Source: Clostridiales bacterium (GTDB lineage Bacteria > Bacillota > Clostridia > Oscillospirales > Oscillospiraceae). Taken from it: a stretch of 36,576 bases of DNA. The notes beneath the pieces were generated by a model. That model was not told the origin of the DNA and did no database searches. It saw nothing but the letters and a program-made list of their open reading frames with translations. This document shows positions 1 through 36,576 of the stretch, one piece after another. The position numbers and the translations under genes are program-made. Location: positions 1 to 36,576 of the forward strand of contig JALFRA010000010.1 of NCBI GenBank assembly GCA_022785125.1. The letters are read 5' to 3'. Position 1 is the first letter of the stretch. Each line of letters starts with the position of its first letter.

Positions 1-417
1 ACCATGCTGTGGCGGCTGGAGGGTCAGCCCAAGGCTGAGGCCACCCTGGCTTTCACCGACGTGGAACAGGGCGTGTGGTACACCGACGCTGTGAACTGGG
101 CCGCCTCCAAGGGCATCGTCAAGGGCTACAGCGACACCGTGTTCGCTCCCAACGACACCGTGACCCGGGAGCAGCTGGCCACCATCCTGTGCCGCTATGC
201 CGAGTACAAGGAGTATGACGTATCCGCCAAGGGCGACCTGACTGCCTTTGCCGATGGCGGAAAGACCTCTCCCTGGGCTGTGGACGCCATGACATGGGCG
301 GTAGGCTCCAAGCTGCTGTCCGGCAAGGGCGGCGGCGTGCTGGATCCCACCGGTACCGCCACCCGGGCGGAAGTGGCGCAGATCTTCATGAATTTTGCCC
401 AGAACCTGAAGAAGTAA
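1..417 (+). CDS. SLH-domain protein, C-terminal part (5' end outside window)
   Basis: The reading frame is open from base 1, so this is the 3' end of a larger gene. It ends at TAA 415-417. Two S-layer-homology modules are visible: one from about FTDVEQGVWYTDAVNWA through TREQLATILCRYA, the other from FADGGKTSPWAVDAMTWAV through TRAEVAQIFMNFAQ. SLH modules bind pyruvylated secondary cell-wall polymer and anchor surface proteins of Gram-positive bacteria, usually as a C-terminal triplet. The protein therefore probably ends in its anchor, with the functional domain lying outside the window. Its substrate or role cannot be judged from this part. A GC-rich terminator follows directly. Confidence 0.85.
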   Translation, partial: TMLWRLEGQPKAEATLAFTDVEQGVWYTDAVNWAASKGIVKGYSDTVFAPNDTVTREQLATILCRYAEYKEYDVSAKGDLTAFADGGKTSPWAVDAMTWAVGSKLLSGKGGGVLDPTGTATRAEVAQIFMNFAQNLKK

Positions 418-432
418 CGATCCATGCCGACA

Positions 433-467
433 GGGGCGCGCAGCCAAAGCCGCGCGCCCCGGTTTTG
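433..467 (+). terminator. Intrinsic terminator after SLH gene
   Basis: A perfect 9-bp GC stem (433-441 pairing with 452-460) is followed by a short T run (GGTTTTG). It lies 15 bases past the SLH stop codon and ends that transcript. Confidence 0.75.
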
Positions 468-611
468 TCAGGAGGAGAAAAAAGTGCAAAAATGGATCAT
501 TTTTGGCCTCCATGGATTGGAAAGAAAAAATCCGCATAGAAAATCGGACTGAGGCAAAGCTATGCTCGGATCACCGATCCAACAAAACGATTGCAAAGGA
601 GATGCAACATC

Positions 612-818
612 ATGTCCAACAGCAACAGCAATCAGCCCGTGGTTTCCAGCGCTCGTGAGGCCCTGAACAAGTTCAAGATGGAGGCCGCCGCCGAGGTGGG
701 CGTCAACCTGAAGCAGGGCTACAACGGCGATCTGACCAGCCGTGAGGCCGGTTCCGTGGGCGGCCAGATGGTCAAGAAGATGATCCAGGCCTACGAGAAC
801 GGTATGTCCGGTAAGTAA
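612..818 (+). CDS. Alpha/beta-type small acid-soluble spore protein
   Basis: A 68-aa protein that coats and protects DNA in dormant spores and is degraded by the GPR protease at germination. The family core is clear: a first helix (SAREALNKFKMEAAAEVGV), the conserved turn NLKQGYNGDLTSREAGSVGG, then the second helix ending KKMIQ. Asparagine and serine at the N-terminus and the length match the family. ATG 612 is chosen over the in-frame ATG at 591 because AAAGGAG (595-601) sits 10 bases upstream and the extra residues MQRRCNI are not family-like. Expression would be in the forespore under sigma-G; I could not identify a convincing sigma-G promoter in the roughly 140 bases upstream. The gene is monocistronic, with a terminator behind it. 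Confidence 0.93.
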   Translation: MSNSNSNQPVVSSAREALNKFKMEAAAEVGVNLKQGYNGDLTSREAGSVGGQMVKKMIQAYENGMSGK

Positions 819-853
819 AACACCAGCAACAGAGATCCGCTCTGAACCATGTG

Positions 854-891
854 GAAGAGCCGCCGGTCAACCGACCGGCGGCTCTTCTGCG
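854..891. terminator. Bidirectional terminator between SASP gene and convergent gene
   Basis: A perfect 15-bp stem (854-868 with 873-887) and a 4-base loop lie between the converging SASP gene and the minus-strand gene. The minus gene's TGA (867-869) lies inside the stem. Only a modest T-rich tail (TTCTGCGTTTT) follows on the plus strand. Confidence 0.7.
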
Positions 892-1322
892 TTTTCATCG
901 GCCAGAGCCCGCCACTGGTCCGGGGCTTCCTCCGGACTCAACAGGCAGGCATTTGCCAGACAGCGGTACCGGCCCCCCCGGAAGGACACCACGTCCCCGA
1001 CGGCGTAGCCGTCCCGGTCGCCTGCCGGACGGCTCCACAGGGGGATACCCGCCCCATCCAGCCCAATGGGGTCGTAGAACTCCGGGATGTGCTCCGGAAG
1101 AAGTTGGGCGCTGGCGCGGTGGTCCAGGGTCACCTGGTAGAGTTGGGGGTCCCCCACGGCATTGAAGCCCCGGCGGACATAGTCCCCTGTCTGATACACC
1201 GTACCGGGTGTAAATTCCGGATAGACCCAGGCCACCTCCATGGCCCGGACGGGTTCCAGCTGGGCGGCAAAGAGCTGGAGCAGATGGTAAAATTGCTGTG
1301 TCTGTCCATCCATATCCCACAT
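867..1322 (-). CDS. Hypothetical protein with two carbohydrate-binding-like (CBM5/12-type) modules
   Basis: A 151-aa protein with no signal peptide or membrane segment. Start at ATG 1322-1320 is supported by AAAAGGGAGGG a few bases upstream; longer versions would read through a terminator hairpin. Residues about 30-85 (VYQTGDYVRRGFNAVGDPQLYQV) and about 105-140 (YAVGDVVSFRGGRYRCLAN, then APDQWRAL) each resemble the small Trp/Tyr-rich fold of family 5/12 carbohydrate-binding modules, which is common in phage tail-associated and chitinase proteins. No catalytic domain and no neighbouring phage genes are visible. It may be a domesticated phage-structural fragment. The module assignment is pattern-based and should be treated as provisional. 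Confidence 0.55.
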   Translation of the reverse strand: MWDMDGQTQQFYHLLQLFAAQLEPVRAMEVAWVYPEFTPGTVYQTGDYVRRGFNAVGDPQLYQVTLDHRASAQLLPEHIPEFYDPIGLDGAGIPLWSRPAGDRDGYAVGDVVSFRGGRYRCLANACLLSPEEAPDQWRALADENAEEPPVG

Positions 1323-1390
1323 ACGGATTCCCTCCCTTTTGCCTATGGTGAAACAGGGGCTTTTGTTGCACGTTTGCGTACACCCAACAC

Positions 1391-1434
1391 AAAAAAACAA
1401 GGAGACCCGCCGTTTGGCGGGTCTCCTTGTTTTG
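1391..1434. terminator. Strong bidirectional hairpin without an obvious upstream gene
   Basis: A perfect 14-bp stem (1398-1411 with 1416-1429), loop GTTT, has TTTTG on the plus side and seven T on the minus side. It lies between the start of the minus gene at 1322 and the eut operon. The better U-tract belongs to a minus-strand transcript, yet no minus-strand gene is seen upstream of it. Confidence 0.65.
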
Positions 1435-1584
1435 AACAGAGAGGTAAGAGAGAGAGGAGAATGGTTTGTCATTTGTACCTGACGCTGTTATCATATCCGT
1501 TTTTCGCCAAGGGATGGTGAACAGGCTGTGAACAGATTCTAAAGGAATGATGAAGCTTTTCTTTCCAATTCTTTGGGCGGCTTT

Positions 1585-1593
1585 TGGTATATT
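1585..1593 (+). promoter_or_regulatory. Putative eut operon promoter (extended -10)
   Basis: TGGTATATT forms an extended -10 about 54 bases before eutG, the first gene of the operon. No good -35 is present at the right distance, as expected for an activator-dependent or extended -10 promoter. I see no ANTAR-type twin hairpins or cobalamin riboswitch here, although those regulate eut in Enterococcus and Listeria. Confidence 0.35.
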
Positions 1594-1646
1594 CCTGTCC
1601 GCCTCCGCCATACTAAAGCCATCAAGGAAGAAACAGGGGAGCGCTC

Positions 1647-2732
1647 ATGGAAACATTCAAGCTGAAAACCGCCGTCTCCTTTGGAACGGATGCCCTGGCC
1701 GCCCTGGAGGAGCTGGCCGGCGGGCGGGTGATGGTGGTCACCGACGACTTTTTGGCCAAGTCCGGCCTGCTGGACAAAGTGAAAGCCCGTCTGCCCGGCT
1801 GCACCGTGGAGACCTTTACCGGCGTGATACCCGACCCGCCGCTGGAGGTAGTGGCCAGGGGAGCCAGAGCCCTGGCCGACTTCAGGCCCCAGGCGGTGGT
1901 GGCCTTTGGGGGCGGCTCCGCTCTGGACTGCGCCAAGGCCATGGTGGAGTACGGCAAAAAGCTTGGGGCCGCCGGGGAGATTGCCTTCTGGGCGGTGCCC
2001 ACCACCGCCGGGACCGGCTCGGAGGTCACCTCCTTCGCCGTGCTCACCGACCGCCAGAAGGGAGTAAAGTACCCCCTGGTGGACGACGCTCTGCTGCCCC
2101 ACCGGGCGGTGCTGGACCCGGTCTTTCTGGCGGGGGTGCCCGCCAAGGTGACGGCCGACACCGGCATGGACGTGCTCACCCACGCCGCCGAGGCCTATGT
2201 GGCCGCCGGGGCCAACGTGTACACCGACGCCCTGGCGGAGAAGGCCTTTGCCCTGGCCTGGAAAAACCTGCCCGCCGCCTTTCATGGGGATCAGGAGGCC
2301 AAAGGGCATATGCTGCTCTCTTCCAACCTGGCGGGCATGGCCTTCAACACCGCCGGGCTGGGTCTGAGTCACAGCCTGGCCCACGCTCTGGGGGGGCGGT
2401 TCCACATCCCCCACGGGCGGCTCAACGCCATGCTGCTGCCCCATGTGATCCGCTTCAACGCCGCCGACCGTCCTACGGCGGAGCGGTACGCCGCCCTGGC
2501 CAGGGCCTGCGGCCTCACCCCCACCGCCAGAGGGCTGGCCTTTGCCATGGAGCGGCTGCGGGGACGGCTGGAGCAGCCGGGCCGCCTGTCGGAGTGCGGG
2601 GTGGACCCCAAAGAGGTGAAGGCCAAGGGGGACGAGATCGCCGCCGCCGCCCTGGCCGACCTGTGCGCCCCCTCCAATCCCCGGAGCGTCACCCCCCAGG
2701 ACATTAAGGCCATTCTGCGGGAGCTGGCGTAA
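1647..2732 (+). CDS. eutG: Iron-containing alcohol dehydrogenase, ethanolamine-utilisation type
   Basis: A 361-aa group III (iron-activated) alcohol dehydrogenase. It probably reduces acetaldehyde to ethanol inside the microcompartment, regenerating NAD+ for the aldehyde dehydrogenase. Visible motifs are the nucleotide-binding GGGSALDCAKAM (about residues 90-101), TTAGTGSEVTSFAV, and the metal-ligand regions DTGMDVLTHAAEA and HALGGRFHIPHGR. The short length matches the EutG/PduQ group. GGGGAG precedes the ATG. This is the first gene of the operon; its TAA overlaps an ATG (TAATG, 2730-2734) that once began eutA. PduQ (propanol dehydrogenase) is the main alternative name, but the eut context decides. 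Confidence 0.88.
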   Translation: METFKLKTAVSFGTDALAALEELAGGRVMVVTDDFLAKSGLLDKVKARLPGCTVETFTGVIPDPPLEVVARGARALADFRPQAVVAFGGGSALDCAKAMVEYGKKLGAAGEIAFWAVPTTAGTGSEVTSFAVLTDRQKGVKYPLVDDALLPHRAVLDPVFLAGVPAKVTADTGMDVLTHAAEAYVAAGANVYTDALAEKAFALAWKNLPAAFHGDQEAKGHMLLSSNLAGMAFNTAGLGLSHSLAHALGGRFHIPHGRLNAMLLPHVIRFNAADRPTAERYAALARACGLTPTARGLAFAMERLRGRLEQPGRLSECGVDPKEVKAKGDEIAAAALADLCAPSNPRSVTPQDIKAILRELA

Positions 2733-2776
2733 TGGGGGAGCAGCTGCTGTCGGTGGGTATCGACATCGGAACCTCG
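2732..2776 (+). pseudogene. eutA: Remnant of a eutA 5' end (first 15 codons)
   Basis: The 15 codons starting at the ATG overlapping the eutG stop read MGEQLLSVGIDIGTS, against MSETLLSVGIDIGTS at the start of the intact eutA at 2931. Eleven consecutive residues are identical, yet most of those codons differ at the third base (for example TCG/TCA, GTG/GTA, GAC/GAT). The copy is cut off by a palindromic repeat at 2780. Translation would run on to 2938 through repeat sequence, giving a 68-aa product with no family features. Synonymous divergence points to a remnant of a different eutA allele rather than a fresh duplication. Confidence 0.75.
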
Positions 2777-2779
2777 TTT

Positions 2780-2912
2780 CCCCAGACAGGCCAGCCTGTC
2801 CGGGGACCCCATATGGATTTTGCATCCTCGGCGGAAGTGAATTCCGCCTGCGGAAAATCTGCGCTGCGCTTCGATTTTACGGGCTTACGCCCGCCCCGCT
2901 TTGCGGGGCCCC
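2780..2912 (-). repeat. Palindromic intergenic repeat, family R1 copy 1 (reverse orientation)
   Basis: Read on the minus strand it has the same module order as copies at 7016-7163 and 11347-11473. The order is a GC hairpin, a second hairpin, a stem with a GAATTCACTTC core (GGCGGAATTCACTTCCGCC here), the linker GCAAAATCC, then a terminal palindrome (CCCCAGACAGG with CCTGTCCGGGG). It separates the eutA remnant from the intact eutA. Confidence 0.8.
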
Positions 2913-2930
2913 GGTGGTGGAGGTGCCGAT

Positions 2931-4349
2931 ATGAGTGAAACACTGCTGTCAGTAGGGATTGATATCGGCACCTCCACCACCCAGCTGATCCTGTCCCGGC
3001 TGACCCTGGAGAACCGGGCCACCCCCTTTACGGTGCCCCGGGTGTCCATTGCCGGGCGGGAGGTGCTCTACCGCTCCGCCATCCACTTCACCCCTCTGCT
3101 GTCCGATACCGTCATCGATGCCGCCGGGGTGCGGACCATTGTGGAGGAGGAGTACCGCAAGTCGGGCTTTGACAAATCCCAGGTGGACACCGGGGCGGTC
3201 ATCATCACCGGGGAGACCGCCCGGAAGGAGAACGCCCAGGAGGTGCTCTCCGCCCTGTCGGAGTTCGCCGGGGATTTCGTGGTGGCCACCGCCGGGCCGG
3301 ATCTGGAATCCATCCTGGCCGCCCGGGGAGCGGGTGCGGACGAATACGCAAAGAAACATCACACAACCGTATTACACTTTGATATCGGCGGCGGCACCGC
3401 TAACCTGGCTCTCTATCAAAATGGGGAGCTGGTGCGTACCGGCTGCCTGGACGTAGGCGGGCGGCTCATCAAGCTGGACAGAGACGGACGGGTCACCTAT
3501 GTGTCGCCGGTACTGGAACGCGGGGCGATGTGGGCATCGCCCCCTACGGCAGGAGAAAGGGTCACACCCCAGCGACTAGAGCCTGTAATCCAAATTATGG
3601 TGGAGGCCCTGGAGCAGGCGGCGGGCCTGCGGCCCGGCCGGGACAAGCTGGACGCCTTTCTCACGGAAGGCACCCGCTGGACGGTGGAGGAGGTACCGGT
3701 GGTGTCCTTCTCCGGCGGGGTGGCCGACTGCGTCTATGAGCCGCCAGCGGACTGGCTGGCCTTTGGAGATATAGGCGTGCTGCTGGGCAGGGCCATCGCA
3801 GCCTCCCCCGCCTTTCAGAAGGCGGGCCGCTTCCGGGGAGCGGAGACCATCCGGGCCACGGTGGTGGGGGCGGGAAGCCACGCCACCGATTTGTCCGGCT
3901 CCACCATCTTCTACCGGGATATTTCTTTCCCCCTGAAAAACATCCCCATCCTCAAATTGGCTGCTGGGGAGGAAGGGGGACCGCCGGAGGAACTGGCAAG
4001 GCGTATTCAGGAGAAGCTGAGCTGGTATCAGGACCAGGGAGGGCTGGTGCAGCTGGCCCTGGCTCTGCGGGGAGAGAAAAACCCCTCCTACAGCCACATT
4101 CAGGAACTGGCCCGGGGAGTGGCGGAGGGCCTGGCCCCCCTGGTGCAGGCGGGCTTTGTCCCCATTGTGGCGGTGGAGGCCGACCAGGCCAAGGTGCTGG
4201 GGCAGGCCATGGCCGCTCTGCTGTCCAGCCCCCTGCTCTGCCTGGACGGAGTGGAGATGGACAACGGGGACTATATCGACATCGGCGCCCCGGTGGCCGG
4301 GGGCGCGGTATTACCCATCGTTATCAAGACGCTTGTATTTCACAAATAG
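2931..4349 (+). CDS. eutA: Ethanolamine ammonia-lyase reactivating factor
   Basis: A 472-aa ATPase of the actin/Hsp70 fold. It releases inactivated cobalamin from EutBC so that fresh adenosylcobalamin can bind. The N-terminal phosphate-binding strand LLSVGIDIGTSTTQLILS (residues 4-21) and a second one, LHFDIGGGTANLALY (about 144-158), are typical; VISFSGGVADCVYEP-like and DYIDIGAPVAGGAVLPIV segments match the C-terminal half. Start at ATG 2931 is supported by GGAGGTG at 2919-2925; an in-frame upstream ATG at 2901 lies in repeat sequence. It encodes the reactivase for the lyase made by the next two genes. A 325-base gap with palindromes separates it from eutB. Confidence 0.93.
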   Translation: MSETLLSVGIDIGTSTTQLILSRLTLENRATPFTVPRVSIAGREVLYRSAIHFTPLLSDTVIDAAGVRTIVEEEYRKSGFDKSQVDTGAVIITGETARKENAQEVLSALSEFAGDFVVATAGPDLESILAARGAGADEYAKKHHTTVLHFDIGGGTANLALYQNGELVRTGCLDVGGRLIKLDRDGRVTYVSPVLERGAMWASPPTAGERVTPQRLEPVIQIMVEALEQAAGLRPGRDKLDAFLTEGTRWTVEEVPVVSFSGGVADCVYEPPADWLAFGDIGVLLGRAIAASPAFQKAGRFRGAETIRATVVGAGSHATDLSGSTIFYRDISFPLKNIPILKLAAGEEGGPPEELARRIQEKLSWYQDQGGLVQLALALRGEKNPSYSHIQELARGVAEGLAPLVQAGFVPIVAVEADQAKVLGQAMAALLSSPLLCLDGVEMDNGDYIDIGAPVAGGAVLPIVIKTLVFHK

Positions 4350-4674
4350 ATATCGGGCGCACCATGTGCATCCCTGTGCAGAATGGAAAACGCTTCTTGT
4401 ACGGGGATAAGCCCTCGGCGGAGTTTACCCGCAAGGGGTACGCCGCATCCGTAAGGCAGCAAAGCTGCCAACGGCTGCGCGGTCGCCGCCCGCAGGCGGC
4501 GAAATAAAGTCAAAATCCGTTTTTTCTGAGGACATGAGCCTCAGAAAAAACACTTCTCAGACCGCAAGTGTGGGATCTGGCCGCCTGAGGCGGACAGATC
4601 ATGCGCGCGGCGGGCTGCATCTCCTCTCAAAAATGCTTGCATTTTTGAGAAGTGCGACGTAAAGGAGCGATCAC
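4350..4674 (+). other. Palindrome-rich intergenic region between eutA and eutB
   Basis: There is no convincing gene in these 325 bases. A possible 47-codon frame from 4364 to 4507 has no good ribosome binding site and runs into repeat sequence. The region holds R1-like copy 4 (4455-4550), a 27-base palindrome (4574-4600, GATCTG...CAGATC) and a hairpin with a perfect 12-bp stem just before the eutB ribosome binding site (4625-4636 with 4639-4650). AAAGGAG for eutB follows at 4661-4667. Confidence 0.7.
4455..4550 (+). repeat. R1-like palindromic repeat, copy 4 (divergent subtype)
   Basis: Modules are GGCAGCAAAGCTGCC, then CGCCGCCCGCAGGCGGCG, linker AAGTCAAAATCCG, then a terminal palindrome with 12-bp arms (4520-4531 with 4539-4550). 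The order matches R1 copies 1-3, with a different terminal palindrome. The terminal part closely matches a degenerate reverse copy at 15413-15488. Confidence 0.6.
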
Positions 4675-6039
4675 ATGATACTCAAGACCAAGCTGCTGGG
4701 GCATGTCTATGAATTCAAGTCAGTCAAGGACGCCCTGGCCAAAGCCAATGAAGAGAAGTCGGGAGACCGGCTGGCGGGCATTGCCGCCGAGAACGCCGAG
4801 GAGCGGGTGGCGGCCAAGGTGGTTGTGGCCAACCTGACTCTGGCCGATCTGCGCAACCACCCCGCCGTCCCCTATGAGGAGGACGAGGTCACCCGCATCA
4901 TTCAGGACGACGTGAACGAGAAGATCTATGACCAGATCAAGAACTGGACGGTGGCCGAGCTGCGGGAATGGCTGCTGGCGGAGAACCACGACGGCGACGC
5001 CATCCGGTGGGTGAGCCGGGGCCTGACGGCGGAGATGATCGCCGCCGTGGCCAAGCTGATGAGCAATATGGACCTCATTTACGCCGCCAAGAAGATCAAG
5101 GTCACCGCCCACTGCAATACCACCATCGGCCTGCCGGGCACCCTGTCCTGCCGGCTCCAGCCCAACCACCCCACCGATGATCCCGACGGCATCCTGGCCT
5201 CCCTGTTGGAGGGCCTGACCTTCGGGGCGGGTGACGCGGTGCTGGGCCTGAACCCGGTGGACGATTCGGTGGAAAGTGTGCGCCGGGTGCTGGACCGATT
5301 CCATGAGGTGCGCAACCGCTGGAACATCCCCACCCAGATCTGCGTGCTGGCCCACGTCACCACCCAGATGGAGGCGGTGCGCAAGGGCGCTCCCTGTGAC
5401 CTGATCTTCCAGTCCATCGCCGGGTCCCAGAAGGGCAACGAGGCTTTCGGCCTGGACGGCAAACTCATCGAGGAGGCCCGGCAGCTGGCTCTGAAGGAGG
5501 GTACCGCCGTGGGGCCCAACGTGATGTACTTTGAGACGGGCCAGGGCTCCGAGCTGTCCTCCGAGGCTCACCACGGGGCGGACCAGGTGGTGATGGAGGC
5601 CCGGTGCTACGGCTTTGCCAAGCGGTTCCAGCCCTACCTGGTGAACACGGTGGTGGGCTTTATTGGGCCGGAATATCTGTATAATTCCAAGCAGGTCATA
5701 CGGGCTGGATTGGAAGATCACTTCATGGGCAAGCTGACCGGCGTGCCCATGGGGTGCGACGCCTGCTACACCAACCACATGAAGGCCGACCAGAACGACA
5801 TCGAGGATCTGGCGGTGCTGCTCACCGCCGCCGGGTGCAACTACTTTATGGGCATCCCCCACGGGGACGACGTGATGCTCAACTACCAGACCACCGGCTT
5901 CCACGAGACCGCCGCCCTGCGGGAGCTGTTCGGCCTCACCGCCATTCCCCCCTTCCAGCGGTGGCTGGAGGACATGGGCTTTGTGGCCAACGGCAAGCTG
6001 ACCCCGCTGGCGGGTGACGCGTCGGTGCTGCTGGGGTAA
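4675..6039 (+). CDS. eutB: Ethanolamine ammonia-lyase, large (catalytic) subunit
   Basis: A 454-aa TIM-barrel subunit that, with EutC and adenosylcobalamin, splits ethanolamine into acetaldehyde and ammonia by a radical mechanism. Full family length. Highly conserved stretches are visible: NTTIGLPGTLSCRLQPNHP (about residues 143-161), GDAVLGLNPVDDSVE, QICVLAHVTTQMEA, the catalytic-site MYFETGQGSELSSEAHHGAD (about 283-302), and GVPMGCDACYTNHMKADQND followed by GIPHGDDVMLNYQT. ATG with AAAGGAG seven bases upstream. The signature enzyme of the pathway; it is followed by a palindromic repeat and eutC. Confidence 0.97.
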   Translation: MILKTKLLGHVYEFKSVKDALAKANEEKSGDRLAGIAAENAEERVAAKVVVANLTLADLRNHPAVPYEEDEVTRIIQDDVNEKIYDQIKNWTVAELREWLLAENHDGDAIRWVSRGLTAEMIAAVAKLMSNMDLIYAAKKIKVTAHCNTTIGLPGTLSCRLQPNHPTDDPDGILASLLEGLTFGAGDAVLGLNPVDDSVESVRRVLDRFHEVRNRWNIPTQICVLAHVTTQMEAVRKGAPCDLIFQSIAGSQKGNEAFGLDGKLIEEARQLALKEGTAVGPNVMYFETGQGSELSSEAHHGADQVVMEARCYGFAKRFQPYLVNTVVGFIGPEYLYNSKQVIRAGLEDHFMGKLTGVPMGCDACYTNHMKADQNDIEDLAVLLTAAGCNYFMGIPHGDDVMLNYQTTGFHETAALRELFGLTAIPPFQRWLEDMGFVANGKLTPLAGDASVLLG

Positions 6040-6045
6040 GGGGAT

Positions 6046-6102
6046 GGGCGCACACTGTGCGCCCCTACACCCACACTTTGTAGGGGCGCGCATTGCGCGC
6101 CC
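6046..6102 (+). repeat. Double-palindrome repeat, family R2 copy a
   Basis: Two 19-base perfect palindrome-type units, GGGCGCACACTGTGCGCCC (6046-6064) and GGGCGCGCATTGCGCGCCC (6084-6102), are joined by CTAC...GTAG. The whole therefore also forms one large inverted repeat. It occupies the eutB-eutC gap. A near-identical copy lies before eutE at 7838-7893. Confidence 0.85.
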
Positions 6103-6126
6103 GCCCGATATGATTGAGGTGACGAT

Positions 6127-6999
6127 ATGAACGAGCAAGAACTGCGCTCCATGGTGGAGCGGATGGTGCTGGAGCTGGCGGGGAAGCCTGCCGCTGTGAC
6201 CGCGACCCGGCCCGCTGCCCGGCAGGAGGATGTGAGCCAGGGCTGCCTGGAGGATATCACCCAGATCGACCTGCGGCGGCAGTACCTGGTGGACAACCCC
6301 CGCAGCGGCCAGGCCTTTCAGGATCTGAAATTAAAGACCCCCGCCCGGCTGGGTCTGGGGCGAGCGGGGGCCCGGTATCGAACCATCTCCATGCTGCGGA
6401 TGCGGGCCGACCACGCCGCCGCCCAGGACTCGGTGTTCTCCCATGTGCCCGACGAGTTCGCGGTGAACAATGGCTTTGTGCCTGTCCAGACCCTGTGCCA
6501 GACCAAGGACGAGTACCTGACCCGGCCCGACCGGGGCCGCCGGTTCGACGAGGAGAACCAGGCCATCATCAAAAAGACCTTCGGGCAGAACCCGAAGATC
6601 GCCCTGGTGGTGGGGGACGGCCTCAGCTCCGCCGCCATCGAGGCCAACGCCGTGGACTGCCTCCAGGCGGTGCGGGCGGGCCTGAAGGCCTACGGCATGG
6701 AGGGCGGCCCGGTGCTCTACGTGAAGTATTGCCGGGTGGGCGCTTCCGACCACATTGGCGACCTCACCGGGGCGGAGGTGGTGTGTATGCTGGTGGGAGA
6801 GCGGCCCGGACTGGTGACTGCTGAGTCCATGTCGGCCTACCTGACCTACAAGCCCCACATCGGCATCCCCGAGTCCAAGCGGACGGTGATCTCCAACATC
6901 CACAAGGGGGGCACCACCGCCGTGGAGGCGGGGGCCCACATTGCGGAACTCATCAAGACCATGCTGGAAAGGAAGGCGAGTGGGATTGACCTGCGTTAA
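6127..6999 (+). CDS. eutC: Ethanolamine ammonia-lyase, small subunit
   Basis: A 290-aa subunit that completes the cobalamin-binding site of the lyase. Conserved features are [16 protein letters not shown] (about residues 76-91), [30 protein letters not shown] and the cobalamin-face segment [20 protein letters not shown]. Residues 1-20 ([20 protein letters not shown]) form an amphipathic helix followed by a Pro/Ala linker, the usual shape of a microcompartment-targeting peptide. GAGGTGACG precedes the ATG. A 173-base gap containing an R1 repeat follows. Confidence 0.96.
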
Positions 7000-7015
7000 G
7001 GATTCCGGCCTCTAC

Positions 7016-7163
7016 GGGACCCCGCACGGCGGGGCGCGCGTCAGCGCGTACAAGCGTTTTGCCGACAGGCAAAACCTTGATGCCGGGCGAATTCACTCCG
7101 CCCGAGCAGATAAAAATGCCCTTGGGGCCCCTCAGACAGGCCCCAAGAGGCCTGTCTGAGGGG
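7016..7163 (+). repeat. Palindromic intergenic repeat, family R1 copy 2
   Basis: Hairpins in order are ACCCCGCACGGCGGGG-type GC stem, GCGCGTCAGCGCG, GTTTTGCC...GGCAAAAC and GGGCGAATTCACTCCGCCC. Then comes linker AGATAAAAATGCCC and a terminal palindrome with 13-bp arms (7128-7140 with 7151-7163). It fills the eutC-eutL gap and could attenuate transcription or stabilise upstream mRNA. Confidence 0.85.
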
Positions 7164-7172
7164 AGTGAGGAT

Positions 7173-7826
7173 ATGACAGGCGATCTGATCCCGGCCAAGG
7201 TGCTCTCCACCCGCACCATTGCCAACGTCAGCGAGACCCTGGCCAAGAAGCTGGGCCTGCCCAGACAGTACCGTTCCATCGGCCTCATCACCGCTGACAG
7301 CGACGATATGACCTACTGCGCCCTGGACGAGGCAACCAAGGCGGCGGCGGTGGAGGTGGTGTACGGCAAGTCCCTGTACGCCGGGGCGGCTAATGCCTCC
7401 ACCGCTCTGGCCGGCGAGGTCATCGGCATTCTGGCCGGGCCCAACCCGGCGGAGGTCCAGTCCGGCCTGCGGGCCTGCGTGGACTTCATGAACAGCGGGG
7501 CGGGGTTCCGCTCCGCCAATCAGGATGACTCGGTCATCTACTTTGCCCACACCGTCTCCCGCACCGGGACCTACCTGTCCAAGGTGGCGGGGGTACGGGA
7601 GGGGGAGGCCCTGGCCTACCTCATCGCCCCGCCTCTGGAGGCCATGGTGGGACTGGATGAGGCCATGAAGGCCTCCGACGTGGAGCTGGTGGCCCTCTTT
7701 GAGCCCCCCAGCGAGACCAACTTCGGCGGCGGCCTGCTTACCGGCACCCAGAGTGCCTGCGACGCGGCGGCGGCCGCCTTTGCCGAGGCGGTGAAGGCGG
7801 TGGCCGCCCGGCCTATGGAAATTTGA
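7173..7826 (+). CDS. eutL: Microcompartment shell protein, tandem-BMC trimer
   Basis: A 217-aa protein with two circularly permuted BMC domains. It forms a pseudohexameric trimer tile with a gated central pore in the Eut shell. The N-terminal MTGDLIPAKVLSTRTIANVS, GLITADSDDMTYCALDEATKAA and the second-domain start YFAHTVSRTGTYLS are typical of EutL, and length matches the family. Start at ATG 7173 follows GGGAGTGAGG; the in-frame ATG at 7059 lies inside the R1 repeat and is rejected. The stop is 12 bases before R2 copy b. Confidence 0.95.
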   Translation: MTGDLIPAKVLSTRTIANVSETLAKKLGLPRQYRSIGLITADSDDMTYCALDEATKAAAVEVVYGKSLYAGAANASTALAGEVIGILAGPNPAEVQSGLRACVDFMNSGAGFRSANQDDSVIYFAHTVSRTGTYLSKVAGVREGEALAYLIAPPLEAMVGLDEAMKASDVELVALFEPPSETNFGGGLLTGTQSACDAAAAAFAEAVKAVAARPMEI

Positions 7827-7837
7827 CTGGGAGGGGC

Positions 7838-7893
7838 GGGCGCACACTGTGCGCCCCTACGTCCCCATCTGTAGGGGCGCGCAGTGCGCGCCC
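7838..7893 (+). repeat. Double-palindrome repeat, family R2 copy b
   Basis: Same design as 6046-6102: GGGCGCACACTGTGCGCCC (7838-7856, identical to copy a) and GGGCGCGCAGTGCGCGCCC (7875-7893, one base different), with CTAC/GTAG facing a short unrelated loop. It lies directly before the eutE ribosome binding site. Confidence 0.85.
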
Positions 7894-7914
7894 GTAAGCA
7901 AAGGAGTGACTTAT

Positions 7915-9363
7915 TTGGACAAGGATCTGCGCTCCATCCAGGAGGTCCGGGACCTTCTGGCCCAGGCCCGAAAGGCCCAGAGGGCCCTGGCCGTCATGAC
8001 TCAGGAGCAGCTGGACGCCATCACGGCGGCCATCTCCCGGGCCGGCGCCCAGCACGCCCGGCGGCTGGCCGACATGGCGGTGGAGGAGACCGGCTTTGGC
8101 CGAAAAGAGGACAAGGAGATCAAAAACCGCTTTGCGGCGGAGACCTTGTACGAGGCCATCCGGGACCAAAAGACCCACGGCATCCTGGCCGAGGACCGGG
8201 AGCATCGGACGGTGGATATCGGCGTGCCGGTGGGTGTGGTGGCCGGACTGGTGCCCTCCACCAATCCCACCTCCACGGTGATTTACAAAGCTATGATCTG
8301 CATGAAGGCGGGCAACCCCATCGTGTTCTCCCCCCATCCCGGTGCGGCCAACTGCATCCAGGAGACGGTGAATGTGATCCGCCGGGCGGCGGAGGAGGCG
8401 GGGGCACCGGCGGGCGCCATCTCCTGCATCACCACCCCCACCATCGAGGCCACCAACGCCCTCATGGGCCACGACACCACTCGGCTCATCCTTGCCACCG
8501 GCGGCGCGGCCATGGTGAAGGCGGCCTACTCCTCCGGCACCCCCGCCATCGGCGTGGGCGCGGGCAACGGCCCGGCCTATATCCACCACACCGCCAACGT
8601 GGAACAGGCGGTAAAACGGATTTTGGACTCCAAGACCTTTGACAACGGCACCATCTGTGCCAGTGAGCAGAGCGTCATCATGACCCGGCGGATGGAACCG
8701 GCGGTGAAAGCTGCTCTCCGTGCCCAGGGGGCCTACCTGCTGGACGAGGAGGAGACCAAGCTGCTCTCCCGCTTCATCCTCCGGCCCAACGGCACCATGA
8801 ACCCGGCCATCGTGGGCAAGAGCGTGTCCACCGTGGCCCAGCTGGCGGGTTTAAGCCGGGTGCCCCCCTCCGCACGGGTGCTGGTGGCCAAAGAAACCGG
8901 GGTGGGTAAGGGCCACCCCTACTCCAGCGAGAAGCTGGGCCTCATCCTGGGCTGCTTTGTGGAGGAGGACGAAGAGGCGGTACTGAACCGCTGCATCGAG
9001 ATCCTGGAGTGGGAGGGAGCAGGTCACACCTTCTCCATCCACACCGAGGACGAGAATGTGGCCAAGCGCTTTGCCGCCGCCGTCCCCGCCAGCCGGGTGC
9101 TGGTGAACACCCCCTCCGCTCTGGGTGGCATCGGGGCCACCACCTGCCTGTTCCCCGCCCTCACCCTGGGCTGCGGCGCGGTGGGCGGGTCGTCCAGCTC
9201 CAACAACATCGGCCCTCTGGATCTCATCAACATCAAGCGGGTGGCCTGGGGCGTGAAGGAGCTGGAGGAGCTGCGGGGCGGCAGCCCGGCCCTTTCCTCC
9301 TGCTCCGTGGACGAGACCCTGCTCAACCGCCTGGTGGAACAGATCATGGGGAGGCTGAGATAA
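7915..9363 (+). CDS. eutE: CoA-acylating acetaldehyde dehydrogenase
   Basis: A 482-aa enzyme that oxidises acetaldehyde to acetyl-CoA with NAD+ and CoA inside the microcompartment. The catalytic cysteine is C248 in [29 protein letters not shown] and [17 protein letters not shown] are conserved, as is the C-terminal [18 protein letters not shown] choose TTG 7915: AAAGGAGTGAC lies just upstream, while the in-frame ATG at 7849 falls in an R2 repeat. The N-terminal helix (residues about 1-18, [20 protein letters not shown]) looks like an encapsulation peptide. The stop is one base before the next start. Confidence 0.94.
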
Positions 9364-9364
9364 G

Positions 9365-9973
9365 ATGAGCGAAGTCAACGCCGACGGCGTGCTGCTGGAC
9401 CCCCATGAGGCCATTTTGCAGGAGGCCCAGAATCTGACCAACGCCCTGCTGGCCGAGAAGCCCGAGGGGCTGGAGGAGGACATGGAACATGATGTCCGCT
9501 CCGCCAACGGGGAGGAGGCCGGCGAGGCGGGGGGAGTCCCCCATCTGCCGGTGGCCGAGATGCCCCGGCAGGCCCCCAAAAAGAAGGCCCAGTCAGGCCG
9601 GGGCAGAAAAAGCAAACCGGCGTCCGCCCAACCGGCGGAGCCTATGAAACAGACAACTGACAGGAGGAAACAGAACATGGCAAATACAAACGCGCTGGGT
9701 ATGGTGGAGACCAAGGGACTGGTGGGAGCCATTGAGGCCGCCGACGCCATGGTGAAGGCCGCCAACGTGCAGCTGGTGGGCAAGGAGCAGGTGGGCGGCG
9801 GTCTGGTGACCGTCATGGTCCGTGGCGACGTGGGAGCCGTCAACGCCGCTACCGACGCCGGGGCCGCCGCCGCCGAGAAGGTGGGCGAGCTGATCTCTGT
9901 CCACGTCATTCCCCGCCCCCACGCCGAGGTGGACCACATCCTGCCTCACGGCGGCGAGGGCATGAGCGAATAA
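9365..9973 (+). CDS. eutM: BMC-domain shell protein with 104-aa N-terminal extension (EutM, two possible starts)
   Basis: The C-terminal 98 residues (from ATG 9677, [20 protein letters not shown]) are a textbook EutM hexameric shell protein. The same frame is open back to ATG 9365, which has GGAGG upstream and starts two bases after the eutE stop. It adds 104 residues: an amphipathic stretch ([20 protein letters not shown], about 11-30), an acidic part, then a Lys/Arg/Pro/Ala-rich tail ([15 protein letters not shown]). No stop separates the two parts. Either one 202-aa fusion, a separate 98-aa EutM, or both are made. The extension is not a domain I recognise; a shell-cargo tether is possible. 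Confidence 0.8.
9662..9679 (+). promoter_or_regulatory. Internal ribosome binding site and start for short EutM
   Basis: A perfect AGGAGG (9662-9667) sits 9 bases before the in-frame ATG 9677-9679. The downstream product has exactly the usual EutM length and N-terminus, so internal initiation is likely. Confidence 0.8.
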
Positions 9974-10696
9974 ATGGAGCTGCTCACCCGTGAGGACGTG
10001 CGGCGTATGTCGGACAACGGTACCCGGGGGCCGGTGGTGGTCAACAAGGACCAGAAGCTGACCCCCGGGGCCCGGGACTGGCTGGCCGCCCACAAGATCC
10101 AGGCGGTCTTTCCCCAGGGGCGGGACGACACGGCTGCGCCCCATTCTGCCAAGTACCGTACCCTCTTCGGGGCCACCTTGAACGAAAAGCCGGAGCACAT
10201 GACCCATCTCAAGGGCAATATCCTGGTGCGTAAGGACCACCCCCGCATCGCCTTCCGGGGCATGATCGACGCCCTGGAGGGGGAGATCATGCTGGCCCAG
10301 CAGGCATCCCAGGCCCATCCGGCCCTGGTGAAGGAGCTGGAGGAGGCCCTGGCCCTGGTGCGGCGGCTCATCCGGTGCGACGTGCTGGACGAGCCGGTGG
10401 GGGAGCTGCGCCTGTGCGGCTACGACGCCGGGCAGCTGCGGGAGTACTCCCACTACCCGGACAAGTATCTGGGTCAGCCCCACTTCCTGCCCGCCTACAC
10501 TGACGGGCCGGCCCTGCTGGCGGTGAACAAGGTGCGTACTCTGGTGCGGCAGACCGAGCTTTCGGCCTACGCCGCCTTCAAGGACGTGGAGGGCAATGTG
10601 ACCCGGGGGGACATCATTCTGGCTCTGAACCGGCTGTCCTCCCTCATGTGGATCATGATGATCAAGCTAAAGGCGGGACAATATGAACACGCTTAA
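9974..10696 (+). CDS. eutT: Cobalamin adenosyltransferase, ethanolamine type
   Basis: A 240-aa enzyme that transfers the adenosyl group of ATP to Co(I)-corrinoid, making the adenosylcobalamin used by EutBC. The N-terminal LLTREDVRRM...GTRGPVVVNKDQKLTPGARDWL and the core HLKGNILVRKDHPRIAFRG (about residues 78-96) are characteristic. The CCxxC metal motif of Salmonella EutT is absent, so it resembles the metal-independent class described in Listeria and other Firmicutes. ATG directly abuts the eutM stop (TAAATG), implying translational coupling; its 3' end overlaps pduL by 14 bases. Confidence 0.9.
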   Translation: MELLTREDVRRMSDNGTRGPVVVNKDQKLTPGARDWLAAHKIQAVFPQGRDDTAAPHSAKYRTLFGATLNEKPEHMTHLKGNILVRKDHPRIAFRGMIDALEGEIMLAQQASQAHPALVKELEEALALVRRLIRCDVLDEPVGELRLCGYDAGQLREYSHYPDKYLGQPHFLPAYTDGPALLAVNKVRTLVRQTELSAYAAFKDVEGNVTRGDIILALNRLSSLMWIMMIKLKAGQYEHA

Positions 10697-11330
10697 TACC
10701 ATCAATATCGAGGCTCTGGCGGAGCAGATCGTCCGCCGTCTGACGGTGGAGCTGGAGGCCAGCGGCCGCCATGTCCACCTGTCCCGGGCCGACCTGGACA
10801 CCCTTTTCGGCCCCGGCTTTCAACTCACCCGGGTGAAGGACCTGTCCCAGCCGGGGCAGTTCGTGTGCGCCCAGCGGGTCACCCTGGAGGGACCGAAGGG
10901 GTCCATCCCCAACGTGGTGGTGCTGGGCCCCGAGCGGAAGGAGAGCCAGGTGGAGATCTCCCTCACCGATGGCGTCGTGCTGGGCATTACGCCGCCGGTG
11001 CGGCTGTCGGGGGACATTGAGGGTACACCCGGCATCACCCTGCGCAACGGGGACCGGGTGCTGCGGCTGGACCGGGGGCTCATTGCCGCCAAGCGGCACA
11101 TCCACATGACTCCGGAGGACGCCGCCCGCTTCGGGGTGGAGAATGGCCGGGAGGTGCGGCTCAAGTGCCTCACCGGACGGCCTCTGACCCTGGAGGGGGT
11201 GGAGGTGCGGGTGTCCCCCCAGTTTGCCACCTTCGCCCATATTGACTACGACGAGGCCAACGCCTGCGGCTTTAAAAAAGGGGACCGGGCGCTGATTCTT
11301 CCAGAAAAAGGAGGATGCGGCCGTGCTTGA
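10683..11330 (+). CDS. pduL: PduL-type phosphotransacylase (acetyl-CoA to acetyl phosphate)
   Basis: A 215-aa enzyme converting acetyl-CoA and phosphate to acetyl phosphate and CoA, recycling CoA within the shell; often named eutD in Firmicute operons. It has two beta-barrel halves, each with a zinc-binding histidine motif: GRHVHLSRADLDTLFG (about 28-43) and AKRHIHMTPEDAARFG (about 138-153). Residues 1-20 (MNTLNTINIEALAEQIVRRL) form the usual targeting helix. The C-terminus GDRALILPEKGGCGRA differs from a second copy of GDRALILP at 11470, suggesting this end was altered when a repeat entered. Confidence 0.92.
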   Translation: MNTLNTINIEALAEQIVRRLTVELEASGRHVHLSRADLDTLFGPGFQLTRVKDLSQPGQFVCAQRVTLEGPKGSIPNVVVLGPERKESQVEISLTDGVVLGITPPVRLSGDIEGTPGITLRNGDRVLRLDRGLIAAKRHIHMTPEDAARFGVENGREVRLKCLTGRPLTLEGVEVRVSPQFATFAHIDYDEANACGFKKGDRALILPEKGGCGRA

Positions 11331-11346
11331 TGTTGACACGACAGTT

Positions 11347-11473
11347 ACCGCGCCTTTTGGCGCGTCACGAGCGTTTTGCCAATGGCAAAACCTCGGCGCA
11401 GGGCGAATTCACTTCGCCCGAGCAAGTAAAATCCCTGGGGGTCCCCACAAAAGGCTGTGCCTTTTGTGGGGGG
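11347..11473 (+). repeat. Palindromic intergenic repeat, family R1 copy 3
   Basis: Modules are CGCGCCTTTTGGCGCG, GTTTTGCC...GGCAAAAC, GGGCGAATTCACTTCGCCC, linker AAGTAAAATCCC, then a terminal palindrome with 11-bp arms (11443-11453 with 11461-11471). The central two modules are nearly identical to copy 2. It splits the pduL 3' end from its remnant. Confidence 0.85.
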
Positions 11474-11496
11474 ACCGGGCCCTGATTTTGCCGTGA
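11470..11496 (+). pseudogene. pduL: Remnant of a pduL 3' end
   Basis: The codons encode GDRALILP then TGA, repeating residues near the end of the intact pduL (11280-11303) with synonymous changes (GCG/GCC, CTT/TTG, CCA/CCG). The TGA overlaps a GTG (GTGA, 11493-11496) that begins the next open frame. This looks like the original gene junction of another allele. Confidence 0.6.
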
Positions 11497-11765
11497 GGCT
11501 GGAGTGGCGGGGGCGCACCCTGGTCATCACCTGGCTGCCGGTGGGGGCCATGGGGCGGCTGGCCGCCCTGGCCCCGGCCAGTCCGGGGGAGACCGAGGTG
11601 CTGGCCGCCCTGCTGGCGGGGGCACGGGTGTGCCTGGAGCGGAAGGCGCTGGAGTACCGGCTCTACCGCCGCACCGCCCCGCCGTCAATCTATCGCCGCT
11701 GCCTGGCGCTGGAGCGGCAGCTGAGGGAGATGGGGATCTGTGTTGCTGGGACAGGTGGCCGGTAA
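11493..11765 (+). CDS. Short eut-operon protein, probably N-terminally truncated
   Basis: 90 aa from GTG 11493 (an in-frame ATG exists at 11457 inside the repeat). The body is alpha/beta-like: WRGRTLVITWLPVGAMGRLA, then ARVCLERKALEYRLYRR and TAPPSIYRRCLALERQLREM. In Listeria and Enterococcus eut operons the slot between pduL and eutN holds a roughly 200-aa uncharacterised protein (TIGR02536-type, from memory). The present frame resembles only its C-terminal half, so I infer loss of the N-terminus at the R1 repeat. No ribosome binding site is evident at 11493, though translation could be coupled to the overlapping TGA. It may be a decaying gene. It overlaps eutN by 26 bases. Confidence 0.5.
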   Translation: MRLEWRGRTLVITWLPVGAMGRLAALAPASPGETEVLAALLAGARVCLERKALEYRLYRRTAPPSIYRRCLALERQLREMGICVAGTGGR

Positions 11766-11970
11766 GGTATGGGCCACAAAAAAAGCCCCCAACCTGACCG
11801 GACAGACCTTTCTGACGGTGGAGGTGGGGGAGACCATACTGGTGTGCGCCGACTGTGTGGGAGCCGGTGAGGGCGAGCGGGTTCTCATCGCCACCGGCGG
11901 GGCGGCCCGCATCGCTGCCGGGGCAAATGTGCCGGTGGACGCCGCCATCATCGGGATCATTGATCCATAA
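11740..11970 (+). CDS. eutN: Microcompartment vertex protein
   Basis: A 76-aa BMC-vertex (CcmL/EutN) protein that caps the pentameric corners of the shell. The start region LLGQVAGKVWATKKAPNLTG and the middle FLTVEV...LVCADCVGAGEGERVLIATGGAAR, ending with PVDAAIIGIID, match the family. Start is GTG 11740 (a TTG follows immediately), with GAGGGAGA upstream inside the preceding frame. The family is normally about 80-100 aa, so this one is compact. Confidence 0.93.
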   Translation: MLLGQVAGKVWATKKAPNLTGQTFLTVEVGETILVCADCVGAGEGERVLIATGGAARIAAGANVPVDAAIIGIIDP

Positions 11971-12018
11971 GGGGGCGGCCCACCTGCCGCCCCGTTTCAC
12001 AAAAGGGAGGGACAGTTT

Positions 12019-13107
12019 ATGTCCATCAACGAGATCATCGTCTATCTGATGGTGCTCTTTATGGCCCTGGGGGCCATCGACCGCATATTGGGCAACCGCT
12101 TCGGGCTGGGCGAAAAGTTTGAGGAGGGCATTATGGCCATGGGCTCTCTGGCCCTGGCCATGATCGGTATCATCTGCCTGGCCCCTGTGCTGGCAAACCT
12201 GCTGCGGCCGGTGGTGGTGCCCTTCTATCAGTTCCTGGGGGCCGACCCGGCCATGTTCGCCGGTACCATCCTGGCCAACGACATGGGGGGCGCGCCTCTG
12301 GCCCAGGAGCTGGCCCTCACCGAGGAGGCGGGCCAGTTCGGCGGCCTCATCGTAGGGGCCATGCTGGGCCCCACCATCGTCTTTACCATTCCGGTGGGCC
12401 TGGGCATCATCAAAGCGGAAGACCGGCCCGCCCTGGCCACCGGCGTGCTGGCCGGCGTCATCACCATCCCCATCGGCAGCTTTGTGGGCGGCCTGGTGGC
12501 GGGTTTCCCCCTGATGATGGTGCTGCGCAACCTGCTGCCCATCGTGCTCTTCGCGGTGCTCATCGCCCTGGGACTGGCCTTTGTGCCGAACGGCATGGTG
12601 AAGGGCTTCCAGGTCTTTGGCCGCATCATTGTGATCATCATCACCATCGGTCTGGCCGCCGCCATCATCGAGGCTCTCACGCCTTTGACCATTATCCCCG
12701 GCCTCAACTCCATTGACGAGGGCATCGGCATCGTGGGTGACATCGCAATCGTGCTGGCGGGCGCCTTCCCCCTGGTGTACGTCATCACCAAGGTGTTTAA
12801 AAAGCCCCTGATGAAGCTGGGCGGTCTGCTGGGCATGAACGACGTGGCGGCGGCGGGCCTGGTGGCCACCCTGGCCAACAACATCCCCATGTTCCAGATG
12901 ATGGGCGACATGGACCGCCGGGGCAAGATCATCAACGTGGCCTTCGCCGTGTCGGCGGCCTTCGTGTTCGGCGACCATCTGGGCTTTACCGCCGGCTTTG
13001 ACTCCACCATGATCTTCCCCATGATCGTGGGCAAGCTGGTGGGCGGCGTTACCGCCGTGGCGGTGGCCATGTTCCTTACCCGAAAGGAGATGCAGCATGG
13101 AGCGTAA
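12019..13107 (+). CDS. eutH: Ethanolamine permease/facilitator
   Basis: A 362-aa inner-membrane protein with about ten hydrophobic segments, full length for EutH, which imports ethanolamine when it is scarce or protonated. Conserved segments include ILANDMGGAPLAQELAL (about residues 92-108), GLNSIDEGIGIVGDIAIVLAGAFP and VFGDHLGFTAGFD. AGGGAGG lies 7 bases before ATG 12019. Its last 11 bases overlap eutQ. Confidence 0.95.
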   Translation: MSINEIIVYLMVLFMALGAIDRILGNRFGLGEKFEEGIMAMGSLALAMIGIICLAPVLANLLRPVVVPFYQFLGADPAMFAGTILANDMGGAPLAQELALTEEAGQFGGLIVGAMLGPTIVFTIPVGLGIIKAEDRPALATGVLAGVITIPIGSFVGGLVAGFPLMMVLRNLLPIVLFAVLIALGLAFVPNGMVKGFQVFGRIIVIIITIGLAAAIIEALTPLTIIPGLNSIDEGIGIVGDIAIVLAGAFPLVYVITKVFKKPLMKLGGLLGMNDVAAAGLVATLANNIPMFQMMGDMDRRGKIINVAFAVSAAFVFGDHLGFTAGFDSTMIFPMIVGKLVGGVTAVAVAMFLTRKEMQHGA

Positions 13108-13513
13108 TCAGCTGGAGACCATCATCCGCCAGGTGCTGCTGGAGCACCTGGGGGGCGGGGTGCAGGCAGTGAAGGTGCCCGCCCTTACTGTCACCGAGGC
13201 TCACCGTATGAACACCGGCAACCCCGGTGACAGGGTGTATACCCGGGACCTGTTTACCCTGGAGCAGTCCCCCAGGCTGGGGGTGGGCATCATGGAGATG
13301 ACCGATACCACCTTCCCCTGGACCCTGAACTACGATGAAATGGACTATGTGGTGGAGGGGCGGCTGGACATCCTTTGCAACGGGCAGAAGGTGTCCGCCG
13401 GGCCGGGGGAGCTGATCCACATTCCCAAAGGCAGCGAAATTCAGTTTTCCGTCACCGGCCACGCCCGGTTTCTCTATTTCGTCTACCCCGCCGACTGGCA
13501 GAATCAGCAGTAG
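13097..13513 (+). CDS. eutQ: EutQ cupin protein (acetate kinase-like)
   Basis: 138 aa with a single cupin barrel: MEMTDTTFPWTLNYDEMDYV, VVEGRLDI, then AGPGELIHIPKGSEIQFS. Salmonella EutQ has been reported to have acetate kinase activity; here it would make ATP from acetyl phosphate delivered by PduL. The N-terminal helix MERNQLETIIRQVLLEHL again looks like a compartment-targeting peptide, followed by a short linker. It is the last gene of the operon, with a strong terminator beginning four bases after its stop. Confidence 0.92.
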   Translation: MERNQLETIIRQVLLEHLGGGVQAVKVPALTVTEAHRMNTGNPGDRVYTRDLFTLEQSPRLGVGIMEMTDTTFPWTLNYDEMDYVVEGRLDILCNGQKVSAGPGELIHIPKGSEIQFSVTGHARFLYFVYPADWQNQQ

Positions 13514-13516
13514 AAA

Positions 13517-13553
13517 CAAGAGGTCCAGCCTCCAAGGCTGGACCTCTTGTTTT
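13517..13553. terminator. Terminator of the eut operon (bidirectional)
   Basis: A perfect 15-bp stem (13517-13531 with 13535-13549), 3-base loop and TTTTG tail. It starts four bases after the eutQ stop and also lies at the end of the convergent gene at 13556. Confidence 0.85.
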
Positions 13554-13555
13554 GA

Positions 13556-13828
13556 TCAGAATTGGATTTTCGTGATGAAGGAAATGACGATGATGACCAC
13601 CGCCATGATGCGGGTGACATGGACGGCACGCTCTTTGCCGTAGCGGCGTTGGAAGGAGTTGGGCGGAATGGGGCAAATCAGCAGGAACACACCCAGAACC
13701 GCGCCGGTGATGCTGACCAGCAGGCCGTTTTTCAGCGTCTGCATATTGATCATAAGCAGTAAAAAGAAGAGAGCAAACCAGATAAAAAATACTTGAGAAA
13801 AGGTTACATCTTTTAAGTGCTTGTTCAT
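13556..13828 (-). CDS. Small three-helix membrane protein of unknown function
   Basis: 90 aa with three hydrophobic segments: about residues 11-27 (FFIWFALFFLLLMINMQ), 31-50 (GLLVSITGAVLGVFLLICPI) and 72-89 (MAVVIIVISFITKIQF region), and a basic loop between the second and third. ATG 13828 is preceded by AGGGGTG and by a very good promoter 15-20 bases further up. I do not recognise a family. Monocistronic, convergent with the eut operon. Confidence 0.7.
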   Translation of the reverse strand: MNKHLKDVTFSQVFFIWFALFFLLLMINMQTLKNGLLVSITGAVLGVFLLICPIPPNSFQRRYGKERAVHVTRIMAVVIIVISFITKIQF

Positions 13829-13850
13829 GTTTGTTACACCCCTTTTTCCT

Positions 13851-13880
13851 ATCATACTCCATGGAGCGCACAATCGTCAA
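13851..13880 (-). promoter_or_regulatory. Sigma-A promoter of the small membrane protein
   Basis: On the minus strand, TTGACG (13880-13875), an 18-base spacer and TATGAT (13856-13851). Transcription would start about 15 bases before ATG 13828. Confidence 0.7.
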
Positions 13881-13962
13881 CCGCTGTCCACGTTCTGTCG
13901 GCATAGTGGGGGACAAACCCGCATATAGATGCCACAGCTACCAAAAACAGGCGGGAGTGTGG

Positions 13963-14580
13963 ATGGATATGCAGACAGGATGGAATGAAAACAGGGCGCT
14001 GCTCCGGGGGACCGTTGCGGCGGACCCGGTGTGGTCCCATGAGACCCACGGCGTGGTATATGAAACCTTTCCGCTCACGGTACTCCGGCTGTCCGGATCG
14101 GAGGACACCATCAACGTCATTGCGCCCAAAGAGCTGCTGGAGGAGCATCCGGTGAGGACGGGGACGCCGGTGGAGGTGGAGGGGGAGGTACGCTCCTTCA
14201 ACAACAAAAGCGGCACCGGCAGCAAGCTGGTCATCACCCTGCACGCCAAGAGCATCAAGCCGGGGGAGGGGCCCAATGAGAACCGGCTCACTCTGGCCGG
14301 GGTGCTGTGCAAGCCGCCGGTATTCCGGCGCACCCCTCTGGGCCGGGAGATCTGCGATCTCATGCTGGCAGTAAACCGGAAGTATGGCCGGGCGGACTAT
14401 CTGCCCTGCATCTCCTGGGGGGCGCTGGCCCGCTGCTGCGGCGAGCTGGAGGTAGGGGACGGGGTGCGGCTGGAGGGCCGCCTCCAGAGCCGGGCCTATA
14501 CCAAGCTGGAGAACGGCCAGAGCCGTCAGCGCACCGCCTTCGAGGTATCGGTGATGCGGCTGGAGGGGGTGGAGACATAA
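13963..14580 (+). CDS. Single-stranded DNA-binding (OB-fold) family protein
   Basis: 205 aa with two successive OB-like segments. The first (about 5-90) runs NRALLRGTVAADPVWSHETH, FPLTVLRLSG...INVIAPKELL, VEVEGEVRSFN. The second (about 100-200) runs ENRLTLAGVLCKPPVFRRTP, LMLAVNRKYGRADYLPCISW, LEVGDGVRLEGRLQSRAYTK. The second half reads like Ssb/PriB. No acidic SSB tail is present, so it is not the housekeeping Ssb; many Clostridia carry such a paralogue of unclear role. ATG 13963 with GGGAG upstream is preferred; the frame is open further upstream. Confidence 0.8.
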   Translation: MDMQTGWNENRALLRGTVAADPVWSHETHGVVYETFPLTVLRLSGSEDTINVIAPKELLEEHPVRTGTPVEVEGEVRSFNNKSGTGSKLVITLHAKSIKPGEGPNENRLTLAGVLCKPPVFRRTPLGREICDLMLAVNRKYGRADYLPCISWGALARCCGELEVGDGVRLEGRLQSRAYTKLENGQSRQRTAFEVSVMRLEGVET

Positions 14581-14593
14581 GAAGAAAAGCGGC

Positions 14594-14622
14594 TTGCATA
14601 CCGCTGCAGCCTATCGTATACT
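14594..14622 (+). promoter_or_regulatory. Sigma-A promoter of the AIM24-family gene
   Basis: TTGCAT (14594-14599), 17-base spacer, TATACT (14617-14622), about 35 bases before ATG 14658. Confidence 0.75.
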
Positions 14623-14657
14623 TGCCTTGGAGACCCATTAAATAAGGAGGCGATGGT

Positions 14658-15338
14658 ATGCAGTATGAGATCAAGGGAGAGCCCATGCCGGTGGTGATCT
14701 GTCAGGTGGCTGCCGGTGAGTCCATGATCACCGAGCGGGGTTCCATGGTGTGGATGTCCCCCAATATGGAGATGTCTACCGGCGCAGGCGGCCTGGGCAA
14801 GGCCTTTGGACGGATGTTTTCCGGCGACTCCATCTTCCAGAATACATACACGGCGGTGGGCGGTCCGGGCATGATTGCCTTTGGTGCCAGCCTGCCCGGC
14901 ACCATTCGGGCCATTCCCATTGACCCGGACCACCCGGTCATCGTACAAAAGCGGGGCTTTCTGGCCTCTGAGCAGGGGGTGGAGCTGTCCATTCACTTCC
15001 AGAAGAAGATGAAAACCGGCCTTTTTGGCGGTGAGGGCTTTATCATGCAGAAGCTGTCCGGTCATGGTATGGCTTTTGTGGAGCTGGATGGCTCGGTGGT
15101 GGAATACGAGCTGAGACCGGGACAGAGCATCGTTGTGGATACCGGCAACCTGGCCATGATGGACGCCACCTGCTCTATCGACGTACAGATGATCAAGGGT
15201 GTGAAAAATATGCTCTTCGGCGGTGAGGGCCTGTTCAATACGGTGGTCACCGGCCCCGGTAAGGTGACCCTCCAAACCATGCCGGTCACCGGCCTGGCCG
15301 CCGCTCTGATCCCCTTCCTGCCCAGCGGCAGCAACTGA
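14658..15338 (+). CDS. AIM24 / TIGR00266-family protein
   Basis: 226 aa of glycine-rich beta-strand repeats typical of the AIM24 (mitochondrial biogenesis-like) family, widespread in bacteria but without a settled function. Landmarks are EIKGEPMPVVICQVAAGESM, GSMVWMSPNMEMSTGAGG, FGASLPGTIRAIPID and YELRPGQSIVVDTGNLAMMD. AGGAGG lies 7-8 bases before the ATG and a good promoter precedes it. No membrane segment. It is a single-gene unit, followed by about 325 non-coding bases. Confidence 0.88.
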   Translation: MQYEIKGEPMPVVICQVAAGESMITERGSMVWMSPNMEMSTGAGGLGKAFGRMFSGDSIFQNTYTAVGGPGMIAFGASLPGTIRAIPIDPDHPVIVQKRGFLASEQGVELSIHFQKKMKTGLFGGEGFIMQKLSGHGMAFVELDGSVVEYELRPGQSIVVDTGNLAMMDATCSIDVQMIKGVKNMLFGGEGLFNTVVTGPGKVTLQTMPVTGLAAALIPFLPSGSN

Positions 15339-15412
15339 GTCCGGCACAGATCAGACAAAGGGCTGCATGGGGGTGGGAGTCAATTCCTGGCGAAATCGTC
15401 CTCCCATTCCCT

Positions 15413-15488
15413 ATGAGAAGTGCTGTTTCCAAGGCTCATGTCCTCGGGACTGACGGGCTTTAAACTTATTCCATCGTCTGTGGACGAC
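15413..15488 (-). repeat. Degenerate R1-like repeat, copy 5
   Basis: GAGAAGTG...AGGCTCATGTCCTC followed by GACGG, TTT and AACTTATT matches the reverse complement of the copy-4 terminal part (4510-4558), then continues with a small hairpin (CGTCTGTGGACGACG). It lies outside the eut operon, in the gap after the AIM24 gene. Confidence 0.5.
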
Positions 15489-15545
15489 GGAACGCTGAGA
15501 GGCTCTTGCGGCATAAATTACAAAATGCAATTTATTGACAGACTA

Positions 15546-15574
15546 AAATGCCGCCCGAATGGGCGGCATTTTTA
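15546..15574. terminator. Terminator shared by convergent AIM24 gene and transporter operon
   Basis: An 11-bp stem (15546-15556 with 15561-15571) and loop GAAT have A/T runs on both sides. It lies between the AIM24 gene and the minus-strand methyltransferase gene. Confidence 0.75.
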
Positions 15575-15663
15575 ACAAAAGGCTGCATGGCGGCAGATAC
15601 AAAGGCAGATTTGGACCGTGACACACCCGGATGCACACAGGAAAAGGAGCGGCCGCACATAGT

Positions 15664-16494
15664 TTAATGATTTGGCGTCCACCACACCACACCGCTGTGA
15701 TATTTTGCCGTGGCCTGCCAACTGCCATTGGGCATCTGCGTGAAGTGACGGCACAGGATGGCTCTGGCGGTATCAGGATCCACTGTTCCGGGAGTACAGC
15801 GGACACACTCTCCCTGCACCAAAGCATCCGTATCAGGATAGGAGAGCAGCTTTTCAAAGGGAAGCACCGCGACGTTGGGGTCGATGCCCATCTGGTAGAG
15901 CACGCCCACAAAGTAGATATAATCTTTCCACTCCCAGTGGATCTGTCCGCCTGCGGCATTCAATTCATGGATCCAGGCAGGGGCAAGACCGGTATTCATG
16001 CCCACCACGCACAGCCTGTTTGCAGCCTGGTCCATTCTGCGGAAGCAGTCCACCAGGTCAGCCTGGCGGTAGAAGCAGTTGTATCCAAAGACCAGGTCAA
16101 ATCGCTTTTCAGGCGTAAAGGTTTCCCATTTGGCGTGGAAGGCGGAGATATTGTTTTGACCATGCGCAGCACCTGCCTGGAGGACAAAATCCAGTACGTC
16201 CCGGGAGATATCCACACAGGCCACCTCCCGGCAGAGTTTTGCCAGGGTCAGGGTATAGCTGGCCCAGCCGGGCCCCAGTTCCAGCGCAGTCTCCACCCTG
16301 TGGGTGCGCAGCAGAGGACGCAGGTAATCCAGGACCTGAAGGGCGGAGGGCTCAGGAGCATAGATTTTTTTTTGGATAAACTCCCGCCAAAAGGTTTGCT
16401 CTGCCTCGTCATCTGTCATTCGCGGCGATGTGCTTGCCGCCACCTGTTCCGCCCACTGCCGGGCAAAGTCAGGCAGTGGTACGCGTTCTCTCAT
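15664..16494 (-). CDS. Class I SAM-dependent methyltransferase, last gene of the B12-controlled transporter operon
   Basis: A 276-aa protein with a Rossmann methyltransferase core: motif I ALELGPGWASYTLTLA (about residues 69-84), motif II VACVDISRDVLDFV (about 91-104) and FDLVFGYNCFY (about 129-139). An N-terminal helical part and a C-terminal region rich in aromatic residues flank it. The substrate is unknown. ATG 16494 overlaps the stop of the upstream ATPase (ATGA), so translation is coupled to the transporter. Possible roles are making or modifying a metal-binding ligand or a corrinoid-linked methylation; nothing in the sequence decides. Confidence 0.8.
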   Translation of the reverse strand: MRERVPLPDFARQWAEQVAASTSPRMTDDEAEQTFWREFIQKKIYAPEPSALQVLDYLRPLLRTHRVETALELGPGWASYTLTLAKLCREVACVDISRDVLDFVLQAGAAHGQNNISAFHAKWETFTPEKRFDLVFGYNCFYRQADLVDCFRRMDQAANRLCVVGMNTGLAPAWIHELNAAGGQIHWEWKDYIYFVGVLYQMGIDPNVAVLPFEKLLSYPDTDALVQGECVRCTPGTVDPDTARAILCRHFTQMPNGSWQATAKYHSGVVWWTPNH

Positions 16495-17285
16495 GACTGT
16501 GCGCCTCCCTCCCAATGGGTATAGGAATAGAGCAGTTCTTTGGTATAGGGGTGAACAGGGGCTTCCAACACCTGCTCCCGGCTTCCCACTTCCACCAGCC
16601 GCCCCTTCTGCATGACGCCGATGGTATGGCTGATCCATCCCAGCAATTCAATATCATGGGTAATATAGAGGTAGGTCAGTCCCAGCTCCTGCTGGAGGTC
16701 CCGCAGCAGGTTCATGATGCTGGCCTGCACCGATACATCCAGCATGGAGGTAGGCTCATCCAGCAAAAGTACCTCCGGCTCCAGCAGCAGGGCCCGGCAG
16801 ATCACCAGCCGCTGACCTTCGCCACCGCTGATTTGGTGGGGATAGCGGGAGAGAAGATAGTCGGGCAGGCCCACCTGCCTGAGCGTTTTCTGGATTTTAG
16901 CCATGCGTTCCTCTTTGCTGCTGCCCAGGTGGTGGATGGCCATGGCCTCCAGCAGACTGTTACGGATATGGATGGAGGGGTCCAGAGAGGCCTCTGGATT
17001 CTGAAAGATGATCTGTACCCGCCGGTGGTAGCTTTTGCATTGCTTTCGGTCAAAGCCGGCAATATCCTTGCCTTCAAACCGGATGGACCCGCTGGTGGGG
17101 CGCAGGACACGGGTGATCATACGGGACAAAGTGGTCTTGCCGCATCCACTGTTGCCCACCAGCCCAAAGGTTTTCCCCCGCTCCAGGACAAAACTGACCT
17201 CATCCACCGCCCGGGTGGTGTGGGTTTGGAAGATGCCGCTGGTAAAAATACGACTGACCCCATCCAGTTCCAGTATGTTATTCAT
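16491..17285 (-). CDS. ABC transporter ATPase (NikE/DppF type)
   Basis: 264 aa. Walker A GNSGCGKTT (about residues 43-51), Q-loop IIFQNPEASLDP, signature SGGEGQRLVICRAL and Walker B VLLLDEPTSMLDVSVQ are all intact. This is the second ATPase of a nickel/dipeptide-family importer; members of this half usually lack the C-terminal cysteine motif, as here. Its start overlaps the upstream ATPase gene by 8 bases and its end overlaps the methyltransferase start. Confidence 0.9.
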   Translation of the reverse strand: MNNILELDGVSRIFTSGIFQTHTTRAVDEVSFVLERGKTFGLVGNSGCGKTTLSRMITRVLRPTSGSIRFEGKDIAGFDRKQCKSYHRRVQIIFQNPEASLDPSIHIRNSLLEAMAIHHLGSSKEERMAKIQKTLRQVGLPDYLLSRYPHQISGGEGQRLVICRALLLEPEVLLLDEPTSMLDVSVQASIMNLLRDLQQELGLTYLYITHDIELLGWISHTIGVMQKGRLVEVGSREQVLEAPVHPYTKELLYSYTHWEGGAQS

Positions 17286-18219
17286 AGAGGAAGCACCTCA
17301 CTTTCCCGCCTGCCGGAAGCGGATAATCGTCCGGCTTTTCCCTGCCGCACCGGGCTGTGGCTCTGGAGCAGCGGGGATAAAAGGGACAGCCGCTGTGGGT
17401 CAGCCGTTCAGGGGCCGGTGGAGGGATGGGAACCATCCCCTGGCTGGGCAGTGAGCGGATCAGACCGGCGGTGTAGGGGTGGCGGGGCCGCTCCATAACC
17501 TCCTCCGCCGTACCCTGCTCGATAATCTGCCCCATATAAAGTACCCGGATATCATCGCACAGCTGCTGCGCCAGGGCCAGATCATGGGTAATGACGATCA
17601 TGCTGCAGTGGCGCTCCGTGTAAATCTGGCGGAGTACCGAATATACCTGGTTTCGAATTACTGCGTCCAGCCCTTTGGTGGGTTCATCCGCAATGACCCA
17701 GCCCGGGCGGCAGGCCAGCCCCAGAGCGGATACCAGACGCTGGTTCATGCCGCCGCTCATTTGAAAGGCGTACTGGTTCAGGGTACGCTCCGGCTCCTCA
17801 AACCCAAACTGGCGGAGCAGTTGGGCGGCCTGGATCTCCGCCTGCTTCCGACTCCATTTGCCGTGGGTGGTGATGGCTTCCGTCAGCTGGCGGCGGAGCT
17901 TCATCACAGGATCCAGAGAAGCGCCGGGATTCTGCGGGATGAGGCCGATGGCACCGCCCCGCAGCTTGCGCAGCTGCCGCAGCGGCATGGAATAGAGTTC
18001 ATGCTCACCAAAAAAGCACTTTCCTGTTACCCGGGCGGTGTTGGGAAGCAGGCGCAGCAGGGACATGCCCATTATGCTCTTGCCGCTGCCGCTCTCCCCA
18101 ATGACCCCCGAGATTCGCCCGGCCCGAAAGGTGGTGGACAGGTCGTTGACGGCGCACACCGGGCCTTGCGCGGTGTCAAAGCACACCGAAAGGTGCTGAA
18201 TTTCAATGTCTGGTACCAT
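17278..18219 (-). CDS. ABC transporter ATPase (NikD/DppD type)
   Basis: 313 aa with Walker A GESGSGKSIMG, Q-loop LIPQNPGASLDPV, signature MSGGMNQRLVSALGL, Walker B VIADEPTKGLDAV. The C-terminal extension GCPFYPRCSRATARC (about residues 278-292) is the cysteine-bearing tail of oligopeptide/nickel ATPases. ATG 18219 is taken because GAAGGAG stands just upstream; the open frame extends further but overlaps the permease gene. Two bases separate it from that permease. Confidence 0.9.
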   Translation of the reverse strand: MVPDIEIQHLSVCFDTAQGPVCAVNDLSTTFRAGRISGVIGESGSGKSIMGMSLLRLLPNTARVTGKCFFGEHELYSMPLRQLRKLRGGAIGLIPQNPGASLDPVMKLRRQLTEAITTHGKWSRKQAEIQAAQLLRQFGFEEPERTLNQYAFQMSGGMNQRLVSALGLACRPGWVIADEPTKGLDAVIRNQVYSVLRQIYTERHCSMIVITHDLALAQQLCDDIRVLYMGQIIEQGTAEEVMERPRHPYTAGLIRSLPSQGMVPIPPPAPERLTHSGCPFYPRCSRATARCGREKPDDYPLPAGGKVRCFLYE

Positions 18220-18221
18220 GC

Positions 18222-19058
18222 TCACAGCTCCTTCACCGAATCCTGCTTCACGTCCAGCCGGTCCCGCAAAATATCCCCCAGCAGGTTGATGGACAGGGTG
18301 AGCAGGATAATGCACAGCCCCGGGGCCCACAGCAAATGGGGGGCGCTGCGGAAGTACCGGCGGGCGGTACCGCTGACCATCTCGCCCCAGTCCGGGGTGG
18401 GGGGCTGGATGCCAAGCCCCAGATAGCTCAGGCCGGCCACAGACAGCACCACCCGACCCAGCCGGGTGGTAAACTGGAGAATGACATTGGTGCGGATGTT
18501 GGGCAGTACATGCCGCAGGACGATACGGAGGTGACCCGCGCCCAGACAGCGCATACCCTCGATATACATCTCGCCTTTGACCTTCATGACCTCTCCCCGC
18601 ACCAGACGGGAAAACCCCACCCAGGAGGTAATGACCAGGGCGAGAATTATGCTTTTGCTGTTCCGCTCCAGAATGCCGACCAGGGCGATCATCAGCACCA
18701 TGCCGGGCAAGCCCTGGAAGATATTGGAGATTGCGGTGATCACGCTGTCTATAATCCCTCCGCAGTAGCCGGAAATGACGCCAATGACCAGGCCCACAAG
18801 CATAGAGCAGGCGGTGGCAGCCACAGCCAGCAGCAAAGAGGCCCGGCCGCCGTAAATGACACGGCTGAGTACGTCCCGGCCCAGGGCATCGGTTCCAAGA
18901 GGGTGGGCCCGGCAGGGAGACAGCAGACGGAGGTCCATGTTGACCTCCAGGGGATCATAGGGGGACAGCCAGGGGGCAAATATCGTCATCAGAACGATAG
19001 CCAGGAGAATGGAGCAGACAATGGTCAGCTGGAAATTCTGTTTTTTGCGTCTGGTCAT
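18222..19058 (-). CDS. ABC transporter permease (NikC/DppC type)
   Basis: 278 aa with an N-terminal membrane helix (about 10-28), the OppC-like LSPYDPLEVN and LGTDALGRDVLSRVIYGGR segment, then five further membrane helices. The ATPase-coupling EAA loop is EGMRCLGAGHLRIVLRHVLPN (shown to 20: EGMRCLGAGHLRIVLRHVLP). It overlaps the NikB-type permease gene by 4 bases (ATGA). Part of an inner-membrane importer for metal-ligand complexes or peptides. Confidence 0.9.
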   Translation of the reverse strand: MTRRKKQNFQLTIVCSILLAIVLMTIFAPWLSPYDPLEVNMDLRLLSPCRAHPLGTDALGRDVLSRVIYGGRASLLLAVAATACSMLVGLVIGVISGYCGGIIDSVITAISNIFQGLPGMVLMIALVGILERNSKSIILALVITSWVGFSRLVRGEVMKVKGEMYIEGMRCLGAGHLRIVLRHVLPNIRTNVILQFTTRLGRVVLSVAGLSYLGLGIQPPTPDWGEMVSGTARRYFRSAPHLLWAPGLCIILLTLSINLLGDILRDRLDVKQDSVKEL

Positions 19059-20008
19059 ACTTCTCCCCCCTGCAGACGGATTTTGGGGTTCACCGCAAGA
19101 TAGAGCAAATCAATGGCAAGTGTGATGAGTACAAAGGTGGTGCCGGTTATGAGTACATATCCCTGAATGACGGGATAGTCCCGGTTCTGAATGGCGGAGA
19201 GCACATAGCTGCCCAGACCGGGAATGGCAAATATATTCTCAATGATCGTACTTCCGCCTAAAATCCCGCCGAAATAGTTGCCGATTAGGGTGATAATGGG
19301 AACCAGGGAGTTCCGGAAGGCGTGGGCCACCATTACCGTCCGCTGCGAGAGGCCTTTGGCATTGGCCACCACGATATATTGCTCCCCCAGCTGAGCCAGG
19401 ATATTGCCTCGGGTGAAGCGGGACGTAGAGCCTACGTTCCCCGCAGCCAGGGCTGCGGCAGGGAGTACCAAAGAGGCCAGGCCCCGGTCCAGTCCGCTGG
19501 TGGGCAGCAGATGGAGCCACTCGGCAAATACAGTGATGAGAAACAGAGCCAGCCAGAAGCCCGGTATGGACAGCAGGAGGGTGGAAAAAACCTTCAGTAT
19601 GGTATCAAGCCATGTGCCGTGGCAGGCAGCCATGAGCACACCTCCTCCCACACCAAAAACCACAGCCACCAGCAGGGCGGCAAGGGAGACTTTCAGGGTG
19701 ACGGGCAGCCGGGTCATTAGTTCATGGGCAATGTCTTTGCTGCCGATGTAGGAGCGGCCCAGATCACCATGAAGCGCCTTTCCCAGCCAGGTCATATACT
19801 GTACCGGCAGAGGCTTGTCCAGTCCCAGCTCGGTACGCATGGCGGCGCGGTCCTCCTCCGTCGGGAACTCGATACCGATGCGGAACAGGGCGTCATCCAC
19901 CGGATCGCCGGGCGCGATACGGCCCAGCAGAAAGGCTGCCAAGGAAATGCCCAGCAGCACCGGGATGAGCACCAGCAGCCTGCGGCCAATGTAAGTCAGA
20001 ATTGCCAT
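19055..20008 (-). CDS. ABC transporter permease (NikB/DppB type)
   Basis: 317 aa. First helix RRLLVLIPVLLGISLAAFLL (about 8-27), then the periplasm-side segment with APGDPVDDAL and LGLDKPLPVQYMTWL, five more helices and the coupling loop VVANAKGLSQRTVMVAHAFR. It pairs with the permease encoded downstream to make the transmembrane channel. About 80 bases with a hairpin separate it from the binding-protein gene. Confidence 0.9.
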   Translation of the reverse strand: MAILTYIGRRLLVLIPVLLGISLAAFLLGRIAPGDPVDDALFRIGIEFPTEEDRAAMRTELGLDKPLPVQYMTWLGKALHGDLGRSYIGSKDIAHELMTRLPVTLKVSLAALLVAVVFGVGGGVLMAACHGTWLDTILKVFSTLLLSIPGFWLALFLITVFAEWLHLLPTSGLDRGLASLVLPAAALAAGNVGSTSRFTRGNILAQLGEQYIVVANAKGLSQRTVMVAHAFRNSLVPIITLIGNYFGGILGGSTIIENIFAIPGLGSYVLSAIQNRDYPVIQGYVLITGTTFVLITLAIDLLYLAVNPKIRLQGGEV

Positions 20009-20046
20009 GTTCCACCGCCTTTTGAAAATGAGGTTGGTACGGGAAA

Positions 20047-20074
20047 CAAGCCCCCGCCGCAGGACGGGGGCTTG
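20047..20074 (-). terminator. Intercistronic hairpin between binding protein and permease genes
   Basis: A 10-bp GC stem (20047-20056 with 20065-20074) lies in the gap behind the binding-protein gene, with a weak T tail on the minus strand (TTGTTTCCC). It is probably a partial terminator or mRNA-stabilising structure that raises binding-protein output over the membrane parts. Confidence 0.5.
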
Positions 20075-20090
20075 CTTTTGGATATGGGGA

Positions 20091-21680
20091 TCATTTTGCC
20101 CAACATACCTGAGTAAAGCCGGTCAGGCCATATACGGTGGCCTGATAGCCGGTGATATCGCTGGAGGAGGCCACCACCTCCTGGGAATAGAGCACAGGGA
20201 TATTGGGGAAGTCCGCGGCGGAGATCTCCTGGAGTTCCTTGTAGATTTCCGCCAGACGATCGGCGTCCAGACAGGCGGCAGCCTCTTCAATCAGCCCATC
20301 CGCATGATCATTGTGGTAACCAAGACCGTAATTGATGTTGGTGCTGCCTTCCGTATGCAAGAAGCCCTTAAACAGGGAGAAGGGGTTGGCGGAGGGGAGA
20401 CCCTGGATCTTCAGACACATATTATAGTTGCCCGCCTTCATCTCATCCTTGCAGGGACCCCAATCCATCTGCTGGATGCTGACCTTGATGTTGGTGCCCT
20501 CGATGTTCTCCAGAAGAGCCTGAATATACTCGGCCTCTTCCTGGTAGGGGTAGCGGTTGGCGTCCACGCCGGGCAGCAGGAAGCGCAGCTCCACCGCCTG
20601 GTCCCCAACCACCTCGCGGATCAGCTGGGCGCCCTTCTCAGGGTCGTGGCGGACGGGCTGTTCCGCAAAAAAGGCAGAGGTGTAGCTCAGAAAACCGCCG
20701 GCGGCGAGGCCGTAACCGTTATAAAAGCTGTCAATGATGGTCTGGCGGTCCAGCAGCAGAGACAGCCCCTCCCGCATCCGCACATCATTGAAGGGGAAGG
20801 CGCCGCCGTTGACATTGAGGAAGTGGGTGATGCCGGAGTCGCCCACAGACACATTGTAGGCCGGGTCGTCGGCAATTTCCGCAGCCTGGGCGGGGGAGAT
20901 GGCGCCCAGGTCGCACAGGCCCTGGACCTCGCCGGCCCGCAGAGCGGTATAGCGGGTCTCCGCATCAGGGATGACTTTAAAGCGGAAGGTCTGAGCAATG
21001 CCGGGGGTGCCCCAGTAATTGTCGCTGCGCTCAATGATACAATACTGGCCCAGCACGTTTTCCGTCACCACATAGGGACCGGTGCCGATGGGAAAGCCGT
21101 TAAAGGTGCCGTCCTGGGCAAAGCAGGCAGGTTCAAAGATGGCCGAGCCGTAGTTGACCATGGTATAGTCCAGCAGGGGCTGACCTTCGGAAAGGGTGAG
21201 TACCACGGTATAGTCGTCGGTCTTCTCATAAGACAGCAGGCCAGGGTAGATGGTGTCGATGTTCATGCCGTAGAAGGAGGATTCAAAGGGGCCCTTCTTC
21301 ATGCGGTCGAAATTGGCCAGCACGATGTCGGCGTTGAAGGGGGTACCATTGGAGAAGGTCACGCCCTGCCGCAGGTGGAAGGTCCATACGGTGGAGTCCT
21401 CATTGTGCTCCCATTCGGTGGCCAGAGCAGGTGCGGGCTTGCCGTGCTCGTCCTTGGTGATCAGGGGTTCCCACACCCCCAGGGACATGGAGGCGTAGTA
21501 GGCGTCCTGCTCGCCGGGACACTGATCCCTGGAGGCGGCAAAAACGATTTCTCGAGTCTGATCCACCCCGGTGGCAGGCGCCTCTGAGCCAACAGGCGCA
21601 GGAGTTCCGCCGCAGGCGGCCAGGGACAGCGCCAGCACAGCGCCCAACAGTGCGGATAAGAGTCGCTTGTTCTTCATCAT
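20091..21680 (-). CDS. Lipoprotein substrate-binding protein, NikA/DppA (SBP_bac_5) family
   Basis: 529 aa. A lipoprotein signal (KNKRLLSALLGAVLALSLAA then C) is followed by a flexible linker and a family 5 binding fold. WEPLITKDEHGKPAPALATEW, WTFHLRQGVTFSNGTPFNAD and GTGPYVVTENVLGQY...NYWG correspond closely in order to E. coli NikA as I recall it. The ligand could be nickel, cobalt, a metal-chelator complex, a corrinoid fragment or a peptide; control by a cobalamin riboswitch favours cobalt or a corrinoid-related ligand. AAAGGGAG precedes the double ATG. Confidence 0.9.
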   Translation of the reverse strand: MMKNKRLLSALLGAVLALSLAACGGTPAPVGSEAPATGVDQTREIVFAASRDQCPGEQDAYYASMSLGVWEPLITKDEHGKPAPALATEWEHNEDSTVWTFHLRQGVTFSNGTPFNADIVLANFDRMKKGPFESSFYGMNIDTIYPGLLSYEKTDDYTVVLTLSEGQPLLDYTMVNYGSAIFEPACFAQDGTFNGFPIGTGPYVVTENVLGQYCIIERSDNYWGTPGIAQTFRFKVIPDAETRYTALRAGEVQGLCDLGAISPAQAAEIADDPAYNVSVGDSGITHFLNVNGGAFPFNDVRMREGLSLLLDRQTIIDSFYNGYGLAAGGFLSYTSAFFAEQPVRHDPEKGAQLIREVVGDQAVELRFLLPGVDANRYPYQEEAEYIQALLENIEGTNIKVSIQQMDWGPCKDEMKAGNYNMCLKIQGLPSANPFSLFKGFLHTEGSTNINYGLGYHNDHADGLIEEAAACLDADRLAEIYKELQEISAADFPNIPVLYSQEVVASSSDITGYQATVYGLTGFTQVCWAK

Positions 21681-21755
21681 GGTTCTCCCTTTCTTCTGCT
21701 GTCAGATTGATGGAAACGCACAGCATACCTGCGCGATATTCCCAATGTAAAGGCT

Positions 21756-22733
21756 TCACGCCTGAAGTCCCAACTGGAATAGGGCGTTGGACCAGGAACC
21801 GCAGGACTCCTGTAATCGCCTGCGGACCTCCGGTGGTACTTCCCGGCGACGGGGAGGACGCCCCAGCTTTTCTGCCATGGCCCGGATAAAAGCCAGGTCC
21901 GCAGCCGTCTTTTGATCCAGATGCAGGATCCGGTAGTGGCAATCATAGAGATCCCCGCGGTGGGTGGCCCTGGAGCGGCTCTCTCCCCTGTGGAGCGGGG
22001 TGTTGACAAAGGGGGTGATCCGCCGTACTGGTTCCAGGTCGATCTGGTAGAGGGTATTTCGCCAGGAACCAAAGCGCTGTATAAGCGCTGTTCGCAGTTC
22101 GTCTTGTACTTCGCTGCGCAGAGGCGCCCGGTTGAGTTGTTGAGCCAGGACCAGAAGCTGGGCCAGCCGCTGTTTGTCCGCTTCTTCCAGACTGTCAAAT
22201 TTCCGCAGACCGGCGGCGGCAGCTTCTTCCGCTCCGGCGGCGGTCAGCACCTGACCCCAGGTCTGATATTGCTTTTTTAACTGCTGACCGATCTCGGGCA
22301 AGTCTGATGGATGGGGGATTCGTCCCAGCGCCTTTGCGGCTTCTCGTACTTGAGCCAGCAGTGCCTGGATTTCGGACTCCTTTTGCTCCACCCGGGCAAA
22401 AGATAGACCGCCCCGTCCAGCTGCGCGGTTCAGGCCCGCTGCCCGCAGCGCGCCCGGCCAGTTATGAAAACGGCTGCGCAGATATTCCCGCAAGAGCCAG
22501 TGGACCTCACCTTGGGCGGGTGAGTGCCCCAGATCCTTTGCAGTTTCCCGCAGCAGCTCCAACAGCGCATCATCAGAGAAGGCGGCGCAGAGCGCTTTTC
22601 CCTGGGGGGTATTTATAGAATAACAGGCGTACTGCGCTTCAGATTCTTCCTGAGAGGAGCATCCGGCCCGAATCAGGTCGATTACCATGGATTTCTGGTC
22701 TGCCAGCTGGTCGCGGGAACGGTTCATCTCCAT
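21756..22733 (-). CDS. Protein of homing-endonuclease-associated repeats, first gene under the cobalamin riboswitch
   Basis: 325 aa, soluble, with at least four copies of a roughly 45-residue helical repeat. Each pairs a LGRxPxxxEV-like element with a distal GSW/NW motif: DLGHSPAQGEVHWLL...NWPGALRAAG; ALGRIPHPSDL...TWGQVLTAAG; QLNRAPLRSEV...SWRNTLYQI; KLGRPPRRREV...SWSNALFQLG. Such repeats accompany HNH homing endonucleases and are thought to bind DNA, but no nuclease domain is present. ATG 22733 follows AGAGGGAAG and a terminator hairpin. Role unknown; a regulator of the transporter is one possibility. Confidence 0.7.
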   Translation of the reverse strand: MEMNRSRDQLADQKSMVIDLIRAGCSSQEESEAQYACYSINTPQGKALCAAFSDDALLELLRETAKDLGHSPAQGEVHWLLREYLRSRFHNWPGALRAAGLNRAAGRGGLSFARVEQKESEIQALLAQVREAAKALGRIPHPSDLPEIGQQLKKQYQTWGQVLTAAGAEEAAAAGLRKFDSLEEADKQRLAQLLVLAQQLNRAPLRSEVQDELRTALIQRFGSWRNTLYQIDLEPVRRITPFVNTPLHRGESRSRATHRGDLYDCHYRILHLDQKTAADLAFIRAMAEKLGRPPRRREVPPEVRRRLQESCGSWSNALFQLGLQA

Positions 22734-22753
22734 ATATCTTCCCTCTTTTCCGC

Positions 22754-22792
22754 AAAAGCGGCTGTGGATCGTTAGAATCCACAGCCGCTTTT
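22754..22792 (-). terminator. Intrinsic terminator of the cobalamin riboswitch
   Basis: A 16-bp stem (22754-22769 with 22777-22792) ends in TTTTGCGG on the minus strand, just before the ribosome binding site of the repeat-protein gene. Position and shape fit the expression platform of the riboswitch at 22841-23020. Confidence 0.75.
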
Positions 22793-22840
22793 CTGTGTGT
22801 GCAGCCACCGGGTGCGGCGTCCCGCACGCGGCGTATCCTC

Positions 22841-23020
22841 TTTTTGTAGGTCTTCTGACTTGCGCTTGGGACAGGATCTTCCTGCCTTCGCCGGTCTGCT
22901 CTGCCTTCTCAGGGTACGTCCCCAATGGCGAACTTTCGTTGACGAGCAGCGGACATCACGCATACAGCGGCGGTTACCGTCCGGGATTCTCACCCGATTC
23001 CCTTGTTCAGCCTCCATCTT
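22841..23020 (-). ncRNA. Cobalamin riboswitch
   Basis: Read on the minus strand it has the class-defining core: GGGAATCGGGTGAGAATCCC, then GGTAACCGCCGCTGTATGCG (counterpart of the CCCGCNACTGTNA region). A variable arm follows with CCATTGGGGACG...GAAGGC, and it closes with AAGTCAGAAGACCTAC. Binding of a cobalamin would favour the downstream terminator and switch off the transporter operon when B12 is plentiful. Confidence 0.88.
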
Positions 23021-23043
23021 CTGAAAGGCCACAAAAAGCTTGA

Positions 23044-23091
23044 TTGAAAATAAAAAGTGCGGTCTTTCCATTTTGGAAAGACCGCACTTTT
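23044..23091 (-). terminator. Intrinsic terminator behind the upstream leader element
   Basis: A perfect 18-bp stem (23053-23070 with 23074-23091) has T-rich TTTTATTTTC following on the minus strand. It stands between two structured leader elements of one transcript, so it must be conditional for the downstream genes to be expressed. Confidence 0.85.
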
Positions 23092-23116
23092 ACAAAACAG
23101 CCTACGATTCCCCAAA

Positions 23117-23211
23117 AGGTGCCACTTGATGTACGATCACTGCCGGCTGACGTCTCATGACGAATACGGCCTCCGCGCCGGATTCCCACCGGCTTATGAC
23201 AAAGAGCACCT
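23117..23211 (-). ncRNA. Second structured leader element, possibly a reduced cobalamin-type riboswitch
   Basis: About 95 nt immediately downstream of the promoter. A closing helix AGGTGCT with GGCACCT encloses GCCGGTGGGAATCCGGC, which looks like the cobalamin P3 hairpin GCCGGTGNNAATCCGGC, followed by GCGG. It also has a CGTC-ATGA-GACG hairpin and CGTCAGCCGGCAGTGATCG near the 3' side. The usual CCCGCCACTGT core and large variable arm are missing. It ends before a strong terminator. It may be a degenerate or compact cobalamin riboswitch or a distinct class. Confidence 0.55.
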
Positions 23212-23262
23212 GTTTCCAACAAGTTTCTCATCGTATCTGCAATATTTTAATTGTTAGAATTT

Positions 23263-23291
23263 ATTATACTGCATTGCACGGTACATTGCAA
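23263..23291 (-). promoter_or_regulatory. Sigma-A promoter of the riboswitch-transporter operon
   Basis: On the minus strand, TTGCAA (23291-23286), exactly 17 bases, then consensus TATAAT (23268-23263). The predicted start near 23256 gives a leader of about 520 nt to the first gene. Confidence 0.85.
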
Positions 23292-23593
23292 GCATGATTC
23301 TATGTGAACTGCCAAAAGCTTGCAGAAAACTCCGTGCACCCTCTGCCGTTGGAAGTCCGGCAGGCTGCCTGTCCCGCTGATGTTGGTTTATAACACCTTT
23401 CGTATCTTAAAGTTCCTGGAGCTGAAGAAAGAATGTGTGCGTCTGGACAGACTGCATTTTGGTGTGGTTGTCAGCAAAACGGGGAACGGCCTGAGGAAAG
23501 GTCTCATTTCCGGCAAGGCGCTGCCGTTCTACAAAGCGTGATGGGAAGGCGTTCCGTGTGGATATCTGCTCCACACGCCACACAGCACAAAAA

Positions 23594-23630
23594 AGCAGGA
23601 GATACGCTCCTTGCGGAACGATCTCCTGCT
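23594..23630. repeat. Hairpin repeat HR, copy 1
   Basis: AGCAGGAGAT with ATCTCCTGCT flanks an inner hairpin. Copy 2 at 35305-35341 shares almost the whole sequence (changes only at the inner CTCC/TTCC and TTGC/TTAC positions). On the minus strand it is followed by a T run, so it may act as a terminator. Confidence 0.75.
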
Positions 23631-23785
23631 TCATTAGGCTTTTGTCTTCGCTTACGATTTTGTTCCTTGTGTGCTCCTTACAGAAGAAAACGGAACACAT
23701 TTCTGGAACACTCATAGCGCCAAAACCATCCAATTTTCTGTAAAACAGCGTCCAAAGACGTACTGAAAAGCAGGAAAAGGGAAGT

Positions 23786-23806
23786 GAAATCAGTCGCTTG
23801 CTGAAC
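23786..23806 (-). other. Degenerate rpsI-3'-end-like sequence (possible attachment-site scar)
   Basis: AAATCAG(T)CGCTTGCTGAACT matches the rpsI end at 35371-35390 with a single inserted base. On the minus strand it reads QKFSKR where rpsI reads PQFSKR. Similarity fades upstream, so the assignment is weak. Confidence 0.35.
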
Positions 23807-24238
23807 TTCTGCGTCCTGGTGCTGAGCCAGCCCAATATCCGGCCATTTCTTTGCTTTTTTGGCTGATTTTTCGCTTAATACTGCGGTTTTCTGCACATCA
23901 GATTCTAATTTTCATCCTCGTGTATGACGCACGAAAACAGGTTTTGCTCCTGATCTGTGCCTTGCGTATCGCTGCCCAGGGCGACGCAGGGCACAGATAA
24001 AGAGGCTGCATAAGTTGTGTTGGAAAAATGGACCATTGCTTAATGCCACCCTAAAACTAGAGAAATAAGGCTCATGCACTTTTTATTTCGCGGGCATTGT
24101 GATTACCCCATCAAGCCTGTTGATCAGGCTGTTTTGGGAGTATGCCTTTCAATGAAAAGGAGGATGAATGAGAATTCCAGTCCAAAGACAGTGTCGTTGA
24201 CTTTGCTCCGCCTGTAGGCGTGTGGATGGCCCGTTGAA

Positions 24239-24272
24239 CCGGACGCCAGGTAATGCTGGTGTCCGGCTTTTT
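24239..24272 (+). terminator. Intrinsic terminator upstream of the Kdp locus
   Basis: An 11-bp stem with one G-T pair (24239-24249 with 24256-24266) followed by CTTTTTAT. It lies just before the first KdpE-like site, so it either closes a short upstream transcript or insulates the locus. Confidence 0.7.
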
Positions 24273-24287
24273 ATGCCTGAAATATGA

Positions 24288-24328
24288 TCTTTATTCCATC
24301 TTAATCTGGCAGACACTTTGTTTATAGT
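24288..24328 (+). promoter_or_regulatory. KdpE-like site 1 and promoter
   Basis: Direct repeats TCTTTAT (24288-24294) and TCTTAAT (24299-24305) start 11 bp apart. The second overlaps the -35 position of a -10 TATAGT (24323-24328; 17 bases between). This is the usual arrangement for OmpR-family activators. Confidence 0.5.
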
Positions 24329-24396
24329 TTCATAGTACCACGCATGATACGATAAAAACAAGATTATCCCAAGAAAATGGTAAAAGGAGAATGTAT

Positions 24397-26388
24397 ATGG
24401 ATCAGACAGAAAGGGACCTGGAATATGCTCCATATAACACAGAGCGCAGAGATTCTCCAGGGCGATTAAAGATATTTTTTGGATATGCAGCAGGTGTGGG
24501 AAAGACATACGCCATGCTGGAGGCGGCTCACCAGGCGAAAAAAGAGGGTATCGATGTTGTAGTGGGCTATGTGGAGCGACACGCAAGGCCCGAAACATTA
24601 GCGCTGTTGGAGGGGCTGGAGGTTTTGCCCTGTCAGGAGATTGATTATCGAGGGATCAAACTGAAGGAGTTTGACCTGGATCAGGCCTTGCAGCGGAAAC
24701 CACAGCTCATCCTTGTGGATGAATTGGCACATAACAATGCCCAGGGATGCCGGCACACAAAACGCTATCAAGATGTGGAGGAATTGCTCCAGGCCGGGAT
24801 CAATGTCTATACCACGGTCAATGTACAGCATCTGGAATCATTGAACGACTTGATATCTTCTATTACGGGGATTGCGGTAAATGAGCGGATTCCAGATCAT
24901 GTGTTTGACCGGGCCAATCAGGTTGAGCTGGTGGATATTGCGCCCGATGAGCTGGTAAAGCGGCTTCAGACGGGAAAAGTATACCGGGAACGTCAGGCCA
25001 GGCAGGCTCTCCAGAACTTTTTTACCACTGAGAATTTAGCTGCACTGCGTGAGATTGCCATGCGGCGGACGGCGGATCAACTAAACCGCACAGCACTACA
25101 AGAAGGCAAGGGGAAAAGCGCAAAAGCAGGGGAGCATATTCTGATTTGCTTGTCTTCTGCGCCATCCAACGCCAAGGTGATCCGCACGGCCGCCAGAATG
25201 GCAGAAGCCTTTCACAGCGGCTTTACCGCATTGTTTGTGCAGACGCCGGAGACGAAAGAATTATCGGGCGAGAATATCAAGCGGCTGCGCGGCAACCTGC
25301 GTCTGGCAGAGCAGCTGGGGGCACAGATTTCTACCGTATATGGTACGGACCCTGCCGTGCAGATCGCGGAATATGCCCGGGTCAGTGGTGTGACAAAGAT
25401 TATTATGGGGCGTGTCAACCACAAACAAAACGTGATTACAGGGAAAAAAAGCCTGGCAGACCGCTTGATTGAGCTGACGAATCTGGATATCTATATTATC
25501 CCGGACCATCAGCCCCTGTACAAAAGGCCGCTGGGGAAACTGCATCTGCCGAAAGCGCGATTTTCCTGGAGAGACACCGGGATCATGCTGGCGGCATGGC
25601 TTCTTTCCACAGCGGTTGGATTTGCATTTTATTATGCCGGATTCAGTGAGTCCAATATCATAACCGTTTATATTTTAGGGGTGCTTCTGACTGCGGTTTG
25701 GACAGGCAGCCACATTTACGGCGCCATCAATTCGCTTTTCAGCGTTGGTGCGTTTAATTTCTTTTTCACCGTACCGAGATATTCTTTTCAGGCCTATGAT
25801 CCCAGTTATCCTGTTACTTTTTTGATTATGTTGTTCTCCAGCATGATTGCCAGCTCCTTGGCCAGTCGGGTCAAAGCACAGGCGCGATTGACTTCGGAAA
25901 AAAGCTACTACACGGAGCTTCTTCTGGAAAGCAGCCAAAAGCTGCAAAAAGGCAGGACGGAATGGGACTGCCTGCGTCTAACGGCGGAACAGCTCAGCCG
26001 TCTGTTTGACCGCCCGGTCGTGTATGCGGTGAATGGCACGGAACAGGAATTGGCGTTTCGGATCGAACCGAGCGATGAAGCAACGGTTTTGGCAGGCCTG
26101 AGTTCGGAAGAGATCGGAGTAGCCAAGTGGGTACAGAAGAACAATAAGCACGCCGGAGCGACTACCAATACACTGCCGGATTCAAAGTGGCTGTTTTTGT
26201 CTGTTAGAGGCACACATGGTGTTATGGGTATCGTGGGAATCCCGATGGTTGGATACTCCATTCCGGATGCGTTTGAAAAGAACCTGATGATTGCCATACT
26301 GAGCGAATGCGGCCTGAGCCAGGAACGTATCCGGTTGGAGGACGAGCGAAACAGGGCGGCCATCCAGACCCAAAGGGATCAATATTAA
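24397..26388 (+). CDS. Kinase-less KdpD paralogue (sensor region only)
   Basis: 663 aa. It has the N-terminal KdpD domain with Walker A GYAAGVGKTY (about 29-38) and Walker B LILVDELAHN, then a universal-stress-like domain (LICLSSAPSNAKVIRTAARM...FTALFV). After that come a compact membrane block (about 390-500) and a GAF-like region ending near DERNRAAIQTQRDQY. The histidine-kinase and ATPase domains of normal KdpD (about 880-890 aa) are completely missing, and no remnant follows the stop. ATG 24397 is chosen since AAAGGAG lies 7 bases upstream; ATG 24391 would be too close. It may sense K+ or c-di-AMP and modulate the full KdpD at 31908. Confidence 0.88.
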   Translation: MDQTERDLEYAPYNTERRDSPGRLKIFFGYAAGVGKTYAMLEAAHQAKKEGIDVVVGYVERHARPETLALLEGLEVLPCQEIDYRGIKLKEFDLDQALQRKPQLILVDELAHNNAQGCRHTKRYQDVEELLQAGINVYTTVNVQHLESLNDLISSITGIAVNERIPDHVFDRANQVELVDIAPDELVKRLQTGKVYRERQARQALQNFFTTENLAALREIAMRRTADQLNRTALQEGKGKSAKAGEHILICLSSAPSNAKVIRTAARMAEAFHSGFTALFVQTPETKELSGENIKRLRGNLRLAEQLGAQISTVYGTDPAVQIAEYARVSGVTKIIMGRVNHKQNVITGKKSLADRLIELTNLDIYIIPDHQPLYKRPLGKLHLPKARFSWRDTGIMLAAWLLSTAVGFAFYYAGFSESNIITVYILGVLLTAVWTGSHIYGAINSLFSVGAFNFFFTVPRYSFQAYDPSYPVTFLIMLFSSMIASSLASRVKAQARLTSEKSYYTELLLESSQKLQKGRTEWDCLRLTAEQLSRLFDRPVVYAVNGTEQELAFRIEPSDEATVLAGLSSEEIGVAKWVQKNNKHAGATTNTLPDSKWLFLSVRGTHGVMGIVGIPMVGYSIPDAFEKNLMIAILSECGLSQERIRLEDERNRAAIQTQRDQY

Positions 26389-26448
26389 TCTTCTGTTAAT
26401 GCCTTTCGACGTTCCTTAATTCCTGCTTATTACATCCTGCGGTATGCT
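26383..26448 (+). promoter_or_regulatory. KdpE-like site 2 and promoter of kdpFABC
   Basis: Two pairs of 11-bp-spaced repeats: TATTAAT (26383) and TGTTAAT (26394), then CCTTAAT (26414) and GCTTATT (26425). They are followed by a possible -10 TATGCT (26443-26448). The first repeat overlaps the stop of the preceding gene. Confidence 0.5.
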
Positions 26449-26509
26449 AGGTAAGCAAAACAGGTGGCCTTCTGTTTTGCTGATCAAGAACAGGAAAGGA
26501 GCCTTCGAT

Positions 26510-26608
26510 ATGATAGATCTGCTTATGGTGGCGACCCTGCTGGCAACGTTTGGGCTGGTTTGGCTTTTGGTGAAGTGGTGCCAAAAGCAGATTGATGCAC
26601 AAGAGTAA
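26510..26608 (+). CDS. 32-aa membrane peptide of the Kdp operon
   Basis: One membrane helix (LLMVATLLATFGLVWLLV) followed by a short charged tail KWCQKQIDAQE. AAAGGAG lies 8 bases before ATG 26510. It is the first frame behind the kdp promoter and precedes kdpF. The sequence is not KdpF itself; it may be another small subunit that stabilises the pump. Confidence 0.7.
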   Translation: MIDLLMVATLLATFGLVWLLVKWCQKQIDAQE

Positions 26609-26627
26609 CCATTTAGGAGGAACTGCT

Positions 26628-26705
26628 ATGATTCTGCTTGGAATGATTGTCCTGCTGCTGGGCGGCTATCTGGTGTACGCACTGGCACATCCGGATCGAT
26701 TCTGA
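26628..26705 (+). CDS. kdpF: K+-transporting ATPase small subunit
   Basis: A 25-aa single-helix peptide (MILLGMIVLLLGGYLVYALA then HPDRF). The GYLVYAL...PxxF pattern is the KdpF signature. KdpF stabilises the KdpABC complex in the membrane. AGGAGG lies 7 bases before the ATG. Confidence 0.88.
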   Translation: MILLGMIVLLLGGYLVYALAHPDRF

Positions 26706-26736
26706 AGACGAGGTCACAGTTTAGGAGGAATTTCAT

Positions 26737-28497
26737 ATGTTACAACTGGCTTTGACAATTCTCATCTTTTTGATAATTGTCATTCCGGTAGGGCGGTATA
26801 TGTATCATATCGCCGCAGGAAAGCATACCTTTGCCGATCCGGTGTTTGACCGGGTGGATGGAGTGATTTATAAGATCGGCGGAGTAAATCCCTCAAAGGG
26901 AATGAACTGGAAGCAGTATGTTCTGGCTTTGATCGGAACCAATGCGGTGATGATTGGCATCGGGTACCTGATCTTACGGCTCCAGAGTCTGCCGTTCTTT
27001 AACCCCAACGGCGTGGAAGGAATGGAGCCTACCCTTTCCTTCAATACCATCATCAGCTTTATGACCAACACCAACCTGCAGCACTACTCCGGTGAGAGCG
27101 GCCTGAGCTATCTGTCCCAGATGCTGGTCATTATCTTTATGATGTTTGTCTCTGCAGCCACCGGCTACGCCGCCTGTGTGGCCTTTATCCGCGGGCTGAC
27201 GGGCAGAACCAAGGACAACGTGGGCAACTTCTTTGTGGATCTGGTGCGCATCACCACCCGCATTCTCATCCCCTTCTCCGTCGTGGGCGGCCTGCTGCTG
27301 GTGTGGCAGGGGGTGCCCCAGAACTTTGACGGCAATATCGTGGTCAAGACACTGGAGGGTACTTATCAGGTCATCGCCATGGGCCCCATCGCCGCCCTTG
27401 AGATCATCAAGCACCTGGGCACCAACGGCGGCGGCTTCCTGGGCGCCAACTCCAGTACGCCTCTGGAAAACCCCACCATGCTCTCCAACTTGATTGAACT
27501 GTACGCCATGATGCTGCTGCCCGGCGCCTGCGTCATTACCTTCGGTAAGATGGTCGGCGACAGCCGCAAGGAGCATTTAAAGTGCCTTGCCCCCGACAAT
27601 GCGCTTCCTGAGCGCCGGGAGGGTATCACCGCCAGAATCTTTGGCCGTGAGGGCCGGAGCATTTTCCTGGCCATGGGCATCCTGTTCCTGGTGGGCTTGA
27701 GCCTGTGCTACTGGTCTGAGAGCCAGGGCAATCCGCTGCTTGCTCAGATTGGACTGGATCAGTCCGCAGGCAGCATGGAGGGCAAGGAGGTCCGTTTCGG
27801 TGTTGCCCAGTCGGCCTTGTTCACCACCGTTACCACCTCCTTTACCACCGGTACCGTCAACAATATGCACGATACCCTGACACCTCTGGGCGGCATGGTA
27901 CCCCTGCTGCACATGATGCTCAACGTGGTCTTTGGCGGCAAGGGCGTGGGCCTCATGAATATGATCCTGTACGCCATTCTGGCCGTGTTTATCTGCGGCC
28001 TGATGGTGGGCCGTACCCCTGAGTATCTGGGTAAGAAGATCGAGGGACGTGAGATGAAGCTCACCGCCCTGTGCATCATCATTCACCCCTTCCTGATCCT
28101 GACGTTCTCTGCTCTGGCGGTTGCCACCCAGGCTGGCCTGGCGGGTATCACGAACCCCGGCTTCCATGGCTTGAGTCAGGTGCTGTACGAGTACGCCTCC
28201 TCCGCAGCCAATAACGGTTCCGGTTTTGAAGGCCTGGCGGACAACACTTATTTCTGGAATATTACTACCGGCCTGGCCATGTTCTTTGGGCGCTATCTGT
28301 CTATTGTGATTCAGTTGGCCATTGCAGGTTCTCTTATGAAGAAGAACTATATCAACGAGTCTGCCGGCACCCTGCAGACCAACACCGTCTCCTTCGCGGT
28401 GATTCTGGTCTTTGTCGTGTATATCTTTGCCGCGCTGACCTTCTTCCCGGCGCTGGCTCTGGGCCCCATTGCCGAGCATCTGACCATTTGGGGATAA
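26737..28497 (+). CDS. kdpA: K+-transporting ATPase, channel-like subunit A
   Basis: A 586-aa membrane protein, the K+-selective subunit of the KdpFABC pump. The four selectivity-filter loops are recognisable (for example [50 protein letters not shown]). Full family length. AGGAGG lies before the ATG. It sits 16 bases before kdpB. Confidence 0.97.
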
Positions 28498-28513
28498 GGA
28501 GGATTTTTCAGAT

Positions 28514-30565
28514 ATGAGTAAGAAGCAAAACAAGAAGCTGCTGACCCCCGAGATTTTAAAGCAGGCGCTCATCGGTTCCGTCAAGAAGCTGGACCCCCGT
28601 TACATGATCAAAAATCCGGTCATGTTTGTCGTGGAAATTGGATTTTTGGTCACGCTGCTGCTGACGTTTGTTCCTACCCTGTTCGGCGGCACGGACACCA
28701 GCCTGCGTACTTATAATCTGATCGTATCCATCATCCTGCTGGTGACGGTACTCTTTGCAAACTTTGCAGAGTCTGTGGCGGAAGGACGGGGCAAGGCACA
28801 GGCCGCCAGCCTGAAGAAGACCCAGAAGGATACAGAGGCCCATCTGCTGGATGCGGAAGGCAACAAGACCATCGTTTCTTCCAGCCAGCTGAAAAAGGGC
28901 GACGTCGTTATGGTGATGGCCGGCGAGGTCATCCCAGGCGACGGCGAAGTCATTGAGGGCATCGCCTCCGTGGATGAGTCCGCCATCACCGGCGAGTCCG
29001 CCCCTGTGGTTCGTGAGAGCGGCGGTGACTTTTGCTCTGTCACCGGCGGCACCACCGTGGTGTCCGACTGGCTGAAGATCCGCATTACCTCTGAGCCGGG
29101 CAACAGCTTCCTGGACCGCATGATCGCCCTGGTTGAGGGCGCCTCCCGCAAGAAAACCCCCAACGAGATCGCACTGAATACTCTGCTGGTCTCTTTGACC
29201 ATCATCTTCCTCATTGTCATTGTGACGCTGTACCCCATCGGCGTTTACAGCGGCGTGGAACTGCCGGTCTCTACGCTGATTGCGTTGATGGTCTGTCTGA
29301 TTCCCACCACCATCGGCGGTCTGCTTTCCGCCATCGGTATTGCCGGTATGGACCGTGTGACCCGCTTTAATGTGATCGCCATGTCCGGTAAGGCGGTTGA
29401 AGCCTGCGGCGATGTGGATACCATGATTCTGGATAAGACCGGCACCATCACCTTCGGCAACCGTCTGGCCGCCGACTTCTTCCCTGTGGAGGGAGCCAAC
29501 CGCGGTGATCTGATCCGCTGCGCCGCGCTGACCAGCCTGCACGATGAAACCCCTGAGGGCAAGTCCACGCTGGAACTGGCCCGCCGCCTGGGCGACACCA
29601 GTGAGGAGCAGCCCGGCTCCTCCTTTCTGGAGTTTACCGCACAGACCCGTATGAGCGGTGTGGATCTGCCGGACGGTACCCATGTCCGCAAGGGCGCCTC
29701 CGACGCCATTGAGCAGTATGTGAAGGAGCAGGGGGGAAAGATCCCTGCCGATCTGCACACCCGTGTGGAGGAAGTCTCTTCTCTGGGCGGTACGCCCCTG
29801 GTGGTTTGCGAGAACAACAAGATCCTGGGCGTCATTTACCTGAAGGACACCGTAAAGCCCGGCATGGCGGAGCGGTTTGAGCGCCTGCGCGCCATTGGCA
29901 TCAAGACCATCATGTGTACCGGCGATAACCCCCTGACCGCCGCCACCATCGCCAAGGAGGCCGGCGTGGACGGCTTCATCGCCGAGTGTAAGCCCGAGGA
30001 TAAAATCGGCGTCATTAAAAAGGAGCAGGCTGAGGGCAAGATCGTGGCCATGACCGGCGACGGTACCAATGACGCGCCCGCCCTGGCCCAGGCCAATGTG
30101 GGTCTGGCCATGAACTCCGGCACTACCGCCGCCAAGGAAGCGGCCAACATGGTGGATCTGGATTCCGATCCCACCAAGATCCTGGAGGTGGTGGAGATCG
30201 GTAAGCAGCTGCTGATTACCCGCGGCTCTCTGACCACCTTCTCCATTGCCAACGACATCGCCAAGTACTTTGCCATTATCCCCGCTATGTTTATGGCCTC
30301 CATTCCTCAGCTGGGTGTGCTGAACATCATGAACCTGACCACGGAGTACAGCGCGATCCTGTCTGCGTTGATCTTTAACGCAATGATCATTCCCTGCCTG
30401 ATCCCTCTGGCCATGAAGGGCGTCAAGTACCGCCCCATGTCCTCTGGCAGGATGCTGGCCCGGAATATGATGATTTATGGCCTGGGCGGCGTGATCACTC
30501 CCTTTGTTGGAATCAAGATCATTGATATGATCATTGCGCCTATCCTGCAGACTATGGGCTTCTAA
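28514..30565 (+). CDS. kdpB: K+-transporting P-type ATPase subunit B
   Basis: 683 aa. This ATP-hydrolysing subunit has the phosphorylation motif DKTGT with D307 (same number as the E. coli protein), the actuator TGES, and the hinge [16 protein letters not shown]. Membrane segments lie near the N-terminus, at about 215-275 and at the C-terminus. AGGAGG upstream. The opposite strand is open over almost the whole length, a by-product of codon bias. Confidence 0.97.
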
Positions 30566-30580
30566 GGAGGTTCCCTTATC

Positions 30581-31255
30581 ATGAATGAAACAACAAGCAG
30601 TAAAAAGGCTCTGCACAATGTGCGTCAGGCTGTGGCGGTGACCCTGGTGCTCCTGCTGCTGTGCGGCTTTGTTTTCCCAATCGTGCTCAGCGGCCTGTCT
30701 GCCGTGTTTTTCCCCCATCAGGCCAAGGGCAGCCTGGTGACCGCCGACGGTACCGCTGTGGGCGCCGCCAATGTAGGCCAGGATTTTACCGAGCCCTACT
30801 TTATGAAGTGCCGTCCCTCTGCCTACCACTACAACACCTATTATGAGGATGAGGAAGGCAACCGATTCTATAATGACGGCAGCGAATTTGCCGGTCTGTC
30901 CTCCGGCAGCAATAACTATGCGCCTTCCAACCCCGCCCTTACGGAGCGAGTGGAGGCTGACATCGAGGAGTTCCTGGCTGCCAATCCTGAAATCAGCCGG
31001 GAGGAGCTGCCTGCCGACCTGATGACCGCTTCCGGTTCCGGCCTGGATCCCCATGTTTCCCCTGAGGGCGCTCAGGTACAGATCCCCGCTCTTGCGGAGG
31101 CCTCAGGCTTGAGTGAGGAGGAGCTGGAGCAGATTGTGGGGGATAACACCACGGGTAAACTGCTTGGCGTCTTTGGCGAAGAGACGGTCAATGTGCTGGG
31201 TGTGAACCTGGACATTGCCAAAGCCATGGGCCTGGTGGGCCAGGTGTCCAAGTAA
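30581..31255 (+). CDS. kdpC: K+-transporting ATPase subunit C
   Basis: 224 aa with one N-terminal membrane helix (about 11-35) and a periplasm-side domain bearing FTEPYFMKCRPSAYHYN, DLMTASGSGLDPHVSPEGAQ and a C-terminal NVLGVNLDIA. It assists assembly and ATP use of KdpB. Somewhat longer than the typical 190 aa owing to an insertion around residues 85-125. AGGAGG upstream; terminator 60 bases after the stop. Confidence 0.96.
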   Translation: MNETTSSKKALHNVRQAVAVTLVLLLLCGFVFPIVLSGLSAVFFPHQAKGSLVTADGTAVGAANVGQDFTEPYFMKCRPSAYHYNTYYEDEEGNRFYNDGSEFAGLSSGSNNYAPSNPALTERVEADIEEFLAANPEISREELPADLMTASGSGLDPHVSPEGAQVQIPALAEASGLSEEELEQIVGDNTTGKLLGVFGEETVNVLGVNLDIAKAMGLVGQVSK

Positions 31256-31317
31256 ACTCATAGCGCGGAAGACACGGCTGACGATTTGCTTGAAGGACAA
31301 AATCAGGCTGTTGTTTG

Positions 31318-31365
31318 ATGTCCGGAGATCTCTCTGAAGGATCAGATGGGTCTCCGGACATTTAT
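31318..31365 (+). terminator. Terminator after kdpC
   Basis: An 11-bp stem (31318-31328 with 31351-31361), a 22-base loop and a weak TTATT tail. It directly adjoins KdpE-like site 4. Confidence 0.55.
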
Positions 31366-31390
31366 TGATTCTTAACCTCACACATATAAT
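31359..31390 (+). promoter_or_regulatory. KdpE-like site 4 and promoter
   Basis: CATTTAT (31359-31365) and TCTTAAC (31370-31376), 11 bp apart, lie before TATAAT (31385-31390). A second possible -10, TATGAT, lies at 31419-31424. It drives the 64-aa protein gene. Confidence 0.4.
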
Positions 31391-31447
31391 CTTTTTCCCA
31401 GGTTTAGCTGTTCCGCGCTATGATAACCATGTAAGGGGGAGACAGTT

Positions 31448-31642
31448 ATGTTTGTATGGAAAAAACGTATGTCTCATATGGAAACGCACGTGGATGCCGT
31501 TCTGGAAAGGTTTCTCTTTCGACATAAAGTTCTGGGTGTATTGATGATGTTTATTGGGATGCCGCTATTTACATTGGCGGCCGTGTGTGTCTCCACCGCG
31601 GCGATCGTGCTGCCCATGGCAATGGCGCTTGGCTGGATATAA
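31448..31642 (+). CDS. 64-aa small membrane protein in the Kdp locus
   Basis: A basic N-terminal half (MFVWKKRMSHMETHVDAVLE) precedes one or two hydrophobic segments (VLGVLMMFIGMPLFTLAAVC, STAAIVLPMAMALGWI). AAGGGGGAGA precedes ATG 31448. No family recognised. It lies between kdpC and kdpD and has its own KdpE-like promoter, suggesting a part in K+ adaptation. Confidence 0.65.
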   Translation: MFVWKKRMSHMETHVDAVLERFLFRHKVLGVLMMFIGMPLFTLAAVCVSTAAIVLPMAMALGWI

Positions 31643-31664
31643 ACTCAGCCCAGCGCTATTGTTA

Positions 31665-31704
31665 TCTTAATGCCGTCTTAATATACAAGCCGATACATTA
31701 ATAC
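31665..31704 (+). promoter_or_regulatory. KdpE-like site 3 and promoter upstream of kdpDE
   Basis: Two perfect TCTTAAT repeats (31665-31671 and 31676-31682), 11 bp apart, are followed after 16 bases by TAATAC (31699-31704). This is the best example of the motif in the window and suggests KdpE controls its own operon. Confidence 0.55.
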
Positions 31705-31774
31705 CTCTTTTAGACTGGATATGGATAATGAGGATATAAAGAACAGATAAAGGCGTATTAAGAGGCGGAGGCTT

Positions 31775-31867
31775 GTGTGGCAGTTTCTACTCCGGCAGCA
31801 GAAGCGGTTTGATGCAGCGCAGCACCGAGCGGAATTTATTCGGAAGTTCTGCGGACAGGAACGATAG
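31775..31867 (+). CDS. Possible 30-aa peptide upstream of kdpD
   Basis: GTG start with GGCGGAGG five to six bases upstream. The product (WQFLLRQQKRFDAAQHRAEF, then IRKFCGQER) is basic and helical. There is no known family. It could equally be a leader sequence. Confidence 0.3.
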   Translation: MWQFLLRQQKRFDAAQHRAEFIRKFCGQER

Positions 31868-31871
31868 GCGT

Positions 31872-31881
31872 GTGCTATAAT
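31872..31881 (+). promoter_or_regulatory. Extended -10 promoter close to kdpD
   Basis: TGTGCTATAAT contains an extended -10 (TGC TATAAT, 31876-31881) only 26 bases before the kdpD start. No clear -35. It may give a basal level of the sensor kinase. Confidence 0.45.
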
Positions 31882-31907
31882 ACATCTGTTTGAAAGGGGG
31901 GGGATCA

Positions 31908-34547
31908 ATGGGTACGAAAATGCTGCCTGACCAGGCTAGAAAACATGGAAAGCTGTCCATTTTTGTGAGCTATTTTTCGGGAACGGGGAAAAGCTATGCC
32001 ATGCTGGAAGCTGCTGACAGAGCTAGGCAGGCAGGGGTGGACGTAGTCATTGGGTTATTCTCCGCCCATCAGTGGCCTGAAACCAGAGCGTTGGCCGAAA
32101 CATTTGAGACATTGCCGCACAAATCTGTTGTGTGTGCCGGGCAGACCAGCGATGAGATCGATTTGGATGCCTGCTTAAAGCGCTTGCCGCAGTTGATTTT
32201 AATTGATGACTTGTCCCACCTGAACGTGGATGAGTCCCGCCACATGAAGCGCTATCAGGATATTGAGGAACTGCTGAAAGCCGGAGTGGATGTCTATACC
32301 ACCCTGGATATTCAGCATATTGAAAGCATTCAGGATTCCATCTCCTCTATATTGGAGGCTCCCATACGGGAACGAATTCCGGATCGAATCTTTGACCAAG
32401 CGGAACAGGTGGAATTTATCGATATTGAGCCGGAAAAGCTGCAACATCGCCTGTTCCAGCAAAAGAGGGGAGAGCTGATTTCAAACTGCACACTGGAGCG
32501 GTTAAGCGCGCTTCGAGAGATCGGCTTGCGCCGCTGTGCCGACCGAGTCGCACTGCACACATCAGCGTCCCAGGGCAAGATGGAGTACCGCACGCGGGAG
32601 CATATTTTGGTCTGCCTTTCTTCTGCCCCATCCAATGAAAAGATAATACGTACTGCGGCACGGATGGCAAGCGCCTTTCGGTGCGGCTTTACGGCGTTGT
32701 TTGTGGAAACAAAAGAGTTCCAGTGGATATCCCCGCCCAATAAAAAGCGCCTTCAGACCAACATTCATCTGGCACAGCAGCTGGGAGCATCGATTGAGAC
32801 CGTTTACGGTGATGATGTGGCCTATCAGATTGCTGAGTTTGCGCGGCTGTCAGGAGTTACAAAAATTGTATTGGGCCGCAGCGGTGTGCCCCATGGGCTG
32901 CTGTTCCGGAAGGCCTCTTTAACAGAACGTCTGATTGAACTTACTCCGGAACTGGACATCCATATTATTCCAGACAATGGGATGAATGGTCAGCTTGCGG
33001 CAAAGCATCGAGAAGCTATGCACATACCCACCATCTCGATGCTGGATTTGCTAAAGAGCGTCCTGATCCTCATTTTAACGACTTTAATAGGGTTTTTATT
33101 TGATAATTGGGGATTTACGGAAGCAAACATTATTACCTTGTATATTTTAGGGGTCATGTTGATATCCGTATTCATAAAGAGCTCGGTTTGTAGTTTTATT
33201 GCCTCTATCGTCAGTGTGCTGACCTTCAACTTCTTTTTTACCGACCCCCGGTTTTCTTTGCACGCCTATGACAGCGGATATCCGGTCACCTTCCTGGTCA
33301 TGTTCCTCGCTTCTTTGCTGACCGGATCTCTGGCATCCAGATTAAAGTCTCACGCCAAACGATCTGCTCAAGTCGCATGGCGTACAAAGCTTCTTTTTGA
33401 AACAAGCCAGAGCCTTCAAAAGGCTGGAACGCAAGAGGAGATTATCTCTATAACAGCGAAGCAGCTGTTGAAAATATTTCAGCGGGATATGATTACCTAT
33501 CTGCTTGGGCAGGATCAACTGATAGATCCGGAAGTTTTTCTTGTGAATGATATGGAGTCCTCGGAATGCTATACCTCTGCAAAAGAGCAGGAGGTAGCGC
33601 GATGGGTCGTAACCAATAATAAGCGGGCAGGTGCAGGCACGGATAATTTTCCTGATGCCTGCTGTACGTACTTATCCATTCGCACAGGAGAACAGGTATA
33701 TGGAGTGGTAGGGATCGCCGCATCAGAGAAACCCCTTGATTCGTTTGAGACGAGCATCCTTCTTTCCATTTTAGGGGAGTGTGCCCTTGCCCTTGAAAAC
33801 CAAAAAAATATTGAGGAAAAAGAAGCTGCTGCGGTTCTTGCCAAAAATGAGCAGCTGCGTGCAAACTTGCTTCGCTCCATTTCCCATGATTTGCGTACCC
33901 CGCTGACGTCTATTTCAGGAAATGCCAGCAATCTGCTCTCCAATGGCAATCTGTTCGATACACAGACGAAGGAACAGATGTATACTGACATTTATGATGA
34001 TGCCATGTGGCTGATTAACCTGGTAGAAAATCTGCTGTCTGTCAGTCGCCTGGAAGAGGGCCGCATGAATCTGCATATGTCTACCGAATTGATTGACGAG
34101 GTAGTGGCAGAGGCGCTGCGCCACATCAACCGGAAGAGCGTAGAGTATCACCTAAATGTACAAAGCAGCGAGGAATACATTTTGGCGCAAATTGATGCAA
34201 AACTGATTGTTCAGGTTTTGATCAATATTGTTGATAACGCCATCAAGTATACGCCGCCTGGCTCTGAAATTCATATTAGCTGGAAGCAACGGGATGGTTA
34301 TGTTTATGTTTCCGTTGCAGATAATGGTCCCGGGATTCCGGACAAGGCCAAGCCCCATGTATTTGATATGTTTTACAGCGCGTCCAATCGAATTGCGGAC
34401 AGCCGTCGCAGTATGGGTTTAGGCCTTGCCTTGTGCAAGTCCATTATCAATGCCCATGGCGGAGAACTTACAGTGACGGACAATGTGCCCCATGGATCTA
34501 TTTTTACATTTTCCGTACTGGCTGGGGAGGTAGAACTGCATGAATAA
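31908..34547 (+). CDS. kdpD: Sensor histidine kinase KdpD (full length)
   Basis: 879 aa. It has the N-terminal KdpD domain (Walker A FSGTGKSY, about 23-30; LILIDDLSHL), a universal-stress-like domain (SSAPSNEKIIRTAARM...CGFTALFVET) and four membrane helices about 385-490. GAF-like, dimerisation and catalytic domains follow: phospho-acceptor H660 in SISHDLRTPLTSISG, N box NIVDNAIKYTPPG, G boxes ADNGPGIPD and MGLGLALCKSII. It phosphorylates KdpE under K+ limitation. In Staphylococcus the stress-like domain binds c-di-AMP; the FTALF segment here is similar. ATG 31908 follows AAAGGGGGGGGA. It overlaps kdpE by 8 bases. Confidence 0.95.
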   Translation: MGTKMLPDQARKHGKLSIFVSYFSGTGKSYAMLEAADRARQAGVDVVIGLFSAHQWPETRALAETFETLPHKSVVCAGQTSDEIDLDACLKRLPQLILIDDLSHLNVDESRHMKRYQDIEELLKAGVDVYTTLDIQHIESIQDSISSILEAPIRERIPDRIFDQAEQVEFIDIEPEKLQHRLFQQKRGELISNCTLERLSALREIGLRRCADRVALHTSASQGKMEYRTREHILVCLSSAPSNEKIIRTAARMASAFRCGFTALFVETKEFQWISPPNKKRLQTNIHLAQQLGASIETVYGDDVAYQIAEFARLSGVTKIVLGRSGVPHGLLFRKASLTERLIELTPELDIHIIPDNGMNGQLAAKHREAMHIPTISMLDLLKSVLILILTTLIGFLFDNWGFTEANIITLYILGVMLISVFIKSSVCSFIASIVSVLTFNFFFTDPRFSLHAYDSGYPVTFLVMFLASLLTGSLASRLKSHAKRSAQVAWRTKLLFETSQSLQKAGTQEEIISITAKQLLKIFQRDMITYLLGQDQLIDPEVFLVNDMESSECYTSAKEQEVARWVVTNNKRAGAGTDNFPDACCTYLSIRTGEQVYGVVGIAASEKPLDSFETSILLSILGECALALENQKNIEEKEAAAVLAKNEQLRANLLRSISHDLRTPLTSISGNASNLLSNGNLFDTQTKEQMYTDIYDDAMWLINLVENLLSVSRLEEGRMNLHMSTELIDEVVAEALRHINRKSVEYHLNVQSSEEYILAQIDAKLIVQVLINIVDNAIKYTPPGSEIHISWKQRDGYVYVSVADNGPGIPDKAKPHVFDMFYSASNRIADSRRSMGLGLALCKSIINAHGGELTVTDNVPHGSIFTFSVLAGEVELHE

Positions 34548-35244
34548 ACCGTTGATTTTGGTGGTTGAGGATGATACGCCTGTCCGAAACCTGATCACGA
34601 CAACATTAAAGGCCCACGATTACAGATTCCTGACGGCGGCAAACGGAGAGTCTGCCGTTTTGGAGGCGTCTTCCCATAATCCTGAAATTATCCTTTTGGA
34701 TTTGGGGCTGCCCGATATGGATGGGGTGGAAGTGATCCATAAAGTTCGTTCTTGGTCTAATATGCCGATCATTGTGATCAGTGCCCGCAGCGAGGATACG
34801 GATAAAATCGAAGCGCTGGATGCTGGCGCGGATGACTATTTGACAAAGCCCTTTTCCGTGGAAGAACTGCTTGCCCGGCTGCGGGTCACACAGCGGCGGC
34901 TGGCCGCACTGCAGATTGGTACCATAAATACAGACGCCATTTTTACAAATGGTAAGTTAAAGGTGGACTATGCAGCAGGCTGTGCTTTTCTGGATGGACA
35001 AGAGCTTCACCTCACCCCCAGCGAGTATAAGCTGCTGTGCCTGCTTTGCAAGAATGTGGGAAAAGTGCTGACCCACACATTCATTACCCAACAGATTTGG
35101 GGAAGAAGTTGGGAAAACGATGTAGCTTCACTTCGTGTCTTTATGGCAACGCTTCGTAAGAAACTGGAGAAGGAACCGGGCTCACCGCAGTATATTCAGA
35201 CTCACATTGGGGTTGGATATCGCATGATGAGAGTGGAACAGTAA
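34540..35244 (+). CDS. kdpE: Response regulator KdpE
   Basis: 234 aa. Receiver domain with acidic pair E10-D11-D12, phospho-acceptor D54 (LLDLGLPDMDG), and K-containing LTKPFSVEELLARL. The C-terminal OmpR/PhoB winged helix has LTPSEYKLLCLLCKNVGKVL and VASLRVFMATLRKKLE, ending GVGYRM. It activates the kdp promoters. Coupled to kdpD through an 8-base overlap and closed by a strong terminator. Confidence 0.95.
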   Translation: MNKPLILVVEDDTPVRNLITTTLKAHDYRFLTAANGESAVLEASSHNPEIILLDLGLPDMDGVEVIHKVRSWSNMPIIVISARSEDTDKIEALDAGADDYLTKPFSVEELLARLRVTQRRLAALQIGTINTDAIFTNGKLKVDYAAGCAFLDGQELHLTPSEYKLLCLLCKNVGKVLTHTFITQQIWGRSWENDVASLRVFMATLRKKLEKEPGSPQYIQTHIGVGYRMMRVEQ

Positions 35245-35285
35245 ACAGGAGGCACCCATTCTTAACTGAATGGGTGCCTCCTGTT
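35243..35285 (+). terminator. Terminator of kdpDE
   Basis: A perfect 19-bp stem (35243-35261 with 35268-35286 region) starts at the kdpE stop codon, followed by GTGTTT. Confidence 0.85.
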
Positions 35286-35304
35286 TGTGTTTAAAGCATA
35301 AAAA

Positions 35305-35341
35305 AGCAGGAGATACGTTCCTTACGGAACGATCTCCTGCT
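35305..35341. repeat. Hairpin repeat HR, copy 2
   Basis: Same outer arms (AGCAGGAGAT with ATCTCCTGCT) and almost the same inner hairpin as 23594-23630. T runs on both sides allow termination in both directions. On the minus strand it lies 30 bases behind the rpsI fragment stop, where an rpsI terminator would be expected. Confidence 0.8.
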
Positions 35342-35373
35342 TTTGCGTTCGGATATTCTGAGACGCAGAAAAA

Positions 35374-35424
35374 TCAGCGCTTGCTGAACTGGGGAGCGCG
35401 ACGAGCAGCCTTCAGACCGTACTT
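35374..35424 (-). pseudogene. rpsI: 3' end of rpsI (ribosomal protein S9), attachment-site remnant
   Basis: On the minus strand the frame reads KYGLKAARRAPQFSKR then TGA, the hallmark C-terminus of bacterial ribosomal protein S9. Upstream of it the frame no longer resembles S9 (GKSSLRRL), so only the last 16 codons are present. A fragment of a conserved gene's 3' end beside a tyrosine recombinase is typical of an attachment site left by an integrative element. Confidence 0.75.
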
Positions 35425-35519
35425 CAATCGTCTGAGCGATGATTTTCCTTGATATTCCGGGCTTTTTTGAGCCTCGGCCCCTCGGTTGTCCTATTCCTTA
35501 ACCAAAAAACAGGCCACTT

Positions 35520-36428
35520 TTACGAGGGGACAGCTTGATGAAATGCAGAATTTACTACATCGAATAGCTGTTCTGGTTTATTATACTTTACTCTTGCATA
35601 GATGTCCATAGTTGTCTTGCTGTTCTCATGTCCGGCAAGGTACTGGACCGTCTTGGGGTCAACACCTGCATACAGAAGATTGGTGATGTAGGTATGCCGC
35701 AGCAGGTGCGGTGTCACATCGAAGTCCAGGCTATACACAATGTTGGGATTGTTTTTCTGATGTCCTCCCAGACTCGGCTGAACAGTGTACTTGATGCTCT
35801 GTCCGTTCACATACTTATAATAGGTACGCTCCTTGGTAGACCGAACAACGATGTACTGCCAGACACGTTTGAACTGCGAATATGACAAGGGCTGTCCCTC
35901 ACTATCGGCAATCACATATTCCGATTTGGAGGCAGCCTTGGCTTCCCGCAGACAATTCACAAGGCATTTGGGAATGGGAATATCCCTTCTTGCTGCTTTC
36001 GTCTTAAGCGTTGTAGAGATAACCGGTCTGTTATGCTCTGATCGCCATGCGCGCCGCACAGAGATATATGGAGTGGGTGCATCGAGGAACACACAATCCC
36101 ATTGCAAGGCGAGAGCTTCTTCTCGGCGCAGACCGGCATATAAGCCGATCATGGTAAACAGATACGGCGGAAGTCCTTTGACGGTTTCCAGCAGCACTTC
36201 CACCTGCTGGTCTGTCAGCGAATCTTTCTTTTGGGTCGGTTTCCCTCCTTTTGCCGAAATCCCCTCACACGGATTGTATTCCAGCAACTGGCTCCGCTCT
36301 GCCGAGTAAAAAATGCACTTGAGGAGCATATTCACCGTATTGTGCAGGCTCTCGGACTTATTGGACAATGGGATCAGCGCCAGACGAATATCATCCGCTG
36401 TTACTTCCTCCATATACATATCTCCCAA
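35520..36428 (-). CDS. Tyrosine recombinase / integrase (N-terminus missing or replaced)
   Basis: 302 aa from TTG 36428. It contains the core-binding helices (EVTADDIRLALIPLSNKSES...) and the full catalytic domain: R in YAGLRREEALALQW, K in TLKTKAARRDIPI, HxxR in TPHLLRHTYITNLL, H in LAGHENSKTTMDIYARV with the nucleophile Y. Phage-type integrases usually have an additional N-terminal arm-binding domain and start of the core domain, absent here because the upstream frame is a piece of a second recombinase. Its 3' end lies 95 bases from the rpsI fragment, as for element-borne integrases beside att sites. Activity is uncertain. Confidence 0.82.
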   Translation of the reverse strand: MGDMYMEEVTADDIRLALIPLSNKSESLHNTVNMLLKCIFYSAERSQLLEYNPCEGISAKGGKPTQKKDSLTDQQVEVLLETVKGLPPYLFTMIGLYAGLRREEALALQWDCVFLDAPTPYISVRRAWRSEHNRPVISTTLKTKAARRDIPIPKCLVNCLREAKAASKSEYVIADSEGQPLSYSQFKRVWQYIVVRSTKERTYYKYVNGQSIKYTVQPSLGGHQKNNPNIVYSLDFDVTPHLLRHTYITNLLYAGVDPKTVQYLAGHENSKTTMDIYARVKYNKPEQLFDVVNSAFHQAVPS

Positions 36429-36576
36429 AGGCTTGATATGGTCGGGTCCTCGTCAATCACATGGCTCTCCTTGGCCGCCCGGAAAATGGACTTGCAGAGA
36501 ATCACCACAGACTTATAAACCGAAGCCGACTTCTTGGAAACAGGTACGAGGGCAAGTTGGATGTCATCCAGGGATA
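36401..36576 (-). pseudogene. Fragment of a second tyrosine recombinase (continues beyond window)
   Basis: The frame entering from the right edge reads LDDIQLALVPVSKKSASVYK...CKSIFRAAKES before ending at 36401. This parallels ADDIRLALIPLSNKSESLHN...LKCIFYSAERS in the next recombinase, at roughly 45 percent identity. Two related recombinase genes have thus been joined within the core-binding domain. Confidence 0.6.

Follow-up and report, generated by a model that had tools for sequence, protein, structure and literature searches.

What does a second, riboswitch-like RNA do in a leader that already holds an ordinary cobalamin riboswitch? The question is raised by a minus-strand leader at 22754-23291 of the window, by which we mean the whole stretch of 36,576 nucleotides that was analysed (contig JALFRA010000010.1 of a Clostridiales bacterium). 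The leader carries two RNA control elements in series behind one promoter-like site (TTGCAA-17-TATAAT, 23263-23291, minus strand), which matches the consensus at 10 of 12 positions and justifies the term near-consensus used in the earlier note on this DNA; a promoter scan of the leader returned 1 site against a mean of 0.6 in shuffles, and both hexamers are present in the copy of genome G018 too. The site is followed by a compact cobalamin-riboswitch-like element of 142 nt (23098-23239, minus strand), delimited with an alignment and covariance models, and by a first intrinsic terminator, the perfect 18-bp hairpin that had been described behind the element and that the terminator scan placed at 23091-23053 on the minus strand. 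The next RNA is a canonical cobalamin riboswitch (22828-23051, minus strand; RF00174, 86.7 bits against a gathering score of 31.5, model positions 1-189 of 189), so named already, although its limits are slightly wider than the 22841-23020 first given. Before the first gene stands a terminator-like hairpin read from the sequence (22754-22790, minus strand); its 14-bp stem (22790-22756) fits the second terminator claimed earlier, but it has a run of only 4 T and is absent from our simple terminator scan, which requires 5 T in 8 bases.

The first gene after the leader encodes HNH-A (21756-22733, minus strand), a protein of 325 aa with four HNH_repeat (PF18780) stretches, and it is followed on the same strand by a NikA/Opp-like ABC importer (16491-21680) with a substrate-binding protein (20091-21680), permeases (19055-20008 and 18222-19058) and ATPases (17278-18330 and 16491-17285). 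Among the matches listed for the importer proteins no NCBIfam model was over its cut-off, and nickel- and peptide-type relatives score best. Two KdpD-type sensors lie elsewhere in the window around kdpABC: one (24391-26388, 665 aa) gave no Pfam kinase domain at E 0.001, and the other (31890-34547), a full histidine kinase, has a response regulator after it.

The upstream RNA had been described as a 95-nt element at 23117-23211. It is a separate structured RNA, as claimed, but larger: it runs from CAGATACGATGAGAAACTTG to TCGTAGGCTG, and we set its length at 142 nt because the invariant 5' block CAGATACGATGAGAAACTTG is part of it, as is the conserved 3' end close to TCGTAGGCTG. A covariance-model search of both RNAs against Rfam had been proposed, and the gathering score is reached in this leader by the downstream RNA only. 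The upstream element scored 19.4 bits (E 0.22) against RF01482 when searched in 301 nt and 11.2 bits (E 9.1) in 151 nt, where the gathering score is 50; RF00174 is not listed for it because the two families belong to the same clan and the best match alone was kept. The folding energy of the element taken by itself does not differ from that of shuffles (z 0.09; 104 of 200 shuffles fold at least as well), and the support for the element is therefore comparative.

The comparison covered 20 genomes of the window's genus (probably Flavonifractor). A DNA search of 60 genomes found the leader in six at E below 1e-37, the window's genome included, and our first covariance model, R1, found the element in 6 of the 20 genus genomes, with one copy each; a seventh genus genome gave a 42-nt match only (E 0.29 with R1), and the leader had no match in plasmids. 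The same element occurs in a named locus, that of Flavonifractor sp. AGMB03687 (L040), and L039 is a further distinct copy; the genus alignment comprises seven distinct sequences, with L040, which has the same element, left out. The first 20 nt of the element are invariant in all seven rows. Across the six genus homologues, identity to the window is 82-92% in the element and 90-94% in the canonical riboswitch, and it amounts to 52-67% in the 60 nt upstream, 62-87% in the spacer with the terminator, 63-82% in the 110 nt after the riboswitch, and 62-79% in the last 900 nt of the HNH-A gene. The element is thus better conserved than its flanks and than the HNH-A gene. In five named or MAG loci with a related substrate-binding gene, L041 (F. 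plautii) and L042-L045, fewer than 180 nt separate the end of a cobalamin riboswitch from that gene, which leaves no HNH-A gene between them, and the full element was not found in these loci (best score 12.8 bits); L042 has a second cobalamin riboswitch on the other strand. A 1.8-kb locus from another genus (G417, L062), with a leader that looks like the type of G015 and an HNH-A-like frame after it, is probably a mis-binned MAG contig and was excluded from the counts.

Beyond the genus, a full-length match was found in G592, a distant clostridial genome of another family, at 31.8 bits with R2, a covariance model made from the seven genus elements with G592 unseen in training (E 4.1e-6 in 48 sources of 324 kb; E 3.1e-5 over the whole G592 genome). 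Like the window's element, this RNA stays far below the gathering score of 50 for RF01482 (12.9 bits, E 4.3). It sits between a canonical cobalamin riboswitch (L111 642-839) and an HNH-A gene; in the window the two RNAs stand in the opposite order. The G592 HNH-A has 337 aa and is 41% identical over its length, with two PF18780 stretches over the cut-off in one search and three places in another; the genes on its 3' side encode FecCD, an ABC ATPase, CbiZ, a periplasmic binding protein and CobN, from which we read the operon as one for corrinoid uptake and salvage. In G592 the terminator scan picked up the hairpin after the riboswitch but not the one after the element. No element match was obtained in 5 other genomes of the same family, and a retrained model (R3, trained on both the window's genome, G000, and G592, and run with stricter filters) found a strong full-length element in these two only among 391 genomes of the class, so that the distant support comes from a single genome. 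R3 also gave two weak matches in G521. The matches of R2 and R3 in G780, G521 and the RNA type of contig C40 (20-31 bits) were set aside as related compact cobalamin-type RNAs that are not of the window type. Of the weakly matched compact cobalamin-like leaders L148, L149 (both G521) and L133 (G780), the last two stand before secreted-looking proteins.

These comparisons bear on the first of the readings offered for the element, namely that it is a decaying, functionless duplicate of a cobalamin riboswitch. Such a duplicate would have low Rfam scores and no energy signal, which is what we found; however, it would not be expected to keep 20 invariant 5' nucleotides in seven of seven genus rows, an identity well above that of the 60 nt upstream, or a counterpart elsewhere in the class that occupies a similar locus and carries compensatory changes, and we regard decay, which the earlier note had entertained, as very improbable. 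Nor is the element restricted to one strain: the search for homologues and covariation, proposed as a check, recovered it in six of the 20 genus genomes and in G592, with covariation that is modest.

The fold was mapped by analogy with the structure line of cobalamin riboswitches, in the order P1-P2-P3-AA-P4-GC-linker-P5, and all of its strands read on the minus strand. The 5' switching strand TACGAT (23230-23235) has an inner partner at 23132-23137, with which it forms P1 (TACG/CGTA), and an outer partner at 23103-23108. P2 is a hairpin at 23204-23229 (GAG 23229-23227 with CTC 23206-23204, and ACTTGT 23224-23219 with ACAGGT 23213-23208), whose GAG and CTC are kept in G592. P3 (23136-23200) pairs GTCAT 23200-23196 with GTGAT 23140-23136 and is contiguous with P1 on the 3' side. 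P4 is the hairpin GCCGG-TGGGAAT-CCGGC at 23177-23193, the signature of cobalamin riboswitches that had been recognised in the upstream RNA as GCCGGTGGGAATCCGGC and is indeed present at 23193-23177; it agrees in 20 of 21 nt with the P4 hairpin of a cobalamin riboswitch of the same genome, and GC follows directly after the hairpin CCGGUGnnAAUCCGG, as in cobalamin riboswitches (in G592, four of the five P4 pairs are kept and AC stands in place of GC). P5 (23142-23170) pairs GCCG 23170-23167 with CGGC 23145-23142 and encloses an inner hairpin, CGTC 23162-23159 with GACG 23154-23151, which shows compensatory changes and whose outermost pair is broken in three of the eight rows.

When the seven genus rows were scored with the terminator included, 98.9% of the cells were paired and two-sided changes occurred in 4 pairs (0 of 500 shuffles); with G592 as the eighth row, the aptamer-like fold has 96.0% of its cells paired and two-sided changes in 5 pairs, neither value being reached in 500 shuffles, and slid versions of the eight-row fold do not exceed 49.3% of cells and 2 pairs. 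Further pair types are no more numerous in the eight rows than in shuffles (255 of 500). The two-sided changes come mostly from one or two sequences, P1 and P4 are nearly invariant, and the G592 row is in part uncertainly aligned; we consider the covariation, judged from these alignments, to be modest. The energy model does not choose this fold unaided. In the seven leaders, folded as far as the 5' strand of the terminator, the minimum-energy fold beats the best fold with inner P1 by 1.8-5.9 kcal/mol in all seven, the outer P1 is better than the inner one in six of seven, and in the genus rows a helix GCCGGT/GCCGGC is favoured over P4 plus P5. This helix has no two-sided change and two of its six pairs are broken in G592, whereas P4 has one of five broken and P5 none of four, with one two-sided change; P4 and P5 are therefore preferred. 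A fold that needs help to form would suit a ligand-dependent element, which is not proof of one.

What the element does not have is the core. The segment CCCGCCACTGT, noted earlier as missing, and with it the whole P6/L6 core (CCCGCCACUGU region), is replaced by a short purine-rich linker in seven of seven genus rows, in keeping with a compact relative of the cobalamin riboswitch; the corresponding stretch of G592 is 7 nt longer and not of the consensus. In cobalamin riboswitches the P4 loop docks with L6. An L5-L13 kissing loop was likewise looked for by inspecting the alignment by eye: the inner hairpin of P5 has a loop that varies from row to row and for which no conserved partner was seen. 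One could still suppose that the element is a very compact corrinoid riboswitch, for cobalamin or a relative, and that the tandem makes the response to a single ligand class sharper or broader, in the manner of a pseudo-cooperative doublet. The topology and the P4 signature are the same, the genus has compact RNAs with an L6-type segment that score above gathering in two of the four regions scanned (L088, L090), and tandem AdoCbl doublets are known (PMC9481103); but L6 and a conserved L5 kissing loop are missing in the genus rows, and we hold this explanation to be distinctly unlikely. Since L6 is missing, an effector other than complete cobalamin is the most likely.

The 5' strand has a second possible use. 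TACGAT is also complementary to ATCGTA just before the terminator (the outer P1), and CAG at 23237-23239 with CTG at 23098-23100 (minus strand) assists this pairing. The outer P1 is paired in 98.6% of cells over the eight rows and shows one double change from A-U to G-C in G592. Against dinucleotide shuffles of the tail, the duplex of 5' strand and tail was equalled by 6-28 of 1000 in the six genus rows tested, and it is marginal in G592 (56 of 1000). One 5' strand thus keeps two mutually exclusive partners, as conserved complementarity, and this is as expected of a switch. Two candidate antiterminators were rejected: the pairing of GAGGCCGTAT (23173-23164) with GTGCGGTCTT (23087-23078), which ranked second among the conserved helices by our score, was equalled by 158 of 2000 column shuffles and shows no covariation, and the pairing of the tail with the 5' strand of the terminator was equalled by 104-578 of 1000 shuffles in the seven leaders. 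The failure of both candidates to beat shuffles would be in line with a constitutive structured 5' leader, or an RNA-stability element, in which the 18-bp hairpin only trims transcription. We find this reading barely credible, because G592 retains the two rival pairings of the 5' strand and the 11-bp core of the terminator stem pairs in seven of seven genus rows, with one two-sided change.

The helix AGGTGCT/GGCACCT (23211-23205/23123-23117), which had been proposed to close the element, is present and pairs in the genus rows, but it is not kept in the aligned row of G592; it may possibly be a helix of the alternative state in the genus. At the same place G592 has, as judged by eye, a candidate helix of CATGAA with TTTATG. 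An identification of the leader as a T-box was also discarded: TGGCACC, which we take to be the T-box motif, occurs in the window and is not kept in the homologues.

The element is linked to the gene behind it. It precedes a full-length HNH-A homologue in all seven genomes in which it was found (six of the genus and G592); the six genus genomes with full-length HNH-A, of 20, are the same six that have the element, and among 391 genomes of the class full-length HNH-A occurs in the window's genome and G592 only, with a partial match in G503. Genes with HNH_repeat stretches are rare in general: of 245 genomes of the class, 10 give a match at E 0.001 or better, and 8 of these exceed the Pfam cut-off. 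The window's genome has three such loci, all behind cobalamin riboswitches (21756-22733 of the window, G000:C40:82274-82687 and G000:C20:272505-272996), and outside it a cobalamin riboswitch lies just upstream in three of the eight loci over the cut-off (G592, G538, where it is a tandem pair, and G503; loci L111, L114 and L115). The stretches scanned at the other five loci contained no cobalamin riboswitch, one of them (G511) being close to a contig end, and neither did those at two loci below the cut-off. Furthermore, in four of the 20 genus genomes the second HNH_repeat gene has in front of it another compact cobalamin-type RNA, one with an L6-type segment, and these are the same four that have this gene (L086, at about 5000-5150 on the minus strand; also L088, L089 and L090). 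Two cobalamin riboswitches stand in tandem in front of the third HNH_repeat gene, and the first of them (L087 7559-7765, minus strand; a match to RF00174 positions 45-169 only, 40.8 bits) has a core that looks atypical.

From this association, HNH-A may be a regulator in the circuit or a binding partner of the element. Carried further, the element would be an RNA or DNA target of HNH-A, and the protein would adjust the first terminator by autoregulation with no small ligand involved. The co-occurrence of element and full-length HNH-A in every genome where both were sought, repeated by the second compact RNA and the second HNH_repeat gene in the same four of 20 genomes, agrees with such a target; the same linkage is, however, also expected from a single leader-gene unit, and HNH-A yields a predicted structure of low confidence (pLDDT 66.9, pTM 0.33), with no PDB entry matched significantly by fold or sequence. 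We think a protein target unlikely. HNH-A also had no match in plasmids or phages.

Our preferred explanation, which we think probable by a modest degree, takes the element to be a cobalamin-riboswitch fold in variant form and a putative attenuator placed in series with a normal B12 switch. The leader would then act as two transcription attenuators, the second an ordinary corrinoid-sensing riboswitch, presumably OFF with ligand, and the first a conserved descendant of the same fold that retains P1-P2-P3-P4-P5 and the P4 hairpin without P6/L6 or a conserved kissing loop. Its 5' strand would either close the aptamer-like fold through the inner P1 or pair near the terminator through the outer P1, and an effector stabilising one of the two folds would decide whether the first terminator forms; a polymerase that passes it would then meet the B12 riboswitch. 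Should the outer P1 block an antiterminator, forming the aptamer-like fold would switch the operon ON, or the reverse may hold. The element would on this proposal be a sensor, its effector a small molecule such as a corrinoid precursor or fragment or a metal, and the leader would compute on two inputs, a kind of control that the earlier note had suggested and that we find plausible. A bolder form of the proposal, which we put forward tentatively as a real though lesser possibility, is that a new riboswitch class arose from the cobalamin scaffold by loss of P6/L6 and a change of ligand (for example to a corrinoid precursor, a lower-ligand base or a metal), and that together with the canonical B12 switch and an HNH-repeat regulator it forms a portable two-input module set before different corrinoid- or metal-type import operons.

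How does the element compare with known systems? With the cobalamin riboswitches (RF00174 and the AdoCbl family RF01482) it shares the order P1-P2-P3-AA-P4-GC-P5, the P4 hairpin with its loop, an intrinsic terminator, and a place in the leader of an operon for corrinoid- or metal-type uptake. It differs from them in the P6/L6 region and conserved kissing loop that it lacks, in the 20-nt invariant 5' block and the second possible partner of P1 that it has, and in scores of 11-19 bits to RF01482 against 50 required. As in riboswitches generally, a conserved aptamer-like domain and then an intrinsic terminator stand in a leader. The element appears to work as a cobalamin-type leader attenuator, yet it falls short of the Rfam threshold, the L6 and the kissing loop that define the family. 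A comparable system of the same genus is the compact RNA of G000:C40 (also in G004, G015 and G016), which has the same helix order and likewise stands before an HNH_repeat gene, the second of this genome, and near canonical cobalamin riboswitches; unlike the element, it keeps an L6-type segment, AGTCTTACCTCTACTGTA, shared with the canonical riboswitches of the genus, and three of the four genomes have it at 35-46 bits against RF00174 (35 bits for the G000:C40 copy in a whole-genome search), the G015 copy not being listed at gathering.

Two RNAs in series are known from same-class tandems and from the TPP/HMP-PP gates, in which one RNA senses the coenzyme and the other a related compound (PMC9481103). 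The same paper gives 26 doublets of tandem AdoCbl riboswitches, so the tandem as such is not new; the HMP-PP riboswitches form a class of their own, unlike the first element of the window, which we describe as a cobalamin-fold variant with a conjectured ligand. An activating corrinoid riboswitch that drives antitermination has been described for A. halodurans cobT, and it uses an L5-L13 kissing loop (PMC10653944), whereas none was seen in the window's element. In the titles and beginnings of abstracts that our literature search covered, no paper was recognised on this element or on HNH_repeat genes with cobalamin riboswitches, nor on any RNA of the cobalamin fold that lacks P6/L6, stands in tandem with a canonical riboswitch and is linked to an HNH_repeat gene. 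Set beside these systems, the leader presents a large riboswitch scaffold that has apparently been reduced, and possibly re-purposed, with its full relative still in tandem; the link to HNH_repeat proteins, to which we found no role assigned and whose genes adjoin cobalamin riboswitches in several clostridia, points to an unrecognised player in corrinoid control, and two related folds in one leader, behind one promoter, make the evolution of ligand specificity directly testable.
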